A stretch of 64,000 nt of DNA from Bifidobacterium choladohabitans (lineage in GTDB: Bacteria; Actinomycetota; Actinomycetes; Actinomycetales; Bifidobacteriaceae): the NCBI RefSeq assembly GCF_016102005.1, contig NZ_JACFPL010000001.1, forward strand, positions 372,001 to 436,000. The letters run 5' to 3'. The notes under the pieces were generated by a model. It was not told the origin of the DNA, searched no databases, and saw only the letters and a list, made by a program, of their open reading frames with translations. The translations under genes and the position numbers were made by a program. How positions within the stretch are numbered: the first letter of the stretch is position 1; each line of letters starts with the position of its first letter. Shown here one piece after another: positions 1-64,000 of this stretch.

Positions 1-1397
1 CCTGGAAGACGGCCATCGAAGTCCTGACCGCAAACGGGGTACGGGTGCGCATCGATGCCAATGATGACTACACACCCACACCCACCGTATCCCAGGCCAT
101 CCTGACGCACAATCGGGCGGCCGACGGCACCCAGCGCTTCTCCGGCAAGGACCTGGCTGACGGCATCGTGGTCACCCCCTCCCACAACCCGCCCACCGAC
201 GGCGGATTCAAGTATGACCCGCCCACAGGTGGTCCGGCTCCGGCCGAAACCACCAACGCCATAGCGCAACGGGCCAATGAACTTCTGGGCGACTACAGGC
301 GGGTCAAGCGTATTCCCTTTGAGGATGCCATCAAATCCGAGCTGGTGGAGCGCTTCGACTACCGGGAACACTACGTGGCCGACCTGGGCAATGTCATCGA
401 CTTCGACCTGATCAGATCCTCCGGGGTCCGTCTGGGCATCGACCCGCTGGGCGGCGCCTCGGTCAACTACTGGCCGCTGATCAATGAAAAGTACGGACTG
501 AACATCGGCGTCGTCAACCCGGAGGTGGATCCGACCTGGCGGTTCATGACCATCGACCACGACGGGAAGATTCGCATGGATCCCAGCTCCCCCTATGCCA
601 TGAAAGGGCTGGTGGATCGCCTCAACGCCGGGGCCTGGGACTCCTACGATCTGGTGGGCGGCACCGATCCGGATGCCGACCGGCATGGCATCGTCTGCCC
701 TGGGACCGGCGTCATGAACCCCAACCATTACATCGCCGTCTGCGTGGAATACCTCTTCTCCGGTAACCGACCCGGATGGCCCCAGGGCGCCGGCATCGGC
801 AAGACCCTGGTCTCCTCCTCCCTGATCGACCGCGTGGCTGCCTCCATCGGCGCCAGGCTGATCGAGGTGCCCGTGGGATTCAAGTGGTTCGTCGACCCCC
901 TCTTCAAGGGCGAGGTGGCCTTCGGTGGCGAGGAGAGCTCAGGGATGAGCTTCCTGCGCCGGGACGGCCGTGTGTGGACGACCGACAAGGACGGTCTGAT
1001 CCCCGACCTCCTGGCTGCCGAGATGACAGCCAAGACCGGAAAGAACCCGGCCCAGCTCCACCAGGAGCAGGTGGAGCGCTTCGGCCAGAGCTGGTACAAG
1101 CGGGTGGACACCCCGACCACCTTGGAGCAGAAGCAGAAGTTCGCCCAGCTGAACGGCGACGATGTAACGGCTTCCACCCTGGCCGGCGAGCCCATCACCG
1201 CCAAGCTGACCGAGGCCCCGGGCAATGGGGCGAAAATCGGAGGCATCAAGGTGACCACACAGAACAACTGGTTCGCCGCCCGCCCCTCCGGCACCGAGAA
1301 CATCTACAAGGTCTACGCCGAATCCTTCGTTTCACCTGAAGCCCTGGACCAGGTTCTGGACGACGCCGACCAGGTGGTCGCCAAGGCCCTGGGCTGA
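1..1397 (+). CDS. pgm: Phosphoglucomutase (alpha-D-glucose-specific), 5' end outside window
   Basis: Interconverts glucose 1-phosphate and glucose 6-phosphate in the cytosol, linking glycogen and nucleotide-sugar metabolism to the central pathway. The reading frame is open to base 3, so the gene starts before the window; a GTG at 45 is internal. All four phosphohexomutase signatures follow in order: the catalytic serine loop TPSHNPP (Ser codon at 180-182), the metal loop DPDADRHG near 670-690, the sugar-specificity loop GEESSGMSF near 930-950, and the phosphate-binding loop RPSGTEN near 1283-1303. The C-terminus is complete. A hairpin terminator follows the stop codon. The family is clear; alpha-glucose specificity is inferred from the overall match to the Pgm type rather than the GlmM or ManB types. 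Confidence 0.95.
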
Positions 1398-1422
1398 ACC
1401 GCAGACAAGATCACCCGTCTTT

Positions 1423-1471
1423 CCCCCCCCCCCCGCATCAGTCATCACTGGCGCGGGGGTTCTCTATTTTT
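1423..1471 (+). terminator. Terminator of pgm containing a run of 12 C
   Basis: A CCCCCGC arm (1430-1436) pairs with GCGGGGG (1453-1459) across a 16-base loop and is followed by a T-rich stretch (1460-1471). The left arm lies at the end of an uninterrupted run of 12 C residues at 1423-1434, so stem register can shift. It separates pgm from the RNase H gene. Confidence 0.7.
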
Positions 1472-1488
1472 CTGCTTAGACTGGAACC

Positions 1489-2484
1489 ATGACCAATGAC
1501 ACGAATCTGGTCGTCTCGACCGACGGCAGCGCACTGAGCAATCCCAACGGCCCCATGGGCTGGGCCTGGGCCGATCAGGAGGGCGGCGACGCGGATGCAG
1601 GCGGCGCCAGCAACGGCACCAATCAGATCGGCGAACTGTGCGCCGTCCTGCAGGCCCTGCGCGCCCACCCAGGCGAGCGCCCTCTGGTCATCGAAACCGA
1701 CTCACAATACGCCATCAACTGCTCCACCACCTGGGTGCCTGGGTGGAAGAAGAAGGGGTGGAAGAACTCCCAGGGAAAGCCGGTCAAGAATCGCCCGCTT
1801 ATTGAAGCCATCGACCGGGAGATCCAGGCCCGGCAGGGATCGGTCAGGTTTGTCTGGGTCAAGGGCCACGCCGGCAACACCTTCAACGAGAAAGTGGACA
1901 CTCTGGCCCGCGGCTACGCCACAGCTGCAGGCAAGGGCAACCGGGAAGGCTGTCTGCCTATCGAAGGCTGGCGTTCACTGTTGGCCTCCCCCTACGCCAA
2001 AGGCACGCAGGTACCGCCCGCAGTCAAGGATGAGCTGGACGGAGGGCCCCAAGTTCTGGACGAGCTGGGTCGCAAGAAGGCCCGCCTGGATCAGGAGGAG
2101 CAGAAGGACCTGGCCGAAACCGCCGTCGAGTCCGAGGCTGTGGATGCGGAGCAGGCCGAATCTGTGGAAGCAACGGCAGCCGCAGGCAATGGCACACCCG
2201 ACCCCGACATGGCCGATGGTCAGGAAGACGAAGTCGCGTCGGCTTCCAAGGACACCTCGGACGCCGATACGGTTGACCGGGAGACCAGGAACTCCGGGGC
2301 TCGGGGACTGAGAGCCAGCGGCCGCATCCGCATCACGCCGCCCCCATCCGGCAGCAGCATGTTCACCGGGCAGGACCTGCATATCGTCGGCAGCATCGAT
2401 ATAGATGCGGACATCGACCCTGACGGCTACGTGACCATCAAGGAGGCGCCTTTCCGCCTGCACGCCATCGAAGTGGAGGATTGA
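1489..2484 (+). CDS. rnhA: Ribonuclease HI with a long C-terminal extension
   Basis: Degrades RNA in RNA-DNA hybrids. The N-terminal 150 residues form an RNase HI domain with the expected catalytic set: Asp12 (STDGSA), Glu49 (IGELCA), Asp71 (ETDSQY) and Asp137 (EKVDTLA), with His127 in the KGHAGN loop. Typical RNase HI is about 150 residues; this protein has 331. The remaining 180 residues are not recognisable as a known domain: an Asp/Glu/Ala-rich linker (about 190-265) leads to a compact end segment (about 275-331) with alternating Ile and Asp residues. The start at 1489 has only a weak Shine-Dalgarno match. The tail might be a binding module, but I cannot assign it. Confidence 0.85.
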   Translation: MTNDTNLVVSTDGSALSNPNGPMGWAWADQEGGDADAGGASNGTNQIGELCAVLQALRAHPGERPLVIETDSQYAINCSTTWVPGWKKKGWKNSQGKPVKNRPLIEAIDREIQARQGSVRFVWVKGHAGNTFNEKVDTLARGYATAAGKGNREGCLPIEGWRSLLASPYAKGTQVPPAVKDELDGGPQVLDELGRKKARLDQEEQKDLAETAVESEAVDAEQAESVEATAAAGNGTPDPDMADGQEDEVASASKDTSDADTVDRETRNSGARGLRASGRIRITPPPSGSSMFTGQDLHIVGSIDIDADIDPDGYVTIKEAPFRLHAIEVED

Positions 2485-2591
2485 GCGGCTCCTGGACCGT
2501 CAGGGGCCATCGTCTACACTGGAGTGAACCTGAACCAACAAGACCCGCAGACATCAGCTGTTGAGCGCATGGCGGGCATGAAGGAGCGTGT

Positions 2592-3290
2592 ATGGACAAG
2601 ACCGAGCAGGACAGACTGAAGAAGGCCGCCGGCATCGAAGCAGCCAAGCTGGTCGAGAATGGCATGACCGCCGGGCTGGGCACCGGATCCACGGTCCGGT
2701 TCTTCGTGGATGAACTGGGACGGCGCGTCAAGGAAGAGGGCTTGGAGTTCACCGGCGTGACCACCTCCCGGAGGACCAAGGAACAGGCTGAAGGCTACGG
2801 AATCCGCATCGTCGACATCGACCAGGTGGACCACATCGATGTCACCATCGACGGGGCCGACGAGGTCGACAAGGACTTCAATGGCATCAAGGGCGGCGGC
2901 GCTGCCCTGCTCTGGGAGAAAATCGTGGCCGTCAACTCCCGAAGGATCGTCTGGATCGTGGACGAGTCCAAGGTGGTCGACACCATCGGCCGTTTCCCCC
3001 TGCCAGTGGAGGTCATCCCCTTCGGCGAGCGCCACATTCTGGATCGCTTCAAGGAGCGCGGCTATCACCCAGTCCTGCGGATGGACGGCCAGGGGCAGCC
3101 GGTTCTGACCGACGAGCACAACCACATCATTGATCTGCATCTGGATCGAATTGATCACCCGCAGGATCTGGCCCAGGACCTGATCACCACCGTGGGCGTC
3201 GTGGAACACGGCCTCTTCCTCAACATGGTCGACACGGTCATCGTGGGCGATCCCAACGGACCCCGGGTCATGACCAACGCCAACAAGTAA
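2592..3290 (+). CDS. rpiA: Ribose-5-phosphate isomerase A
   Basis: Interconverts ribose 5-phosphate and ribulose 5-phosphate, supplying pentose for nucleotides and for the phosphoketolase route. The 232 residues match the RpiA fold: phosphate loop GLGTGST near residue 29, the DGADEVD motif near residue 89, and KGGGAALLWEK, which carries the catalytic region. No RpiB features. The ATG follows an AAGGAG ribosome-binding site at 2580-2585 with a five-base spacer. It is 107 bases downstream of the RNase H gene and probably has its own leader. Confidence 0.93.
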   Translation: MDKTEQDRLKKAAGIEAAKLVENGMTAGLGTGSTVRFFVDELGRRVKEEGLEFTGVTTSRRTKEQAEGYGIRIVDIDQVDHIDVTIDGADEVDKDFNGIKGGGAALLWEKIVAVNSRRIVWIVDESKVVDTIGRFPLPVEVIPFGERHILDRFKERGYHPVLRMDGQGQPVLTDEHNHIIDLHLDRIDHPQDLAQDLITTVGVVEHGLFLNMVDTVIVGDPNGPRVMTNANK

Positions 3291-3360
3291 TCGTCAGCGA
3301 ACCTCTTGCCTCCCGGCTGGAAGCTTCCGACTGCCCAAGACGACCGGCGATGATATACAT

Positions 3361-3395
3361 GAAGCCCCCCGCGTCCATTCGATGCGGGGGGCTTC
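3361..3395. terminator. Strong hairpin between convergent rpiA and bS22-type gene
   Basis: A perfect 12-base-pair stem, GAAGCCCCCCGC with GCGGGGGGCTTC, closes an 11-base loop. It lies 70 bases past the rpiA stop and 30 bases past the stop of the opposite-strand small ribosomal gene, so it can serve both. There is no clear T run on either side, so termination is inferred from position and stability. Confidence 0.55.
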
Positions 3396-3425
3396 GTCGG
3401 CCCTGATGGGCCAGAAGTCATAAAG

Positions 3426-3515
3426 CTACTTGCGCTGGTGACGAGTCTTGCGCAGCAGTTTGCGGTGCTTCTTCTTGCTCATCCGCTTGCGGCGCTTCTT
3501 GATGACAGAACCCAT
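3426..3515 (-). CDS. Tiny basic ribosomal protein, bS22 / AURKAIP1-COX24 type
   Basis: A 29-residue protein starting MGSVIKKRRKRMSKKKHRK and ending in RKTRHQRK, more than half Lys or Arg. This is the pattern of the short actinobacterial small-subunit protein bS22, related to the mitochondrial AURKAIP1/COX24 domain, which sits near the decoding region of the 30S subunit. The ATG at 3515 is preceded by GGAGG with a five-base spacer. The gene is often missed because of its size. Function is by family resemblance only. Confidence 0.85.
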   Translation of the reverse strand: MGSVIKKRRKRMSKKKHRKLLRKTRHQRK

Positions 3516-3582
3516 CCGAGCCTCCGATCCTTAGTTACCTGGAAGTGTCCAACTTGCTTATCGTACACCGCTTACGGGACGA

Positions 3583-4233
3583 CTAGAGCGGGAAGGCCTT
3601 GTAGAAGGCCTCCAGCGCAGTCCGCTGGCCCTGGGCACGGAAGACCACGGTATCATTCTGCCAAATGACCAGCACCTTGTGCTCGTCGTCGCCATCCGCC
3701 TTCTCCAGGTAGGATCCGGTGACCGTGCCGCCGCTGCGAACATTGCCCGCGGCCAGCTCCTTGCCGGACATGCCCGTGGACTGGCTGTCATAGAGCGCCT
3801 TGGCATCCTCGCTCCTGGACCACTGAGCCAGGTGAAGGGTCACATCCCCGCCCGACCTGCCGGTGGAATAGACCAGGTTGTACTCCTCGATGGGCGTACG
3901 GGTGCTCCACTCGCTGTCAGAATCCGCTTTGACACGGGCGAACTCTCCCACCGTATCGGGCATGGCCTTGAGCAGCTCGGAAGCCGAATCAGGCAGGGGC
4001 ACCGCCGTGGCCTTGGGGCTGCTGGCTTGCGAGGGTTGTGAGGATGCGGAGGCCGAGGCCTGGGCGACGGGTTCTGGGCTGCGCACCGCCCAATGAGGCC
4101 AGACAAAAGCCGATAGGAGCACCAGGACCACCACCGCCGCCAGGGCGATGACCAGACCGATCCGTCGACGGCGTTGCCTGGCGTGCGCGGAGGAGTCGGA
4201 GGAGGACACGGGTGCAGAAGGATTGTCAGCCAT
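3583..4233 (-). CDS. Membrane-anchored extracytoplasmic protein, unknown function
   Basis: A 216-residue protein with a short Ser-rich N-terminus, an RQRRRR stop-transfer charge cluster (about 19-24) and one hydrophobic segment (about 25-44), so type II insertion with the C-terminus outside is likely. A Ser/Ala/Pro-rich linker (about 53-75) leads to a folded domain (about 80-216) with repeated aromatic and beta-prone stretches. I do not recognise the domain. It is divergent from radA, whose start lies 90 bases away, and the two may share a control region. No lipobox or catalytic motif is visible. Confidence 0.75.
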   Translation of the reverse strand: MADNPSAPVSSSDSSAHARQRRRRIGLVIALAAVVVLVLLSAFVWPHWAVRSPEPVAQASASASSQPSQASSPKATAVPLPDSASELLKAMPDTVGEFARVKADSDSEWSTRTPIEEYNLVYSTGRSGGDVTLHLAQWSRSEDAKALYDSQSTGMSGKELAAGNVRSGGTVTGSYLEKADGDDEHKVLVIWQNDTVVFRAQGQRTALEAFYKAFPL

Positions 4234-4323
4234 GCCTCCATTCTCTCATGGGCAGGGTGTCGGCACTGCGAAGATGCCGTAAAAGCCCGGTTCCTCGTCC
4301 CTGAATCCCGATAGCGTGCAGGT

Positions 4324-5733
4324 ATGGCCAAGACGACGACGCAATACGTGTGCACGGAGTGCGGGTGGACCGGCGGCAAGTGGTTCGGACGCTGCCCGGA
4401 ATGCGGCCAGTGGGGAACCATCGAGGAATTCCACGAAGCCCGTGTCGTAGGTGCAGGCGGGGGTCTGTCCTCCTCCGGCGGCAGCCATACGGCACCTGCA
4501 CCCCCGAAGAGCGGCCTGGCTCGGCCCATCACACGGGTGGGCACGGACCAGGTAAAGCGCATTCCCACAGGATTCGAGGAATTCGACCGGGTCCTGGGCG
4601 GGGGCATCGTACCCGGGTCGGTCATCCTCTTGGCCGGCGAGCCGGGCATAGGCAAGTCCACCCTCCTGCTGGAGACCGCCGGCCGCGTGGCCGACCGGGG
4701 TGGTGAAAAAGGCAAGGTGCTCTACCTGTCGGGCGAGGAGTCCCAGGCCCAGGTGCGGATGCGGGCCAGTCGGGTGGGAGCGCTCAAGGATTCGCTGTTG
4801 CTGGCTTCGACGACCGACCTGGCCACGGTGCTCGGGCTGATCGAGCGCGAAAAGCCGGCACTGGCCATTGTGGACTCCGCCCAGACCATCGTCTCCAGCC
4901 AGGTCGACGGCATCTCCGGGGGTTCCACCCAGGTACGCGAGGTGGCCATCAGCCTGATAGATATGGCCAAATCGCACGACATCCCCATCCTCCTGGTCGG
5001 CCACGTGACCAAGGACGGCTCCATCGCCGGGCCCCGGACCCTGGAGCATCTGGTCGATGTGGTCTGCCAGTTCGAGGGCGACTCCCAGACCGCACTGCGC
5101 CTGCTGAGAGCCGTCAAAAACCGTTTCGGCCCCACCGACGAGGTGGGATGCTTCGACATGGGCGAGCAGGGCATCGAGGAGGTCAGCGACCCCACGGGGC
5201 TCTTCCTGTCCACAACCGGACAGGAGGTGGAGGGTACCTGCGTGACCTTCACCTTGGACGGCCACCGCAGCCTGCCCATCGAGATCCAGGCCCTGGTCAC
5301 TTCATCTGTTCTGCCCACGCCCAGACGCAACACCAACGGAATCGATGCCAACCGTCTGGCCATGCTGGCCGCGGTGCTCTACCGTCACGGCCGCGTCAAC
5401 CTGCTGACACGGGACCTGTATGTGTCCACCATCGCCGGCGGACTGGCCAAGGAACCCGGATGTGACCTGGCCATCGTGGCCGCGCTGGCCAGTGCAGCCA
5501 AGTCCCGGCCCATCCTGCGCACGACCTGTGCCATGGGCGAGATTTCGCTGACCGGGCAGGTCAGGCCTGTGCCTCAGCTCAACCACCGGCTGCAGGAGGC
5601 CGCCCGTCTGGGATTCACCCGGGCGCTGGTCCCGCCCGACCGGCATTCAGGAGGCCGAAAACCCATCCAGGGACTGGAGGTGGTCGAAGTCACCTATCTG
5701 GCCGAGGCCCTGGAGGCTCTGGGACTGGTCTGA
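4324..5733 (+). CDS. radA: DNA repair protein RadA/Sms
   Basis: A RecA-like ATPase that promotes branch migration and processing of recombination intermediates. The 469 residues show the full RadA layout: a C4 zinc finger (Cys10, Cys13, Cys24, Cys27), Walker A GEPGIGKST at 105-113, the RadA-specific KNRFG motif at 265-269, and a C-terminal Lon-protease-like domain (about 285-469) that acts as a scaffold and lacks protease activity in this family. The start ATG has only a modest ribosome-binding site. It stands alone, with the amino acid transporter operon following after 125 bases. Confidence 0.96.
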   Translation: MAKTTTQYVCTECGWTGGKWFGRCPECGQWGTIEEFHEARVVGAGGGLSSSGGSHTAPAPPKSGLARPITRVGTDQVKRIPTGFEEFDRVLGGGIVPGSVILLAGEPGIGKSTLLLETAGRVADRGGEKGKVLYLSGEESQAQVRMRASRVGALKDSLLLASTTDLATVLGLIEREKPALAIVDSAQTIVSSQVDGISGGSTQVREVAISLIDMAKSHDIPILLVGHVTKDGSIAGPRTLEHLVDVVCQFEGDSQTALRLLRAVKNRFGPTDEVGCFDMGEQGIEEVSDPTGLFLSTTGQEVEGTCVTFTLDGHRSLPIEIQALVTSSVLPTPRRNTNGIDANRLAMLAAVLYRHGRVNLLTRDLYVSTIAGGLAKEPGCDLAIVAALASAAKSRPILRTTCAMGEISLTGQVRPVPQLNHRLQEAARLGFTRALVPPDRHSGGRKPIQGLEVVEVTYLAEALEALGLV

Positions 5734-5858
5734 ACCCGGTGGTCGCTGGTCCCCCGATCGCACCCTATGGCGCTCACCTGCCGACTCGTTAACCTGCCGG
5801 ACTAGGATGGAGTCGCTGGAAGACCGACACCCATCACCATCGCGAGGAGCAGATCAGC

Positions 5859-6722
5859 ATGACCATCTTCACCAGGAAAACCATACGCAGGCTGACGGCG
5901 GCCGCACTCACGACAGTCACGCTCATGGCCGGCGCGGCCTGTGGCTCCTCATCGAGCAGCAGCGGGCAGTCGGCAGACAAGCAGGACATCACCCAGCAGA
6001 CCATCAATCCCGGCACCCTGACCATTGCCACCGGGGACCCGGCCTACGCCCCCTACGTGCAGGACAACAAGCCCGAATCCGGCAAGGGATACGAGGCGGC
6101 CGTGGCCTATGCAGTGGCAGAGAAAATGGGCTTCGACAAGGCGCACGTCACCTGGACCAGGACCACCTTCGACGCCGCCATCGCCCCGGGAAGCAAGGAC
6201 TACGACCTGAACATCCAGCAGTTCTCCATCACCCCGGAACGTCGGCAGGCTGTGGACTTCACTCCCAGCTACTACAACTCCACCCAGTCTCTGGTGGTCA
6301 GAAACGACTCCCCATACGCCTCCGCCACCTCCCTTGCCCAGATCAAGGACGCCAAGATAGGAGCCATGGTCGGCTCTACCTCCTACGAGATGGCCCACAA
6401 GCTGGTCAAGCCCGACATCGACACCTTCAACGACGACGTGGCCTCATCCCAGGCCTTGGACGCCAATCAGATCGACGCGCTTGTCGTGGACACCCCCTCG
6501 GCCGTGACCATGGTCGACTCCAAGCAGGTCAAGAACGCCAAGATCCTCGGGCAGATCAAGGGCTCGCAGGACCCGGAGGGCATGGGCATAGTCCTGCCCA
6601 AGGGTTCCAAGCTGACCCCGGCCGCCTCCAAGGCCGTCACCGCCCTGAAGAAGGATGGGACCTTGGACAAGCTGCAGAAGCAGTGGCTGCACGTCTACAC
6701 CTCCCTGCCTATCCTGGGCTGA
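5859..6722 (+). CDS. Amino acid ABC transporter, substrate-binding lipoprotein
   Basis: Captures a polar amino acid outside the membrane and passes it to the permease encoded next. The 287 residues begin with a positively charged signal peptide ending at a lipobox-like GAAC (Cys28), followed by a Ser-rich tether. The mature part matches periplasmic-binding-protein family 3, with GYEAAVAYAVAEKMGF near the start and a DFTPSYYNSTQSLVV segment typical of glutamine, glutamate or cystine binders. GAGGAG lies upstream of the ATG. The operon order binding protein, permease, ATPase supports the role; the exact ligand cannot be read from sequence. Confidence 0.9.
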   Translation: MTIFTRKTIRRLTAAALTTVTLMAGAACGSSSSSSGQSADKQDITQQTINPGTLTIATGDPAYAPYVQDNKPESGKGYEAAVAYAVAEKMGFDKAHVTWTRTTFDAAIAPGSKDYDLNIQQFSITPERRQAVDFTPSYYNSTQSLVVRNDSPYASATSLAQIKDAKIGAMVGSTSYEMAHKLVKPDIDTFNDDVASSQALDANQIDALVVDTPSAVTMVDSKQVKNAKILGQIKGSQDPEGMGIVLPKGSKLTPAASKAVTALKKDGTLDKLQKQWLHVYTSLPILG

Positions 6723-6738
6723 GAGAAGAAAGGAAACC

Positions 6739-7605
6739 TTGTCGTTCATGGCCACCTCGGCACAGGACGCGGTCAGCGATATCCAACGGGAGCGGGAACG
6801 CTACGGCCGTCGACAGAATCTGCGCTCAGTGGGAATCAGCATCGCCAGCACACTGGTGTTGGCCCTGCTGATTGCTCTGGGGCTGCACGCCTCACCCGGC
6901 TGGCCCCGAGTCAAGCAGTCGTTTTTCTCCGGAGCCTACTTCGCCCAAGCCTTCCCCAAGGTCCTCCAGGGACTCTGGCTCAATCTGGAGGTTCTCTTCT
7001 TCGCGGTGATCGGCGTGGCCCTGCTGGGCACCCTGCTGGCCATGATCCGCACCAGCCGGAACCCGCTGCTCTTTCCCCTGCGGGTGCTGGCCCAGGTCTA
7101 CACCACGATCATGAGGGGCATCCCCATGATCGTGGTCCTCTACCTGATCGGCTTCGGCATCCCCGGCCTGGCCATCTTCAACCGGATCCCGGCAGCCCTG
7201 CTGGGCACAGTGGCGATCATCCTCTCCTATTCGGCCTACATCGCCGAGGTGCTGAGGGCCGGCTTTCAGGATGTCGGCCCCTCCCAGAGGGCGTCGGCAC
7301 GCTCACTGGGCCTGACCTCGGGGCAGACCATGCGTCTGGTAGTCATCCCCCAGGCCCTGCGCAAGGTGGCTCCGGCACTGATGAACGATTTCATCTCCAT
7401 GCAGAAGGACGTAGGGCTGATTTCTGTTCTGGGTGCCGTCGACGCGGTCAGGGCGGCCCAGATCATCGTGGCCACCTCCTACAACTTCACCCCTTACGTG
7501 GTGGCCTCGGTGCTCTTCATCGCCACTTCGGTCCCCTTCATTCTTCTCAACGACTGGTATTCCAACCGGCTGCGCAAGCGCGAACAGAGCGGAGGCATGG
7601 TATGA
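6739..7605 (+). CDS. Amino acid ABC transporter permease (His/Glu/Gln/Arg family)
   Basis: Forms the membrane channel of the importer. The protein has an N-terminal cytoplasmic stretch, a first transmembrane segment near residues 33-50, and a permease core with several more. The EAA-type loop that contacts the ATPase is visible as RASARSLGLTSGQTMRLVVIPQA. I prefer the TTG at 6739 because AAAGGA sits about six bases upstream; the ATG at 6748 would leave an over-long spacer. The frame is open further upstream to 6655, but that part overlaps the binding-protein gene and has no site. The stop overlaps the start of the ATPase gene by four bases. Confidence 0.9.
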   Translation: MSFMATSAQDAVSDIQRERERYGRRQNLRSVGISIASTLVLALLIALGLHASPGWPRVKQSFFSGAYFAQAFPKVLQGLWLNLEVLFFAVIGVALLGTLLAMIRTSRNPLLFPLRVLAQVYTTIMRGIPMIVVLYLIGFGIPGLAIFNRIPAALLGTVAIILSYSAYIAEVLRAGFQDVGPSQRASARSLGLTSGQTMRLVVIPQALRKVAPALMNDFISMQKDVGLISVLGAVDAVRAAQIIVATSYNFTPYVVASVLFIATSVPFILLNDWYSNRLRKREQSGGMV

Positions 7606-8369
7606 GCGAACAGGCAGGCGCCAATCAGAACCAGCCGGTGCTCCGTCTGGAGGATGTGCGCAAGACCTACCCGGGGGGCAACAAGGTCCTGCGCGGCATC
7701 TCCATGACCATCATGCCCCATGAGACCGTGGCCCTGCTGGGCCCGTCCGGGTCGGGCAAATCCACCCTGATGAAGTGCATCAACCTGCTAGAGACCGTCA
7801 ACGACGGCAGAATCTGGCTGGGTGGCACCGACATCACCGATCCCAGGATCAACCAGGATGCCTGCCGGGCCAGAATCGGCGTGGTCTTCCAGCAGTTCAA
7901 CCTCTTCCCGCACATGAACGTTCTGAAAAACGTGACGCTGGGAGCCATCAAGGTCCACGGCATGCCCAAGGACCAGGCCAGGGAGCGGGCCCTGGAACTG
8001 TTGGACCGGATCGGCATGAGGAAGAAGGCCGGAGCATACCCCGACCAGCTCTCCGGCGGCCAGCAGCAGCGGGTGGCCATCGTCCGAGCCCTGATGACCG
8101 ACCCGGAGCTGCTCCTGCTGGATGAGATCACCTCAGCCCTGGACCCCATGCTTGTGGGCGAGGTACTGGCCATGGTCTCGGAGCTGACCGCCGGCGGCAC
8201 CACCATCCTCATGGCCACCCACGAAATGAGTTTCGCCCATCACGCAGCCAACCGGGTGGTTCTGCTGCTGGACGGTGTCATTGCTGAGAACGGAACTCCG
8301 CAAGAGGTCATGGACGAGTCGGAGAATCCGCGCACCAGGGAGTTCTTCAGCCACTTCCGAGGGCTGTGA
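7602..8369 (+). CDS. Amino acid ABC transporter ATP-binding protein
   Basis: Powers the importer. The 255 residues contain Walker A GPSGSGKST at 47-55, a Q-loop VVFQQFNLFPH, the signature LSGGQQQR, Walker B LLLLDEITSALDP and a switch histidine in MATHE. This is the GlnQ/HisP class. The start codon lies in an ATGA overlap with the permease stop, which implies translational coupling. The gene ends only 21 bases from the end of the opposing ribF gene, with no room for a strong terminator. Confidence 0.95.
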   Translation: MSEQAGANQNQPVLRLEDVRKTYPGGNKVLRGISMTIMPHETVALLGPSGSGKSTLMKCINLLETVNDGRIWLGGTDITDPRINQDACRARIGVVFQQFNLFPHMNVLKNVTLGAIKVHGMPKDQARERALELLDRIGMRKKAGAYPDQLSGGQQQRVAIVRALMTDPELLLLDEITSALDPMLVGEVLAMVSELTAGGTTILMATHEMSFAHHAANRVVLLLDGVIAENGTPQEVMDESENPRTREFFSHFRGL

Positions 8370-8390
8370 CTTCCCAAGTACCTTCAGCTT

Positions 8391-9524
8391 TCAGTTGGCG
8401 GAAAACGCTCTTCCTGCAGCCTTGGTCAGTTCCAGGGTGCGATCGGCATCCAAGGCCAGCTGTCGTTTGAGGGGTTCCTCGCCAGCATACCGTTTCTGAC
8501 CGCGCAGACGGCTGAGGAACTCCACTCGTACCCGGTGACCGTACAGGTCTACCCAATCCGGCCGGACGGCATTGGCCTCCAGGATTCTCGGCATCTGCTC
8601 TCCCGGAGCCAGGAAGGTCTCCTTGGTGCCGATGGAGATGGCAGCAGGCATCCGCCAGGGCGAACCCTGAGCCAGCCGACCCTCCCGGCCCTCCGGCGTC
8701 GCCATCGGATCCGTAGGCAGTCCCAGGTCGACCAGCCAGCCTGCATAGACTCCATCCGCGGGCATCATCCCCTGGCTGTCGGGAGCGAGATTGGCAGTCG
8801 GAAATCCCAAGCGGCGGCCCCGCTGCTCCCCGTGGACCACCGTGCCTTGAACCATGTGCGGCCGACCCAGAATTTCCATGGCCGCATCCACATCGCCGTC
8901 CAGAATCAACCGCCGAAGGTGGGAACTGCTCCAGGCTCGCACCCGACGTCGCTCCAGACCGTCAGCGTCAGGCAGGGTGCAATCGCCTGGGCCCTGGTCG
9001 TCCACAACTTCCAGGTTGAACAGTCCAGTGACCGCCAGATCACCAATGGCCTTGATGTCACCGACCCGCCCTGCGCCCATCTGCGCATCGCGGCCCAGGA
9101 CCAGCGTCCGCATGGCCAGTTGCTCGGTAACCTGCTTGAGGAAGAACCTATAGGACTTGGCTGCAAAGGCCAGCGTGTATCGCACTACCACAACCTGATC
9201 CAGCCCCAGCTGGGCCATGAGTCGCAGACGCTCCTCCAGAGGCATGATCTGATCAGGGTCATGGCGAATCAAGTCCAGGGACGGCTCAGTCATGTCATGG
9301 CTGTCGGCGTAGCTATGAATCAGTTTGGGACTGGGGTCGAATACCAGAGCCATAGGCCGGTCCTGGCCCTTGGCAGCCAGCTCCACCACCCGGCGCAGGA
9401 GGGCCTGATGCCCCCGATGCACACCATCGAAGACACCGATGGCAATCACGCTGGACCGGGCCCCCAAGGTTCCCGGCCACCTGACAATGCCCGACTCATC
9501 CGGGCTGACCTGGCTGACCTTCAT
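8391..9524 (-). CDS. ribF: Bifunctional riboflavin kinase / FAD synthetase
   Basis: Phosphorylates riboflavin to FMN and adenylates FMN to FAD. The N-terminal nucleotidyltransferase domain has IGVFDGVHRGHQ with the HxGH-type motif; the C-terminal riboflavin kinase domain has GTVVHGEQRGRRLGFPTAN with the PTAN motif that binds Mg-ATP. The preferred start is the ATG at 9524 (MKVSQVSPDES), with GGGAAG just upstream; a GTG at 9554 would add ten residues. At about 377 residues it is slightly long for the family because of insertions in the kinase half. It is the last gene of the nusA-infB-rbfA-truB block, an order common in bacteria. Confidence 0.93.
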   Translation of the reverse strand: MKVSQVSPDESGIVRWPGTLGARSSVIAIGVFDGVHRGHQALLRRVVELAAKGQDRPMALVFDPSPKLIHSYADSHDMTEPSLDLIRHDPDQIMPLEERLRLMAQLGLDQVVVVRYTLAFAAKSYRFFLKQVTEQLAMRTLVLGRDAQMGAGRVGDIKAIGDLAVTGLFNLEVVDDQGPGDCTLPDADGLERRRVRAWSSSHLRRLILDGDVDAAMEILGRPHMVQGTVVHGEQRGRRLGFPTANLAPDSQGMMPADGVYAGWLVDLGLPTDPMATPEGREGRLAQGSPWRMPAAISIGTKETFLAPGEQMPRILEANAVRPDWVDLYGHRVRVEFLSRLRGQKRYAGEEPLKRQLALDADRTLELTKAAGRAFSAN

Positions 9525-9643
9525 CCGCTTCCCATCACTTAGCCATGACGGCACCCGTACCCGGGCGCCGAAAATTCCTTAAGCACTGTATTCCCACAGT
9601 CGCGCCCTGGCAAGACCCTGAGACCAAACCCGAACCGGCACAC

Positions 9644-10702
9644 TCAGGCCCCGGGGTGAAAGACCACATCCGGCTTGGCCCCACCTCGTGAACCGGGCAC
9701 CAGGATAGCGGCCAGCCGCTGCCTGTCCTCTGGCCCGGCCAGGGCGGCCGTGGGTCCGGCGACAGGCAGATCCAAGAATCCTCCGTTAGCCACTCTGGCG
9801 GCCTGGTCGGCATCCAGGTTCAGGACAGGCATGCTCATACGTGCCGCCTGCGCCAGACTCAGGGAGCCATCCAACATCCCCTCCCTGTCGCGGTCAGGGA
9901 CCATACGACTGCGGACAATCGTCTGACCCTGTCGGTTCCGGTATGTATGGGGGACCACATGACCGCCCACAACCTTAGATTTGAGGTCGGAATCCTCCAG
10001 ATCGAACGGACCTACACGTATCCGTCTTAAGGCGGTCAGGTGGCCACCCAAATCCAGCCGCTCGCCCAGGTCGCGAGCCAGGGCCCTGATGTAGGTGCCA
10101 CTGGAGCAGGTCACCTCCACATCCGCATCGACCACCCTGGCGCCCTGGTCGGGCAGATCCACACGGCGAAAGTCGAGCAGACAGAAGGATGCAATCCGAA
10201 TGCGGCGAGGTTCCAGCCTGACCTCCTGGCCCGCACGAGCCAGGTCATAGGCCCGCCTGCCCTTGACCTTGATGGCGGAGAAGGCATCGGGCACCTGGTC
10301 GATCCAGCCGGTGAAGCAGCGATCAATCAGATCCTGCAGACCCTGGGCTGTCAGCTCGTCCACCCCCTGCGCAGCTCCTGGACGCACCGGGAGCAAATCC
10401 CCGTCCGCATCGTCCGTGGTCGTGCCCAGTCCCAGGCGCATGGTGGCCCGGTAGGTTTTGTCATGGCCCACGATGACCGTCAACAACCGCGTGGCCTGGC
10501 CGAATCCAAGGACCAGCAGGCCGGTGGCCATGGGATCAAGGGTCCCGGCATGGCCCACGCGACGCATGCCGAGGCCAGAGCGGACGGCGGCCACCACGTC
10601 GTGGCTGGTCACACCGCTCGGCTTGTCAACAAGGATAATGCCCGAGGTTGGCTCATCATGGCCAGAATCCGCCAGGTCCGATAGCTCAGCGGTCGGCTTC
10701 AT
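9644..10702 (-). CDS. truB: tRNA pseudouridine-55 synthase TruB
   Basis: Makes pseudouridine at position 55 in the T-loop of tRNAs. The sequence has the family start IILVDKPSGVTSHDVV and the catalytic-Asp motif GHAGTLDPMATGLL, then the RNA-binding KGRRAYDLAR segment and a C-terminal PUA-like region. The frame is open to 10804, but the likely start is the ATG at 10702: GGAGG lies six bases upstream, inside the end of rbfA, and the protein of 352 residues then fits the family. This gives a 17-base overlap with rbfA and suggests coupled translation. An ATG two codons earlier is too close to the ribosome-binding site. Confidence 0.93.
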   Translation of the reverse strand: MKPTAELSDLADSGHDEPTSGIILVDKPSGVTSHDVVAAVRSGLGMRRVGHAGTLDPMATGLLVLGFGQATRLLTVIVGHDKTYRATMRLGLGTTTDDADGDLLPVRPGAAQGVDELTAQGLQDLIDRCFTGWIDQVPDAFSAIKVKGRRAYDLARAGQEVRLEPRRIRIASFCLLDFRRVDLPDQGARVVDADVEVTCSSGTYIRALARDLGERLDLGGHLTALRRIRVGPFDLEDSDLKSKVVGGHVVPHTYRNRQGQTIVRSRMVPDRDREGMLDGSLSLAQAARMSMPVLNLDADQAARVANGGFLDLPVAGPTAALAGPEDRQRLAAILVPGSRGGAKPDVVFHPGA

Positions 10703-11189
10703 CCACATCCTCCGCCGCAGGTTCATCAGGGACGGGGCCGGACTCATCGATCTCTTCTTCGTCGTCATGCCGATATGGATCGGGATCGCCGGCATAGCTG
10801 GCATTGACCCGTGCCTTGGCCATGGCCTCGTCCCGGCGACGGGCTGCAGTCAGCACGTCCTCAATCTCGGTAGCCTCGGCAGGCACCTCATCGTAGATGA
10901 AGCGCAGCGTAGGCGTCAGCCGCAGACCGGCCCGGGCACCGACCAGGGTGCGCAGCCTGCCGGAGGCCTGCCGCAGGGCTTGCTGGGCTCGCTTGCGTTC
11001 CCCGGCCTCGTGTCCGGACCGGCCCAGCTGGGTCCAGTAGATCTTGGCTATCTGTAGATCGTTGGTGACCCGAACCTCAGTGACGGTGACCCCTGCCAGG
11101 CGCTTGTCGTGCATCTGGGACTCCAGCGCAGAGGCCACGACCCGTTGTATCAGGGCCGCTATGCGTACAGCGCGGGGATTTCCAGCCAT
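10686..11189 (-). CDS. rbfA: 30S ribosome-binding factor RbfA
   Basis: Assists late maturation of the 30S subunit and 16S rRNA 5'-end processing, important in cold. The KH-like core runs from the N-terminal NPRAVRIAALIQRVVASALE through VTVTEVRVTNDLQIAKIYWT to LRFIYDE. The acidic tail after residue about 125 is longer than in E. coli RbfA. The second of two adjacent ATG codons (11189) is favoured because AAAGGA is then six bases away; the first is at 11192. The frame extends to 11294 but without a ribosome-binding site. Confidence 0.92.
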   Translation of the reverse strand: MAGNPRAVRIAALIQRVVASALESQMHDKRLAGVTVTEVRVTNDLQIAKIYWTQLGRSGHEAGERKRAQQALRQASGRLRTLVGARAGLRLTPTLRFIYDEVPAEATEIEDVLTAARRRDEAMAKARVNASYAGDPDPYRHDDEEEIDESGPVPDEPAAEDVDEADR

Positions 11190-11240
11190 CATGATTCCTT
11201 TCTCGAACCGTCCATGACCAATCTTCGCATTCATGGACAT

Positions 11241-11274
11241 CCGCCCCGGCCAGGGAATACCCGGACCGGGGCGG
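11241..11274 (-). other. GC-rich hairpin between infB and rbfA
   Basis: CCGCCCCGG (11241-11249) pairs perfectly with CCGGGGCGG (11266-11274), with a further GGG/CCC pairing inside. No T run follows in either direction. It lies in the 129-base gap downstream of infB, so it could be an RNA processing or attenuation point in the operon rather than a true terminator. Confidence 0.5.
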
Positions 11275-11318
11275 ATCGCCACGGACCATCCCACGCGCGG
11301 TCGGATGGTCGACAGGCT

Positions 11319-14090
11319 CTACTTGCGTTCCACTTCCTGCATCTCGTAGGTCTCGATGATGTCGCCCACCTCGATGTCGTTGAAGGAGCCCAGGTTGATG
11401 CCAGCCTCGTATCCTTCGGATACCTCGTTGACGTCGTCCTTGAACCGGCGCAGGGAGGAGATCTCCAGGTCGTTGATGGTGACCACCCCGTTGCGGGCGA
11501 TGCGAGCCTTGGTGCCCCGCTTGACGGTGCCGTCCTGGACCATGACGCCAGCGATGTTGCCGAACTTGGAGGAGCGGAAGATCTCACGAATCTCGGAGTG
11601 GGAGGTGGTGACCTCCTCGTACTCCGGCTTGAGCATACCCTTGAGTGCTGCCTCGATGTCCTCGATGGCGTTGTAGATGACCGAGTAGTACTTGATCTCC
11701 ACACCCTCGCGGTCGGCCAGATCCTGGACCTGCCTGTTGGGACGGACATTGAAGCCGATGATGACGGCCTTGTCGACCGTGGCCAGGTTGACGTCGTTCT
11801 GGGTGATGGCGCCCACGCCCCGGTGGATGACCTGGATCCCGACCTCGTCGGAGACCTCGATCTTCATCAGAGAGTCTTCCAGAGCCTCGACCGAGCCGGA
11901 GGAGTCGCCCTTGATGACGATGTTGAGCATGTCCACCTCGGACTTGGCGAACTGCTCCTTCAGGCTCTCCAGGGAGACCACCTTGCGGCGCTTGGCCAGC
12001 TGAGCGGCACGGGCCGAGGCCTCGCGCTTCTCCGCAATCTGACGAGCGGTGCGATCGTCTGGCGCGACCAGGAAGAGGTCGCCGGCCGTGGGCACCGAGG
12101 TAAGACCGAGCACCTGGACCGGTGTGGAAGGACCGGCAGCATCCATCTGCCGACCGTTCTCGTCCAGCATGGCTCGCACACGGCCGTAAGCCGATCCAGC
12201 CACAATGGCATCGCCCACATGCAGGGTACCCTGCTGGACCAGCACAGTGGCCACAGCTCCGCGTCCCTTGTCCAGACGGGCCTCGACCGTGGCGCCGCGA
12301 GCGTCCATATCGGGGTTGGCCCGAAGGTCAAGATCGGCGTCGGCGGTCAGCAGTACGGCCTCCAGGAGCTTGTCCACGTTGGTGCCCAGCTTGGCGGAGA
12401 TGTCGACGAACATGGTGTCGCCGCCATACTCTTCGGATACCAGACCGAATTCGGTCAGCTGGCCACGCACCTTCTGGGGATTGGCTCCCTCGACATCGAT
12501 CTTGTTGACAGCAACCACGATGGGTACATGGGCGGCCTGGGCATGGTTGATGGCCTCCACGGTCTGCGGCATGACGCCGTCGTCCGCGGCCACCACCAGG
12601 ACAGCCACATCGGTCAGCTCGGCACCACGGGCACGCATGGCCGTAAAGGCCTCGTGGCCAGGGGTGTCCAGGAAGGTGATCTTGCGATCCTCCCCGTCCA
12701 GGGTGACCGTGGCCTGGTAGGCCCCGATGCGCTGGGTGATTCCGCCAGCCTCCTGGGTGGTCGTGTTGGTCTTGCGGATGGTGTCCAGCAGCCGTGTCTT
12801 GCCGTGGTCGACATGGCCCATGACCGTGACCACCGGAGGCCTGGGCTGCAGGTTCTTGTCGTCCTGGTCCTCGCGTTCTTCGTCCAGGTTGATGTCGAAC
12901 TGCTGAAGAAGCTCCTTGTCCTCCTCCTCGGCGGAGACGATGCGGATCTTCCACCCGATCTCGTCGCCCAGAATCTGGAAGGTGGCCTCATCCAGGGACT
13001 GGGTGGCCGTAGCCATCTCGCCCAGGTGGAAGAGCACCGTGACCAAGGCAGCGGGGTTGACATTGATTTTGTCGGCCAGGTCGGCCAGGGTGGCGCCCTG
13101 GCGCAGCTTGACGGTACGTCCATTGCCTGCTGGGATGCGCACGCCGCCGATGACGGGTGCCTTCATCTCCTGGAATTCGTGCCTCTTGGCCATCCGGTTC
13201 TTGCGGGCCTTGGAGGACTTGCCTCCCTGGCGACCGAATGCTCCAGCAGCGCCGCCGCGACCGCGACCACCACGGCCTGAACCGCCGCGGAAGCCACCTG
13301 ATGGTGCCGACGAAGCGCCGCCGAAGCGACTGCCGCCGCCCTGATGCGTCTGCTGGCCTGGACGGTTATGGCCCCACTGCCCTGGACGGGCGCCCTGCCC
13401 GGAACGGCCGCCACGACCGTTACGGAATCCGCCCCGGCCCCTGCGGGAGTCGTTGACGGTGGGCCGGGCCATAGGATGCGGCCTGGGGATATCCGAAGGC
13501 ATGGGGGCCTTCATCCCCTGCTTGCGGCTGAAAGGATTGTTGCCTGGACGAGGCGTGGATGCTCCCGGCCGTGCACCATGACGCGTCGCCGCAGCATTGG
13601 AACCGCCGGGACGACCGTTGTTGCGTGAGCCTTGGGGACCGGGCCTGCCCATGGCTGAAGGCTTGGGTCCACGGGACTGGTTGCGCGGCTCATGCTCGTT
13701 GCGGTTGCCCTGAGGGGCACCAGGCTTGGGGAAGTGGCCACCGGGACGCTGCTGACCCCGTGGCGCCTCGCCGCCGGCCGAGGGCCTACGGTTCTGTCCG
13801 GGCTTGGGCCCAGGTGTGGATTGCTGGGTGCCGCCGGACTGCGGGCGGCCATGCTGACCCTGGCCGCTTCCATGATTAGGGTTGCCGGGGCGGGCATTTC
13901 GTGCAGCGGCCTGACCGGCGTCGCCCTGTCCCTTCTGAGGGAAAGCGTTCTTGAGTCGACGAACCACAGGGGCCTCGACAGTGGAGGATGCGGACTTGAC
14001 GAATTCGCCCATGTCCTTCAATTTCGCCAGAACAGTCTTGCTGTCTACGCCAAATTCCTTGGCCAGCTCATACACGCGTGCTTTGGGCAC
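11319..14090 (-). CDS. infB: Translation initiation factor IF-2
   Basis: GTPase that places initiator tRNA on the ribosome. The 923 residues start with an IF2N helical domain (about 4-50), then a 230-residue low-complexity region rich in Gly, Arg, Pro, Asn and Gln with many RGG-like repeats, a second IF2N-like domain (about 310-380), and the G domain from about residue 423 with [16 protein letters not shown] and NKID. Domains II to IV complete the C-terminus. The long disordered N-terminal region is usual for Actinobacteria. It follows nusA by 183 bases, where many bacteria carry ylxR. Confidence 0.97.
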
Positions 14091-14273
14091 TTACTTTCTC
14101 CTTACCGGACCGCGCATATGACCGGCGCGATCACTCTTTCATGACGGCGAACATATCCTGTCTCATCGTGCGACCATGATCGTGTTACCTCGTCTCTGTG
14201 CCGGGGCCGACGGCATGAACCTCCGGACTCGGGATACCGGGTCCAGCATACTCGCGTCGTCGGATGTTTGCTC

Positions 14274-15332
14274 TCAGGCGTCTTCACCAGCAGCCGAAGC
14301 CGATTGCGCCTGCAGTTCACGTAGTTTTTGCTGGTGGGCCTCCTCGGACTCGATGCCAATCTTCCATCCGGTCAGCTTGGCGGCAAGACGGGCGTTCTGG
14401 CCCTCTTTACCAATGGCCAGGGAGAGCTGGGCATCCTTGATGAAGGCAATGGCCGTGCGGTTGGGCTCGCTGACGATCTGCACCTGACGGACCACGGCCG
14501 GGGACAGGGCCGCAGCCACAAACTCGGCGGGATCCTTGGACCAGTCCACAATGTCGATCTTCTCAGGCCCCAGGTTCTCCATGACGGCACGGACGCGAGC
14601 GCCGGCAGGACCGATCAGCGCGCCCTTGGGATTGACCCCCTTGGCGTTGGCACGGACCGCGATCTTGGTTCTGGCACCGGCCTCACGGGCAATGGCCATG
14701 ATGGAGACCGCACCGGAGACCAGCTCGGGCACCTCCCGCTCAAAGAGGCGGCGAACCAGCTCCGGGTGGGAACGTGACACGATGATTTCCGGCCCCTTGA
14801 GCCCACGGGAGACATTGACCACGTAGACGCGGATTCGCTGGCCGTGCCGGTAATGCTCTCCAGGCACCTGCTCGCGGCGGGGCAGAATGGCCTCGACATT
14901 GTCCACGGCCACATGCACATTGCCGGGATCGCTGGCATCCTGCTGCACGATTCCGGTGATCAGATGGCCCTTCTGGCCCGAGAAAGCTCCGAAGACCCGC
15001 TCATCATCGGCCTGTCGGAAAAGCTGACGGATGACCTGGCGGGCCGTGGAGGCTGCCAGCCGATCGAAGTCCTTCGGTGTGTCGTCGTATTCCTCACCCA
15101 GATCGTATCCCGGTTCGGGTTCTTCCGGCGTGGGCTCGCGAGCAATCTCGTCCTGCGCCCAGATGGTAAAAGTCCCCGCACGTTCGTCCAGCTCCACACG
15201 TGCGTGTTTGGCTGCATGAGGCGACTTCTGGTAGGCCAGAAGAAGAGCCTCGCCCAGTGCTTGGTCCAAGGTCTCGGCATCAATCCCTTGTTCGTGTGCC
15301 AGCTGATGAATTTCAGCCAGGTCCAGTTCCAT
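14274..15332 (-). CDS. nusA: Transcription termination/antitermination factor NusA
   Basis: RNA polymerase-binding factor that modulates pausing, termination and antitermination. The 352 residues contain the N-terminal polymerase-binding domain, an S1 domain (about 115-185, with HLITGIV and VDNVEAILPRREQVPGE), and two KH domains with GPAGARVRAVMENLGPEKIDI and the IGKEGQNARLA loop. It lacks the C-terminal acidic repeats of E. coli NusA, as expected for an actinobacterial form. It is the first gene of its block; rimP, which often precedes nusA, is absent here. Confidence 0.95.
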   Translation of the reverse strand: MELDLAEIHQLAHEQGIDAETLDQALGEALLLAYQKSPHAAKHARVELDERAGTFTIWAQDEIAREPTPEEPEPGYDLGEEYDDTPKDFDRLAASTARQVIRQLFRQADDERVFGAFSGQKGHLITGIVQQDASDPGNVHVAVDNVEAILPRREQVPGEHYRHGQRIRVYVVNVSRGLKGPEIIVSRSHPELVRRLFEREVPELVSGAVSIMAIAREAGARTKIAVRANAKGVNPKGALIGPAGARVRAVMENLGPEKIDIVDWSKDPAEFVAAALSPAVVRQVQIVSEPNRTAIAFIKDAQLSLAIGKEGQNARLAAKLTGWKIGIESEEAHQQKLRELQAQSASAAGEDA

Positions 15333-15403
15333 GTCAAGACCTCCTATGAAGTTATTCAGACCGTGCTTCTTTTAGTCTGCAATGCCTACTATTCTAGCCT
15401 TTC

Positions 15404-16285
15404 ATGCAGACACTGCCGGTTCCTGAACACCACGGATGGGCGAGTCGTCGGCCAGCGATCCTGGCAAGACAAATGAGGGCCGGCATCGCAGTTCTTCTGC
15501 TGGCTGTCACCATCTCAGGATGCGCGCCCTCGGCGGTGCATGTCAGCCAGCACGACCCTGACAATCTCCGTCCCACAGCCTGTGAGCAGGCATGGACGCG
15601 AGCCCGGCAGTCGGAACGACTTCAAAAAGATCAGGCAAACAGTCGGGCCCAGGTCTGGATCCAAGCGGCACGTGAATGCCCTGCTCGCCTGGACGAAGCC
15701 ACGGTACACGCAGCCCAGTCTTTGGCAGCCTCCCAGGGCGGACAGGCCAATCGTCAAACAGCCACGTTGAGGCTGGTCCAGGCTGCACAGCAGCTGGATC
15801 CACTGGCCAAGGCACTGCCAGTCGAGTTGGCCGATCAGGCCATTACAGGCGAAGATCGTTCCGGGTTCGAACTTTCGGTGCTCGCAGCGCGTAAGACGGA
15901 TGCCGCATGGATGCTCACCCTGGCCGATGCACACACTGCGGCCGCGCAGATTCTGGTTGGTCACGCCAAGCACGATCCCCGGCAGGGGGTCTATCCCACC
16001 ACTGATCTGCTGGCGCACCCGGATGAGTGCACCGATCCCGCCAACGGAATACAGACCCCTACCCCTGCCCTGATCGAGATGGATACGGCCCGGACCCTCC
16101 TGGCCGTGGGGAAGAAACTGAACGGCTCCTCAGGCACCATACGAACTGATGCCAGCCAGAACGCGAAAAGCCACCAGCAGGCCACATCGGCCCTGGTCGA
16201 CATGATCGTAGCCCACATGTCCATGGCCATGAACCTCGGCTACCCGGCCACATCGTCAGCCCTGCTGCAGACACCAAAGCACTGA
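15404..16285 (+). CDS. Putative lipoprotein, unknown function
   Basis: Up to 293 residues, divergent from nusA. A hydrophobic stretch ends in TISGC, a good lipobox, so the mature protein is probably lipid-anchored outside the cell. If translation starts at 15404 the lipid cysteine is Cys40; an ATG at 15473 would give a neater 17-residue signal peptide. Neither start has a convincing ribosome-binding site. The rest is Ala/Gln-rich and looks helical, with conserved-looking HPDECTDP near residue 205. I do not recognise a domain. Base composition resembles its neighbours. Confidence 0.7.
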   Translation: MQTLPVPEHHGWASRRPAILARQMRAGIAVLLLAVTISGCAPSAVHVSQHDPDNLRPTACEQAWTRARQSERLQKDQANSRAQVWIQAARECPARLDEATVHAAQSLAASQGGQANRQTATLRLVQAAQQLDPLAKALPVELADQAITGEDRSGFELSVLAARKTDAAWMLTLADAHTAAAQILVGHAKHDPRQGVYPTTDLLAHPDECTDPANGIQTPTPALIEMDTARTLLAVGKKLNGSSGTIRTDASQNAKSHQQATSALVDMIVAHMSMAMNLGYPATSSALLQTPKH

Positions 16286-16480
16286 CGCCGGGCCAGCCCA
16301 TCCGTAGGGTGCACTGATCGCACTCGCAAGTTTTCTCATATGCATATACGAGCAACCCTGGCAACTCATGCCCAAAACCTGACCAATCATGAAGATCGAC
16401 CATCAAACAAAACAGATTCACTATTGCTTACTGCAAATTTCACAAAACATTGCGGGTGGCGTCAAAGGCTCAGGTGGTGA

Positions 16481-16715
16481 TATTATAGAACGTGTTCCAC
16501 AGGAACATTCCCAAGGAACGCAGGGGGGTATGAACCCGTGCAATGCAGGAGGCGACCTGGTGCTGGCCACCACATCGCCTTCTGCATTGGACGGTCTTTT
16601 CATCTGTTCGGTATCGCGGCTCATGGCCAAGCCGGACCAAGTAGCCAAAGAGGGCATACGGAGGACCAATCCCGTCTGACAGTCCATAAATCAAACGACG
16701 GGTGTCATTTTCTCA
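16481..16715 (+). ncRNA. Candidate structured RNA or fold-back element
   Basis: No convincing gene lies in the 575 bases between the lipoprotein gene and tRNA-Ser. An extended -10 element, TGATATTAT, near 16482 would start a transcript around 16488-16492. A long imperfect hairpin follows: about 20 bases at 16533-16552 pair with a matching arm at about 16573-16592 (18 of 20 positions), closed inside by GGTG/CACC and extended outward by ATGAA/TTCAT and GAACgCAG/CTGTTC. A second hairpin, CCCGTC with GACGGG, is followed by TGTCATTTTC near 16705-16715 and could terminate it. The arms do not match tmRNA, RNase P RNA or SRP RNA motifs known to me. A miniature inverted-repeat element is the alternative. 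Confidence 0.35.
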
Positions 16716-16824
16716 GTTCCCCGCAAAAAGCCGGTCTTACATGGACTGCATACCGGCAGCGATTACGAAACTTGATGCTCCAAGTGAGCCACTACAAGTG
16801 TGCAAGGCGGCAACAGGATTAAAC

Positions 16825-16854
16825 ATAAAAGACCCCGACCGTCGGGCCGGGGCC
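16825..16854 (-). terminator. Terminator of tRNA-Ser(CGA)
   Basis: Read on the minus strand, CCCCG-G-CC pairs with GG-T-CGGGG around a CGAC loop and is followed by TTTTAT. It lies directly downstream of the tRNA 3' end. Confidence 0.75.
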
Positions 16855-16862
16855 AATGAGGG

Positions 16863-16948
16863 CGGTTGAGGCGAGATTCGAACTCGCGGAGGGAGTTGCC
16901 CTCACACGCTTTCGAGGCGTGCTCCTTAGACCGCTCGGACACTCAACC
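16863..16948 (-). tRNA. tRNA-Ser, anticodon CGA
   Basis: The minus strand folds into a class II tRNA: acceptor GGTTGAG/CTCAACC with discriminator G, anticodon loop CCTCGAAAG giving CGA (reads UCG), a long variable arm, and a T-loop with GTTCGAATC. The three bases after the discriminator are CCC, so the CCA end is not encoded and must be added enzymatically. Confidence 0.93.
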
Positions 16949-17056
16949 ATGGTCGTTGCCCGACACTGCCGAACAACAACTTTTCTATTATGCCACAGAG
17001 TCCCTACCTGGCAAGCGGCGTGGCGCAGTCAACCGTCACCGCGAACGACCCTGATG

Positions 17057-18019
17057 TCAAAGTGTACGGCGGGCTCGGATGGCCTGCGCCCGTTCAGCAA
17101 GCTGGTCATCAGGCGGGTAGGCCACATGTTCCAGGGTCAGTCCCCGAGCATCTATGGGACCGGTGGAGCCTTCACGCAGGGGGTGGGCCACCTTGTCGGC
17201 GAACCATTGCACGGACCGACGTCCCTGGCCCACCTGAATGCAGGCTGCGACCAACGAGCGGACCATGTTATGGGCAAATGCATCGGCTACGATCCGAAAG
17301 ACGGTAAGCCCGGATTCCATGAAGGGAGGAAGGTATCCGACGGCGCTCCGCCCTGGATCAGCCCCGAACAGATTCACGGTGGGAACCTGGTCCCAGTGTG
17401 CTGCCAGGACCTTGCGGATGGTCGTGCCGCCGGGGTTTGGTCTGGCGAAGGACCCGAAGTCATGCAAGCCGATGCACTCCGCTGCAGCCTCGTTCATAGC
17501 TTGCAGATCCAGGCTCCCCTCCATGTCCAGCACATAGCCCCGCATACGTGGATCCCCTGGCTGACCCCCCTGGCTGACACGGTACAGGTAGGTGCGCTCC
17601 AAGGCAGAGAAGCGGGCATCGAAGCCGGTAGGGGCCAATCTGAGACCGAGTAGAACGATGTCAGCAGGCAACAGGTGCCGGAGACGGCGTTCCAGGGCCG
17701 AAACACCATCGACCCCCATATGTCCTCTGCAGGCCTCCAGCACAGCTTCAGGAATGTCCAGGTGCGCCACCTGATGAGATGCGTGGACACCTGTGTCGGT
17801 CCTTCCCGCCACAACCAGTCTTGGCTCCCAGACGACTTGTCTGTGGGCAATCCCGCCTTGTGATCTGCGCACCCCAGTGATCAAGGACAGGGCATGTTCG
17901 ATGCAGCCCTGGACCGTGCGGAGTCCTGGCTGCCGGGCCCAGCCATGGAAGCCACCGCCGTCGTAGGCCAGATCCAAGCGCAGCCTGACAAGGGTCATCT
18001 TCCCTTCCTGATCCTCCAT
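17057..18019 (-). CDS. truA: tRNA pseudouridine synthase A
   Basis: Makes pseudouridine at positions 38-40 of the anticodon arm. The family motifs are LAYDGGGFHGWARQP at the start, the catalytic-Asp motif GRTDTGVHA, and FVRMI-like DAFAHNMVRSLV in the C-terminal half. Start chosen at the ATG at 18019, five bases after GGGAGG; a TTG codon directly before it lengthens the open frame by one. About 320 residues. It follows rplQ by 78 bases and is the last gene of the rpoA cluster, a frequent actinobacterial and Gram-positive arrangement. Confidence 0.94.
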   Translation of the reverse strand: MEDQEGKMTLVRLRLDLAYDGGGFHGWARQPGLRTVQGCIEHALSLITGVRRSQGGIAHRQVVWEPRLVVAGRTDTGVHASHQVAHLDIPEAVLEACRGHMGVDGVSALERRLRHLLPADIVLLGLRLAPTGFDARFSALERTYLYRVSQGGQPGDPRMRGYVLDMEGSLDLQAMNEAAAECIGLHDFGSFARPNPGGTTIRKVLAAHWDQVPTVNLFGADPGRSAVGYLPPFMESGLTVFRIVADAFAHNMVRSLVAACIQVGQGRRSVQWFADKVAHPLREGSTGPIDARGLTLEHVAYPPDDQLAERAQAIRARRTL

Positions 18020-18097
18020 CAAGACCTCCCTGGCGCCAATGACAAACGGGGCCGGAGAGCCATGCTCCCCGACCCCGTCATCGAATGCAATAACCGA

Positions 18098-18742
18098 TTA
18101 CTCAGCGGCCTTCTCGGCATCCTCGGCCACGTCGGCATCTTCCTCGGCCTGGGCCTCGGTCTGATCCGCCTTGTCAGCGGTCTGCTCCAGATCCTCGGCG
18201 GCCTTGTCGGCCTGGGCCACGTCCTGATCGGATTCATTGGCTTCGACGGCCTGGTCGACAGCGTCCTTGGCAGCGCCTTCGGCGACGGCGGCATCGGTGG
18301 CTGCGGCCACCTCGGCGTTGTCGTCCTTGGCGGCCACCTTGGCAGCGGACTCAGCCTCCTTGACGACGGCCTTCTTGGCCGACAGGGGCTCGGTTACCAG
18401 CTCGATCACAGCCTGGGGGGAGTTGTCTCCGCGGCGGGGCGCGATCTTGGTGATGCGGGTGTAGCCACCCTCACGCTGCTGCATCTGTTCGGCGATCTGG
18501 GTGAACAGGATGTGGACCACGGACTTGTCACGGATGACACGCATGACGCGGCGACGGGCGGACAGATCCCCGCGCTTGGCGAAGGTGATCAGCCGCTCGG
18601 CCAGCGGACGCAGGCGCTTGGCCTTGGGCAGGGTGGTCGTGATACGGCCGTTGGCGAAGAGGCTTGTGGCCATGTTGGCCAGCATCAGCCGCTCGTGCGC
18701 CGGGCTGGAGGCCAGACGTGGGCCCTTGCTAGGTTTTGGCAT
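18098..18742 (-). CDS. rplQ: Ribosomal protein bL17 with acidic C-terminal tail
   Basis: Large-subunit protein near the exit tunnel. Residues 1 to about 120 are a normal L17 ([21 protein letters not shown], then [11 protein letters not shown] and QREGGYTRI). L17 is usually 115-130 residues, but this one has 214: about 90 extra residues rich in Ala, Glu and Asp form a low-complexity, probably extended or helical tail. Tails on L17 occur in other Actinobacteria. It lies 126 bases after rpoA. Confidence 0.95.
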
Positions 18743-18868
18743 TGGATTATCTCCTTACGGTCCGGGAGGACAGGTGGGCATACGCCCGAACATCCGACTT
18801 CCCGGCATTTCTGTCAGCAGGCGACGGAACCCTTCCCCCTCGCCCGCTCATACGAAGGCTGCTATCCT

Positions 18869-19864
18869 TCACTCGTCATCAGGCGAGAAGAAGGTGCCTC
18901 CCTCGAGATTATTGGTGTCGAAGCCCAGCGGAGAGGCCTTCAGCGACAGCCCCATGCCCTCAAGCTTCTCCTTGACCTCATCGATCGACTTCATGCCGAA
19001 GTTGCGGATGTCCAGCAGATCCTGCTCGGTATGCGAGACCAGCTCGCCGATGGTATGGATTCCTTCGCGCTTGAGACAGTTGTAGGAACGCTGCGTCAGG
19101 TTCAGGTCCTCAATCGGCACGGACATCTGCGGATCGGCCTCTTCCACCACAGGCTCGGGTCCGACCTCCACGCCCTCAGCCTGGGTGTTGAGTTCGCGGC
19201 AGAGGCCGAAGAGCTCAACCAGGGTCGACCCGGCGGATGCCACCGCGTCACGCGGCGAGATGGCGGGCTTGGTCTCCACATCCAGGATCAGCTTGTCGAA
19301 ATCCGTGCGCTGCTCGACACGGGTGGCCTCGACCTTGTAGCTGACCTTGAGCACAGGAGAGTAGATAGAATCGACCGGGATGCGGCCAATCTCATCGTTG
19401 TCCTGCTTGTTGAGCTGGGCCTGGACGTATCCACGCCCACGCTCCACCGTAAACTCGATCTCCAGCTCGCCATCCTCGGCCAGGGTCGCGATATGCAAAT
19501 CAGGATTGGCCACGGTGACGCCGGCCGGCGGGGTGATGTCCCCGGCGGTGGCCTCGCCCTTGCCGCTCTTGCGCAAATACATGACCACGGGCTCGTCGTA
19601 CTCGCTGGTCAGCACGATGCCTTTGATGTTGAGCAGGATCTCAGTGACGTCCTCCTCCACACCTGGCAGCGTGGTGAACTCGTGCAGGGCACCCGAGATG
19701 CGGACCGAGGTCACAGCCGCACCGGGTATGGAGCTCAGCAGGGTACGACGCAGGGAGTTGCCCAGGGTGTACCCGAATCCAGGCTCCAACGGCTCGATGG
19801 TAAAACGGGAGCGCTGGGCATTGACGACTTCTTCAGTAAGAGTCGGACGCTGTGCAATAAGCAC
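18869..19864 (-). CDS. rpoA: RNA polymerase alpha subunit
   Basis: Assembly platform and activator contact of RNA polymerase. The N-terminal domain has [27 protein letters not shown]; the C-terminal DNA-binding domain (about 255-320) has [16 protein letters not shown] and [17 protein letters not shown]. The start is set at GTG 19864 (MLIAQRPTL), as in related alpha subunits and with AAAGGA upstream; the open frame to 19903 adds 13 non-conserved residues. The protein is then 331 residues. It is followed by rplQ and preceded by rpsK; rpsD is not in this cluster. Confidence 0.97.
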
Positions 19865-19939
19865 TGTTGCTATCCTTTCAGCTCCGACCGGTGGTGCACT
19901 CACCGGTCTTCGCGGGTGGATTCATGGGTTTTCTAGTGC

Positions 19940-20338
19940 TCAGACGCGACGGCGCTTGGGAGGACGAACGCCATTGTGTGCCTGTGGGGTCACATCGGAG
20001 ATGGAACCGACCTCCAGGCCTGCGGACTGCAGGGAGCGGATGGCGGTCTCACGGCCCGAACCCGGGCCCTTGACGAAGACATCCACCTTCTTGACCCCAT
20101 GCTCCATGGCCTTGCGGGCTGCGGATTCGGCGGCCATGCCCGCTGCGTAAGGAGTGGACTTGCGGGAGCCCTTGAAGCCTACGTCGCCGCCCGAAGCCCA
20201 GGCCACTACAGCACCGGAAGGATCGGTGATGGAGATGATGGTGTTGTTGAATGTTGACTTGATATGCGCCTGCCCGACCGGAACCGACTTGCGATCCCGA
20301 CGACGAGGCTTGCGCGCGGCCTGCTTTGCTGCTGCCAT
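19940..20338 (-). CDS. rpsK: Ribosomal protein uS11
   Basis: Small-subunit platform protein that contacts mRNA near the E site. The 132 residues carry the typical [16 protein letters not shown] and [15 protein letters not shown] segments and end in a basic KRRRV tail. The ATG at 20338 starts [10 protein letters not shown]; the open frame reaches 20386 without conserved sequence. It lies 75 bases before rpoA and 80 after rpsM. Confidence 0.97.
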
Positions 20339-20418
20339 TGATCCTCGTTTCCTTGTCACGAATAACTGATTGCTAGTGCGAACCATCGGGGACCCTCATC
20401 CCCGCTTCGCATACGGCC

Positions 20419-20796
20419 TTACTTGGTCGCCTTCTTCTTTCCGGCGACGGTACGTTTGGGTCCCTTGCGGGTGCGGGCGTTGGTCTTGGTCCGCTGGCCG
20501 CGCACAGGCAGGCCCCGGCGGTGGCGCTGGCCCTGGTAGCAATTGATCTGGATCTTACGGCGAATATCAGCGTCGATCTCACGACGCAGATCACCCTCGA
20601 TCTTGTAGTTTCCCTCGAGGTAATCACGCAGCGTAATGAGCTGCTCGTCCGTGAGATCCTTGACGCGGGTGTCCGGATTCACTCCGGTCGCGGCAAGTGT
20701 TTCCTTGGCGCGAGTACGGCCCACACCGAAGATGTAGGTGAGGGCTATCTCTATGCGCTTCTCGTTGGGGATGTCGACTCCGGCAAGACGTGCCAT
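20419..20796 (-). CDS. rpsM: Ribosomal protein uS13
   Basis: Small-subunit head protein that bridges to the 50S subunit and touches P-site tRNA through its tail. The 125 residues show [19 protein letters not shown], the helix-hairpin-helix [11 protein letters not shown], and [19 protein letters not shown] near the end with a very basic tail. Start at ATG 20796, with AAAGGAAT upstream. There are 132 bases between rpmJ and this gene. Confidence 0.97.
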
Positions 20797-20928
20797 TGCG
20801 ATTCCTTTTTGTTCTACGCAGGTCGTGCACCGAGTCTTCCGGTCTCCCGGCCCGGGCCTGCGCACCCGGGGTTCAGCCTGTCGGCTGTGACTCAGCGCCT
20901 TTGGTGTTCGTTGCCGCTGGGAATCCGC

Positions 20929-21042
20929 TCAGCCCTGGCGCTGCTTGTGGCGTGGGTTTTTGCAGATCACCATGACGCGGCCGTGACGACGAATCACGCG
21001 GCAGTTCTCGCAGATTCTCTTCACACTAGGGCTGACCTTCAT
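20929..21042 (-). CDS. rpmJ: Ribosomal protein bL36
   Basis: A 37-residue zinc-ribbon protein of the large subunit, beginning [19 protein letters not shown] and ending in [10 protein letters not shown]. The zinc ligands of the C-type form are present: Cys11, Cys14, Cys27 and His32. It lies 25 bases after infA, the conserved order. Confidence 0.97.
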
Positions 21043-21067
21043 GGTTTTCCTTTGCTTGTGTACCTTG

Positions 21068-21286
21068 TTACTTGTACCGGTACGTAATCCGTCCGCGGTT
21101 CAGATCGTAGGGACTCATTTCGAGCACCACCCGATCCTGGGGCAGAATGCGGATGTAATTCTTACGCATCTTGCCGGAAATGGTGGCCAGCACCAGGTGC
21201 TTGTTCTCGAGCTCGACGCGGAACATCGCATTCGGGAGGGCCTCGACCACACGCCCTTCCATCTCGATCACACCATCTTTTGCCAT
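21068..21286 (-). CDS. infA: Translation initiation factor IF-1
   Basis: A 72-residue OB-fold factor that occupies the 30S A site during initiation. It starts [19 protein letters not shown] and contains [16 protein letters not shown] and the C-terminal [12 protein letters not shown]. The ATG at 21286 gives exactly the family length; the open frame to 21397 runs into the promoter region. It is the first gene of the infA-rpmJ-rpsM-rpsK-rpoA-rplQ-truA cluster, with a likely promoter about 60 bases upstream. Confidence 0.97.
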
Positions 21287-21346
21287 AAGCCTTCTATCCG
21301 ATCCTCGGCCGGTTACACAGCGCGCCGAAAGACACGCCAAATGGCA

Positions 21347-21355
21347 AGTATAGCA
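21347..21355 (-). promoter_or_regulatory. Extended -10 promoter of the infA cluster
   Basis: The minus strand reads TGCTATACT, a TGn extension plus a near-consensus -10 (TATACT). No good -35 lies at the usual distance, which extended -10 promoters tolerate. It sits between the hsp20 terminator and infA. Confidence 0.5.
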
Positions 21356-21394
21356 TTGATAGACCCAAAATTGGGCAATAGCGTGTTGACACGA

Positions 21395-21416
21395 CAAAAG
21401 GGCCGTCCGAACGGCT
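21395..21416 (-). terminator. Likely terminator of hsp20
   Basis: The minus strand has GCCGT-TCGG-ACGGC, a stable tetraloop hairpin, followed by CCTTTTG. It lies about 55 bases past the hsp20 stop and before the infA promoter. Confidence 0.55.
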
Positions 21417-21470
21417 GCCGCTCAATCAGTATAGCAGTCGTTCAGGCGGTCCGATAAGGTCCCGAATTCC

Positions 21471-21932
21471 TCAGTCCTCGATGGCGATGTTCTGCGTGTT
21501 GTCAGCCGGCTCGATGCTGGTCTTGGGCAGGGTCACCTCAAGGGTGCCGTTGGCATAGTGGGCATGAATGTCCTCCTGGCGGACCTTGTCACCCACATAG
21601 AAGCTGCGGGAGCAGGACCCGGTGTAGCGCTCACGCCGAATCCACCGTCCCTGGTCATCCTTGTCGCCCTGGTCACTGTTCTTCTGGGCGGAGACAATCA
21701 GGTAGCCATCCTCCAGACGCAGACCGATGTCCTTCTTGTCGAAGCCGGGCATGTCGATGGCTAGCTGGTACTGTCCATCCTTCTCACGTACATCCGTGTT
21801 CATCAAGGGGCTGTTCAGCGCGTTCTTGGCGCTCTGACCCTGCCGGCGCCCGTCACGCCAGTTGTTGAAGAAGGGATCGTCGAAGAAGTCGCCGAAGATC
21901 GAATTGTTCATCAATGCGGGAAACATAGCCAT
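21471..21932 (-). CDS. hsp20: Small heat-shock protein, Hsp20/alpha-crystallin family
   Basis: An ATP-independent holdase that binds unfolding proteins. The alpha-crystallin domain covers about residues 40-140, with TDVREKDGQYQLAIDMPGF, the RSFYVGDKV strand and the ANGTLEVTLPK motif near the end. About 153 residues. The ATG at 21932 is set seven bases after AGGAGA; a GTG at 21938 adds two residues. An HspR-type HAIR operator lies about 150 bases upstream and overlaps its predicted promoter, so heat-shock control by HspR is likely. Confidence 0.93.
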   Translation of the reverse strand: MAMFPALMNNSIFGDFFDDPFFNNWRDGRRQGQSAKNALNSPLMNTDVREKDGQYQLAIDMPGFDKKDIGLRLEDGYLIVSAQKNSDQGDKDDQGRWIRRERYTGSCSRSFYVGDKVRQEDIHAHYANGTLEVTLPKTSIEPADNTQNIAIED

Positions 21933-22073
21933 AATCACATCTCCTGATTCTTTAAGTCATGGTTGCTGCGGACCGGTACCTCAGGTGGACATCCTGACCT
22001 GTCCACCCGGGCTCCCTGCCCTTCACTTTGTCCAAACCGCAGACCCCGGGTTCCATGCCCGATGTTCACCCAA

Positions 22074-22106
22074 GGAATAAAAGTTGAGTCATAGAGACTC
22101 AACTTT
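22074..22106 (-). promoter_or_regulatory. HAIR (HspR) operator overlapping the hsp20 promoter
   Basis: The inverted repeat AAAGTTGAGT-N7-ACTCAACTTT spans 22080-22106 and is perfect over 10 bases per arm. The core GTTGAGT-N7-ACTCAAC differs from the HAIR consensus CTTGAGT-N7-ACTCAAG only at the outermost base pair. On the minus strand the TTGAGT (22097-22102) can act as -35, with a 17-base spacer and TATTCC (22074-22079) as -10, so HspR binding would cover the promoter. The rest of the 384-base gap between hsp20 and gdhA holds the 5' leaders and no other gene that I can support. Confidence 0.85.
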
Positions 22107-22316
22107 CGCTAGCGGCCTTGATTGCGCTTCCTTGTTCTCTCATTGTTCGGGCCTTTGAACGACCACATGTCAGACATTACGGGCCAAAATTCTTGTGACG
22201 TAACTTTGAGGCATTTACCATAGGATAAGATTCCGCCAGCCCCCGTAGGCTCTTGAGGGCGGACCCAATCGTTTGTGGACCGGACGGACCGGCCATTCCT
22301 AATCAAAGGAGCTCAG

Positions 22317-23663
22317 ATGCTCACCAACGAATACATCAAGCGCGTATACCAGCAGGTTGAGAAGCGCGACGGCGACCAGCCGGAATTCCTGCAGGCTGTG
22401 CGTGAAGTTTTCTCCAGCCTGGAGCCCGTGGTGGAGCGGCATCCCGAGTATGAGGCCAACGGCGTTCTGGAGCGCCTGGTCGAGCCCGAGCGTGCAGTCA
22501 AGTTCCGTGTGGCCTGGACCGATGACCAAGGCCATGTCCAGGTCAACCGCGGCTACCGGATTCAATTCAATTCGGCCATCGGCCCTTACAAGGGCGGCCT
22601 GCGCTTCCACCCGACCGTGACCGAGTCGGTCATCAAGTTCCTGGGCTTCGAGCAGATTCTGAAGAATTCGCTGACGGGGCTGCCCATGGGCGGCGCCAAG
22701 GGAGGATCCGACTTCGACCCCAAGGGCCGCTCGGATGCCGAGGTCATGCGCTTCTGCCAGGCCTTCATGACTGAGCTGCAGCGCCACATCGGACAGTTCA
22801 CCGACGTGCCCGCCGGCGACATCAACGTTGGATCGCGCGAGATCGGCTACCTGTTCGGCCAGTACAAGAGAATGCGCGACGAGTACTCGGGCGTGCTGAC
22901 CGGCAAGGACCTGACCTTCGGCGGTTCCCTGGCCAGGACCGAGGCCACAGGATACGGTCTGTGCTACTACACCCAGGAAGCCCTGCAGACGCTGCGCAAG
23001 GATTCCTTCCAGGGCAAGACTGTCGTCATCTCCGGTTCGGGCAACGTGGCCATCTTCGCCACCGAAAAGGCCCAGCAGTTGGGCGCCAAGGTGGTGACGG
23101 CATCCGACTCCAACGGATACGTCTACGATCCCAAGGGGATTGACCTCGACGTCGTCAAGGACATCAAGCTGGGTCACCGCGGCCGAATTCGCGAGTATGC
23201 GGACCGCGTGGACTCCGCTGAGTACCACGAGGGCTGCAAGGGCGTTTGGACCGTACCCTGCGACATCGCCCTGCCCTGCGCCACGCAGAACGAAATCGAC
23301 GGGGAATCCGCAAAGGCCCTGATGGCCAACGGATGCACCGTGGTCTGCGAGGGCGCCAACATGCCCTCCACCCCCGAGGCCATCCAGGTCTACCAGGATA
23401 ACAAGGTGCTCTACGGGCCCGCAAAGGCCGCCAATGCCGGCGGCGTGGCAGTCTCCGGTCTGGAGATGAGCCAGAACTCGCTGCGCCTGCAGTGGACCTT
23501 CGACGAGGTGGACCAGCGGCTCAAGGACATTATGACCGGGATCTTCCAGAAGTCCTACCAGGCCTCCAAGGAATACGGGCATGAGGGCGACCTGATGCTG
23601 GGCGCCAATGTGGCCGGCTTCACCAAGGTGGCCGATGCCATGGTGGCCCAAGGCATCCTCTGA
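22317..23663 (+). CDS. gdhA: Glutamate dehydrogenase, NADP-type
   Basis: Converts 2-oxoglutarate and ammonium to glutamate, the direct route of nitrogen assimilation. The 448 residues match the hexameric small-subunit family: PYKGGLRFHP, the catalytic-lysine motif GLPMGGAKGGSDFDPKGRSD, the Rossmann loop SGSGNVA and a C-terminal MSQNSLRLQW. NADP preference is inferred from the family branch. The ATG at 22317 follows AAAGGAG (22305-22311). It is the only plus-strand gene between 17 and 46 kb and stands as a single unit with its own terminator. Confidence 0.96.
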   Translation: MLTNEYIKRVYQQVEKRDGDQPEFLQAVREVFSSLEPVVERHPEYEANGVLERLVEPERAVKFRVAWTDDQGHVQVNRGYRIQFNSAIGPYKGGLRFHPTVTESVIKFLGFEQILKNSLTGLPMGGAKGGSDFDPKGRSDAEVMRFCQAFMTELQRHIGQFTDVPAGDINVGSREIGYLFGQYKRMRDEYSGVLTGKDLTFGGSLARTEATGYGLCYYTQEALQTLRKDSFQGKTVVISGSGNVAIFATEKAQQLGAKVVTASDSNGYVYDPKGIDLDVVKDIKLGHRGRIREYADRVDSAEYHEGCKGVWTVPCDIALPCATQNEIDGESAKALMANGCTVVCEGANMPSTPEAIQVYQDNKVLYGPAKAANAGGVAVSGLEMSQNSLRLQWTFDEVDQRLKDIMTGIFQKSYQASKEYGHEGDLMLGANVAGFTKVADAMVAQGIL

Positions 23664-23690
23664 GATAGGACTCAGCCCATCCGGACAGAA

Positions 23691-23730
23691 GGGGCCCGAC
23701 CTGCAGAAATTGCGGGTCGGACCCCTTATT
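23691..23730 (+). terminator. Terminator of gdhA
   Basis: GGGGCCCGACC (23691-23701) pairs with GGGTCGGACCCC with one mismatch around a short loop and is followed by TTATT. It begins 27 bases after the gdhA stop and also lies just past the stop of the opposing GH2 gene. Confidence 0.75.
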
Positions 23731-23752
23731 GCACTTTGGCGGACAGCGGGAC

Positions 23753-26431
23753 TCAGGCGACCAGCTGGTCGATGACCCCGGGATCGATCCGCTGGCGCGG
23801 GTTGAAGTCCTTGGAGCCCAGATACCGGTAGATGCTGGCCTGTAGGGCCCTGGCCTCAGGATATTCGGACAGATTCTGCAGGCCCATGGAGGAGAGCAGA
23901 AGCCGACCCCTGCCGCAACGGCATTCCAGCAGCTGCGTCATGGGTCGCAGGTAGGCGTAGCTGTCCATCTCGGTGATGATGGACTGATAGCGCTCGGGCA
24001 GGATGATGGCCCGCTGGGTGGCCATGGGCCACCACTGCCAGTCAGTGTGCGAGTCGGTCGGAAAATCTGCGAAAACAGGGTGGTCGGCCTGAATGAACTG
24101 CCCCATGGTGCCGCTCTGTTCCTTGAACGTTCCCACCGACCAGAAGTCCGTGGAGAAATGGGCCTGAACGGATCTGGGCAGGGACTGGGGTGTGGAGTCG
24201 GGACTCAGATAGACCGTGCCCCCCTGATCCAGGACCCGACGCGCCTGACGGTCGAACCTCCTGGCTTCGTACAGACCGTCTGGACGATCAGACTGGCTGT
24301 CCTGGTAGACCCAGACCGAATAGACGTTGGCCACGCCGTCGATCTCCAGACTCAGACGGCAGCGTTGGTTGCCTTCAACTCCGTCCAGAGGCAATTCGAA
24401 GGCTCCCAGATCGGTCAGCTTGCCCACCGGACAGGTGACCTTGCGGAAGACATGTTCCAGATCAACCCCCGGGCCCTGCAACCGCAGCCGCAGATCACCC
24501 CGAAGGGTGCGTCGGCCGTAGTTGGCCACCTTGACCGTCCCTGAAAGCTTCTCCCGGTTGGTATAGGCGTAACGGTCCATGACTGCCAGCGGCAACTGAT
24601 CGGTGAAGAAGGACCGGAAACGTTCAGGACGGGCGAAGGGAAAGCGCTTGGGGTGCAGATGGGCATCCATCATGCCCACCAGAGCCGTGCCTTGTCCGGG
24701 AAAGTCCTGAAGACCCAGCAGCGAAAGCCCAGACATGGAAGGGGTTCGCAGGACGGACTCCACCTCCTCCCGGTAGCAGATTCGTGACAGTTCGCCTGTA
24801 GCGGCCACCCAATCCAGCCAGGTACGCTGGTCTAGGCCCGATTCACGAACCCTGTCACGAATCATTGCGTAATTGTCGGGACGGGTGACCCCGGTGAACT
24901 CCTCGATCTCCCGGAAGTCCGGCAGCACCTCATACTGGCCGACCTCGAATCCATAGACCGGAACCGTGCACTCTTTGCGGACTGCCTGCATGGAGTCCTC
25001 GAAATTGTGGGCAGTGCCCGGATGCACCGCATTGGTGGACCCACGCATGTCGGCGAAGCAGCAGCGCAGGTCATGGTCCTTGTAGGACTCTGAGGTGTAG
25101 ACCTCGTTGCAGTCGTCACTGCCCAGCTGACCATAGTGCGGGTTGGAGGAGTTGGCATAGAGCCGGGTGTCGTCGATGCCCCGGGCATCCTCGATCAGCT
25201 GAGCCATGCGCTGGTGACCGGTCGCATCCGCAGACAGCTCGTTGCCCAGGGTGAGCATGACAAAGGAGGGGTGGTTGGCCAGGAAGAGCAGTGTCTGCTC
25301 CAGTTCGGTGCGATAGTAGCGGTAACTGACATCCTCCTGGAAGGCATGTTGGTGGTCCCAATGGGAGAGCTCGGGCTGCATCATCATCCCCATCCGATCC
25401 GCCGCGATGAAGGCCGCCTCGGGCGGGCAGTGCGAATGGAAGCGGACCACATTCACTCCGTATGACCGGTAGGCCTCCAGAATACGAATCCAGGAGCCCA
25501 CGTCCATGGGCGGGAAGCCGGTCTGCGGAAACTCAGCGCAATTGGCCTCGCCACGCAAGAAGAAGGCCCTGCCGTTCAGCGCCAGTCTCCCCCGCTCATC
25601 GGCGGCGAAGTCACGGATGCCGAAGTCCGTGCTGACCCGCGAGAGCACCCTGGATCCGTCCGGTGTCAGGAGCTCGATTGTCATGCCATGCAGACAGCCC
25701 TGGTATTCGTCCCAGCGATCCGCCCGGGCATCAAGCTGCAGATCGGACCAGGTCAGTGTTCGCCGCCCGGGTTCCAGGTCCGCAGCGACCTCCAGAGGCT
25801 GGGCCAGCGCATCGGAAGAGAGCCTCAGGCGACCGTGGAATCCTTGTCCCGAATCCACATCGGCCTCTATGGTCAGCGCATCACCATGGGGGTAGGCACG
25901 AACCCTGTCCAGGAAGGTATCCTCCTCCACACGCAGGCCAATCTCTCCCAGAAGCCCGTTCCAGTTGGTCTGGGTGTGGTCGGTGGCGGTCGAGGAATCC
26001 AGAATGGCGTCGTGGGGCATGCCCTGATAGGCGTTGTCGGAATCCACCTGCAGCAGGTCATCGCCCGTCAGCAGCCCGGTCAGCTCGAAGACATGCGGCG
26101 TGTTCAAGGTCTGGGGGCGATAGGGCTCAACCAGACGTTCGCCCACCCTGACCTCCAGGCGGCGAGCGCGCTCCACCTCGAAGAAGATCCTCCGCCCCGG
26201 CTGCGGGGTCCATCGAATCTGCCGGGACAGCCTGACAGTCCCCTCGAAGGTGTGCCGCCTGGTCAGCCGAGAGCCGATGGGGCCGGGCTTGCCACTGCCA
26301 TAGTCAGCAGACAGCTCCTGATCATCATGTCCGAGTCCGTTGGTGTCCAACGTGCCTGGCAGCAGGACGGTTCCCTGCAGTTCAGGCGGGGACTCAACAC
26401 GCCAAGCACCGGTCAATGCCACCTTGGTCAT
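23753..26431 (-). CDS. Glycoside hydrolase family 2 enzyme, substrate unknown
   Basis: An 892-residue retaining glycosidase of the beta-galactosidase/beta-glucuronidase clan. An N-terminal jelly-roll domain (about 1-165) and an Ig-like domain (about 170-265) precede a TIM barrel. The barrel has VNVVRFHSHCPP in place of the common VRTSHYP motif, the acid/base Glu398 in LTLGNELS, and a probable nucleophile Glu496 in VYGFEVGQYE, about 100 residues apart as usual. The C-terminal 300 residues include beta domains. No signal peptide, so it acts inside the cell. Its start overlaps the stop of the DUF5107 gene by four bases (ATGA). Close GH2 activities include beta-glucuronidase, galactosidase, mannosidase and arabinopyranosidase; I cannot choose. 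Confidence 0.85.
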   Translation of the reverse strand: MTKVALTGAWRVESPPELQGTVLLPGTLDTNGLGHDDQELSADYGSGKPGPIGSRLTRRHTFEGTVRLSRQIRWTPQPGRRIFFEVERARRLEVRVGERLVEPYRPQTLNTPHVFELTGLLTGDDLLQVDSDNAYQGMPHDAILDSSTATDHTQTNWNGLLGEIGLRVEEDTFLDRVRAYPHGDALTIEADVDSGQGFHGRLRLSSDALAQPLEVAADLEPGRRTLTWSDLQLDARADRWDEYQGCLHGMTIELLTPDGSRVLSRVSTDFGIRDFAADERGRLALNGRAFFLRGEANCAEFPQTGFPPMDVGSWIRILEAYRSYGVNVVRFHSHCPPEAAFIAADRMGMMMQPELSHWDHQHAFQEDVSYRYYRTELEQTLLFLANHPSFVMLTLGNELSADATGHQRMAQLIEDARGIDDTRLYANSSNPHYGQLGSDDCNEVYTSESYKDHDLRCCFADMRGSTNAVHPGTAHNFEDSMQAVRKECTVPVYGFEVGQYEVLPDFREIEEFTGVTRPDNYAMIRDRVRESGLDQRTWLDWVAATGELSRICYREEVESVLRTPSMSGLSLLGLQDFPGQGTALVGMMDAHLHPKRFPFARPERFRSFFTDQLPLAVMDRYAYTNREKLSGTVKVANYGRRTLRGDLRLRLQGPGVDLEHVFRKVTCPVGKLTDLGAFELPLDGVEGNQRCRLSLEIDGVANVYSVWVYQDSQSDRPDGLYEARRFDRQARRVLDQGGTVYLSPDSTPQSLPRSVQAHFSTDFWSVGTFKEQSGTMGQFIQADHPVFADFPTDSHTDWQWWPMATQRAIILPERYQSIITEMDSYAYLRPMTQLLECRCGRGRLLLSSMGLQNLSEYPEARALQASIYRYLGSKDFNPRQRIDPGVIDQLVA

Positions 26432-29400
26432 GCCTTCCTCCCGGTAAGAATTGCCCTGTGGTCCAATTCATCAGTGAACAACCCGGCTTGAATATGGCCG
26501 GCATCCAGTTCCAGCACCTGCTTCAGGCACTCCCGCGCCTGATCGATCTGCCCTGTACCGATGCGTGCCAGGCCCATCAGGTAGAGGCAGTGGACCCGGT
26601 TCATGCGGGTATAGTCCGCATCGAAGGTCAGGAAATCGGGCAGGGAGACTGCGAAATAGTCCTTTTCCACATGGTCGTCCAAGTGCTGCTCGCCGAAGTC
26701 CAGCAGCCGGTAATAGCAGGCGTTGGCCGGACCCTGCTCGCCCAGGGCCTGGTGGGCCAGCCCCTGGAAGAGGACCATCTCGGCGGGCTGATCATTGTAA
26801 TAGAGCGACTCCCCCACCTGCCCCGAGCCCAGGCAGGCCAGACGGAACTCCTGATCCGCAGCTTCCTGGTCACCTGCTGATCGTCTGACCAGCCCAAGGT
26901 AGTAGTGCAGATCGTTGTCCTTCTGACCTTCCAGTTTGCCTTCGCCCAGGTTCTCCGGATAGGTCATGGCTCGCTCCAGCAGGTCCGCAGCACGATCCCA
27001 ATCCCGGACCGCCATGGCGTCCTTGGCCATCAGCGTCAGGGATATTCGGTATTGGGCGGTGATCTTGCCCTCACCACCCTCCCATGGGTGGAAGTGCCGA
27101 CCACTCATCAGCCGATAGGCCCGTTCGTAGCTGCCGGTCTGGTTGAGCAGACTCAGGTATTCGATATAGAGATCGTCCCTGCGGGCCACAACCGATGGAT
27201 GCTTTTCAAATTCCGTCAGCCGACGGGCAAAGCTCCAGCCCATCAGCCTATGGAGCTGATCCCGCTCCAAAAAGACCCGGGCGTCTTCGGGATCCAACCG
27301 GCAGGCGGTCTCGATTTCCTGATCGGCGGCCTGCCAATCGTGTCTTTTGTTGCCATAGGCGATGGCCAGGTTGCGGTGGACGGTGGCGAAGTCGGGGTCC
27401 AGTTGCCGGGAGTGCTCCCAGAGCTTGATGGCCCGGTCAGTCAGAGACTTGTCGTAGTAGAGGCAGCCCAGATAATAGGCTGCCTTGGGACCGTCGACCA
27501 GGGTCATGGCCGTGCGCAGGGGGGCGATATCATCCAGGGAATTGGGGAAGCAGTAGTCCGAAGGCGCGGCCTCAGCGGCTTGGAAGGCCTGAAGGGCCTG
27601 ATCCTTCCGACCCAGCAGGTGCAGATACCAGCCTTGATAATACCGGACCATGGGCTGCTGCTGATCGGCCTGGCCCAGCAGCTGCAGCGCCTCCTCATAG
27701 GCGCCGAATGCCGCATAGTCTCGTGCCGTCCGCAGCAGGTTGAGGTAATCCCCGCGCATCAGGCTGGACAGCTCGTCCGGATCACCGCCTGCCAAGACCC
27801 GCTCGTAGCCGGATACGAAGTCGAACCGATCCAGGGCAAGATTCTCGCGGACCACTTGGTCCGCCTGATCCTTCCTGCCCAGCCGACGCAGCAGATAGGC
27901 CTTGAGCCCACGAGCCCTGATGTTGTCGGTGTTGCGGGTCAGGGCACGCTGGACGAAGTCCAGAGCCTGCTCCAGCTGGCCGCGACATGCCGTGATGCAG
28001 GCCAGACAGAAGAAGGCCCGTTCCTTTTGCGCATCATCCCAGGTAGCCTTGTAGAAGGCGTCGTAGGCCTGGTCCATTCGTCCCTGATAGCTCAAGGCGA
28101 GGCCCAGATTGTAATGGGCCTCGGAATCATAGGGTTGGCTGTTACGCCAGGTCAACCGCTTGATGGCCGTGCGGAAGTGCCGCTCGGCTCCGGCGAAGTC
28201 GCCGCGTCGAAGCAGGAGTCGGCCGTAGGCGTTGTTGATGCGGGCATCGCCCGGGTCACGCTTGAGCCCCTCCAGGTAGTAGGGATCAGGCCGGTAGGTG
28301 GCGTGGCGGTACTGTTCCAGGTGCAGACCGGTCAGCAGCAGTTCCTCGTTGGTGGCGATACGTTCCGGCCGATCGGCGGCCTGTGCCGGCTCGGGAATCC
28401 TTCCGCCGGCGGGCGGCTGTGGACGATAGCTGACCAGGAGCCGTCCTTGAGCGTCCTCCACCCGGGCTGTCAGCGCAGTGGCCGGACGATCACCTGTCTC
28501 GAATTCGGCCCTGACCTGATTGTCGGGGCCTAGGGTGCCCTGCCACTGGTAGAGGATAGATCCGTCATCTGCAGCGACTTGGACACGCGCATCCTTTTGA
28601 ACCCGTGTGGCGTAGACGGTGACTCGCCCCTGCCCGGCCTTCAGCCCCTGGGCCTCGATCCCCTCATGCTCTCCGGCAGCTCCGAAGGTCTGCTCGGGGC
28701 CGACCTCCAGGTTCAGGGCCGCATCCACGCTGGCGTTCTTGACCAGCCCCACCTGCTTGTAGGGCATGAAGTACTGGGTGAAGGTCTTGCCCTCGTAGGG
28801 CTTGAGCCAGGTGAAGTCCGGCTGGTTGTCGGTGAAGACCCCGGTCATCAGCTCCACGTAGGGGCCGTCGGCATCGGTCAGATTGCGATCCCAGGCGTGG
28901 CCGAAGTCCCCGCAGCCCCAGGTCCACTGCTTCTTGCCCGGGGAGATGTGATGGTCAGCCACATGCAGAATGCCCGCCTGCCGGGAGAAATCGTAGCCGC
29001 CGACGAAGTCATAGTCCGAATGGGCAGCCATATAGGAGGTGGGCACCGGCACGTTCTTGTAGCGGCTGATATCCACTCCCTGGGAATAGTCGTGCTTGTA
29101 GTAGGTCCCCGTGGCGATGGGATAGCGGGAGACGTCGCGCTTGCCATGGTCCATGACCGCAGTGACATCTGGCGGCATGACGGTCCTGGTGTGCTCGTTG
29201 ACCGCCACGGCCGGGTTGGCCCACCAGAGGAAGGACTGCGGCAAAGGCGTGCCGTTGTAGAGCCGGGCCGAGATTTCGATGACGCTGAGCCCGGGATGCA
29301 GGGCGATGGTCGTGGTGACCTGGGTGCCGTATATGCGGTCGGTATCATGGCAGACCACCGCCTTGCCACCGTCCGGTAGGTCCTTGAGCGTGCAGTCCAC

Positions 29401-29793
29401 CGGGAGGAAGGTGCTGGGCCGGTGGTGCTGCGGCCAGTTGAACTCGATGCCGCCGGAAATCCAAGGGCCGGTCAGGCCCACCAGGGCAGGTTTGATGACC
29501 CGGTTGCGGTAGACGAAGTCATAGTCGTTGGTCTTGTCCCGGGCATACTGGATGCGTCCGCCCAGCTCAGGCAGGACGGTCACCTCCAGGTATTCGTTCT
29601 CCAGAATGACCGCCTTGTAGTCCTGATCCTTGCATTCATCCGAGATGGTCTCGATGACCGGGTAGGGATAGACCCGACCCGAAGAACCCTGGTAGACTCG
29701 ATTTTCAATAAATTGCGGATTCTTGTCCGGTTTTCCGATTCCGTAGGTTGGAATCGTCAGCTCTGTGACTTTCACTGTGACGCCCATGGTCAT
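26428..29793 (-). CDS. DUF5107 domain protein with C-terminal TPR array
   Basis: A 1121-residue protein of unknown biochemical role. The N-terminal 400 residues look like DUF5107, a beta-sandwich of the galactose-mutarotase-like type, with ENEYLEVTVLPELGGRI, GPWISGGIEFNWPQHHRP and FLWWANPA; aldose epimerases carry similar ELGGR turns. Residues about 400-480 form a beta linker. From about 500 to 1110 there are many helical repeats of TPR type (for example NNAYGRLLLRRGDFAGAERHF and AHYNLGLALSYQGRMDQAYDAF). No signal peptide or membrane segment. A second ATG at 29787 is also possible. The tight overlap with the GH2 gene suggests one functional unit, perhaps a sugar-binding or glycosidase scaffold. 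Confidence 0.8.
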   Translation of the reverse strand: MTMGVTVKVTELTIPTYGIGKPDKNPQFIENRVYQGSSGRVYPYPVIETISDECKDQDYKAVILENEYLEVTVLPELGGRIQYARDKTNDYDFVYRNRVIKPALVGLTGPWISGGIEFNWPQHHRPSTFLPVDCTLKDLPDGGKAVVCHDTDRIYGTQVTTTIALHPGLSVIEISARLYNGTPLPQSFLWWANPAVAVNEHTRTVMPPDVTAVMDHGKRDVSRYPIATGTYYKHDYSQGVDISRYKNVPVPTSYMAAHSDYDFVGGYDFSRQAGILHVADHHISPGKKQWTWGCGDFGHAWDRNLTDADGPYVELMTGVFTDNQPDFTWLKPYEGKTFTQYFMPYKQVGLVKNASVDAALNLEVGPEQTFGAAGEHEGIEAQGLKAGQGRVTVYATRVQKDARVQVAADDGSILYQWQGTLGPDNQVRAEFETGDRPATALTARVEDAQGRLLVSYRPQPPAGGRIPEPAQAADRPERIATNEELLLTGLHLEQYRHATYRPDPYYLEGLKRDPGDARINNAYGRLLLRRGDFAGAERHFRTAIKRLTWRNSQPYDSEAHYNLGLALSYQGRMDQAYDAFYKATWDDAQKERAFFCLACITACRGQLEQALDFVQRALTRNTDNIRARGLKAYLLRRLGRKDQADQVVRENLALDRFDFVSGYERVLAGGDPDELSSLMRGDYLNLLRTARDYAAFGAYEEALQLLGQADQQQPMVRYYQGWYLHLLGRKDQALQAFQAAEAAPSDYCFPNSLDDIAPLRTAMTLVDGPKAAYYLGCLYYDKSLTDRAIKLWEHSRQLDPDFATVHRNLAIAYGNKRHDWQAADQEIETACRLDPEDARVFLERDQLHRLMGWSFARRLTEFEKHPSVVARRDDLYIEYLSLLNQTGSYERAYRLMSGRHFHPWEGGEGKITAQYRISLTLMAKDAMAVRDWDRAADLLERAMTYPENLGEGKLEGQKDNDLHYYLGLVRRSAGDQEAADQEFRLACLGSGQVGESLYYNDQPAEMVLFQGLAHQALGEQGPANACYYRLLDFGEQHLDDHVEKDYFAVSLPDFLTFDADYTRMNRVHCLYLMGLARIGTGQIDQARECLKQVLELDAGHIQAGLFTDELDHRAILTGRKA

Positions 29794-29970
29794 CAGCCCC
29801 TTGTCTGCTCAGCAAAACTGTATATATTTGCTCTCAGTCTATAGTCGGAATCGGCCCTCAGAACTGCATAAATTGTTTGAAAATATTAAAAAATTGCTAC
29901 TGAGTCCTATGACTGACCGGCACTTGTTCAGCTCGGGGCGACAGCTGAGAATGAACGGGGACATACACAT

Positions 29971-30006
29971 GAAAGGGGGTCGGCCCATCAAGGACCGACC
30001 CCCTAG
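29971..30006 (-). terminator. Terminator of the ABC exporter operon
   Basis: AGGGGGTCGG pairs perfectly with CCGACCCCCT around an 11-base loop; on the minus strand TTT follows the stem. It lies 70 bases past the stop of the downstream exporter gene. The remainder of the 285-base gap to the DUF5107 gene is AT-rich around 29815-29895 and probably holds that gene's promoter. Confidence 0.7.
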
Positions 30007-30077
30007 GCTGGCATTCGCCTTGCGCCGGGTCATACCTTTCGGCGCCTTCCTTTGACCTTCGGCAATCCCGGAGAACC

Positions 30078-32090
30078 CTACTCCAGTTCCAGGGCTCCGG
30101 TGTAGAGCTGGTAGTACTCGCCGTGTTTGGCTATCAGCTCATCGTGATTGCCGCGCTCGATGATTCGCCCGTGGTCCAGGACCATGATCACATCGGAGTT
30201 GCGAACCGTGGAGAGCCTATGGGCGATGACGAAGACCGTCCTGCCGCGCATCAGCGCGTCCATGCCCTGCTGGACCACCTCCTCCGTTCGGGTGTCGATT
30301 GAGGAAGTGGCTTCGTCCAGAATCATGGCCGGAGGATCCGCCACCGCCGCCCTGGCAATGGAAATCAGCTGGCGCTGACCCTGGGACAATCCGCTTCCAT
30401 CACCTTCAAGAACGGTCTGGTAACCCTGGGGAAGCATGCGGATGAAGCTGTCGGCGTTGGTCATCCTGGCAGCTTCGATGCACTCCTGGTCCGTAGCATC
30501 CAGGCGACCATAGCGGATGTTGTCCAGGACGGTACCCGTGAAGAGGTTGACATCCTGAAGGACGATGCCCAGGGAGCGGCGGAGGTCAGGCTTGCGGATA
30601 TTCCTCACATCGATCCCGTCATAGAGGATCTGCCCCTGCTGGATGTCGTAGAAACGGTTGATCAGGTTGGTGATTGTGGTCTTGCCGGCACCTGTGGCAC
30701 CGACCAGCGCCACCTTCTGCCCGGGCTTGGCGAACCAGGTGATATCGTGCAGGACAGGCTTGCTCGGGTCGTATCCGAAGCTGACGTCGGTGAATCGCAC
30801 ATCCCCCTGGAGGAGGGTGTATCTCCCGTCAGGGGAGGTGATGGCCTGATCCTTGGCCTTCAGGGCCACATCACGGGCATCGCCGGGAAGCTTCATGGCG
30901 GCCTCCAACGAGCGCCTGCCGTCGTCATCCGCCTCGCGCTTCCAAGCCCAGTGCCCTGTTTCGTGATCGACTGGGGTCATGGTCCGTCCGTCCGAGGCCA
31001 GTTCGACACTGACCAATCTGACCGTACCCTGGTCGGACTCGGCAGGCTGGTCCATCAGGTCGAAGATCCGGGAGGCGCCGGCCAGGGCCATCATGACCAT
31101 GTTGAATTGCATGGAGACCTGGCCGATGGGGTTGATGAAGGAGCGGGAAAGGGTAAGGAGGGAGACGATGGTTCCCAGGGTCAGCGGCCCCGCCCCGGTC
31201 AGTCCTACATTGCCCATGCCCGCAATGCCGGCCAGCCCACCGACGATGGCCAGGATGACATAGAGCAGGTAGCCCATGTTGCCCACGACCGGCATGGTGA
31301 CGTTGCCGTAGGTGTTGGCCTGGGCCGAGGCCTGGAAGAGCTCCTCGTTCCTCTCCGCGAAGACCTTGGCGGTGGCATCCTCATGGTTGAAGACCTTGAC
31401 GACCTTCTGCCCGTTGACGGCCTCTTCGACGAAGGCGTTCACCTGGCCCAGATAGCGCTGCTGGTGAACAAAGTACCGGCCGCTTCGGGTGACCAGAACC
31501 CGGACCACCACAATCAGGACCGCCGCGAAGACCAGGGTCAGGACGGTGAAGGGAATGGAGAGCCAGAGCATGGAGATCAGGGCCGCCAGAGCGGACAGGA
31601 CCGAGGAGACCATCTGCGGGAAGGACTGGGAGATGGCCTGGCGGAGGGTATCCGTGTCGTTGGTGTAGCGGCTCATGGTGTCGCCGTGCTCATGGGTGTC
31701 GAAGAAGCCGATGGGCAGTTCCTGCTGGTGGGCGAACATCTGGTCGCGGATCGTCTTCAGGGTGCCCTGCTCGACCTTGACGATCAGCCAGTTCCAGAAC
31801 CAGGAGCAGAAGGTCCCCACCGCATAGAGGCAACCCATCAGAATCAGGGTTCTCATCAGCGGTCCCCAGTCAGGGTTGTCGGCCCCGACCAGCGGCAGGA
31901 TGTAGTTGTCGATAAGCGGCTGGAGGAAGAAGGCCGATGCCGCCTGGGCCCCGGCGCTGATGATGATGCAGACCACGATCACCGCCAGCTGCCAGCGGTA
32001 GGCCAGCAAGTAGCCTAGGATGCGACGGGTCGTCCCCGGCGCGGCCTTGTCCAGGCGGGGCTTGCGGTCCTTGAATGATCCGTCACTCAT
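30078..32090 (-). CDS. ABC exporter half-transporter, second subunit
   Basis: Membrane and ATPase domains fused in 670 residues. Six membrane helices fill the first 320 residues. The ATPase domain has Walker A GATGAGKT (near 458), a degenerate signature LSQGQRQ (near 563) and a full Walker B MILDEATS with the catalytic Glu. Between the two lies an unusual insert of about 85 residues (about 345-430), charged and without hydrophobic stretches. It overlaps the upstream subunit by eight bases. Such pairs export drugs, peptides or lipids; the substrate is unknown. Confidence 0.9.
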   Translation of the reverse strand: MSDGSFKDRKPRLDKAAPGTTRRILGYLLAYRWQLAVIVVCIIISAGAQAASAFFLQPLIDNYILPLVGADNPDWGPLMRTLILMGCLYAVGTFCSWFWNWLIVKVEQGTLKTIRDQMFAHQQELPIGFFDTHEHGDTMSRYTNDTDTLRQAISQSFPQMVSSVLSALAALISMLWLSIPFTVLTLVFAAVLIVVVRVLVTRSGRYFVHQQRYLGQVNAFVEEAVNGQKVVKVFNHEDATAKVFAERNEELFQASAQANTYGNVTMPVVGNMGYLLYVILAIVGGLAGIAGMGNVGLTGAGPLTLGTIVSLLTLSRSFINPIGQVSMQFNMVMMALAGASRIFDLMDQPAESDQGTVRLVSVELASDGRTMTPVDHETGHWAWKREADDDGRRSLEAAMKLPGDARDVALKAKDQAITSPDGRYTLLQGDVRFTDVSFGYDPSKPVLHDITWFAKPGQKVALVGATGAGKTTITNLINRFYDIQQGQILYDGIDVRNIRKPDLRRSLGIVLQDVNLFTGTVLDNIRYGRLDATDQECIEAARMTNADSFIRMLPQGYQTVLEGDGSGLSQGQRQLISIARAAVADPPAMILDEATSSIDTRTEEVVQQGMDALMRGRTVFVIAHRLSTVRNSDVIMVLDHGRIIERGNHDELIAKHGEYYQLYTGALELE

Positions 32091-33957
32091 GGTCCTTGTC
32101 CTCCTCGCTCTGGTTCCTGGTCTGTGATTCGTAGATGGATCGGTACTCCTGACATGTTCGCAGAAGCTCCTGGTGGGTGCCCTTGTCGAGAATCCTGCCC
32201 TCTTCCAGGACCACGATCATGTCGGCGTCCTCCACGGAGGCCAGACGCTGGGAGATGATGATCTTGGTGGTGTCGGGAATCTCCTGACTGAAGGCCCGGC
32301 GGATCAGCTGGTCGGTCTTGGTGTCCACGGCGCTGGTCGAGTCATCCAGAATCAGGATGTCAGGCTTCTTCAGAAGGGCCCGTGCTATGCACAGACGCTG
32401 TCGCTGGCCGCCGGAGAGGTTGGTGCCGCCCTCGTCCAGGTAGGTCTGATACCCATCAGGGAACTCCCGTACGAAATCGTCGGCCTGGGCCAGGGTACAG
32501 GCTCGCACCAGCTCGTCGTCCGTGGCCTCAGGGTTGCCCCAGCGCAGATTCTCGGCGATGGTCCCGGTGAAGAGGACATTCTTCTGGAGCACCATGGCCA
32601 CCTGATCGCGCAGGACGGTCAGGTCGTACTGACGCACATCCACCCCGCCCACCTGGAGGGACCCCTCTGTCACGTCATAGAGACGAGGAATGAGCTGAAC
32701 CAGACTGGACTTGGAGGAGCCGGTCCCGCCCACGATGCCTAGGGTGGAGCCCGAGGGAACGTCCAGATTGATATGGCTCAGAACGGGGCGTTCGGACCGG
32801 TCCGAGTAACGGAAGGTCACATCCTGGAAGCTGATGGATCCATCGGCCACCTTCATGATCGGATTGGCGGGATCATGCACGGTGCTGACCTCGTTCAGCA
32901 CCTGGCAGATACGCTCGGCGGAAGCCTGGGAGATGACCACCATGACCACGATCATGGAGACCATGTTCATGGCCATCATGATCTGGATGGCATAGGTGAC
33001 CAGGGCGGTCAGATCGCCCGTGGTCAGCCCCAGGGCGGCGTTGTTCCCGGAGGCCACAATCTGGGAGGCGCCCATCCAGGATATGACCAGCAGAGAGGCG
33101 TAGATGCAGAAGTTCAACAGCGCCGGGTTCAGGCTCATGATCCGCTCGGCCTTGCAGAAGGCCCGGTAGATGGCCAAAGAAATCCCGTTGAATTTGCGCT
33201 CTTCGTAGTCCTCCCGGTTGTAGGACTTGACCACCCTGATGCCCTGGAGGTTCTCGTCCACCACATTGTTGAGGTGGTCGTAGGTGTGGAAGACGCGCTC
33301 GAAGATGGGGTGAACCAGCAGGGACAGGCCTATCAGCCCGAAGCCCAGGATGGGGATGGCAATCAGGAAGACCAGTGATATGGGCCTGGAGATCCTATAA
33401 GAAAAGAGCCAGGCCACGATGACCATGATCGGCGCCCTGACCCCGACCCTGATGACCATCTGATAGGCATTCTGCAGGTTGGTCACATCAGTGGTCAGCC
33501 TGGTGATGATGGATCCGGTGGAGAAGCGGTCGATGTTGGTGAAGCTGAAGGACTGCACCTTGGCGAACAGATCGCTGCGGACATTCTTGGCCAGGCCGGA
33601 AGAGGCGATGGCCGCATACCGTCCGGACATGAACCCGGAGAAAAGCGAGACGGCGGAGCAGGCCAGCAATATCAGCCCGAACTTGAAGATGGCCGGCATG
33701 GACCTCCCCGAGACCCCTTGGTCGATCAGGGAGGCCATGATGGTCGGGATCACAATCTCAAGGACGCTCTCAAGAAAGACGAAGGCCGGAGCCAGAAAGC
33801 TCGCCTTCCGGTATTCGCGCAGGGAGCGCAGGATGGTACGGATGGTATGCTTCGGACGCGCTGGTTCCTGTTTTTCCGATCTGACCACGGATGCAGTAGA
33901 CCCCTTCAAGTGGACCTCTTCTGTTTCTGTACTGATTTCTCTATCTTTTACGGCCAA
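32083..33957 (-). CDS. ABC exporter half-transporter, first subunit
   Basis: A 624-residue fusion of six membrane helices and an ATPase domain. Walker A reads GGTGSSKSS, with Ser where the second Gly is usual; the signature LSGGQRQR is intact; Walker B ends in LILDDSTS, with Asp replacing the catalytic Glu. These changes complement those in the partner, giving one competent and one degenerate ATP site as in BmrCD- or TM287/288-type exporters. The frame opens at a TTG (33957) with a poor ribosome-binding site; internal TTG or GTG starts within the first 30 residues are possible. Confidence 0.88.
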   Translation of the reverse strand: MAVKDREISTETEEVHLKGSTASVVRSEKQEPARPKHTIRTILRSLREYRKASFLAPAFVFLESVLEIVIPTIMASLIDQGVSGRSMPAIFKFGLILLACSAVSLFSGFMSGRYAAIASSGLAKNVRSDLFAKVQSFSFTNIDRFSTGSIITRLTTDVTNLQNAYQMVIRVGVRAPIMVIVAWLFSYRISRPISLVFLIAIPILGFGLIGLSLLVHPIFERVFHTYDHLNNVVDENLQGIRVVKSYNREDYEERKFNGISLAIYRAFCKAERIMSLNPALLNFCIYASLLVISWMGASQIVASGNNAALGLTTGDLTALVTYAIQIMMAMNMVSMIVVMVVISQASAERICQVLNEVSTVHDPANPIMKVADGSISFQDVTFRYSDRSERPVLSHINLDVPSGSTLGIVGGTGSSKSSLVQLIPRLYDVTEGSLQVGGVDVRQYDLTVLRDQVAMVLQKNVLFTGTIAENLRWGNPEATDDELVRACTLAQADDFVREFPDGYQTYLDEGGTNLSGGQRQRLCIARALLKKPDILILDDSTSAVDTKTDQLIRRAFSQEIPDTTKIIISQRLASVEDADMIVVLEEGRILDKGTHQELLRTCQEYRSIYESQTRNQSEEDKDHE

Positions 33958-33972
33958 TCACCGACATGCAAT

Positions 33973-33988
33973 ACCCTCGAAAGAGGGT
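33973..33988 (-). promoter_or_regulatory. Perfect inverted repeat in front of the ABC exporter genes
   Basis: ACCCTC-GAAA-GAGGGT is a perfect 6-4-6 palindrome that ends 16 bases upstream of the assigned start codon. As DNA it could bind a dimeric repressor; as RNA it would be a stem-loop next to the ribosome-binding site. No regulator gene is adjacent. Confidence 0.4.
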
Positions 33989-34057
33989 CTGAATGCACCT
34001 AGGCTATCATCCTGTCCGCCAGGGTTGGGCGGACGGGTACGGATTTCCGCCCTCCAC

Positions 34058-34101
34058 AAAAAGAAGCTGTCACGCCCCTTGGGGTCATGCAGCTTCTTTG
34101 C
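34058..34101 (-). terminator. Terminator of adk
   Basis: AAGAAGCTG (34061-34069) pairs with CAGCTTCTT (34090-34098), with an inner CCCC/GGGG stem. On the minus strand it runs directly into TTTTT. It lies about 120 bases past the adk stop and isolates adk from the exporter genes. Confidence 0.85.
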
Positions 34102-34221
34102 TCCAGTTGGTCTTGCCAGCGGGTCCTGCCTGTGTGCTCCGAACAGGCATGCGTGGCCCTGCTCATTGACCGGAATCGTTGATTGAGCCAGTGACAGACC
34201 CCTCGCCTGACAGGCTATGAA

Positions 34222-34794
34222 TCAGCGCTTGTCCAACCGGGCGATAATCTCCTTGGAGATCTGGTCGACCTCACCCTGGCCATCCACTGCGACCAGAAGG
34301 CCACGGGACTTATAGGTGTTCAGCAGGGGGGCAGTCTCCTTGGCATAGATATCCAGACGCTTGGCGATGGCCTCGGGGGTATCGTCTGCCCGCCCCTCTT
34401 CCCTTGCCCGCTTGGCGATGCGCTGCATGAGCACGTCATGGTCGGCATCCAGGGCCACCACAGCCGTCAGCGGAGTGCCAAGCTCCTGGAGCATCTTGTC
34501 CAGCGCCTCGACCTGGGAGGCCGAACGGGGGTAGCCGTCCAGAATCCAGCCCTGGGCTGCGTCGTCCATGCCCAGGCGGTCCTTGACGATCTTGTTGGTC
34601 AGCTCGTCTGGAACCAGCTCACCCTTGTCGGTGTAGGCCTTGGCCTGCTTGCCCAGTTCGGTTCCATTCTTGAGGTTATAGCGGAAGATATCGCCGGTGG
34701 AAATGGCCGGAATCCCGTAATGCTTGCTGAGCAAGGCCGCCTGCGTGCCCTTGCCAACACCTTGAGGTCCCATGATCAACAGTCTCTGTGCCAT
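34222..34794 (-). CDS. adk: Adenylate kinase, short form
   Basis: Transfers phosphate between ATP and AMP to set the adenylate balance. The 190 residues start with the P-loop MGPQGVGKGTQ, then the AMP-binding STGDIFRYN and DGYPRSASQVEAL motifs. The length fits the short type without the LID zinc domain. The P-loop has PQGVGK rather than the common APGAGK. It lies next to secY, as in many bacteria, but a terminator-like hairpin separates the two, so adk probably has its own promoter in 34795-34950. Confidence 0.95.
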   Translation of the reverse strand: MAQRLLIMGPQGVGKGTQAALLSKHYGIPAISTGDIFRYNLKNGTELGKQAKAYTDKGELVPDELTNKIVKDRLGMDDAAQGWILDGYPRSASQVEALDKMLQELGTPLTAVVALDADHDVLMQRIAKRAREEGRADDTPEAIAKRLDIYAKETAPLLNTYKSRGLLVAVDGQGEVDQISKEIIARLDKR

Positions 34795-34954
34795 TCCCTA
34801 TCCTTTGCTCGATATTCTTTTGCTCTCAGCTCTCCGGCCCCAGACGGCCTTGGCCGTCTTAACCGCGCAGAACCCTCATTTACGTATGCTAGCGGCTACC
34901 TGGCCCAATACAGGCAGCACCCACTAAACCCATGCAAACAGTTTTCCTGACACA

Positions 34955-34993
34955 TAAAGGCCGACCCCTGCCACCAAGGGCCGGGGCCGGACC
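34955..34993 (-). terminator. Terminator after secY
   Basis: On the minus strand GTCCGGCCCC pairs with GGGGTCGGCC using two wobble pairs and is followed by TTTATG. It begins about 50 bases past the secY stop and would close the S10-spc transcript. Confidence 0.65.
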
Positions 34994-35040
34994 TTCAAAC
35001 TGTTTAGCCTGAAATCACTCACGGGTGTTCGGCAGAAAGG

Positions 35041-36369
35041 TCAACCTTCCTTGTGCTCACCCTCCAGCAGGAAACCGGTGTACTGGAACTGCTCGGTCTG
35101 GGCCCTGGCCTGTCGCAGGGTATCCAGGCCCACACCGGCGATGATCAGGATGGTGGTGCCGCCGAAAGGCAGCTTGGAGTTGATCTTCAGCAGCATGATC
35201 AGCACCGTGGGAATCAGAGCGACGAAGAGCAGATAGATGGCGCCAACCGTGTTCAGCCGATTCATCACGTATGACAGGTACCGGCTGGTGGCCCGTCCGG
35301 CCCTGATGCCCGGAATAAAGCCGCCATACTCTTTCATGTTGTCGGCCGTCTCATCAGGGTTGAAGGTGATGGACGTGTAGAAGAAGCAGAAGAAGACAAT
35401 CATGACCGAGTAGAGCACGATGTACCAGACCGAGGTCGTGTTGGCCATGTTGGCATCGATCCACTTGACCCAGCTCTGATCGGAATTGCCGAACTGGGCA
35501 ATTAGGGTGGGTATAGCCAAAATCGAGGAAGCGAAGATCGGGGGAATCACGCCTGACATGTTGATCTTGAGCGGCAGATAGGTGGAGGATCCGCCGTACA
35601 TCTTGCGGCCAATCATCCTACGGGTGTACTGGACGGGAATACGGCGCTGAGCCAGTTCCACGTAGTCGACCAGAATCAGAATGACCAGGAGGACGGTCAC
35701 GACAATGCCGAACTTGACCCAGTCGCCGTCCTTGCCGTTGGTCCCCCAACCGATGTTCCAGAGCTGGGGCAGGAAGCCGGAGCAGATGGAGATGAAGATC
35801 AGGACGGACATGCCGTTACCGATGCCCTTGTCGGTGATGAGTTCGGCCATCCACATAATCAGACCGGTGCCGCCGGTCATGATCAGAACCATGACCCCCA
35901 TATTCCACCAGGAGCTGTCAGGGATGACATGCTGTTGGCAGGCACCACCGAAGAGCGCACCCTGGTTGGCCGTAACCAGAATGGTCGTGGACTGCAGCAC
36001 CGCCAAACCAATGGTCAGATACCTGGTGTACTCGGTCAACTTGGCCTCGCCTGACTGACCCTCCTTGTGCAGAGCCTCGAAGCGAGGAATGACCACGCGC
36101 AGCAGCTGTACCACGATGGATGCAGTGATGTAGGGCATGATGCCCAGTGCGAAGATGGACAGCTGCAGCAGAGCTCCGCCGGAGAACAGGTTCACCAGGC
36201 CGATGAAGTCCTCATTGCCAGCCGTGGTGATGCACTTCTGCACGGCGGGATAATCCACGCCTGGGGTAGGTATGAACGACCCGATGCGATAGATGATGAT
36301 GATGCCAAGGACGAAGAAGATTTTCTTCCTCAACTCCTTGGTCTTGAAGGCCTGGATTAACGTCCTCAC
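35041..36369 (-). CDS. secY: Protein translocase subunit SecY
   Basis: Forms the protein-conducting channel of the plasma membrane. The 442 residues give about ten membrane helices; the N-terminal cytoplasmic lead is LIQAFKTKELRKKIFF, the plug region follows YRIGSFIPTPGVD, and the C-terminal cytoplasmic loop has GIRAGRATSRYLSYVMNRL. The start at 36369 is ATG. It lies 184 bases after rplO, with a large hairpin in the gap, and adk follows. Confidence 0.97.
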   Translation of the reverse strand: MRTLIQAFKTKELRKKIFFVLGIIIIYRIGSFIPTPGVDYPAVQKCITTAGNEDFIGLVNLFSGGALLQLSIFALGIMPYITASIVVQLLRVVIPRFEALHKEGQSGEAKLTEYTRYLTIGLAVLQSTTILVTANQGALFGGACQQHVIPDSSWWNMGVMVLIMTGGTGLIMWMAELITDKGIGNGMSVLIFISICSGFLPQLWNIGWGTNGKDGDWVKFGIVVTVLLVILILVDYVELAQRRIPVQYTRRMIGRKMYGGSSTYLPLKINMSGVIPPIFASSILAIPTLIAQFGNSDQSWVKWIDANMANTTSVWYIVLYSVMIVFFCFFYTSITFNPDETADNMKEYGGFIPGIRAGRATSRYLSYVMNRLNTVGAIYLLFVALIPTVLIMLLKINSKLPFGGTTILIIAGVGLDTLRQARAQTEQFQYTGFLLEGEHKEG

Positions 36370-36483
36370 CTAAGTTCCCTCCCTACGCGCCCGCGCGTTG
36401 GTCCCGGTGCATCGCACCTTCTTGCTCCGACCAGCTTAGCCGATGGCTCCGTCAAACCCGACGGCAACCAGGCCGGAAACGAG

Positions 36484-36521
36484 TTCCGGCCCCCGCCCGC
36501 TTGGAGCGGGGAGGGCCGGAA
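36484..36521 (-). other. Large hairpin between rplO and secY
   Basis: TTCCGGCCC pairs perfectly with GGGCCGGAA, and an inner CCCGC/GCGGG extends the stem. It starts about 30 bases past the rplO stop. There is no T run, so partial termination, processing or mRNA protection is more likely than full termination. Confidence 0.55.
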
Positions 36522-36553
36522 TCATCTGCCTTGCGGTCTGTCCCCTGTGAGTA

Positions 36554-37018
36554 TCAGTCCTCGGAGACGGACCCGCCTGCGGCTTCTATCTTGCTCCTGG
36601 CCGAAGCCGAGGCCTTGACGCCTTTGAGGGTGAAAGCAGCCTTGACGTCACCATCACCCAGGACCTTGACGGGGTGGCCCTTGCGGACCGCTCCCTTGTT
36701 GACCAGATCCTCGACGGTGACCTCGCCACCCTTGGGGAAGAGCCCTTCCAGAGCACCCAGGTTGACCACCTGGTACTCCTTCTTGAAGGGGCTCCTGAAT
36801 CCGCGCAGCTTTGGCAGCCGCATGTACAGGGGCAGCTGGCCGCCTTCAAAGCCCGGACGGACCTGGTAGCGGGCCTTGGTGCCCTTGGTGCCACGACCGG
36901 AGGTCTTGCCCTTGGACCCCTCGCCACGACCCACACGGATGCGGTCGCGCTTGGCGCCCGGAGCCGGACGCAGGTCGTGCATCTGCAGGATGGTGGGCTC
37001 TTGCTTGTCGCTGGCCAT
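36554..37018 (-). CDS. rplO: Ribosomal protein uL15
   Basis: Late-assembling large-subunit protein. The 154 residues begin with [22 protein letters not shown], followed by [14 protein letters not shown] and [18 protein letters not shown], all standard L15 features. It lies two bases after rpmD and is the last ribosomal gene before secY. Confidence 0.97.
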
Positions 37019-37020
37019 AA

Positions 37021-37206
37021 TCAGTCTGCCTCCTCTACATTCACCAGGTGGCGGACCTTGTCGGCCATCCCCCGGTAGACGGGGGTGTCCTCACGCAGGA
37101 CTGACTGGCCGATCTTGTGAAGGCCCAGAGACCTGACATTCTCCTTCTGGCGGTCGGTGGCATGAGCCACGCCCTTGACCAGGGTGATCTTGATCTGCTT
37201 GGTCAT
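37021..37206 (-). CDS. rpmD: Ribosomal protein uL30
   Basis: A 61-residue large-subunit protein with [20 protein letters not shown] and [14 protein letters not shown]. The ATG at 37206 shares one base with the rpsE stop (TGATG), implying coupling; a GTG codon directly before it extends the open frame by one residue. Confidence 0.96.
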
Positions 37207-37967
37207 CACTCACCTGCCTTCGACTGCTCGTCAGCCTTGGCCTTGGCCTCTTCGCGCTCCTTGCGCTCGTCGGCGATTCCGGCGGCACGTGCGCGCAGGA
37301 GGGAGTCGGGGGCGACCTCCTCCAGAGGCAGACCACGGCGTGCCGCGATCTCCTCGGGCTCCTCCAGCTGCTTCAGGGCAGCTACAGTGGCCCGTACCAT
37401 GTTGACGGCGGTGGCCGATCCCATGGACTTGCTCAGGATGTCGGTGATGCCGGCGCACTCCAGGACGGCGCGGACCGGACCACCGGCGATAACGCCGGTG
37501 CCGGGGGCTGCCGGCCTCAGGAGAACCGTGCCGGCCGCGTCGTGGCCGATCACCGGGTGGGTGACGGTGCCGCGGATGCGGGGGACGGTGAACATATGCT
37601 TCTTGGCATCCAGCTGGCCCTTGGAGATGGCTGCGGGGACCTCACGGGACTTGCCGTAGCCGACGCCCACGGTGCCCTTGCCATCGCCCACGACCACCAG
37701 AGCCGCGAAGCTGAAGGTACGGCCTCCCTTGTGGACCTTGGAGACTCGGTTGATGGTCACGACCCTGTCGAGCATGTCGTCACGCTCATCGCGGTCACGA
37801 CGACCACGACGGCCATCCCTGCGGCCGTCACGGGAACCGCCCCGACGACCGCCGCGGCGATCATCGTTCCGGTCGTTCCGGTCCCTTCTGCCACCCTGGC
37901 TGGACTGAGCGTTTGTGGAATCTTCAGTCACCTGGGTTGTTTCCTTTGTCGTTTCGTTGTCGCTCAC
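37206..37967 (-). CDS. rpsE: Ribosomal protein uS5 with basic/acidic N-terminal extension
   Basis: Small-subunit protein at the mRNA entrance, involved in decoding accuracy. The S5 core begins near residue 63 ([22 protein letters not shown]) and includes [15 protein letters not shown]. The first 60 residues are an Asp/Arg/Gly-rich extension with repeated RRGGRRGG-type stretches, and the C-terminus is extended as well; typical S5 is about 165 residues against 253 here. The start is GTG, in a four-base overlap with the rplR stop, with GGGAGG nine bases upstream. Confidence 0.96.
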
Positions 37968-38335
37968 AGTGCCAAACCTCCCTCACGGGCGCCTTCCGCA
38001 ACCGCTGCGACCCTTCCGTGGTACTTGTTGCCACCACGGTCGAAGACCACGGTGGTGATGCCGGCCTTCTTGGCCTTGGCCGCGATCTGCTCGCCCACCT
38101 TGCGGGCAGCCTCGGTCTTGGTGCCCTTGAAGGAGCCGTAGTCCGAAGCCATGGTCGACTCGCTGACCAGGGTGACGCCCCTGGTGTCGTCGACAATCTG
38201 GGCGATCATGTTGCGGTTGGTCCGTGTGACCACCAGACGGGGACGCTCTGCCGTGCCGGAGACGCGCTTGCGCAGACGGGCATGGCGGCGCAGACGGGCG
38301 ATCTTCTTGCCTTTGCCTAGTATCGAGACCGTCAT
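37964..38335 (-). CDS. rplR: Ribosomal protein uL18
   Basis: Large-subunit protein that binds 5S rRNA. The 123 residues start [18 protein letters not shown] and contain [18 protein letters not shown] and the C-terminal [23 protein letters not shown] 38335 lies one base after the rplF stop; the open frame to 38419 is overlap with rplF. Confidence 0.97.
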
Positions 38336-38336
38336 A

Positions 38337-38876
38337 TCACTTACCAGCCTTTCCAGCCTTGCGCAGGATGTGCTCGTCGGCGTACTTGATGCCCTTGCCC
38401 TTGTAAGGTTCGGGCGCACGCAGGGCGCGGATGTTGGCCGCGGCCTGGCCGACAGCCTGCTTGTCGATGCCGGAGACGACCACTTCGTTGGCGTTCGGCG
38501 TCTCGAAGGTGATGCCCTCCGGGGGGTCGACAGTGATGGTGTGCGAGTAGCCCAGCGAGAACTCCAGGGACTTGCCCTTGGCGACCACGCGGTAGCCGGT
38601 GCCGACGATCTGCAGGTGCTTGCTGTAGCCCTTGGAGACGCCTTCGACCATGGAAGCCACGATTGAGCGGCTGAGCCCGTGCTTGGCCTTGGTGGTGCGG
38701 TCCTCGTCGGCGGGGGTCATGATGATCTCATTGCCCTCGACCTTGCCGGTGATGCCCTCAGGCAGCGTGTATCCGTCCGAACCCTTAGGGCCCTTGGCGG
38801 TGAATTCCTGGCCATTGAAGGCCACCTCCACACCTGCCGGAACGGCGATGGGGAGCTTACCAATATGCGATGCCAT
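38337..38876 (-). CDS. rplF: Ribosomal protein uL6
   Basis: Large-subunit protein near the factor-binding site. The 179 residues start [18 protein letters not shown] and end with the family motif [14 protein letters not shown]. Two tandem beta-alpha domains are evident. It lies 16 bases after rpsH. Confidence 0.97.
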
Positions 38877-38892
38877 GTTCAGCTCTCCTTTC

Positions 38893-39291
38893 TCACCATA
38901 CGTAGGCGACGATTTCGCCGCCGATGCCCCTGTCGAGGCATTCCTTCTGGGTCATCAGTCCCGAGCTGGTCGAGATGATGGCGATTCCCAGCCCGCCCAG
39001 GGGCATGGGCAGGGAATCCGACTTGGCGTACCGGCGCAGACCGGGCTTGGAGACGCGCTTGATTCCCTGGATGGACTGGCGTCCATCGGGACCGTACTTG
39101 AGCGTGATCTCCAGATCCTGCCCGACGCGCGCTTCCTTGGCGCGGTAATCGGCGATGAAACCTTCGCGCTTGAGGATCTGCGCGATGTTCGCCTTGAACT
39201 TGGAGTACGGCATATCAACTGTTTCATGCTTGGCCGCACTCGCATTACGCAGACGTGTCAGCATGTCTGCGATGGGATCTGTCATTGTCAT
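38893..39291 (-). CDS. rpsH: Ribosomal protein uS8
   Basis: Primary 16S-binding protein of the central domain and, in many bacteria, the feedback regulator of the spc operon. The 132 residues begin [17 protein letters not shown] and carry the C-terminal [20 protein letters not shown] loop. ATG 39291 and a second ATG at 39285 are both possible. An 80-base gap separates it from the S14 gene. Confidence 0.97.
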
Positions 39292-39371
39292 GTGGGCTTA
39301 TGCCCTTCCTCGCCGTGGTTTCCGCCGCCGGGCAGCAAACTGCCGCGACCGCGGACCTTCAGCGTCGATCT

Positions 39372-39557
39372 TTACCAACTGGACTTCGTCACACCCGGCA
39401 GCTCACCGCGATGGGCCTTCTCACGAAGGCAGATGCGGCACAGGCCGAACTTGCGATAAACGGAATGGGGACGACCGCAGACCTGGCAGCGCGTGTATCC
39501 ACGCACCTTGAACTTCGGCTTGCGTGCCGCCTTGTTTCTCAGAGCGGTTTTTGCCAT
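39372..39557 (-). CDS. rpsZ: Ribosomal protein uS14, zinc-binding type Z
   Basis: A 61-residue small-subunit protein with [18 protein letters not shown] and two CxxC pairs, CQVC (Cys24, Cys27) and CRIC (Cys40, Cys43), so it is the zinc-containing form rather than the zinc-free long paralogue. It starts one base after the rplE stop. Confidence 0.97.
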
Positions 39558-39558
39558 A

Positions 39559-40131
39559 TCAGTTCTCCTTGAAGGGGAAGCCCAGCTGCTTGAGCAGCGC
39601 CCGGGCCTCCTGATCGTTCTTGGTGGACGTCACCACGGTGATATCCATACCACGCTGGTGATCGATCTGATCGGGATCGATCTCGTGGAACATGGACTGC
39701 TCCGTGAGACCGAAGTTGTAGTTGCCCTGGCCGTCGAACTGACGGTCGCTGATTCCGCGGAAGTCGCGGATACGGGGCAGAGCCAGGGTGAGCAGTCGAT
39801 CCAGGAACTCCCACATACGCACGCCGCGCAGGGTGGCGAAAGCTCCGATGGCCTGTCCCTCACGCAGGTGGAACTGCGCCACGGACTTCTTGGCCTTGGT
39901 GATCTTGGGCCTCTGGCCGGTGATGGCCGTCAGGTCCTTGACCGCGCCCTCGATCAGCTTGGAGTCACGTGCCGCGGCCCCCACGCCCATGGAGACCACG
40001 ACCTTCTCGATCCTGGGCACCTGCATGGGGTTGGAGAACTTGAACTCCTTCTCCAGCTCGGGCACGATGCTCTCACGGTACTGCTGCAGCAAACGAGGGA
40101 CTGCCGGTGCTTCAACGGTGGTATCGCTCAT
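39559..40131 (-). CDS. rplE: Ribosomal protein uL5
   Basis: Large-subunit protein that binds 5S rRNA and contacts the P-site tRNA. The 190 residues include [40 protein letters not shown] and [17 protein letters not shown]. The start overlaps the rplX stop by four bases (ATGA). Confidence 0.97.
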
Positions 40132-40463
40132 GACAGCTCCTTGCCTGACTTCTTGGCGAAGCGGGTGCGCACGACCTTGACCTTGCCGTCACGCGCCTCC
40201 TCCTTGATGTTCACGCCGATGCGGGTCGGCTTCTTGGTCTCCGGGTCGATGACCATCACGTTGGAGCGATGGATGGGCGCCTCGGTCGGGACGATGCCCG
40301 ACTCCTGACCCTGCTGGGTGGCCCGCACATGCTTCTTGACAATCTGGATACCCTCGACGATCAGGCGGTCATTGGGCAGAATCCGCAGAACCTTGCCCTC
40401 CTTGCCGCGATCCTTGCCGCGGATGACCTTGACCTGGTCGCCTGTCTTGATCTTGGCTACCAC
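40128..40463 (-). CDS. rplX: Ribosomal protein uL24
   Basis: Assembly initiator of the large subunit. The 111 residues have the KOW motif in [20 protein letters not shown] and the [13 protein letters not shown] segment. The start codon is GTG, one base after the rplN stop. Its ribosome-binding site, GGAGGTGATC at 40468-40477, matches the whole ten-base anti-Shine-Dalgarno end of 16S rRNA and lies within the last codons of rplN. Confidence 0.96.
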
Positions 40464-40464
40464 T

Positions 40465-40833
40465 TCAGATCACCTCCGGTGCCAGGGACACGATCTTCAT
40501 GAAGCGCTTGTCGCGCAGCTCACGACCGACCGGTCCGAAGATACGAGTGCCGCGGGGCTCACGACCGGTGCCGAGGATGACCGCCGCGTTCTCGTCGAAC
40601 TTGATGTAGGAGCCGTCGTGACGACGATGCTCCTTGACCGTACGGACGACGACCGCCTTGACGACCTCGCCCTTCTTGACCGACCCGCCGGGAATGGCAT
40701 CCTTGACGGTGGCGACGATCACGTCGCCAATGCCGGCATAGCGTCGCTTCGACCCGCCGAGCACGCGGATGGCCAGGATCTCCTTGGCACCCGTGTTGTC
40801 GGCGACCTGAAGCCGCGATTCCTGCTGAATCAT
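40465..40833 (-). CDS. rplN: Ribosomal protein uL14
   Basis: Large-subunit protein at the bridge to 16S rRNA. The 122 residues start [18 protein letters not shown] and contain [20 protein letters not shown] and [20 protein letters not shown], all standard. A 79-base gap follows rpsQ; rplX is read one base after its stop. Confidence 0.98.
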
Positions 40834-40912
40834 TGATTCTCCTTAGCCGCGCTGGTTCTCCGCAGACACCCCGCGCAAGGGCGGGATGAAATGCGGAGCC
40901 TGGCCGAACTTG

Positions 40913-41179
40913 TTACTTGGCGCGCTCGACGATGGAGTCGAGACGCCAGCGCTTGGTCTTGCTCAGAGGACGGGTCTCCATGATACTCACGAAGTCGCCC
41001 ACATGGGCCTCGTTCTTCTCATCATGGGCCTTGACCTTGCGGTTGCTGCGGACGACCTTGCCGTACAGGGGGTGGGTCGAACGCTGCTCCAGCTCAACGG
41101 TGATGGTCTTGTCCATCTTGTCGGACACGACGTAGCCGCTGCGAACCTTGCGGAAGTTGCGCTCCTGCTTGTCAGCCAT
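40913..41179 (-). CDS. rpsQ: Ribosomal protein uS17
   Basis: An 88-residue OB-fold protein that binds 16S rRNA early. It has [38 protein letters not shown] and [18 protein letters not shown]. It starts two bases after the rpmC stop. Confidence 0.97.
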
Positions 41180-41181
41180 GC

Positions 41182-41445
41182 TTACTTCTCCTCAGCTTTG
41201 CTCTCGGCCTTTGCTTCGGCGGGCTCCTGGCTGATGCCCAGCTCGCGCTCACGCAGGACGGTGTACATCCTGGCGATGTCGTGCTTGACGGCCTTGAGGC
41301 GGGAGGTGTTCTCCAGCTGACCGGTGGCCGACTGGAAGCGCAGGTTGAACAGCTCTTCCTTGGACTTCTTCAGGAAATCCTCGATCTCCGCATTGGTCTT
41401 TTCATTCAGATTCTTGATGGAATACTCGGCTGTTCCGACTGACAT
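41182..41445 (-). CDS. rpmC: Ribosomal protein uL29
   Basis: An 87-residue coiled-coil protein at the tunnel exit. The core has [19 protein letters not shown] and [18 protein letters not shown]; the last 20 residues form an Ala/Glu/Lys-rich tail beyond the usual 65-70 residue length. Its ATG shares one base with the rplP stop. Confidence 0.96.
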
Positions 41446-41864
41446 CAGATGTCACCGCCTTCACGTGCAATAATCCGGCACTTCATGGGAAGCTTGTCAG
41501 TAGCGCGGCGAAGGGCCTCACGGGCCACATCCTCGCTCACGCCGCCGATCTCGAAGAGCACCCGGCCGGGACGGACGTTGGCCACCCAAAACTCGGGTGC
41601 ACCCTTGCCGGAACCCATTCGGGATCCCAGGGCATGCTTGGTCAGGGGGCGATCCGGGAAGACCGTGATCCAGACGCGGCCGCCACGCTTGATGTACCGG
41701 GTCATGGCGATACGGGCCGCCTCGATCTGCCGGTTGGTCAGGTAGGCCGGAGCCAGGGCCTGGATGCCGTAATCGCCGAAAGCGATCTCGTTGCCGCCCT
41801 TGGACATGCCCGAACGACCCGGACGATGCTGCTTGCGGTATTTAGTCCTCTTTGGGATAAGCAC
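41445..41864 (-). CDS. rplP: Ribosomal protein uL16
   Basis: Large-subunit protein that helps position A-site tRNA. The 139 residues start [19 protein letters not shown] and include [20 protein letters not shown] and [13 protein letters not shown]. It starts three bases after the rpsC stop. Confidence 0.98.
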
Positions 41865-41867
41865 GGC

Positions 41868-42713
41868 TCACTCCTTTGCTTCGGTTGCGACGGGGGCCGA
41901 AGCGGTCTGCTCCTGAGCCGCCGCCGGCGGCGCGGCCACACCGCTGTTCTGCTTGGCTGCATCCTGCTCGCGGCGGGTGCGTCCCTCGGAGGGACGGACG
42001 CCACGACGGGGACGACGATCGCCGCGCCGACCGGGCCGGTTGTTCTGCTGAGCCTGCTGCTCCTCGAACTGACGCTCGGTCATGTCGCCCTTGTAGATCC
42101 AGACCTTGACGCCAATGCGGCCGTAGGTGGTCCTGGCCTCGAAGAAGCCGTAGTCGATCAGGGCGCGCAGAGTCTGCAGGGGCACACGGCCCTCACGGTA
42201 GAACTCCGAGCGGCTCATCTCGGCTCCACCCAGACGACCGGACAGCTTGATCCTGATGCCCTTGGCACCGGCCCGCATGGCATCCTGCTGAGCCTTGCGC
42301 ATGGCTCGGCGGAAGGTGACGCGGTTGGTCAGCTGCTCGGCGATGCCCTGAGCCACCAGCTGGGCATCGATGGAGGCGTTCTTGACCTCGAAGATGTTCA
42401 GCTGGACCTGCTTGCCGGTAATCTTCTCCAGCTTGGCGCGCACGCGCTCGGCCTCGGCTCCGCGACGACCGATGACGATGCCCGGCCGGGCGGTGTGGAT
42501 GTCGACGCGCACACGGTCACGGGTCCGCTCGATGACGATCTTGGAGACGCCTGCGCGCTCCAGATCCTTGTTCATCTCCTTGCGGATCTTGTCGTCCTCA
42601 AGGACGAAGTCGCTGTAACGCTCCCCCGCCTTGTTGGAGTCGGAGTACCACTTGCTGCGGTGCTCCTCGGTGATGCCGAGTCGGTACCCAAACGGGTTGA
42701 TCTTCTGCCCCAT
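41868..42713 (-). CDS. rpsC: Ribosomal protein uS3
   Basis: Small-subunit protein at the mRNA entrance with helicase-assisting function. It starts [20 protein letters not shown] and has the KH loop [19 protein letters not shown] and the C-terminal domain [17 protein letters not shown]. Start at ATG 42713, which shares one base with the rplV stop (TAATG); the frame upstream is overlap only. The 281 residues include about 65 extra C-terminal residues rich in Arg, Gln and Ala. Confidence 0.97.
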
Positions 42714-43072
42714 TATCGGGCTCCTTCCTTGTCGGCCACCACGACGGTGATGTGGCTGGTCCGCTTGTTGATGCGGGCCGCACGACCCTGGGCGCGGGCA
42801 CGGAACCGCTTCAGGGTGGTTCCTTCGTCCACGTAGGTCTCCCGGACCATCAGCTCGTTCTCGCGGAAGGGCTGGTTGGCCTTGTCCGCCTTGACACGCG
42901 CGTTGGCGATGGCGCTCTCCAGGCACTTGCGGACCGGAACGGCCGCGTCCTGGGGGGCGAACTTCAGAATGGTCACGGCCTCGGTCGCCTGCTTGCCTCG
43001 GATGAGGTCGACGACGCGGCGAGCCTTGCGAGGCGTCACGCGAACGTGACGTGCAATTGCCTTAGCTTCCAT
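42713..43072 (-). CDS. rplV: Ribosomal protein uL22
   Basis: Lines the exit tunnel and contacts all 23S domains. The 119 residues have [20 protein letters not shown] and the hairpin end [20 protein letters not shown]. It is followed by rpsC with a one-base overlap. Confidence 0.98.
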
Positions 43073-43093
43073 GTGTCTCTACTCTCCCTCGCC

Positions 43094-43372
43094 TCAGCGG
43101 CGTGCTTTCTTGTCGTCCTTCACGTGACCCCTGAAGGTCCGTGTGGGGGCGAATTCGCCGAGCTTGTGGCCGACCATGGCCTCGGTGACGAAGACCGGGA
43201 CATGCTTGCGGCCATCGTGCACAGCGAAAGTGTGCCCGATGAAGTCCGGGGTGATCATGGAACGACGGGACCAGGTCTTGATGACGTTCTTGGTGCCCTT
43301 CTCGTTCTGCTCGTCGACTTTCTTCTGCAAGTGGGCGTCGACGAATGGGCCCTTCTTGATGCTACGAGTCAT
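43094..43372 (-). CDS. rpsS: Ribosomal protein uS19
   Basis: Small-subunit head protein bound next to S13. The 92 residues start [19 protein letters not shown] and include [20 protein letters not shown] and the C-terminal [19 protein letters not shown]. Confidence 0.98.
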
Positions 43373-43387
43373 CTTTCCGACACTCCC

Positions 43388-44218
43388 TTACTTGCGGTTC
43401 TTACCATTTGGACGACGACGCACGATCATCTTGTTGGAGGCCTTCTTGGGCCTGCGGGTGCGGACCTCGCCCTTGCCCCAGGGAGACACTGGCGGCTTGC
43501 CGCCACGGGTGCGTCCGCCATGCGGGTGGTCGACCGGGTTCATGGATTCACCACGGGTGATGGGCCTGCGTCCCATCCAGCGTGCACGTCCCGCCTTGCC
43601 GAGCTGGACGTTGGCGTGGTCATTGTTGCCGACCTCGCCCACCGTTGCGCGGCAACGGGAATCGACATTGCGGATTTCACCGGAGGGCATACGCAGCTGG
43701 GCGTAGGCCCCGTCCTTGGCCACCAACTGGACGGCAGCACCGGCCGAGCGGGCGATCTTGGCGCCGCCCAGTGGCCGCAGCTCAATGGCGTGGACGATGG
43801 TGCCAGTGGGGATGTTGCGCAGAGGCAGGTTGTTGCCGGGCTTGATGTCGGCCTGGGGACCGGTCTCGATGACGTCACCCTGCTTGATGCCCTGCGGGGC
43901 AATGATGTAGCGCTTCTCGCCGTCTGCAAAGTGCAGAAGGGCGATGCGGGCCGAGCGGTTGGGATCGTATTCGATCTCAGCCACCTTAGCGGGCACACCG
44001 TCCTTGTCCCAGCGACGGAAGTCGATGAGGCGGTACTGGCGCTTGTGTCCGCCGCCGCGGTGCCGGCTGGTGACGCGGCCATAGGAGTTGCGTCCGCCGG
44101 TCTTGCTCAGCTTGCGAACCAGCGACTTCTCGGGCTTGGAGCGCGTGATTTCGGCGAAGTCCGAAACCGAGGCGTTGCGACGGCCCGCGGTCGTCGGCTT
44201 GTATGTACGGATAGCCAT
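43388..44218 (-). CDS. rplB: Ribosomal protein uL2
   Basis: Essential for subunit joining and peptidyl-transferase assembly. The 276 residues start [20 protein letters not shown] and contain [20 protein letters not shown] and the conserved [18 protein letters not shown] stretch with the critical His. Confidence 0.98.
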
Positions 44219-44253
44219 AATCTAGTTCTTCCTTAACTTTTCTCGGCTAGCCT

Positions 44254-44556
44254 TCAGTTGTTGGTACCGAAGACATCAATCGACTGGCCCTCGGCCACCT
44301 TGACGATGGCGCGCTTCTCGGCGACGCGACGACCCCAGCCCGTACGGGTCCGGGTCCGCTTGCCCTGCCGATTCAGGGTGTTGACCGATGTGACCTTCAC
44401 ATTGAAGATCTGCTCGATGGCCTGCTTGATGGCGACCTTGTTGGCATCAGGGTCCACCACGAATGTGTACTGGCCGCGGTCCGAGTTGGCATAGCTCTTC
44501 TCGGAGACGACCGGACGCAGAATGATGTCGTGTGCTGGCTTGTGAATAGCTGCCAT
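44254..44556 (-). CDS. rplW: Ribosomal protein uL23
   Basis: Exit-tunnel protein and docking site for trigger factor and SRP. The 100 residues start [20 protein letters not shown] and include the basic loop [16 protein letters not shown]. Start at ATG 44556, five bases after rplD; the open frame to 44727 is overlap with rplD. Confidence 0.97.
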
Positions 44557-44561
44557 GAAAA

Positions 44562-45236
44562 TCAGGCCTCCTTGACGGTCTCGGACTTGGCGCCGCCCTT
44601 GACAGCCAGGAAGGCATCGAAGCCATCCTTGCTGAAGACGACATCCTCGGCCGTGACCACATCGTAGGTGTTGAGCTGATCGGCGAAGAGGACATGAACG
44701 GTGGGCAGGTTCCTGACGGAGAGCCACTCGTTGATGTTCTCACGGGACAGCACGACAGTGGTGAATCTGTTGTCGACCAGGGGCAGCAGGGCTGCCTTGG
44801 CGGCCTTGGTGGACGGGGTCTCGCCAATGCCGAAGTCGACCACGTGCACGCGTCCGGCGTTGACCCGGTCGGACAGGACGTAGCGCAGGGCTGCGGCCTT
44901 CATCTTCTTGGGGGTGCGCTGGGAGTAGTCACGCGGCTGCGGGCCGTGGACAATAGCGCCACCAGTCCACTGGGGAGCACGGATGGAGCCCTGACGAGCG
45001 CGTCCGGTGCCCTTCTGCTTCCAAGGCTTGCGGCCGCCGCCGGAGACGGTGGACCGGGTCTTGACCGAGTGCGTGCCCTGGCGGGCTGCAGCCAGCTGGG
45101 CGACGACCACCTGGTGGATCAGCGGCACGTGCGAGCGGACATCCTCCTCGGCAATGCCGAAGATCTGCTCGGGTGCGTCCACGGTCCCGGTGTTCTTGCC
45201 CTGGGCGTCGGTGATGTTCAGAGTCAACTTAGCCAT
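44562..45236 (-). CDS. rplD: Ribosomal protein uL4
   Basis: Large-subunit protein that lines the tunnel constriction and, in E. coli, represses the S10 operon. The 224 residues include the extended-loop motif [20 protein letters not shown] and [20 protein letters not shown]. It starts four bases after rplC. Confidence 0.98.
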
Positions 45237-45240
45237 GGTT

Positions 45241-45894
45241 TCAGGCTCCCTTCACTGCCGAACGAACCAGGACGATGGCGCCGCGGGGCCCGGGCAGGGC
45301 ACCCTTGATGGCGATGACGCCCTTCTCGGCATCTGCGGAGACGATGGTCAGATTCTGGACGGTCGAGGTGTCGTGACCCATGCGGCCGGCCATCCGCTTG
45401 CCCTTGAGGATGCGGCTGGGCGTTGCGCATGCGCCCACTGAACCGGGACGGCGCTCGTTCTTGTGCGAGCCGTGGGTGCGGCGGTAGGACTTGAAGCCCC
45501 AACGCTTGATGGTGCCGGCAAAGCCCTTGCCCTTGGTGGTGCCGGTCACGTCGACTTCGCTGCCCTCGGGCAGCAGGTCCAGGCCCAGCTCCTGGCCGGG
45601 CTGATAGCTGTCAGCATCGGCGGTGCGGACCTCGACCAGGTGACGACGCGGGGTCACTCCGGCCTTGGCGAAGTGGCCAGCCAGCGGCTTGGTCACCTTG
45701 GTGGGGTCAATCTGCCCGTAGCCGATCTGGATGGCCTGGTAGCCGTCCTTCTCCTGGTTCTTGACCGCGGTCACCACGTTGGTGGACACGTCCACCAGGG
45801 TCACCGGGACGAAGAAGCCGTTCTCGTCCCAGACCTGGGACATGCCCAGCTTGCGGCCCAGGAGAGCCTTGCGGTTCCTCTGCTCTTCAGCCAT
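45241..45894 (-). CDS. rplC: Ribosomal protein uL3
   Basis: Large-subunit assembly initiator that reaches toward the peptidyl-transferase centre. The 217 residues start [20 protein letters not shown] and contain [20 protein letters not shown] and the loop [20 protein letters not shown]. Start at ATG 45894, 16 bases after rpsJ; the frame further upstream overlaps rpsJ's end. Confidence 0.98.
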
Positions 45895-45910
45895 GCGGTT
45901 TCCTCCTCCC

Positions 45911-46219
45911 CTACAGCTTGATCTCAATGTTGACGTCCGCCGGCAGATCGATGTGCATCAGCGAATCCACGGCCTTGGGCGTGGGATCCACGATGTCGAT
46001 CAGGCGCTTGTGGGTGCGCATCTCGAAGTGCTCGCGGGAGTCCTTGTACTTATGAGGAGAACGGATGACGACATACACGTTCTTCTCAGTCGGCAGCGGA
46101 ACGGGGCCAACCACAGTTGCGCCCGCGTTCGTCACCGTCTCGACGATCTTCTTCGCCGATTGGTCGATGACCTCATGGTCATAGGACTTTAGCCTGATGC
46201 GGATTTTCTGTCCCGCCAT
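45911..46219 (-). CDS. rpsJ: Ribosomal protein uS10
   Basis: Small-subunit head protein and partner of NusB in antitermination. The 102 residues start [20 protein letters not shown] and have [19 protein letters not shown] and [20 protein letters not shown]. First gene of the S10 cluster; the upstream 285 bases contain the adhE terminator and an AT-richer stretch (46381-46430) where the operon promoter probably lies, although no clear -35/-10 pair stands out. Confidence 0.98.
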
Positions 46220-46424
46220 TGCCGTCCGCCCTTTCTAGCGATCTATGAACTGATTACCCAGTCTGTTTCGAGGGCACGGAACGACGGCCACAGGAGACAT
46301 TCCTCCCGACAGGCCTCAGCCGGATCCATGCGCAGCCGTGGAAAATCCCGTGGGGATGGGACTCCTCGCTGCACCCGCTATTGTGATTGACAAAATGCGA
46401 GCCCAAAACAGGCAACTTTCTTAT

Positions 46425-46487
46425 TAAAGCACGAGGGTTCCCCTAGAAGAATCCGGGCGTGTCGCGCCGCTCCCAGGGGAACCCTCG
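46425..46487 (-). terminator. Terminator of adhE
   Basis: CGAGGGTTCCCCT (46432-46444) pairs perfectly over 13 bases with AGGGGAACCCTCG (46475-46487). On the minus strand the stem is followed by TGCTTTAATAAG. It begins 18 bases past the adhE stop and protects the S10 promoter region. Confidence 0.8.
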
Positions 46488-46504
46488 GCTCAATTCCGGT
46501 CCTG

Positions 46505-49270
46505 TCAGGCCCGCTGGGAGGCCTCCTGGACCACATCCTCGCCCTGGCGGGCAACCCTCATCCGGTGGCCCTCCTCCTGGCTGACCCCATAGTAGGCGGC
46601 CACAGCTATGTCCTTCATGTCCTCAATCAGCGGAATGCGGGGGTTTGCCGGCGTGCACTGGTCCTCATAGGCCCGCATGCCGATTTGATCCAAGGACTGC
46701 CAGTAGAGGTCCTCGTCCACTCCGGCTGCCTGGAAGGAGGCATCCATGCCCAGGCGCTCGTCCCTGTAGGATTCCACGGCACGTGCCAAGAGCTCCACAC
46801 CCTCCTCGGGAGTAGCGGATTCGATGCCCAGCACGTGGGCCATCTGTCTGTAGCGCTCCGGGGCCACATACTCGCTGTACTTGGGCCAGCTGGTCGGCTC
46901 GTCCGGGATCCGCCCGTTGTAGCGGATCACATAGGGCAGGAGGATGGAGTTGGCCCGCCCATGGGCCACATGGCAGAGGGCTCCGATGGTATGCGCCATG
47001 CCGTGGCACATGCCCAGGAAGGCCGAGCCGAAGGCCATGCCAGCCATGGTCGCCGCATTGTGCATCTTCTCCTGGGCCCGCACCTTGGCCTCGCCGCCGG
47101 CGGTGCCCACGGCAGACTCCAGGTTGTCCCAGATCAGCTTGGCGGCGTGCAGGGCCATGGCGTCCGTGTAGTCATTGGCATAGACCGAAACGAAGGCCTC
47201 CATGCAGTGGGTCAGGGCATCGAAGCCCGAGTCACAGGCCAGCCTCTTGGGCTGGGTGCGGGCCAGTACCGGATCCACGATGGCCACGCTGGGGGTCAGG
47301 GCGTAGTCGGTGATGGGGTACTTGTATCCGGTCTTATGGTCGGTGATGACCGCGAATGGGGTGACCTCCGAACCCGTGCCCGAAGAGGTGGGAATGCAGA
47401 CTAGCCTGGCCTTGGTGCCCAGGGGCGGAATCTTGAAGGCCCGCTTGCGGATGTCGAAGAACTTCTCCCGAACATCGGCGAAGGAGATCTCCGGATGCTC
47501 ATAGAGCAGCCACATGATCTTGGCCGCATCCATGGGGCTGCCGCCTCCCACGGCGATGATGGTGTCGGGACCGAACTCATCGCGCATCATGGCCGCGCCA
47601 CGCTCCACCGTCTCGACGCTGGGCTCCGGCTCTACGTAGTCGATGATGCGGAAGGTGACCGGCTGGGACCTGGCCCGCAGCTGATCGATGATCTTGTCGA
47701 CGATCCCCAGCTGCTCCATGACCTTGTCGCAGACGATGACGGCCCGGCGGATGCCGAACATGTCACGCAGATAGCGGACGGAGTTGGGCTCGAAGTAGGT
47801 CTTGGGGGGCACCTTGAACCACTGCATGTTGTTGTTCCTCCGCGCGATCCGCTTGATGTTGATCAGATTGACCGCCTGGACGTTGCCCGAGACCGAGTTG
47901 CCGCCGTAGGAGCCGCAACCCAGGGTCAGGGAGGGGGCGATGGCATTGTAGATGTCGCCGATGCCGCCCAGGGAGCTGGGCTGGTTCCAGACGATCCGGC
48001 AGGCATGCATGCGCTGTCCATACTCACGCACCAGCCTCTCATCGTCGGTGTGGATGGCGGCCGTATGTCCGGCACCATAACGCAGCATCTGCTGGCAGAG
48101 GGTGAAGCCCTCCTCCTTGTTGCTGGCCTTGAGCACGGCCTGAACCGGTGCCAGTTTCTCCAGGGTCAGGGGTTCCATGGGGCCGACCTGGTCGCATTGG
48201 GCGGCCAGAATGGTCACATCCTCGGGTATCTTGAAGCCGGCCCGGCGGGCGATGAACTGGGGGGACTTGCCCGGAACCTCGGAGTTGAGCCTGAGAGCGG
48301 GCGCATCGGCACCGGCATGGGCCCGCACGCCGAACATGTACTCCTCCAGCTTGACCTTCTCCTCGGGGTTGACGAAGTAAGCCTTGCGCCTCTTCATCTC
48401 CTCGATCACCCGGCCATACACATCCTGATGGGCGATGATGGCCTGTTCTGTAGCGCAGATCATGCCGTAGTCAAAATGCTTGGACAGGATCAGGTCGTTG
48501 ACGGCCCGGGGCACGTTGACCCTGCGGTCCACATATGCCGGGGCATTGCCGGCACCTACGCCCAATGCCGGCTTGCCCGAGGAATAGGCGGCCTTGACCA
48601 TGCCGGTGCCCCCGGTGGCCAGAATGGTGGCTACCCCGGGGTGCTGCATGAGGGCCCCGGTGGCTTCGACCGAGGGGTGCTCGATCCACTGGATGCAATC
48701 GCGCGGAGCGCCCGCCTCGATGGCTGCGTCGCGGACGATCCGGGCCGCCTCCACCGAGCAGCGCTGTGCGTAGGGGTGGAATCCGAAGACGATGGGGCAG
48801 CGGGTCTTCAGGGCCAGCAGCGACTTGAAGATGGCTGTCGAGGTGGGGTTGGTCACCGGGGTCACGCCGGCTACAACTCCCACCGGCTCGGCCACCTCGA
48901 TGATGCCGTCCACATCGTTCTCGCTGATGATGCCCACGGTGCGCTGCCTGGCCAGGTAATTGGTCACATGCTCGCAGGCAAAGATGTTCTTGGTGGCCTT
49001 GTCCTCCACCAGGCCGCGCCCGGTCTCCTCCACGGCCATCTGCGCCAGGGGCAAGTGCTTGTTCAGGGCCGCGATCGAGGCCTTGGCCACGATCCGATCC
49101 ACCTGTTCCTGGTCGAGCTCCTCAAAGGCACGTAAAGCCGACTGCGCACGGACGACCAGGTCATCCACCTCCCTGCGTGCCTGCTCACTGCTGTCGGCCC
49201 GAGCGCCTTCCCTGCCAGCTCCCGGCTCCTTCACTTGATGCTCATGCTTCTGCTTCTGCGTTCCAGCCAA
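46505..49270 (-). CDS. adhE: Bifunctional acetaldehyde-CoA / alcohol dehydrogenase AdhE
   Basis: Reduces acetyl-CoA to acetaldehyde and ethanol, re-oxidising two NADH; it balances redox in the bifid fermentation. The N-terminal aldehyde dehydrogenase half has the catalytic Cys272 in YGMICATEQA; the C-terminal iron-type alcohol dehydrogenase half has GGSPMDAAKI, DALTHCMEAF and the metal-binding HGMAHTIGALCHVAHG. Starting at TTG 49270 gives 921 residues, with AGGAGG nine bases upstream; an ATG at 49288 overlaps that site and has none of its own, so I prefer the TTG. The first 25 residues are Lys/Glu-rich and not conserved. A Rex-like operator sits in front. Confidence 0.95.
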   Translation of the reverse strand: MAGTQKQKHEHQVKEPGAGREGARADSSEQARREVDDLVVRAQSALRAFEELDQEQVDRIVAKASIAALNKHLPLAQMAVEETGRGLVEDKATKNIFACEHVTNYLARQRTVGIISENDVDGIIEVAEPVGVVAGVTPVTNPTSTAIFKSLLALKTRCPIVFGFHPYAQRCSVEAARIVRDAAIEAGAPRDCIQWIEHPSVEATGALMQHPGVATILATGGTGMVKAAYSSGKPALGVGAGNAPAYVDRRVNVPRAVNDLILSKHFDYGMICATEQAIIAHQDVYGRVIEEMKRRKAYFVNPEEKVKLEEYMFGVRAHAGADAPALRLNSEVPGKSPQFIARRAGFKIPEDVTILAAQCDQVGPMEPLTLEKLAPVQAVLKASNKEEGFTLCQQMLRYGAGHTAAIHTDDERLVREYGQRMHACRIVWNQPSSLGGIGDIYNAIAPSLTLGCGSYGGNSVSGNVQAVNLINIKRIARRNNNMQWFKVPPKTYFEPNSVRYLRDMFGIRRAVIVCDKVMEQLGIVDKIIDQLRARSQPVTFRIIDYVEPEPSVETVERGAAMMRDEFGPDTIIAVGGGSPMDAAKIMWLLYEHPEISFADVREKFFDIRKRAFKIPPLGTKARLVCIPTSSGTGSEVTPFAVITDHKTGYKYPITDYALTPSVAIVDPVLARTQPKRLACDSGFDALTHCMEAFVSVYANDYTDAMALHAAKLIWDNLESAVGTAGGEAKVRAQEKMHNAATMAGMAFGSAFLGMCHGMAHTIGALCHVAHGRANSILLPYVIRYNGRIPDEPTSWPKYSEYVAPERYRQMAHVLGIESATPEEGVELLARAVESYRDERLGMDASFQAAGVDEDLYWQSLDQIGMRAYEDQCTPANPRIPLIEDMKDIAVAAYYGVSQEEGHRMRVARQGEDVVQEASQRA

Positions 49271-49369
49271 GATATTGGCCCTCCTCATGTTCCGCGGATG
49301 CCGATGAGGGCCGGCAGAAAGTCTCAGACGGTCCCAGACCGTACCGGTCCACGAAAGACATCCGTCATA

Positions 49370-49387
49370 ACGTGACGAAAGTCACAA
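49370..49387 (-). promoter_or_regulatory. Rex-like operator overlapping the adhE promoter
   Basis: The minus strand reads TTGTGAC-TTTC-GTCACGT. It matches the Rex operator TTGTGA-N6-TCACAA at 10 of 12 defined positions. A -10-like TATATT lies at its upstream edge, so NADH-sensing Rex could block initiation. Typical for fermentative alcohol dehydrogenase genes. Confidence 0.6.
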
Positions 49388-49423
49388 TATAGACCAGAGG
49401 GGGCACCATTGAGCCCCAGGATG

Positions 49424-49437
49424 AGCGAACGTTCGCT
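49424..49437. promoter_or_regulatory. Perfect 14-base palindrome upstream of adhE
   Basis: AGCGAACGTTCGCT is a perfect palindrome centred on CG, about 40 bases upstream of the Rex-like site. It fits a dimeric regulator of the TetR or LacI type, but I cannot name the factor. It lies between the adhE promoter and the rpsI terminator, so adhE is the likely target. Confidence 0.4.
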
Positions 49438-49546
49438 TGACGCGTGTCGTGTGGGAATTCGTGGCTTTCCTGGTCATTTTCCGCACCGCAACGTGCGTTT
49501 TGGCGTTCGCTTCAGACTGGGCCGTCCAGTCATGAATCCGGGCATG

Positions 49547-49580
49547 AAAAATCCCCAAGGTCCGTGAGGACCTTGGGGAT
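49547..49580 (-). terminator. Terminator of rplM-rpsI
   Basis: ATCCCCAAGGTCC pairs perfectly over 13 bases with GGACCTTGGGGAT around a 4-base loop and is followed on the minus strand by a run of T residues. It begins about 18 bases past the rpsI stop. Confidence 0.95.
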
Positions 49581-49597
49581 GGAAGAAGCTGCGAACG

Positions 49598-50089
49598 TCA
49601 GCGCTTGGAGAACTGCGGAGCGCGACGGGCCTTGTGCAGACCGGCCTTCTTGCGCTCCACCACGCGGGCGTCACGGGTCAGGAACCCGGCCTTCTTCAGG
49701 GCAGGACGGTTGGCGTCCCGATCGATGGCGTTCAGGGCGCGTGCAACGCCCAGACGGACTGCGCCAGCCTGGCCGGTCACGCCACCGCCCTCGACGCGCA
49801 CAACCACGTCGAACTTGTTCTCGAGCTTGAGCAGCACGATGGGCGAGTTGACCTCGCGCTGGTGCAGCTTGCTGGGGAAGTACTCCTCCAGGGTGTGCCC
49901 GTTGATGCTCCACTTGCCGGAGCCCGGGATCAGACGGACACGGGCGACTGCCTCCTTGCGGCGGCCGGTGCCATAGCCCGGCTCGATTGCGGAGGTGCCG
50001 GTGCCTGCACCGGCGTTGGTCTCGGAAGTGTAGGAAGCGCTGGTCTCCTCGGCCTCAAGAACCGCGGAGCTGTTGTTGTTGTCAGCCAT
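49598..50089 (-). CDS. rpsI: Ribosomal protein uS9
   Basis: Small-subunit protein whose C-terminal tail touches P-site tRNA. The core includes [17 protein letters not shown] and the end has [20 protein letters not shown] with a KR terminus. The 163 residues include about 35 extra N-terminal residues rich in Asn, Ser, Thr and Ala. It lies 20 bases after rplM. Confidence 0.97.
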
Positions 50090-50109
50090 GGTGATTATCT
50101 CCTCTGGTC

Positions 50110-50559
50110 CTACTTGGCCTGCTGGGCGACCTGATGGATCTTGTACTCAATGGGCTGCTGCGAGGTGTGAGGATGCTCCTCGCCTGCGAAGACGCGCAGC
50201 CTGGTCAGCTGGACCTTGGCCAGCTTGTTCTTGGGCAGCATGCCCTTGACCGCCGTCATGATGATGCGCTCGGGGTTATGCTCCATCAACTGCCCGTAGG
50301 AGTCGCGGCGCAGACCGCCTGGACGGCCGGAGTGGGTGTAGAGCACCTTGTCGCTCTTGTTGCCCGTCAGCACCATCTTGGACGCGTTGATGACGATGAC
50401 GTTGTTGCCGGAGTCGGCATAGGGCGCATAGGTGGGCTTGTTCTTGCCGCGCAGCAGATCGGCCACCTGGGATGCCAGACGTCCCAGCACCACACCGGAG
50501 GCGTCGACGATATACCAGTCATGTGTCAGATCGGCTGGTTTCGGGGTGAAAGTCTTCAC
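50110..50559 (-). CDS. rplM: Ribosomal protein uL13
   Basis: Early-assembling large-subunit protein. The 149 residues have [39 protein letters not shown] and [19 protein letters not shown]. It is the first gene of the rplM-rpsI pair, with a strong promoter about 155 bases upstream. Confidence 0.98.
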
Positions 50560-50714
50560 GATTCAACCTTTTCCTTGCATTGTGTTTCGGGCTCTCCGCG
50601 CCGCATGCTGCCATGCCGGCCGAAAGCCGTGTATTCCGTGGGCTCCCTTAAAGTCCTAGACGGCGAGTGGGAAAAGCGCTTTGAGGACCCCTTAGGGAAA
50701 CACAACAATCCATT

Positions 50715-50742
50715 ATTGTAACGCCTGAGTGCCGTTCGTCAA
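50715..50742 (-). promoter_or_regulatory. Sigma-A-type promoter of rplM-rpsI
   Basis: The minus strand has TTGACG (50737-50742), a 16-base spacer and TACAAT (50715-50720); each hexamer matches consensus at five of six bases. Transcription would start near 50708. The leader to the rplM start is then about 150 bases. Confidence 0.75.
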
Positions 50743-50762
50743 AATTCGCGTCGGCCCCGGTC

Positions 50763-51395
50763 TCAGCGGGAGGCTGCTGCCCGTGCCACCTGCCCGTCCG
50801 GGTCCTTGCGCAGGGCGTCAAGGGTCGTCTGCCCGGTGTTGGGATTCAGGGCCACGGCCCGGCGCACCATGGCAGCCAGCACATGGGGGGCATCCTGCTC
50901 ATCGCGAGTGCCCAGAGCCCCCAGGAAGTCCAGGGTGTCAGCGTCGGTGCGCTCGTCCTGGGCGCCCTCCAGACGCATCTTCCAGGATGTCATGGGGTTG
51001 GTCAGCGCAGCAGCCCTGACTCCGGCATCCTCGTCCTTGGTGAGCAGACCGGCCAGCCAGTTTTTGTCGTCCTTGTTGGCGGCCACCGCCCGACGGACCT
51101 CCGTGCTGGAATCCTGGGAGAGCTTGACCAGGATATTGGGGAAGGGCATGGTCTTCGCCAGGTAGATCCTGTCCTCCACCGGCGTGTGCTCGTTGCCGGC
51201 CACGGCCTCCAGCAGTGCCGTAAAGCGGGAGAAGGCGGCCTGATCGGACTTGTCGGGCAGGGGACTGCGGGCGAATTCGTGCAGCTCGGCCGTATCCGTG
51301 GAGTGCCTGAGCCTTTCGTAGAAAACGGTCAGGGCCTCGTGGGGCTTGCCGGTTGACGGTGATTCGGTTTCCGGTGGGTCCTGGGGATTGGTCAT
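50763..51395 (-). CDS. Variant leucine-rich repeat (LRV) protein, unknown function
   Basis: A 210-residue cytosolic protein. The C-terminal half shows helical repeats such as STEVRRAVAANKD, DAGVRAAALTNP and RRAVALNPNTGQTTLDALRK, the spacing of LRV or HEAT-like repeats that build protein-binding superhelices. The N-terminal 45 residues are polar. No enzyme motif or membrane segment is present. It stands alone, divergent from the YigZ-family gene. Binding role only by inference. Confidence 0.75.
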   Translation of the reverse strand: MTNPQDPPETESPSTGKPHEALTVFYERLRHSTDTAELHEFARSPLPDKSDQAAFSRFTALLEAVAGNEHTPVEDRIYLAKTMPFPNILVKLSQDSSTEVRRAVAANKDDKNWLAGLLTKDEDAGVRAAALTNPMTSWKMRLEGAQDERTDADTLDFLGALGTRDEQDAPHVLAAMVRRAVALNPNTGQTTLDALRKDPDGQVARAAASR

Positions 51396-51503
51396 GCAGC
51401 CAGCTTAGGTCGTCTCCTTGATAACGGACTCGGCCAGGGATCCCCTCTAGCATGGAGATGACGAGGGAACCGAGGAGACAAGAGGCATAGGAGGCAAGCC
51501 GAT

Positions 51504-52166
51504 TTGCTCACCATACTGGATACGCCGCAGAAACCGGCCACAGGCTCTCTGATCGAGCGCAAGTCCGAATTCATCGGCCAGGCCTGCCATGTGGAGGATC
51601 AGGAGACGGCCATGGCCTTCGTCCAGGAGGTCCGCTTGCAGCACCCCAAGGCCCGGCACGTGTGCCACTGCGCGATCTGGGGACCCGAGGGCCGCACCAG
51701 CGAGCGCATGAGCGATGACGGGGAGCCCTCCGGAACGGCCGGCAAGCCCATACTTGAGGTCATGCGTCGGCAGGGGCTGACCGACTGCGTCCTGACTGTG
51801 ACCCGGTACTTCGGGGGAATCCTTCTCGGGTCAGGGGGGTTGATCCGGGCCTATTCCTCGGCAGCCTCCCTTGCGCTCAAGGCGGCGAGATCGGCACGCG
51901 TGCTCCCGACGCAGCGCTTCACAATCACTGTGGACTACCCGGAGTACGATCCCCTGCGCCGTCTGATCCGCACCTCTGGTGGGCACGTGGAGACCGAAGA
52001 CTTCACCGATAGGGTCCGATTGACCTACGATCTGGAGCCTGCAGAGGCGCCGGCCTTTCATGGCCGACTGGACGACCTTCTGCAGGGCCGGGCCCAGCCC
52101 AGTGCACTGGGCGAAGGCCGCAGGCTGATTCCCCTGTCGAAAGACCAGGCTTCGTCTGCCTCATGA
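51504..52166 (+). CDS. YigZ / IMPACT family protein
   Basis: A 220-residue protein of the UPF0029 family, linked in other organisms to translation control and stress but without a proven enzyme activity. It has KSEFIGQACHVED, the conserved HVCHCAIWG and SDDGEPSGTAGKPIL segments and TRYFGGILLGSGGLIRAYS. The start is TTG at 51504, nine bases after AGGAGG at 51489-51494. The C-terminal ferredoxin-like domain is present. It is divergent from the LRV gene. Confidence 0.88.
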   Translation: MLTILDTPQKPATGSLIERKSEFIGQACHVEDQETAMAFVQEVRLQHPKARHVCHCAIWGPEGRTSERMSDDGEPSGTAGKPILEVMRRQGLTDCVLTVTRYFGGILLGSGGLIRAYSSAASLALKAARSARVLPTQRFTITVDYPEYDPLRRLIRTSGGHVETEDFTDRVRLTYDLEPAEAPAFHGRLDDLLQGRAQPSALGEGRRLIPLSKDQASSAS

Positions 52167-52349
52167 TCGCCCGGACGGTCCGTGCAACCTTACTCGGCTG
52201 CGGCTTTCCCTGTCATACAGATGCCTGCCAGACACCGTCGGTCTACCGCCACGCGGACTGGCATTTTTCCAGACCTGAGCTTCGCAAAGAAAGAATATGG
52301 AAATAAACGCCCTTGGCAACGACTCTGCTAGTGATGAATCCCTTAACAA

Positions 52350-52391
52350 TGGATAAGGCCGATGATCGTCCAGAATCAGCGATCACCGGCC
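52350..52391 (-). terminator. Likely terminator of tRNA-Ser(GCT)
   Basis: On the minus strand GGCCGGTGATCG pairs with CGATCATCGGCC at 11 of 12 positions around an 11-base loop and is followed by TTATCC. It starts four bases past the tRNA 3' end. Confidence 0.6.
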
Positions 52392-52394
52392 ATC

Positions 52395-52484
52395 TGGCGG
52401 AGACGAGGAGATTCGAACTCCTGGACCGCTTGCGCAGTCAACACCTTAGCAGGGTGCCCCTTTCGGCCACTCAGGCACGTCTCC
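52395..52484 (-). tRNA. tRNA-Ser, anticodon GCT
   Basis: The minus strand folds into a class II tRNA: acceptor GGAGACG/CGTCTCC, anticodon loop CCTGCTAAG giving GCT (reads AGC and AGU), a long variable arm and GTTCGAATC in the T-loop. The 3' CCA is encoded, unlike in the other serine tRNA of this window. Confidence 0.95.
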
Positions 52485-52711
52485 ATGCTGGCTCCCGAAC
52501 CGGAGACTTGGTCCCAAAGTTTCGAGAACAAAACAATAGAATACCATGATTGACTGATCTGACTCGCCGGAGCAGGCGGACCCAATGAATCGGAGAACAG
52601 ACCTGTTTCATTTTCTTGGATAAAAACCAGAAAAATGATTCTTTCCCCAGAATTGAATTTTGAGAATAATGTATTACACATTCCTCCGGGGTCGCCTTAT
52701 ATCATAGAGCT

Positions 52712-53983
52712 ATGAGTACAGCGCCAAGGCTTGCAGCCGCCAAGAAGGACTGGGGGCATGACGAGAGCGGCTGCACAGTGCTGCACATTGACATGGACGC
52801 CTTCTACGCCTCCTGCGAAGTAGCCCGGCACCCGCAACTGCAGGGCCGACCGGTCATCATCGGCACTGGACGTCGTGCAGTGGTCTCCGCGGCCAGCTAT
52901 GAGGCCAGGGCTTTCGGCATCAATTCGGCCATGCCCTTGGCACGCGCCAGGCGACTGTGCCCTCAAGGGATCTTCCTCCCGGTTGACATGACCTATTACC
53001 GGAACATCTCACGACGGATATTTGATACGGTTTTCTCACAAATCACCGATCAGATCGAGCAAGTCTCGGTGGATGAATGCTACATGGATGTGTCAGGAGC
53101 GCTCATACGCTGGGGCAAGCCCACAGCCATAGCCCGGTGGATCCGAGCCAGCGTGGCCCGTCAGTTCCACGTCACCTGCTCAGTAGGCATCGCTACCAAC
53201 AAGTTGGTGGCCAAAATGGCCTCGACCAACGCCAAGCCCGACGGAATGCTGTTGATTCCCAAGGCCAGGCAGGCCGAGTTCGTCCAGCTGATGCCTCTGC
53301 GCGGCATTCCCGGCATCGGCCCCGCCCTGGAGAAGCGGCTCAACGACTGGGCCGTCAAGGATGTGGCTGATCTGGCTAGCATGAGCGAGCGCGACCTGAC
53401 TCGGGCCACAGGCTCGAGCCTTACAGCCAGGAAGCTGGCACAGGCCTCCCACGGGCTGGACGACGATCCGGTCCAGCCACGAGCACCTGAGAAATCCCTG
53501 GGCGCAGAACGTACCTTCCTGCACGACACCACCAGCATGAAGCAGGTCTGCGACCTCCTGCGCGTCTGCAGCAACGAGGTGGCCACCGGACTGCGAGCGC
53601 ATGACCTGGTCGCCCGGACCATCACCGTCAAACTGCGCTTTGATGATCTGCGCTATATGACCAAGGCCCATACCTTGGAAACACCGGTCAACTCAGCCAA
53701 TCGGATCTATCCGCAGGCGGTCGGACTGCTCAAGGCCATGTTGGAGCTGCCCGAGGGCGCGCCCATGGACACCCCTCTGCCCCGGCTGATCCGCTTAGCC
53801 GGTGTCAGCGCATCCGGTCTGAGCCGGGTGGAGGATACCCCAATCCAGCCATCCTTGGATGACATCATGCGCGAGAGCAAAGGTCACACCGGCAGCGAGG
53901 CCCAGCGTCTGGATCAGGCAGAGGCCACCATGGACTCCATCAGGAGCCGCTACGGCAAGGGTTCAGTCAGCATGGGTCTTTAG
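52712..53983 (+). CDS. dinB: DNA polymerase IV (Y-family, DinB)
   Basis: Error-prone polymerase that copies past damaged bases. The 423 residues have the palm signature HIDMDAFYASCE with the first metal Asp, VVSAASYEARAFGI, the second catalytic site SVDECYMDVSG, the thumb helix-hairpin-helix RGIPGIGPALEKRL and the little-finger domain from about residue 245. The upstream region has no LexA-like site that I can see. Its 3' end overlaps that of the opposing dapC by 17 bases. Confidence 0.95.
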   Translation: MSTAPRLAAAKKDWGHDESGCTVLHIDMDAFYASCEVARHPQLQGRPVIIGTGRRAVVSAASYEARAFGINSAMPLARARRLCPQGIFLPVDMTYYRNISRRIFDTVFSQITDQIEQVSVDECYMDVSGALIRWGKPTAIARWIRASVARQFHVTCSVGIATNKLVAKMASTNAKPDGMLLIPKARQAEFVQLMPLRGIPGIGPALEKRLNDWAVKDVADLASMSERDLTRATGSSLTARKLAQASHGLDDDPVQPRAPEKSLGAERTFLHDTTSMKQVCDLLRVCSNEVATGLRAHDLVARTITVKLRFDDLRYMTKAHTLETPVNSANRIYPQAVGLLKAMLELPEGAPMDTPLPRLIRLAGVSASGLSRVEDTPIQPSLDDIMRESKGHTGSEAQRLDQAEATMDSIRSRYGKGSVSMGL

Positions 53984-55133
53984 GGCCGGTACGCAAACGC
54001 TCCAGGGCCAGCTCCAGCTGCTCGTCAGATATGGTGGACGAGAATCGCAAACGGCGACCATCCCCGTAGAACTCCCCAGGACTGGCCAGGATCCCCATAC
54101 GGGACAGGTCAGCCATATCCGCCCAGCAATCACCCGAACGGGCTTGCGTCCAGATATAAAGGCCGCCTTGGGGCATGACGGCCTCATACCCGTAAGCCCT
54201 CAGAGCTTGAGCCAAGGCTCGCAGGCGACGGGCGTAGACCTCTCGCTGGGCCAGCACGGCCTCTCCATCGTCCAGAGCGGCCCGCATGGCCCGCTGCACC
54301 GGACCTGGCACAATCAGTCCCACCTGCTTGCGGTAGGCGGTCATGGCCTCCACCAGATGAGCGTCTCCGGCCACGAGGGCTGCCCTATAGCCGGCCATGT
54401 TGGACTGCTTGCTCAGCGAGTACAGGCAAAGTATCCCGCTGGCATCGCCACCACAGACTTGTGGCTCCAGGATGCAGGGCGAGGCCGGGATCGGCGCATT
54501 CTGCCTGGCTTGGGCGGGTCTTGACCAATCCAGCAGGGCATAGCACTCGTCACTCAGGACCATAGCCTTTATCGAACGGGCCGCCCGCACGATCTTGGCC
54601 AACCCAGCTCGGTCTATGACCTGCCCACCGGGGTTGCCTGGCGAATTGATCCATATTGCTCGCACACCGGGCAGATCCACCCATGAGTCCGTATCAGTCG
54701 GATCGTCCACGGTCGTCACCTGGGCCCCGGCCAGCTGGGTTCCGATGGCATAGGTGGGATAGGATACCGTCGGCTGCACCACCCGGTCCCCTGGTCCCAG
54801 ATGCAGGAGGGAGGCCATGAGCGCCACCGCCTCCTTGGACCCTACTGTGGGCACCAGGTCCGCACCCAGAGCATCAAGATCGACCCCACGGCAACGACGG
54901 AACCAATCGGCGGCAGCCTGCCGAAGGAGACCATCGCCGGCGGTTTTCGGATAACCCCGTGCCTGGCCATCATCCGAAGCCGCAGTCAAGGCATCCCTGA
55001 CGGACCTGGGTACAGGATCCACCGGCGAACCCACCGACAGGTCGACCATACCGCCGGGGCACTGCTCAGCACGCCGCCGGAAAGAGTCAATCCTTGACCA
55101 GTCGTAGGGGGATTCGAAAGAGTGGAAACCCAT
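53967..55133 (-). CDS. dapC: Succinyldiaminopimelate aminotransferase (DapC-like)
   Basis: PLP-dependent class I aminotransferase, probably the DapC step of lysine and diaminopimelate synthesis. The 388 residues have SVGSPVDPVP near the start, the cofactor-binding WINSPGNPGGQ, SDECYALL, and the PLP lysine Lys242 in SLSKQSNMAGYR. The specific role rests on the adjacent ferredoxin gene, an actinobacterial pairing, not on residues alone; another acyl-amino acid aminotransferase is possible. It lies 70 bases after fdxA. Confidence 0.82.
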   Translation of the reverse strand: MGFHSFESPYDWSRIDSFRRRAEQCPGGMVDLSVGSPVDPVPRSVRDALTAASDDGQARGYPKTAGDGLLRQAAADWFRRCRGVDLDALGADLVPTVGSKEAVALMASLLHLGPGDRVVQPTVSYPTYAIGTQLAGAQVTTVDDPTDTDSWVDLPGVRAIWINSPGNPGGQVIDRAGLAKIVRAARSIKAMVLSDECYALLDWSRPAQARQNAPIPASPCILEPQVCGGDASGILCLYSLSKQSNMAGYRAALVAGDAHLVEAMTAYRKQVGLIVPGPVQRAMRAALDDGEAVLAQREVYARRLRALAQALRAYGYEAVMPQGGLYIWTQARSGDCWADMADLSRMGILASPGEFYGDGRRLRFSSTISDEQLELALERLRTGPKDPC

Positions 55134-55203
55134 GGCCCGCCTTTCTCCTATGAATAAGCCGCGGAGGGATGGCTCCCATCCGCGGCTCGTCAGCCTTTAT
55201 CGA

Positions 55204-55521
55204 CTACTTGTTGGGTGGCAGGGCTGCCACACCCTCCGGATCGTGATCGTAGGGCCCGACCGCAGCAGCGCCGCCGGCATCCCCCACCTGGGCGAAGAAA
55301 TCAGTCGCCGCGTCCTTGTACCAGGTCCACTCCTCGGGCAGGTCGTCCTCGTAGAAGATGGCCTCCACCGGGCAGACCGGCTCGCAGGCTCCGCAGTCCA
55401 CGCACTCGTTGGGGTTGATGTAGAGCGAACGGACGCCCTCGTAGATGCAGTCCACCGGGCATTCGTCCACGCAGGCCTTGTCCTTGACGTCCACGCAGGG
55501 CTGAGCGATGACGTAGGTCAT
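55204..55521 (-). CDS. fdxA: Seven-iron ferredoxin
   Basis: A 105-residue electron carrier. Cys9 and Cys17, followed by CVDECPVDC, and the second set [12 protein letters not shown] give the pattern of one [3Fe-4S] and one [4Fe-4S] cluster. The rest is acidic with the DDLPEEW segment seen in actinobacterial FdxA. It precedes dapC, a common order in Actinobacteria. Confidence 0.92.
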
Positions 55522-55578
55522 GGGTTACCTCCTGAGTATGCGAGTATTCACTCTACACTGCAGCGCAGACGCCCCAGG

Positions 55579-57102
55579 TCAGTCCAGACCGGCCTGGGTG
55601 GCCTGGGATATCTTCCCGCTGAGCTGATGACGGCCGAGCAGGGAGTGCCGGTAGGAATAGCCGAAGTAGATGGCCAGGCCTGCAGCCAGCCAGACCACGA
55701 ATCGAATCCAGGTCAGCACGGTCAGGTTGAGCATCAGCCAGAGGCAGGCCAGGGCGATCAGAATGGGCACCCAGGGGTTGCCGGGCATCTTGAAGGACCG
55801 AGGCAGGTCAGGCCGGCGCTTGCGCATGATGGGCAGGGAGATGGCCACCAGCAGGAAGGCCGAGAGCGTGCCGATGTTGACCATGTCGGACAGGACGTCT
55901 ATGGGGAAGCAGGAGGCCACCACGGCTACCACGATGCCGCCCAGGATCTGAATGCGGGCCGGCGTGCCATGACGGCCGGTGCGGGACAGGGCACGTGGAA
56001 GGAGCCCGTCGCGGCTCATGGCGAAGACTATGCGGGTCAGCCCCAGCAGGAGGACCATGACCACGGTGGTCAGCCCCACCACGATGCCGAAGGAGATGAT
56101 CTTGGCAGCCCAGGGAGCGCCGACCATCTCGAATCCAGTGGCCAGGGAGGGGCTCTTGGCCTTGGCCAGGTCCTTGTAGGAGACCATGCCGGTGGTGACG
56201 ATGGCGACCAGGATGTACAGGGTGATGACGATCAGCATGCCCAGGCCGATTCCACGGGGGATGGTCTTATGGGGCTCCTTGGCCTCCTCGGAGGTGGTGG
56301 CGACGATATCGAAACCCACGAAGGCGAAGAAGACCAGAGCAGCACCTGAGAGGATGCCAGGGACACCGTAGATGGTGGGCTGCATGCCCGAAACCCACTG
56401 CCAGAGCGGCTGGCCCATGATTCCCGGCACGCTGGCACCCGGAACAGCCGAGGCCGGCTCGGAAGGCGGGATGAAGGGCCGGTAGTTGTCCAACTTGACG
56501 TAGAAGAAGCCCACCACGATGACGAAGACCACGATGCCGATCTTGAGGACGGTCAAGGCGCCGTCGAACCGGGCGGAAAGCTTGGTGCCCAGGACCAGCA
56601 GGACGGTGAAGAGCGTGACGACCGCCAGCGGGGCCAGATCCACGTCCACGCCGCCCAGATGGAAGCTGGAGCTGAACGAGGTGCCGCCCATCAGATGGAT
56701 GAAGTCATTCAGGTAGACGCCCCAGTACTTGGAGATGACCGAGGCTGCCATGAGCATCTCCAGAATCAGGTCCCAGCCGATGATCCAGGCCACCAGTTCG
56801 CCCATGGTGTTGTAGGTGAAGGTGTAGGCCGAGCCTGAAACAGGGATCATGGAGGCAAACTCCGCGTAGCACATGACGGCTGCCGCGCAGACGATGCCTG
56901 CAATGACGAAGGAGATGATGACGGCCGGGCCCGCATGGAAGGCCGCCGCCTGGGCACCCACCGAGAAAATACCGGCGCCCACGGCCACTGCGACGGCCAT
57001 GATGGCCAGGTCCCAGGTGGTCAGCGTCCGCTTGAGCGACCTGCCTTCCTCCCCGGTCTCTGCCAGGGTCTGTTCAACCGATTTCTTCCTGAATAATTCC
57101 AT
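55579..57102 (-). CDS. APC-family amino acid permease
   Basis: A 507-residue secondary transporter with about 12 membrane helices. The N-terminus has the RKKSVEQTLAETGEEGRSLK cytoplasmic lead and VAVGAGIFSVGAQAA, the substrate-contact helix with the GAGIFS motif; FVGFDIVATTSEEAKEP is the family loop. This is the cationic-amino-acid or YfnA-like branch, so the likely substrate is an amino acid with proton coupling. Single gene; no operon partner. Confidence 0.9.
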   Translation of the reverse strand: MELFRKKSVEQTLAETGEEGRSLKRTLTTWDLAIMAVAVAVGAGIFSVGAQAAAFHAGPAVIISFVIAGIVCAAAVMCYAEFASMIPVSGSAYTFTYNTMGELVAWIIGWDLILEMLMAASVISKYWGVYLNDFIHLMGGTSFSSSFHLGGVDVDLAPLAVVTLFTVLLVLGTKLSARFDGALTVLKIGIVVFVIVVGFFYVKLDNYRPFIPPSEPASAVPGASVPGIMGQPLWQWVSGMQPTIYGVPGILSGAALVFFAFVGFDIVATTSEEAKEPHKTIPRGIGLGMLIVITLYILVAIVTTGMVSYKDLAKAKSPSLATGFEMVGAPWAAKIISFGIVVGLTTVVMVLLLGLTRIVFAMSRDGLLPRALSRTGRHGTPARIQILGGIVVAVVASCFPIDVLSDMVNIGTLSAFLLVAISLPIMRKRRPDLPRSFKMPGNPWVPILIALACLWLMLNLTVLTWIRFVVWLAAGLAIYFGYSYRHSLLGRHQLSGKISQATQAGLD

Positions 57103-57265
57103 TCTGCTCCCAATCGTGACTTATTGTGCCGTAAGCTCCTCCGGCCCATCACTATAGGAGATGGGAATACACAAGTCCGGACTTTGCCCATTTCGGGATA
57201 CTACCCGTTGGGGAGCACGACCGGAACCACCTGGGGCAAGCCGTAGGCTTCCGCTGACCTGCGCG

Positions 57266-58672
57266 TCAGCTCTCAAAAAGGGCCAGGGCGTTCTCATAGG
57301 AGACCGCGCGGACCAGAGGGGCAAGATACTCCTCGTCATCAGGAATGACGCCTTGGGCTGCCCAGTCGCCCAGAATCCCGCAGAGCACCCTGCGGAAGAG
57401 CTCGTGCCTGGGGAAGGAAAGGAAGCTGCGGGAGTCCGTAGTCATTCCTACCGCATTGCCCAGGAGCGAGGTTTCCGCCAGAACCTCAAGCTGGCGGCGC
57501 ATCCCGGTGACGGTGTCGTTGAACCACCAGGCGTTGCCCAACTGAAGCTGGCCCCGATCATCGCCGCCGAAGCAGCCCAGGTCAGTGGCTATGGCCATGT
57601 AATCGTTGGGATTGAGGGAATAGACGATAGTCCGAGGCAGGGTGTTCGAGCTCTGCGCCTGGTCAAGAAGGGCCGCGAGGGGGGCGGCCACCGAACCGTC
57701 CGCCATGGCATCGTAGCCCGTGTCGGCTCCCAGCCGCTGGAAGGCTGTCGAATTCTTGTTGCGGCTGGCATGAAGATGGAGCTGCATGGTCCAGCCCTTA
57801 TCCTTGTAGATCCACATGAGCTCAAGGAGGAGGGCTGCACGGTATTGGGCCTGTTCCAGCCTGTCCAGCGCTGATCCGGCCCTGGCCTTGGCGAAGATGA
57901 CATCCAACTGCTCGGCAGTCGCCGGAGCGAACTCCACCGCATCGACCGCATGGTCGGAAAGTCTGGAACCATGCTGATGGAAGTAGTCCACCCGATCACG
58001 CAGAGCGTCGACCAGATCGCTGAAGTCATTGATTGGCTTGCCGCAGACTGACTCCATTGTGCCGATCCACTCGCCATACCCCTTGGCCGTCGCTTTGAGG
58101 GCCGCATCCGGGCGGAAGGCGGGAACCATCCTGAAGGACTCCCCCTCCTTGGCGAATCGATCGTGGTACTCCAGACTGTCCTCAGGGGAATCCGTGGTGC
58201 AGACCACCTTGACGTTCATGCGACGCAGAAGCGCTCTTCGTGAGAAGTCCGGAGTGGCCAGTTGTTCGTTGGTCTGGTCAAAGATGGACTTGGCGGTCTT
58301 GGTGGTCAGGGGTTCGCGGATACCGAAGTACCTCCGCAGCTCCATGTGCGTCCACAGATAGACAGGACTGCCCACAGCCTGTTCCATGGTCCGGGCATAA
58401 GCCATGAATTTGTCCCAAGGGTCGCCATCCCCGGTGATCAGCCGTTCCGGAACGCCATTAGCCCTCTCCAGCCGCCACTTATAGTGGTCTCCATAATTGT
58501 GGCCATCAGTCAGCCAGGCATCGACGATATTATCGAAATTGGGGTCCTCATAGATCTCCCTGGCGTGCAGATGACAGTGATAGTCCACCAGCGGTAGTTT
58601 CTCAGCTACGTCATGGAACAATTCCCGAGACAGTTGCGTCCCGAGAAGAAAATCGTCATCCAGGAAAGCCAC
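57266..58672 (-). CDS. uxaC: Uronate isomerase
   Basis: Converts glucuronate to fructuronate and galacturonate to tagaturonate, the entry step of hexuronate breakdown. The 468 residues fit the amidohydrolase-fold family, with the metal motif LPLVDYHCHLHAREI near the start, LLRRMNVKVVCTTDSPED, and the C-terminal MTTDSRSFLSFPRHELFRR. The start is set at GTG 58672, six bases after AAGGAG; the open frame to 58774 adds 34 residues without family similarity. No transporter is nearby. Confidence 0.93.
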   Translation of the reverse strand: MAFLDDDFLLGTQLSRELFHDVAEKLPLVDYHCHLHAREIYEDPNFDNIVDAWLTDGHNYGDHYKWRLERANGVPERLITGDGDPWDKFMAYARTMEQAVGSPVYLWTHMELRRYFGIREPLTTKTAKSIFDQTNEQLATPDFSRRALLRRMNVKVVCTTDSPEDSLEYHDRFAKEGESFRMVPAFRPDAALKATAKGYGEWIGTMESVCGKPINDFSDLVDALRDRVDYFHQHGSRLSDHAVDAVEFAPATAEQLDVIFAKARAGSALDRLEQAQYRAALLLELMWIYKDKGWTMQLHLHASRNKNSTAFQRLGADTGYDAMADGSVAAPLAALLDQAQSSNTLPRTIVYSLNPNDYMAIATDLGCFGGDDRGQLQLGNAWWFNDTVTGMRRQLEVLAETSLLGNAVGMTTDSRSFLSFPRHELFRRVLCGILGDWAAQGVIPDDEEYLAPLVRAVSYENALALFES

Positions 58673-58862
58673 TACAAACTCCTTAGTCGAAAGCAGCAAG
58701 TCCGGCATCCGAATTTCCACGATGCCCAGAATCCTCCTGTGCAGACCAGGAGACCGGCGAAGGCATCCACACAATCGGAACTCGCATATGCTCTTGTTCA
58801 GCCTATGCGCGCCCGAAAAGGCTCAGCATGATGTTGCCATGACTTGTCGGGACCTTCCCCGA

Positions 58863-59894
58863 TCAGAAAGCTGACGCAGCCTTGCCCGTGCTCTGTCTGA
58901 TAATCAGACGGGCCGGAACCGTCGGAGCTGCAGACAGGACGGCTCCGGAAAGGCGCTGTATAAGGAGATCGGCGGCCCCCCGCCCAAGGACCGAAAGGGA
59001 CATATGAATGGTGGTCAGAGGCGGACTGCTCACCATGGACATGATGTCGTTGTCGAACCCGATGACCGAGACATCGCGAGGGCACTCGCAACCAAGCCTT
59101 CTTAAGGCCACGATCAGGCCTATCGCCATCAAGTCGTTGTGGGCAATGACCGCTCCCGTAGGATTCGCCAGATACTTCTCGGCAAAGGAATAGCCTCCGT
59201 AAAAGGTGGGGGCGCAAGGCAGCGAGCGCTTGACGTTCATCCCCTTGGCCTCACCCTCATTGAAGATGTGCCGCCACCGTATGCCACCTGACCAGGAGGC
59301 CGCCGGTCCGTCCAGATAGGTAAGACTCCGGTAACCCAACGAGTGTAGGTAATCGACCGCCTGGCATGCCCCCTTGGACGAGTCGATGCTGATGCTGGAG
59401 ACGCCCCGAACATTACGGTTGACGCTGACCAGAGGACGCAGCTGGGCGCACTTGCGGATCATGGCATCGGGCATCCTAGGGGAGACCAGGATGATTCCCG
59501 AGACCACGGGGGCGACCGCATCGATGATCCTGCGCTCCCTGGTGATGGACTCCCGCGTATCAAGAATCAGGGTTTCGAAGTGGAAACGTTCGCACTCGTC
59601 CTGGATATTGCGGATGGCGCCTGTGAAAAACTGATTGCCCAGGTCGGGCACAATGACCGCCACCAGCCCCCTGCCCTGGGAGTCTGACCTGCTGTCGACC
59701 ATGTCGCTGTGATAACCCAGCGAATCAGCGACCCGCTGAACCATCCGAGCGGTCGAAATGCTGACCCGATCCGGACGCGAAAAGGTGCGCGAGACCGTTG
59801 AAGGAGACACACCGGCCTGGCGGGCCACATCATATATGGTGATGCGGCGGCTGCCCTTGGAGGAGTCGTCATCCGAATCTGCCTCGGTCTTCAT
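58863..59894 (-). CDS. LacI-family regulator of the hexuronate genes
   Basis: A 343-residue DNA-binding repressor. The HTH lies at about residues 18-40, with ITIYDVARQAGVSPSTVSRT, followed by the hinge and a sugar-binding core ending in the MSLSVLGRGAADLL region. It lies between uxaC and divergent uxuB, so control of these genes by a uronate or a pathway intermediate is the simple reading. I found no perfect operator in the 199-base gap to uxuB or in the uxaC leader. Confidence 0.9.
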   Translation of the reverse strand: MKTEADSDDDSSKGSRRITIYDVARQAGVSPSTVSRTFSRPDRVSISTARMVQRVADSLGYHSDMVDSRSDSQGRGLVAVIVPDLGNQFFTGAIRNIQDECERFHFETLILDTRESITRERRIIDAVAPVVSGIILVSPRMPDAMIRKCAQLRPLVSVNRNVRGVSSISIDSSKGACQAVDYLHSLGYRSLTYLDGPAASWSGGIRWRHIFNEGEAKGMNVKRSLPCAPTFYGGYSFAEKYLANPTGAVIAHNDLMAIGLIVALRRLGCECPRDVSVIGFDNDIMSMVSSPPLTTIHMSLSVLGRGAADLLIQRLSGAVLSAAPTVPARLIIRQSTGKAASAF

Positions 59895-60093
59895 CTATCC
59901 GTATCAGCCTTCCCTTCTTAGCTCCCAAGTATAAGAAATTCCCCAGTGCCCATAACAGCCGACAGCAGTCTGGTGAGAAACAAACGGCAACTCCGGAGTC
60001 ACACAAGCTCTGACTTGGGTAGGTTCGCAGCAGGGGGTCAAGCGGGTACGCCTGGTCTCCGCGGAATGGTTCTTTTCATAAAGGAAAACACCG

Positions 60094-61737
60094 ATGCTTC
60101 ACCTGAACGACGATATACATAATCAGACCGCAGCCTGGCAGAAGGCGGGCGTGACCCTACCAACCTACGACATCGAGGCCATGCGCCAGGCAACCAGGCG
60201 CTCGCCCACCTGGGTCCACTTCGGAGCAGGGAACCTCTTCAGGGCGGTTCACGCCCCTATTGCCCAACGACTTCTGGATTCAGGCGCCACCGACCGGGGC
60301 ATATTGGCGGCCGAATCCTTCGATTCTGCCATCATCGACCAGGCCTACACCCCCTTTGACGACCGCTATCTTCAGGTTATCCTGAAAGCGGATGGGTCCA
60401 TGAAAACCTCGTTGATCGCATCTGTTGCTGGCGCCTACCCGCTGGGCGAGGATCCGGAGCCGATGCATGATCTGAAGCAGGTCTTCCGCAATCCCAGTCT
60501 TCAGATGGTCACCGCGACCATCACCGAGAAGGGCTATGCCTTGGCCGACTCCCTGGGCCAGCCGCTGCCGTGGATCGCTCCGGAGTTCGAAAGAGGGCCC
60601 GCAAAGGCCAAAAGCGCCATAGCAGTCATCACAACACTCCTGCTGGAACGTTACCGGGCAGGCGCCCTCCCCCTGGCCTTGGTCAGCACCGACAACTTCT
60701 CACAAAACGGAGAGCGGTTCGGCCAAGCCGTCAGGCAGATGGCCGACGAGTGGATAGAGAGGGGCCTTGCCGAAAAAGGTTTCGGAGACTACCTCAGGGA
60801 CGAGGGCAAGATCACCTTCCCGCTGACCATGATCGACAGAATCACTCCCAACCCAGACGCGGAAGTGGGTCGCCGACTCAAGGCTCTGGGCATCGCCGAT
60901 GCGGAACCCTTCCGGACCAGGGGCGGAACCGCTATGGCCCCCTATGCCAACACCGAGGAGACCTGGTATTGGGTGGTTGAGGACGACTTCCCTGCAGGCC
61001 GCCCGCCTCTGGAGAAAGCAGGGGTCTACATGGCCGACAAGGATACGGTCAACGCCGCCGACCAGATGAAGGTCACCACCTGCCTGAATCCCCTGCATAC
61101 AGCCTTGGCCGTCTTCGGTATGCTCCTGGGGTATCCGACCATGTCGAAGACCGTCGCCGACCCGGACCTCAAAGCCTTGGTCACCCGGCTGGGCTATGTG
61201 GAAGGGTTGCCTGTGGTCGAGGATCCGGGCATCTTCTCCCCCAGGGAATTCCTCCGCCAAGTCATCGAAATCAGGGTTCCCAATCCTGGCCTGCCCGATA
61301 CACCGGCACGCATCTGCGCCGACACCTCGCAGAAGATTCCGGTCAGGTACGGAATCACCATCAGCAAGTACATCCGATCCCGGGATCTTGACACGGCCGA
61401 TCTGGAAGCCATCCCGCTGATCATCGCAGCCTGGCTGCGGCTGCTGATCGGCTCGGATGGCCATGGAACCGACGATGCCGGACGGCTGGTCAAGCTGAGC
61501 CCAGACCCACGTCTTGAAGAGCTTCAAAGGATTCTGGTCGACATCCCGCTCGATGGGTCAGCCAGGAAGGAGACTCTGACGACGACCATCAAGTCCATCC
61601 TGGCCGATACCTCCATCTTCGGAACCAATCTGAACGCCACCCCGCTGGCCGACAAAATCGAGACCCTCCTGGCCGCCATGTGCCAGGGCACCGGCGCCGT
61701 CGCCAACACCCTTCACAAAGCTGCAAGCGCCTGGTGA
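60094..61737 (+). CDS. uxuB: Fructuronate reductase (mannitol dehydrogenase family)
   Basis: Reduces D-fructuronate to D-mannonate with NADH. The 547 residues are the long-chain mannitol dehydrogenase type: WVHFGAGNLFRAVHAP at the N-terminus for cofactor binding, MKVTTCLNPLHTALAVFG in the middle, and a helical C-terminal domain. Assigned to UxuB rather than mannitol dehydrogenase because uxuA follows 73 bases downstream and uxaC lies nearby. AAAGGA precedes the ATG. Confidence 0.88.
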   Translation: MLHLNDDIHNQTAAWQKAGVTLPTYDIEAMRQATRRSPTWVHFGAGNLFRAVHAPIAQRLLDSGATDRGILAAESFDSAIIDQAYTPFDDRYLQVILKADGSMKTSLIASVAGAYPLGEDPEPMHDLKQVFRNPSLQMVTATITEKGYALADSLGQPLPWIAPEFERGPAKAKSAIAVITTLLLERYRAGALPLALVSTDNFSQNGERFGQAVRQMADEWIERGLAEKGFGDYLRDEGKITFPLTMIDRITPNPDAEVGRRLKALGIADAEPFRTRGGTAMAPYANTEETWYWVVEDDFPAGRPPLEKAGVYMADKDTVNAADQMKVTTCLNPLHTALAVFGMLLGYPTMSKTVADPDLKALVTRLGYVEGLPVVEDPGIFSPREFLRQVIEIRVPNPGLPDTPARICADTSQKIPVRYGITISKYIRSRDLDTADLEAIPLIIAAWLRLLIGSDGHGTDDAGRLVKLSPDPRLEELQRILVDIPLDGSARKETLTTTIKSILADTSIFGTNLNATPLADKIETLLAAMCQGTGAVANTLHKAASAW

Positions 61738-61810
61738 CCTCGGTATCTACTGACTGGTTAAGGCAGACAATGACGGGGTTCCCCCGATTCGAATGTAAGG
61801 AGAGAGCATC

Positions 61811-62938
61811 ATGCACATGGGATTCCGCTGGTATGGAGAGGGCAACGATACCATCAGCCTCGATGATATTCGTCAGATTCCGGGGGTGGAGACCATTGTC
61901 TGGTCCCTCCACCATAAACAGGCCGGCGAGGTTTGGCAGCCGGACGAAATCGAAGAGGCCATGGCGACAATCACCGGGTTGTCTGCCAGGGATCAGGCGG
62001 CAGGCATAACCAAGACCTTCAACGCCGACGTGGTTGAGTCGGTCAACGTTCACGAATCCATCAAGACCGGTTCGACGGTCCTCGGGATGAGCCGTGACCA
62101 GGCCATTGACGCCTATATCGAGACCGTGGCCAACCTGGGCAAGGCCGGGGTCAAAGTCGTCACATACAACTTCATGCCGGTTTTCGACTGGCTGCGCACG
62201 GAGATGTTCCACCCCTGTCCAGACGGGTCCACAGCCCTCTACTACAACCAACACCAGGTGGACAAGCTCAGCCCGCAGGGCATCATCGACGAAACCCTGA
62301 AGGGGGCCGGATCCCTGACTGTGCCTGGCTGGGAACCTGAGCGGCTTGCCCATCTGCCTGAACTGATGGAGGCCTATCAGGGAATGGGCCACGAACAGAT
62401 GTACGCCAACTACAAGTACTTCCTGGATGCCGTGATCCCCACCTGCGAGCGCTACGGGGTCAAGCTGGCCGTCCACCCCGACGACCCTGCCTTCGACCTG
62501 TTCGGCTGGCCACGCGTGGTCTCCAGCAAGAAGGGAATCCAACGAGTGCTCGACCTGAACCCCAGCCCCTGCAACGGACTGTGCCTGTGCCTGGGATCCT
62601 TCTCATCCAGAAGAGGCAACGACGCCGTGGATGCAGTCAAGACCTTCATGGACAGGATCTACTTCAGCCATGTGCGCAATATCCGGTTCACCGACGAGCA
62701 GGGCTCATTCTACGAGGTGGGCCACCGCGCCTGCGAGGGGAACGTGGACACCGTCGGCATCATGAACGCTTACGCCGAGGCTGATTACCAAGGTTACATC
62801 CGCCCCGACCACGGACGGCATCTATGGAATGAGAACACGGAAGCCGGCAGACCGCGGCCAGGCTACGGCCTTTACGACCGCGCCATGGGCATCCAGTATC
62901 TGCTCGGAGTCTGGGACGCTTTCCGATACAACCGTTGA
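61811..62938 (+). CDS. uxuA: Mannonate dehydratase
   Basis: Dehydrates D-mannonate to 2-keto-3-deoxy-D-gluconate. The 375 residues have FRWYGEGNDTISLDDIRQI, the central VKVVTYNFMPVFDWLRTE, the metal-site LAVHPDDPAFDLFGWPRVV and the C-terminal DHGRHLW. AAGGAG lies upstream of ATG. Read after uxuB, and followed by a strong terminator. Confidence 0.94.
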   Translation: MHMGFRWYGEGNDTISLDDIRQIPGVETIVWSLHHKQAGEVWQPDEIEEAMATITGLSARDQAAGITKTFNADVVESVNVHESIKTGSTVLGMSRDQAIDAYIETVANLGKAGVKVVTYNFMPVFDWLRTEMFHPCPDGSTALYYNQHQVDKLSPQGIIDETLKGAGSLTVPGWEPERLAHLPELMEAYQGMGHEQMYANYKYFLDAVIPTCERYGVKLAVHPDDPAFDLFGWPRVVSSKKGIQRVLDLNPSPCNGLCLCLGSFSSRRGNDAVDAVKTFMDRIYFSHVRNIRFTDEQGSFYEVGHRACEGNVDTVGIMNAYAEADYQGYIRPDHGRHLWNENTEAGRPRPGYGLYDRAMGIQYLLGVWDAFRYNR

Positions 62939-62954
62939 TGAAACACAATCAGGC

Positions 62955-62995
62955 AAGGCCCCCTTGCCATGCTGTTCGGGCAAGGGGGCCTTTGT
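62955..62995 (+). terminator. Terminator of uxuB-uxuA
   Basis: AAGGCCCCCTTGCC pairs perfectly over 14 bases with GGCAAGGGGGCCTT and runs into TTTGTATT. It begins 17 bases past the uxuA stop. Confidence 0.9.
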
Positions 62996-63129
62996 ATTCC
63001 TCGTTTGCGGCCGCTTTAGCAGCTTATTGCCTGGTCTCATTCGTCAAGACAAGCCTCGTCCGGCGACCAAGCAGACCTGAAAGCGAAGCTGGCCCGAAGG
63101 TGAAGCAGAAGAAATCCTGAACAATAAGA

Positions 63130-63187
63130 AGGTGTCTGAGCCAGTCTGGGTCAATCGCAAACCCAACCTGGCATCAGACACTTTTTC
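63130..63187. terminator. Bidirectional hairpin between uxuA and uxaB
   Basis: GTGTCTGA (63132-63139) pairs with TCAGACAC (63174-63181), with inner CCAG/CTGG and TGGGT/ACCCA stems. TTTTT follows on the plus strand and TTCTT on the minus strand. It lies about 95 bases past the uxaB stop. The rest of the 343-base gap between uxuA and uxaB holds no gene I can support. Confidence 0.75.
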
Positions 63188-63281
63188 GATATTCCCGTCA
63201 GGGCTATGCCTTGAGGGAAGCTTCTCCCAACCTTGGAAAGCCGACATACCTGCAATGCGAGAATCAAATTGCCTTGAAGGC

Positions 63282-64000
63282 TCATGCCAATCGGTCAATC
63301 AAGGGCTGGACGCCCCGGTCGGCCAAATCGTCCAGGTTCTGCCGGACGGCCTCCCCCAGCCCTGCGATCCTGGTCAGGTCATGGCCCCAAATGGAGGAAT
63401 CAGCAAGAATCCGGTTGACAAAGTCAGCCTGACCAGCAGCCTCGCGGAAGGCATCAATGACTTTTTGATCATCCTGGATATTCACAGCATCACCGGCCTT
63501 GCCGCCATAGGTCCACAACAGGCAGGACAGCGCCAGGACGATCCGTTCCGGAAGCCCACTCCCCCGATTTACGTTGGCCGTAACCAGCGGGAGAAGACGG
63601 GAGACGAATTTGGAGACCGAGTTCAACCCTATGGAATCCAGAGAATGCTGGACAAAGGGGTTGTCGAACCTCTCACGAACCGCAGCAGCGAAGCTCTCCA
63701 GCCCTTCCCTGGGCAGGGTCTGAACGGGGATGATCTCCTCCTCCATCTCGCGGGTGATGAAGGAACGCATGGTCTTATCGCCCATGACCTGTCCTACGGT
63801 CTTGAATCCGGCCAGACGGGCCACCTGGGCCATGGTGGTATGAGGGCCGTTGAGCAGATAAACCTTGCGCTCACGGTAGGGCTGGACGGCATCACAGGTC
63901 ACCAGGTCGATTCCGACCTTCCGCGCGGGAAGCAGTTCATCGACCTTGCACTGGGCGGTCTGGTCGCCGGCCACGACCCAGAGCAGGAAGGGCTCGGCCT
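63282..64000 (-). CDS. uxaB: Tagaturonate reductase, C-terminal part
   Basis: Reduces D-tagaturonate to D-altronate in galacturonate breakdown. The frame is open through base 64000, so the N-terminal cofactor domain lies beyond the window. The visible 239 residues have VYLLNGPHTTMAQVARLAGF with the catalytic-loop NGPHT, EEIIPVQTLPREGLESFA and ERFDNPFVQHSLDSIGLNSV, which fit UxaB better than UxuB. The C-terminus is complete. It converges with uxuA across a terminator. Confidence 0.85.
   Translation of the reverse strand, partial: AEPFLLWVVAGDQTAQCKVDELLPARKVGIDLVTCDAVQPYRERKVYLLNGPHTTMAQVARLAGFKTVGQVMGDKTMRSFITREMEEEIIPVQTLPREGLESFAAAVRERFDNPFVQHSLDSIGLNSVSKFVSRLLPLVTANVNRGSGLPERIVLALSCLLWTYGGKAGDAVNIQDDQKVIDAFREAAGQADFVNRILADSSIWGHDLTRIAGLGEAVRQNLDDLADRGVQPLIDRLA

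What the first reader, a model, noticed from the sequence alone, without database searches (positions are those of the whole stretch)
23753..29793. Translationally coupled GH2 glycosidase and DUF5107-TPR protein: possible undescribed glycan-processing unit
The two genes overlap by ATGA, together span 6 kb and lack signal peptides, so they act in the cytosol. The GH2 member keeps both catalytic glutamates (Glu398, Glu496) but has FHSHCPP where SHYP is common, which may alter the substrate pocket. The partner joins a mutarotase-like sandwich to about 600 residues of helical repeats, a layout suited to binding a sugar and a protein partner. No transporter or regulator accompanies them. To my knowledge no function is established for this pair.
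Basis: partly seen in the sequence, partly recalled or inferred. Interest (0 to 1): 0.7.

Follow-up and report, generated by a model that had tools for sequence, protein, structure and literature searches.

The report
Galactosidase paired with orphan YphG protein
Two coupled genes in a bifidobacterium encode a probable galactose-releasing enzyme and a close relative of YphG, an E. coli protein whose job is unknown; neighbouring genes of its relatives hint that it acts on galactose-like sugars, which can now be tested.

Summary
The GH2 protein belongs with PDB 8U01 and exo-beta-1,4-galactosidase BT4151 (CAZy GH2_20 region). FHSHCPP is a trait of that group (8U01: FHSWCPP), not an oddity. The partner is a full-length relative of E. 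coli YphG (41% identity over 1114 residues), for which my searches showed no functional paper. Its N-terminal domain has the galactose-mutarotase fold. Its most conserved residues lie in that domain's loops, plus TPR glutamates E905 and E908, so I read it as one enzyme rather than sugar binder plus scaffold. YphG relatives usually sit beside an AraC gene, and often beside galactosidase genes or sugar transporters; a second group keeps E. coli's yphC-yphG link. In 397 genomes of one Clostridia family, 13 of 15 with a close GH2 also carry YphG (51 of 397 overall). The link is one-sided: 62 of 80 YphG loci show no such GH2 nearby, and one relative keeps an intact GH2 beside a wrecked YphG gene. 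Galacto genes other than the GH2 were not significantly enriched in the unselected sample (8 of 52 vs 1 of 36, p=0.08). YphG's reaction is inferred, not shown.

The parts
23753..26431 (-). GH2 protein (892 aa), probable exo-beta-galactosidase of the 8U01/BT4151 group (GH2_20 region); N397-E398 acid/base and E496 nucleophile
26428..29793 (-). DUF5107-TPR protein (1121 aa), full-length relative of E. coli YphG
28690..29793 (-). DUF5107 mutarotase-fold domain (residues 1-368) with E65, D86, E117, H123, H124, D209, H216, H281, H282, K287, K288, E314, E334 invariant in 63 of 63 aligned sequences
26428..28350 (-). TPR superhelix (residues about 482-1121); inter-repeat loops WEGGEGK, YPENLGEGKLEG, YYNDQP, DYFAVSLPD conserved in close relatives; E905 and E908 kept also in distant ones
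26428..26431 (-). ATGA stop/start overlap of the two genes
23689..23728. inverted repeat between the ends of gdhA and the GH2 gene, a possible shared terminator (read by eye; not in the terminator scan)
29974..30004. inverted repeat (13 nt arms, 92%) between the ABC genes and the pair, possible terminator (not in the terminator scan)

Best explanation
The two genes form a self-contained cytosolic unit for using small galacto-configured glycosides (beta-galactosides or the like) that enter the cell. Step 1 (inferred from family): the GH2 protein releases terminal beta-D-galactose, or a stereochemically similar sugar such as L-arabinopyranose, by the retaining two-glutamate mechanism. Step 2 (inferred): the YphG-type protein is a second, separately acting sugar enzyme. 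Its pocket lies in the DUF5107 mutarotase-fold domain and is completed by loops of the TPR superhelix (E905, E908). I think it most likely cleaves or opens a glycoside of the same sugar type (hydrolase, phosphorylase or lyase) rather than merely binding it. Shown here: gene structure, families, fold, conserved residues, gene neighbourhoods and co-occurrence. Not shown: any activity, substrate or complex.
For: GH2: match to NF049890 exo-beta-1,4-galactosidase BT4151 over residues 78-891 (492 bits, next model 50) and to 8U01 over 107-884 (E 8e-113, next 3e-8). Passages of PMC12243196 place 8U01 in GH2_20, reported as beta-galactosidase. YphG context: 44 of 80 loci have GH35, GH2, GH53, GH36-type, GalK, GalE or GalT genes within 5 kb, 29 of 80 without counting the GH2. 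In a draw not chosen by neighbourhood: 15 of 52 YphG loci vs 1 of 36 control stretches (p=0.0016). Two loci (L060, L091) read AraC | YphG-c15-GalK-GalE-GalT. The solute-binding proteins of three loci (L053, L068, L088) resemble AraF best of seven E. coli ones (E about 1e-24). A GH36-type neighbour scores 499 bits as beta-L-arabinopyranosidase (cut-off 1100). Enzyme not scaffold: 97% or more of 56 sequences, with paralogues down to 32% identity, keep the same acidic, His and Lys residues, E905 and E908 included. Not simply a mutarotase: an aldose epimerase gene lies 18-132 nt from YphG in 5 of 80 loci (L046, L047, L048, L049, L074) and one is in the E. coli operon.
Against: Without the GH2, the galacto link in the unselected draw is not significant: 8 of 52 vs 1 of 36 (p=0.076), or vs 1 of 24 clostridial controls (p=0.26); GalK, GalE and GalT were found in 0 of 52, and 37 of 52 loci showed none of the tested galacto genes. 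The GH2 scores far below the NF049890 cut-off of 1500, so it is not a BT4151 equivalog and may have another specificity. No genome of this genus group has GH53 (0 of 27), so galactan itself is unlikely as food here, and all 27 have GH42 hits, so other beta-galactosidase candidates exist. A second YphG group sits with YphC-type dehydrogenases, so a galactose link need not hold for the whole family. The conserved loops are among the places where the models are least certain, so a shared pocket is inference.
Confidence: 0.37

Rival explanations
1. YphG is an unusual mutarotase or sugar isomerase: the DUF5107 domain keeps the general chemistry of its fold and turns over the sugar released by the glycosidase; the TPRs make it oligomeric.
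For: Fold search of the domain: after 5cd6 the next hits are mutarotase-type proteins, E 1e-8 to 1e-11, among them 3nre, E. coli b2544 = YphB; weaker hits include GH36 and GH38 enzymes and YidC. E314 is invariant in 63 of 63; its place before a QPD...LKP stretch resembles the catalytic Glu region of GalM (recalled, not aligned here). The Leloir-type loci L053, L060 and L091 show no aldose epimerase gene in the stretch held.
Against: No Aldose_epim match by Pfam at E<=0.001 and no profile match (hhalign probability 0.3%, with only 4 epimerases). A real aldose epimerase gene is next to YphG in 5 of 80 loci and in the E. coli operon; three of the five loci are close relatives.
Confidence: 0.23
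2. YphG is a non-catalytic sugar sensor or scaffold that binds the GH2 enzyme through its TPRs.
For: TPRs are commonly protein-binding (general knowledge); the genes overlap here; co-occurrence is strong.
Against: 62 of 80 YphG loci show no such GH2 within 5 kb and E. coli's yph operon has none. G011 keeps a stop-free GH2 (dN/dS 0.12-0.15 in its eight pairs; 0.09-0.14 in the other 28) beside a YphG gene cut to fragments. Conserved residues look catalytic.
Confidence: 0.13
3. YphG works with an oxidation pathway: as in E. coli yph, a zinc dehydrogenase (YphC) oxidises a glycoside or sugar and YphG processes the oxidised form; the galactosidase neighbours only feed it.
For: YphC hits lie near YphG in 12 of 52 drawn loci vs 0 of 36 controls (p=0.0012; vs 0 of 24 clostridial controls p=0.014); 47-52% identity to E. 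coli YphC in these. E. coli's ycj operon has a D-guloside 3-dehydrogenase, YcjQ (annotation).
Against: YphC and YcjQ are only 28% identical over 181 residues. I saw no YphC gene among the genes annotated at the window locus.
Confidence: 0.15

Closest known systems
E. coli K-12 YphG (b2549), DUF5107 domain-containing protein
   Same: 41% identity, 57% positives over 1114 residues, same domain order, main motifs kept
   Different: E. coli copy lies with yphB, yphC, an RbsABC-type transporter and a NagC-like regulator, no GH2
BDI_1685 of Parabacteroides distasonis (PDB 5cd6)
   Same: DUF5107 domain plus TPRs; best fold match
   Different: 580 aa, so shorter TPR part; WPQHHRP reads FPISHSP there (alignment); no function given in the entry title
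GH2_20 / PDB 8U01 / exo-beta-1,4-galactosidase BT4151
   Same: near full-length match, CPP motif, GNE and E-xGQ motifs, LLGLxDFPGQG
   Different: score well under the BT4151 equivalog cut-off; no signal peptide by eye; gene overlaps a YphG gene
Galactose mutarotase GalM and YphB
   Same: fold of the N-terminal domain
   Different: no sequence-profile match; 600 extra TPR residues

Membership tests
CAZy GH2 | GH2 TIM-barrel domain | tested here: met
   PF02836 22.1 bits, cut-off 21
CAZy GH2 | two catalytic glutamates (NE acid/base, nucleophile) | tested here: met
   N397-E398 and E496 invariant in 16 of 16; roles assigned from family knowledge
GH2_20 subfamily | closest to 8U01 among solved structures | tested here: met
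   E 8e-113, next 3e-8; 8U01 in GH2_20 per PMC12243196 passage
GH2_20 subfamily | formal CAZy subfamily assignment | not testable with these tools
   no CAZy subfamily models at hand
BT4151 exo-beta-1,4-galactosidase equivalog (NF049890) | score above curated cut-off 1500 | tested here: not met
   492 bits
BT4151 exo-beta-1,4-galactosidase equivalog (NF049890) | beta-1,4-galactosidase activity | not testable with these tools
   needs assay
DUF5107 / YphG family | PF17128 domain | tested here: met
   182.6 bits, cut-off 24.4
DUF5107 / YphG family | full-length collinearity with YphG incl. TPR loops | tested here: met
Aldose 1-epimerase family | galactose-mutarotase fold | tested here: met
   Foldseek E down to 7.5e-11
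Aldose 1-epimerase family | sequence or profile relation to PF01263 | tested here: not met
   no hit at E<=0.001; hhalign 0.3% against 4 epimerases
Aldose 1-epimerase family | mutarotase activity | not testable with these tools
   needs assay
Conserved GH2-YphG gene pair | genes near each other in most carriers of the GH2 | tested here: inconclusive
   7 of 8 genomes with a GH2 of 50% or more, among 39 searched that were chosen for having YphG; in the unselected draw 6 of 15 with a close GH2 have both on one contig within 4 kb, 7 have them on different contigs of drafts, 2 show no YphG
Conserved GH2-YphG gene pair | genes near each other in most carriers of YphG | tested here: not met
   18 of 80 loci

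The most novel reading that the evidence does not exclude
YphG proteins are the first members of a new class of carbohydrate-active enzyme in which a mutarotase-fold domain carries the catalytic groups and a TPR superhelix, instead of the usual (alpha/alpha) barrel, closes the active site; E. coli K-12 has carried one unrecognised, and bifidobacteria and Clostridia use it with galactosidases for galacto-configured glycosides.
Probability: 0.28. Interest if true: 0.78.

Novelty: new variant of a known kind. Interest (0 to 1): 0.5.

Why it matters
A 1100-residue protein that is about 55% identical between bifidobacteria and Clostridia, and present in E. coli K-12, has no activity that my searches could find. 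The neighbourhoods give it a candidate sugar type (galactose/arabinopyranose-like), partners (GH2_20, GH35, GH53, AraC, YphC) and candidate catalytic residues, so an E. coli orphan operon becomes directly testable. If its TPRs do shape an active site, that would be an unusual enzyme architecture.

Tried and rejected
A pocket-altering FHSHCPP motif: rejected, it is shared by the group. Pectic galactan as the local food: GH53 is absent in 27 of 27 genomes of the genus group, though GH53 occurs beside YphG in 9 of 80 loci. One shared sugar transporter for all YphG operons: not supported; three group A and five group B binding proteins match YphF at 22-25% only, group A best AraF, group B no clear best (groups A and B were not compared with each other). 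YphC as a YcjQ orthologue: not supported, 28% over 181 residues. Viral relatives: 17 stretches matched a pattern, none was confirmed. VIA-align library: not available. Profile match to aldose epimerases: none. A bee-gut paper on plant-toxin metabolism (PMC9897726, passages only) names GH3 and other enzymes; the words GH2 and tetratricopeptide do not occur in its main text.

Limits of the counts. The reference proteins used to score neighbourhoods came from YphG loci themselves (and E. coli yph), which favours finding them there. The 36 control stretches (20 kb each) are 24 from Clostridia and 12 from Bifidobacterium genomes, while the 52 YphG stretches (3-20 kb) are all from the drawn family, so p values are given against both 36 and 24. 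Of the galacto genes in the draw, the GH2 itself is found in 10 of the 15 positive loci, some at only 26-30% identity; two of the others are GH36-type hits at 22-23%. Of the 80 loci, 49 have more than 6 kb on both sides, so absences in the rest are weak. Alignment A1 used the window plus 60 of 80 loci: near-duplicates, seven loci whose match crossed a stop, and L103 were left out. A2 used the window plus 15 of the 18 loci with the GH2. One search covered 39 of 40 loci given, out of 80. The 15 'close' GH2 genomes are those at 39% identity or more over a long stretch; G410, with a short fragment (83 residues, 54%) and no YphG match, was left out (13 of 16 if counted). The rough gene caller missed 12 of 80 loci; later counts used tblastn.
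Full report
WHAT IS THERE. The window holds, on the minus strand, an 1121-residue ORF (29793-26428) followed by an 892-residue ORF (26431-23753) that overlap by ATGA. Inverted repeats lie beyond both ends (29974-30004; 23689-23728 by eye), though the terminator scan lists neither; the two genes look like one transcription unit. The flanking genes that I annotated are glutamate dehydrogenase on one side and two MsbA-like ABC half-transporters, adenylate kinase and SecY on the other. Relatives of the partner at 96-98% identity are in B. mellis, B. asteroides, B. polysaccharolyticum and Bifidobacterium sp. 7101 (bee-gut species by recall), so the window is, by inference, from that group.

THE GH2 PROTEIN. 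Pfam sees only a weak GH2 barrel (22.1 bits, cut-off 21). NCBIfam gives a match over residues 78-891 to the exo-beta-1,4-galactosidase BT4151 model at 492 bits, about ten times any other model but below its curated cut-off of 1500. PDB 8U01 matches over 107-884 (E 8e-113). Passages of PMC12243196 (not the whole paper) say that 8U01 is in subfamily GH2_20, that this subfamily shows beta-galactosidase activity, and that its pocket lacks the usual closing aromatics.

THE PARTNER. The PF17128 search rang in one of 14 control genomes, E. coli. The K-12 protein is YphG, and the window protein aligns to it end to end at 41% identity. The library held one paper with the word DUF5107 and 12 with yphG; from the listings none reports a function. 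A search on the other yph gene names gave four papers, none on this operon by title. The model of the full protein (mean pLDDT 80) shows a beta domain, a small second beta domain and helices to near the end. The model of the first 368 residues (pLDDT 73) matches 5cd6 first and then mutarotase-type proteins. Two more distant DUF5107 proteins of other Actinobacteria that I checked also have weak TPR matches in their later half.

CONSERVED RESIDUES. Of 56 sequences, including paralogues at 32-37% identity and YphG itself, 97% or more keep E65, D86, K87, K101, E117, N119, H123, H124, R125, D209, H216, H281, H282, K287, K288, E314, E334 and, in the TPR part, H491, R807, E843, E905 and E908. In segments 97-128, 277-307 and 310-332 the commonest residue averages 0.89-0.94, in the TPR body 0.55. 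E905 and E908 sit in one of four long loops between late TPR helices. The other three loops are kept in YphG and close relatives but not in the distant paralogues. That pattern suggests an active site to which the TPRs contribute. The models are weakest in several of these loops and I had no coordinates, so this is inference.

NEIGHBOURHOODS. Of 80 loci from genome contigs: AraC in 54, divergent and within 600 nt in 44; GH35 in 25, the GH2 in 18, GH53 in 9, aldose epimerase in 8, galactose kinase, epimerase and uridylyltransferase genes in 3, 4 and 4. At least one of the galacto genes lies within 5 kb in 44 of 80 (39 of 75 without the window's clade), in 29 of 80 when the GH2 is not counted. 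These loci were picked by similarity to the query. So I also took 52 YphG stretches from a draw of 397 genomes of one Clostridia family, plus 36 control stretches: galacto genes in 15 of 52 vs 1 of 36 (p=0.0016; vs 1 of 24 clostridial controls p=0.015), AraC 39 of 52 vs 3 of 36 (p=2e-10; 3 of 24, p=3e-7), YphC 12 of 52 vs 0 of 36 (p=0.001; 0 of 24, p=0.014). Most of the galacto signal there is the GH2 itself (10 of 52); without it the count is 8 of 52 vs 1 of 36 (p=0.076) or 1 of 24 (p=0.26), GH53 is 1 of 52 and GalK, GalE, GalT 0 of 52. So the AraC, GH2 and YphC links hold in the unselected sample, and the wider galactose link rests on the selected set. Two types emerge. Group A has galactosidases, or an ABC transporter whose binding protein (three tested) resembles AraF best. 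Group B (12 loci) has YphC (47-52% identical to E. coli's); by clustering, 7 of 12 have a protein that by eye is a ROK-type regulator (E. coli YphH gave no hit at 1e-20), 7 a sugar-binding protein, 6 an SDR and 4 an RbsA-type ATPase in the genes examined.

HOW TIGHT IS THE PAIR. In the genus group, 8 of 27 genomes carry both intact genes side by side (one of them, G018, also a second YphG); 4 carry only a 63-65% YphG relative; G011 has an intact GH2 beside YphG fragments; G009 has only a GH2 fragment. In the 397-genome draw, 15 have a close GH2 and 13 of these also have YphG, against 51 of 397 overall (Fisher p=5e-11). For any GH2 match at E<=1e-20 it is 22 of 47 (p=4e-10). Six of the 13 have both on one contig, all within 4 kb; the other seven have them on different contigs of draft assemblies. 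In 39 genomes behind 40 YphG loci, 10 have any GH2 match; 8 have one at 50% or more, 7 of them at the YphG locus. The GH2 may lie up- or downstream, 0 nt to 3.6 kb away. So the GH2 goes with YphG, but YphG does not need the GH2.

MECHANISM. I commit to a two-enzyme unit for small galacto-configured glycosides: the GH2 frees the terminal sugar, and YphG acts on a related glycoside or on the product with its own active site. A pure scaffold is unlikely given G011 and the many YphG loci without GH2. A plain mutarotase is possible from the fold but is weakened by aldose epimerase genes next to YphG in 5 of 80 loci (L046, L047, L048, L049, L074) and in the E. coli operon. An oxidative route through YphC may apply to group B. 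None of these steps has been assayed.

NOVELTY. The GH2 is an ordinary member of a known subfamily. The YphG family is catalogued (DUF5107) but, as far as the searches named above show, uncharacterised; the GH2_20 link, the conserved yphC-yphG link across phyla and the candidate residues did not appear in the listings and passages I saw.

Noticed in passing
G011, locus L008 about 4171-4900: A relative keeps the GH2 gene intact while the YphG gene beside it is reduced to fragments by large deletions and frameshifts.
   Followed up: yes
L182, L188, L219, L221, L224, L226, L227, L228, L229, L231, L232, L233: Clostridial YphG loci carry a YphC relative (47-52% to E. coli) and, in part of them, a ROK-like regulator, an SDR and RbsABC-type genes, recalling the E. 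coli yph operon; 9 of the 12 also have a roughly 357-residue protein that looks by eye like an M24 peptidase relative.
   Followed up: partly
L053, L060, L064, L066, L068, L087, L091, L103: A roughly 137-residue protein (PF04115 hit, 41.7 bits in L060) follows YphG by 21-45 nt; in L060 and L091 it precedes a GalK-like gene; the GalK-like protein tested (L053) scores below galactokinase cut-offs.
   Followed up: partly
L046, L047, L048: Three Bifidobacterium loci with a 65% YphG relative have it next to aldose epimerase, MFS sugar porter, AraC and SDR genes instead of the GH2.
   Followed up: partly
L042 20463-23336: A second, 32%-identical DUF5107-TPR paralogue lies in the same locus as a YphG orthologue, cut by the end of the stretch.
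   Followed up: partly
window 16860-16949 and 52395-52484: Two tRNA-Ser genes (cga, gct) on the minus strand.
   Followed up: no
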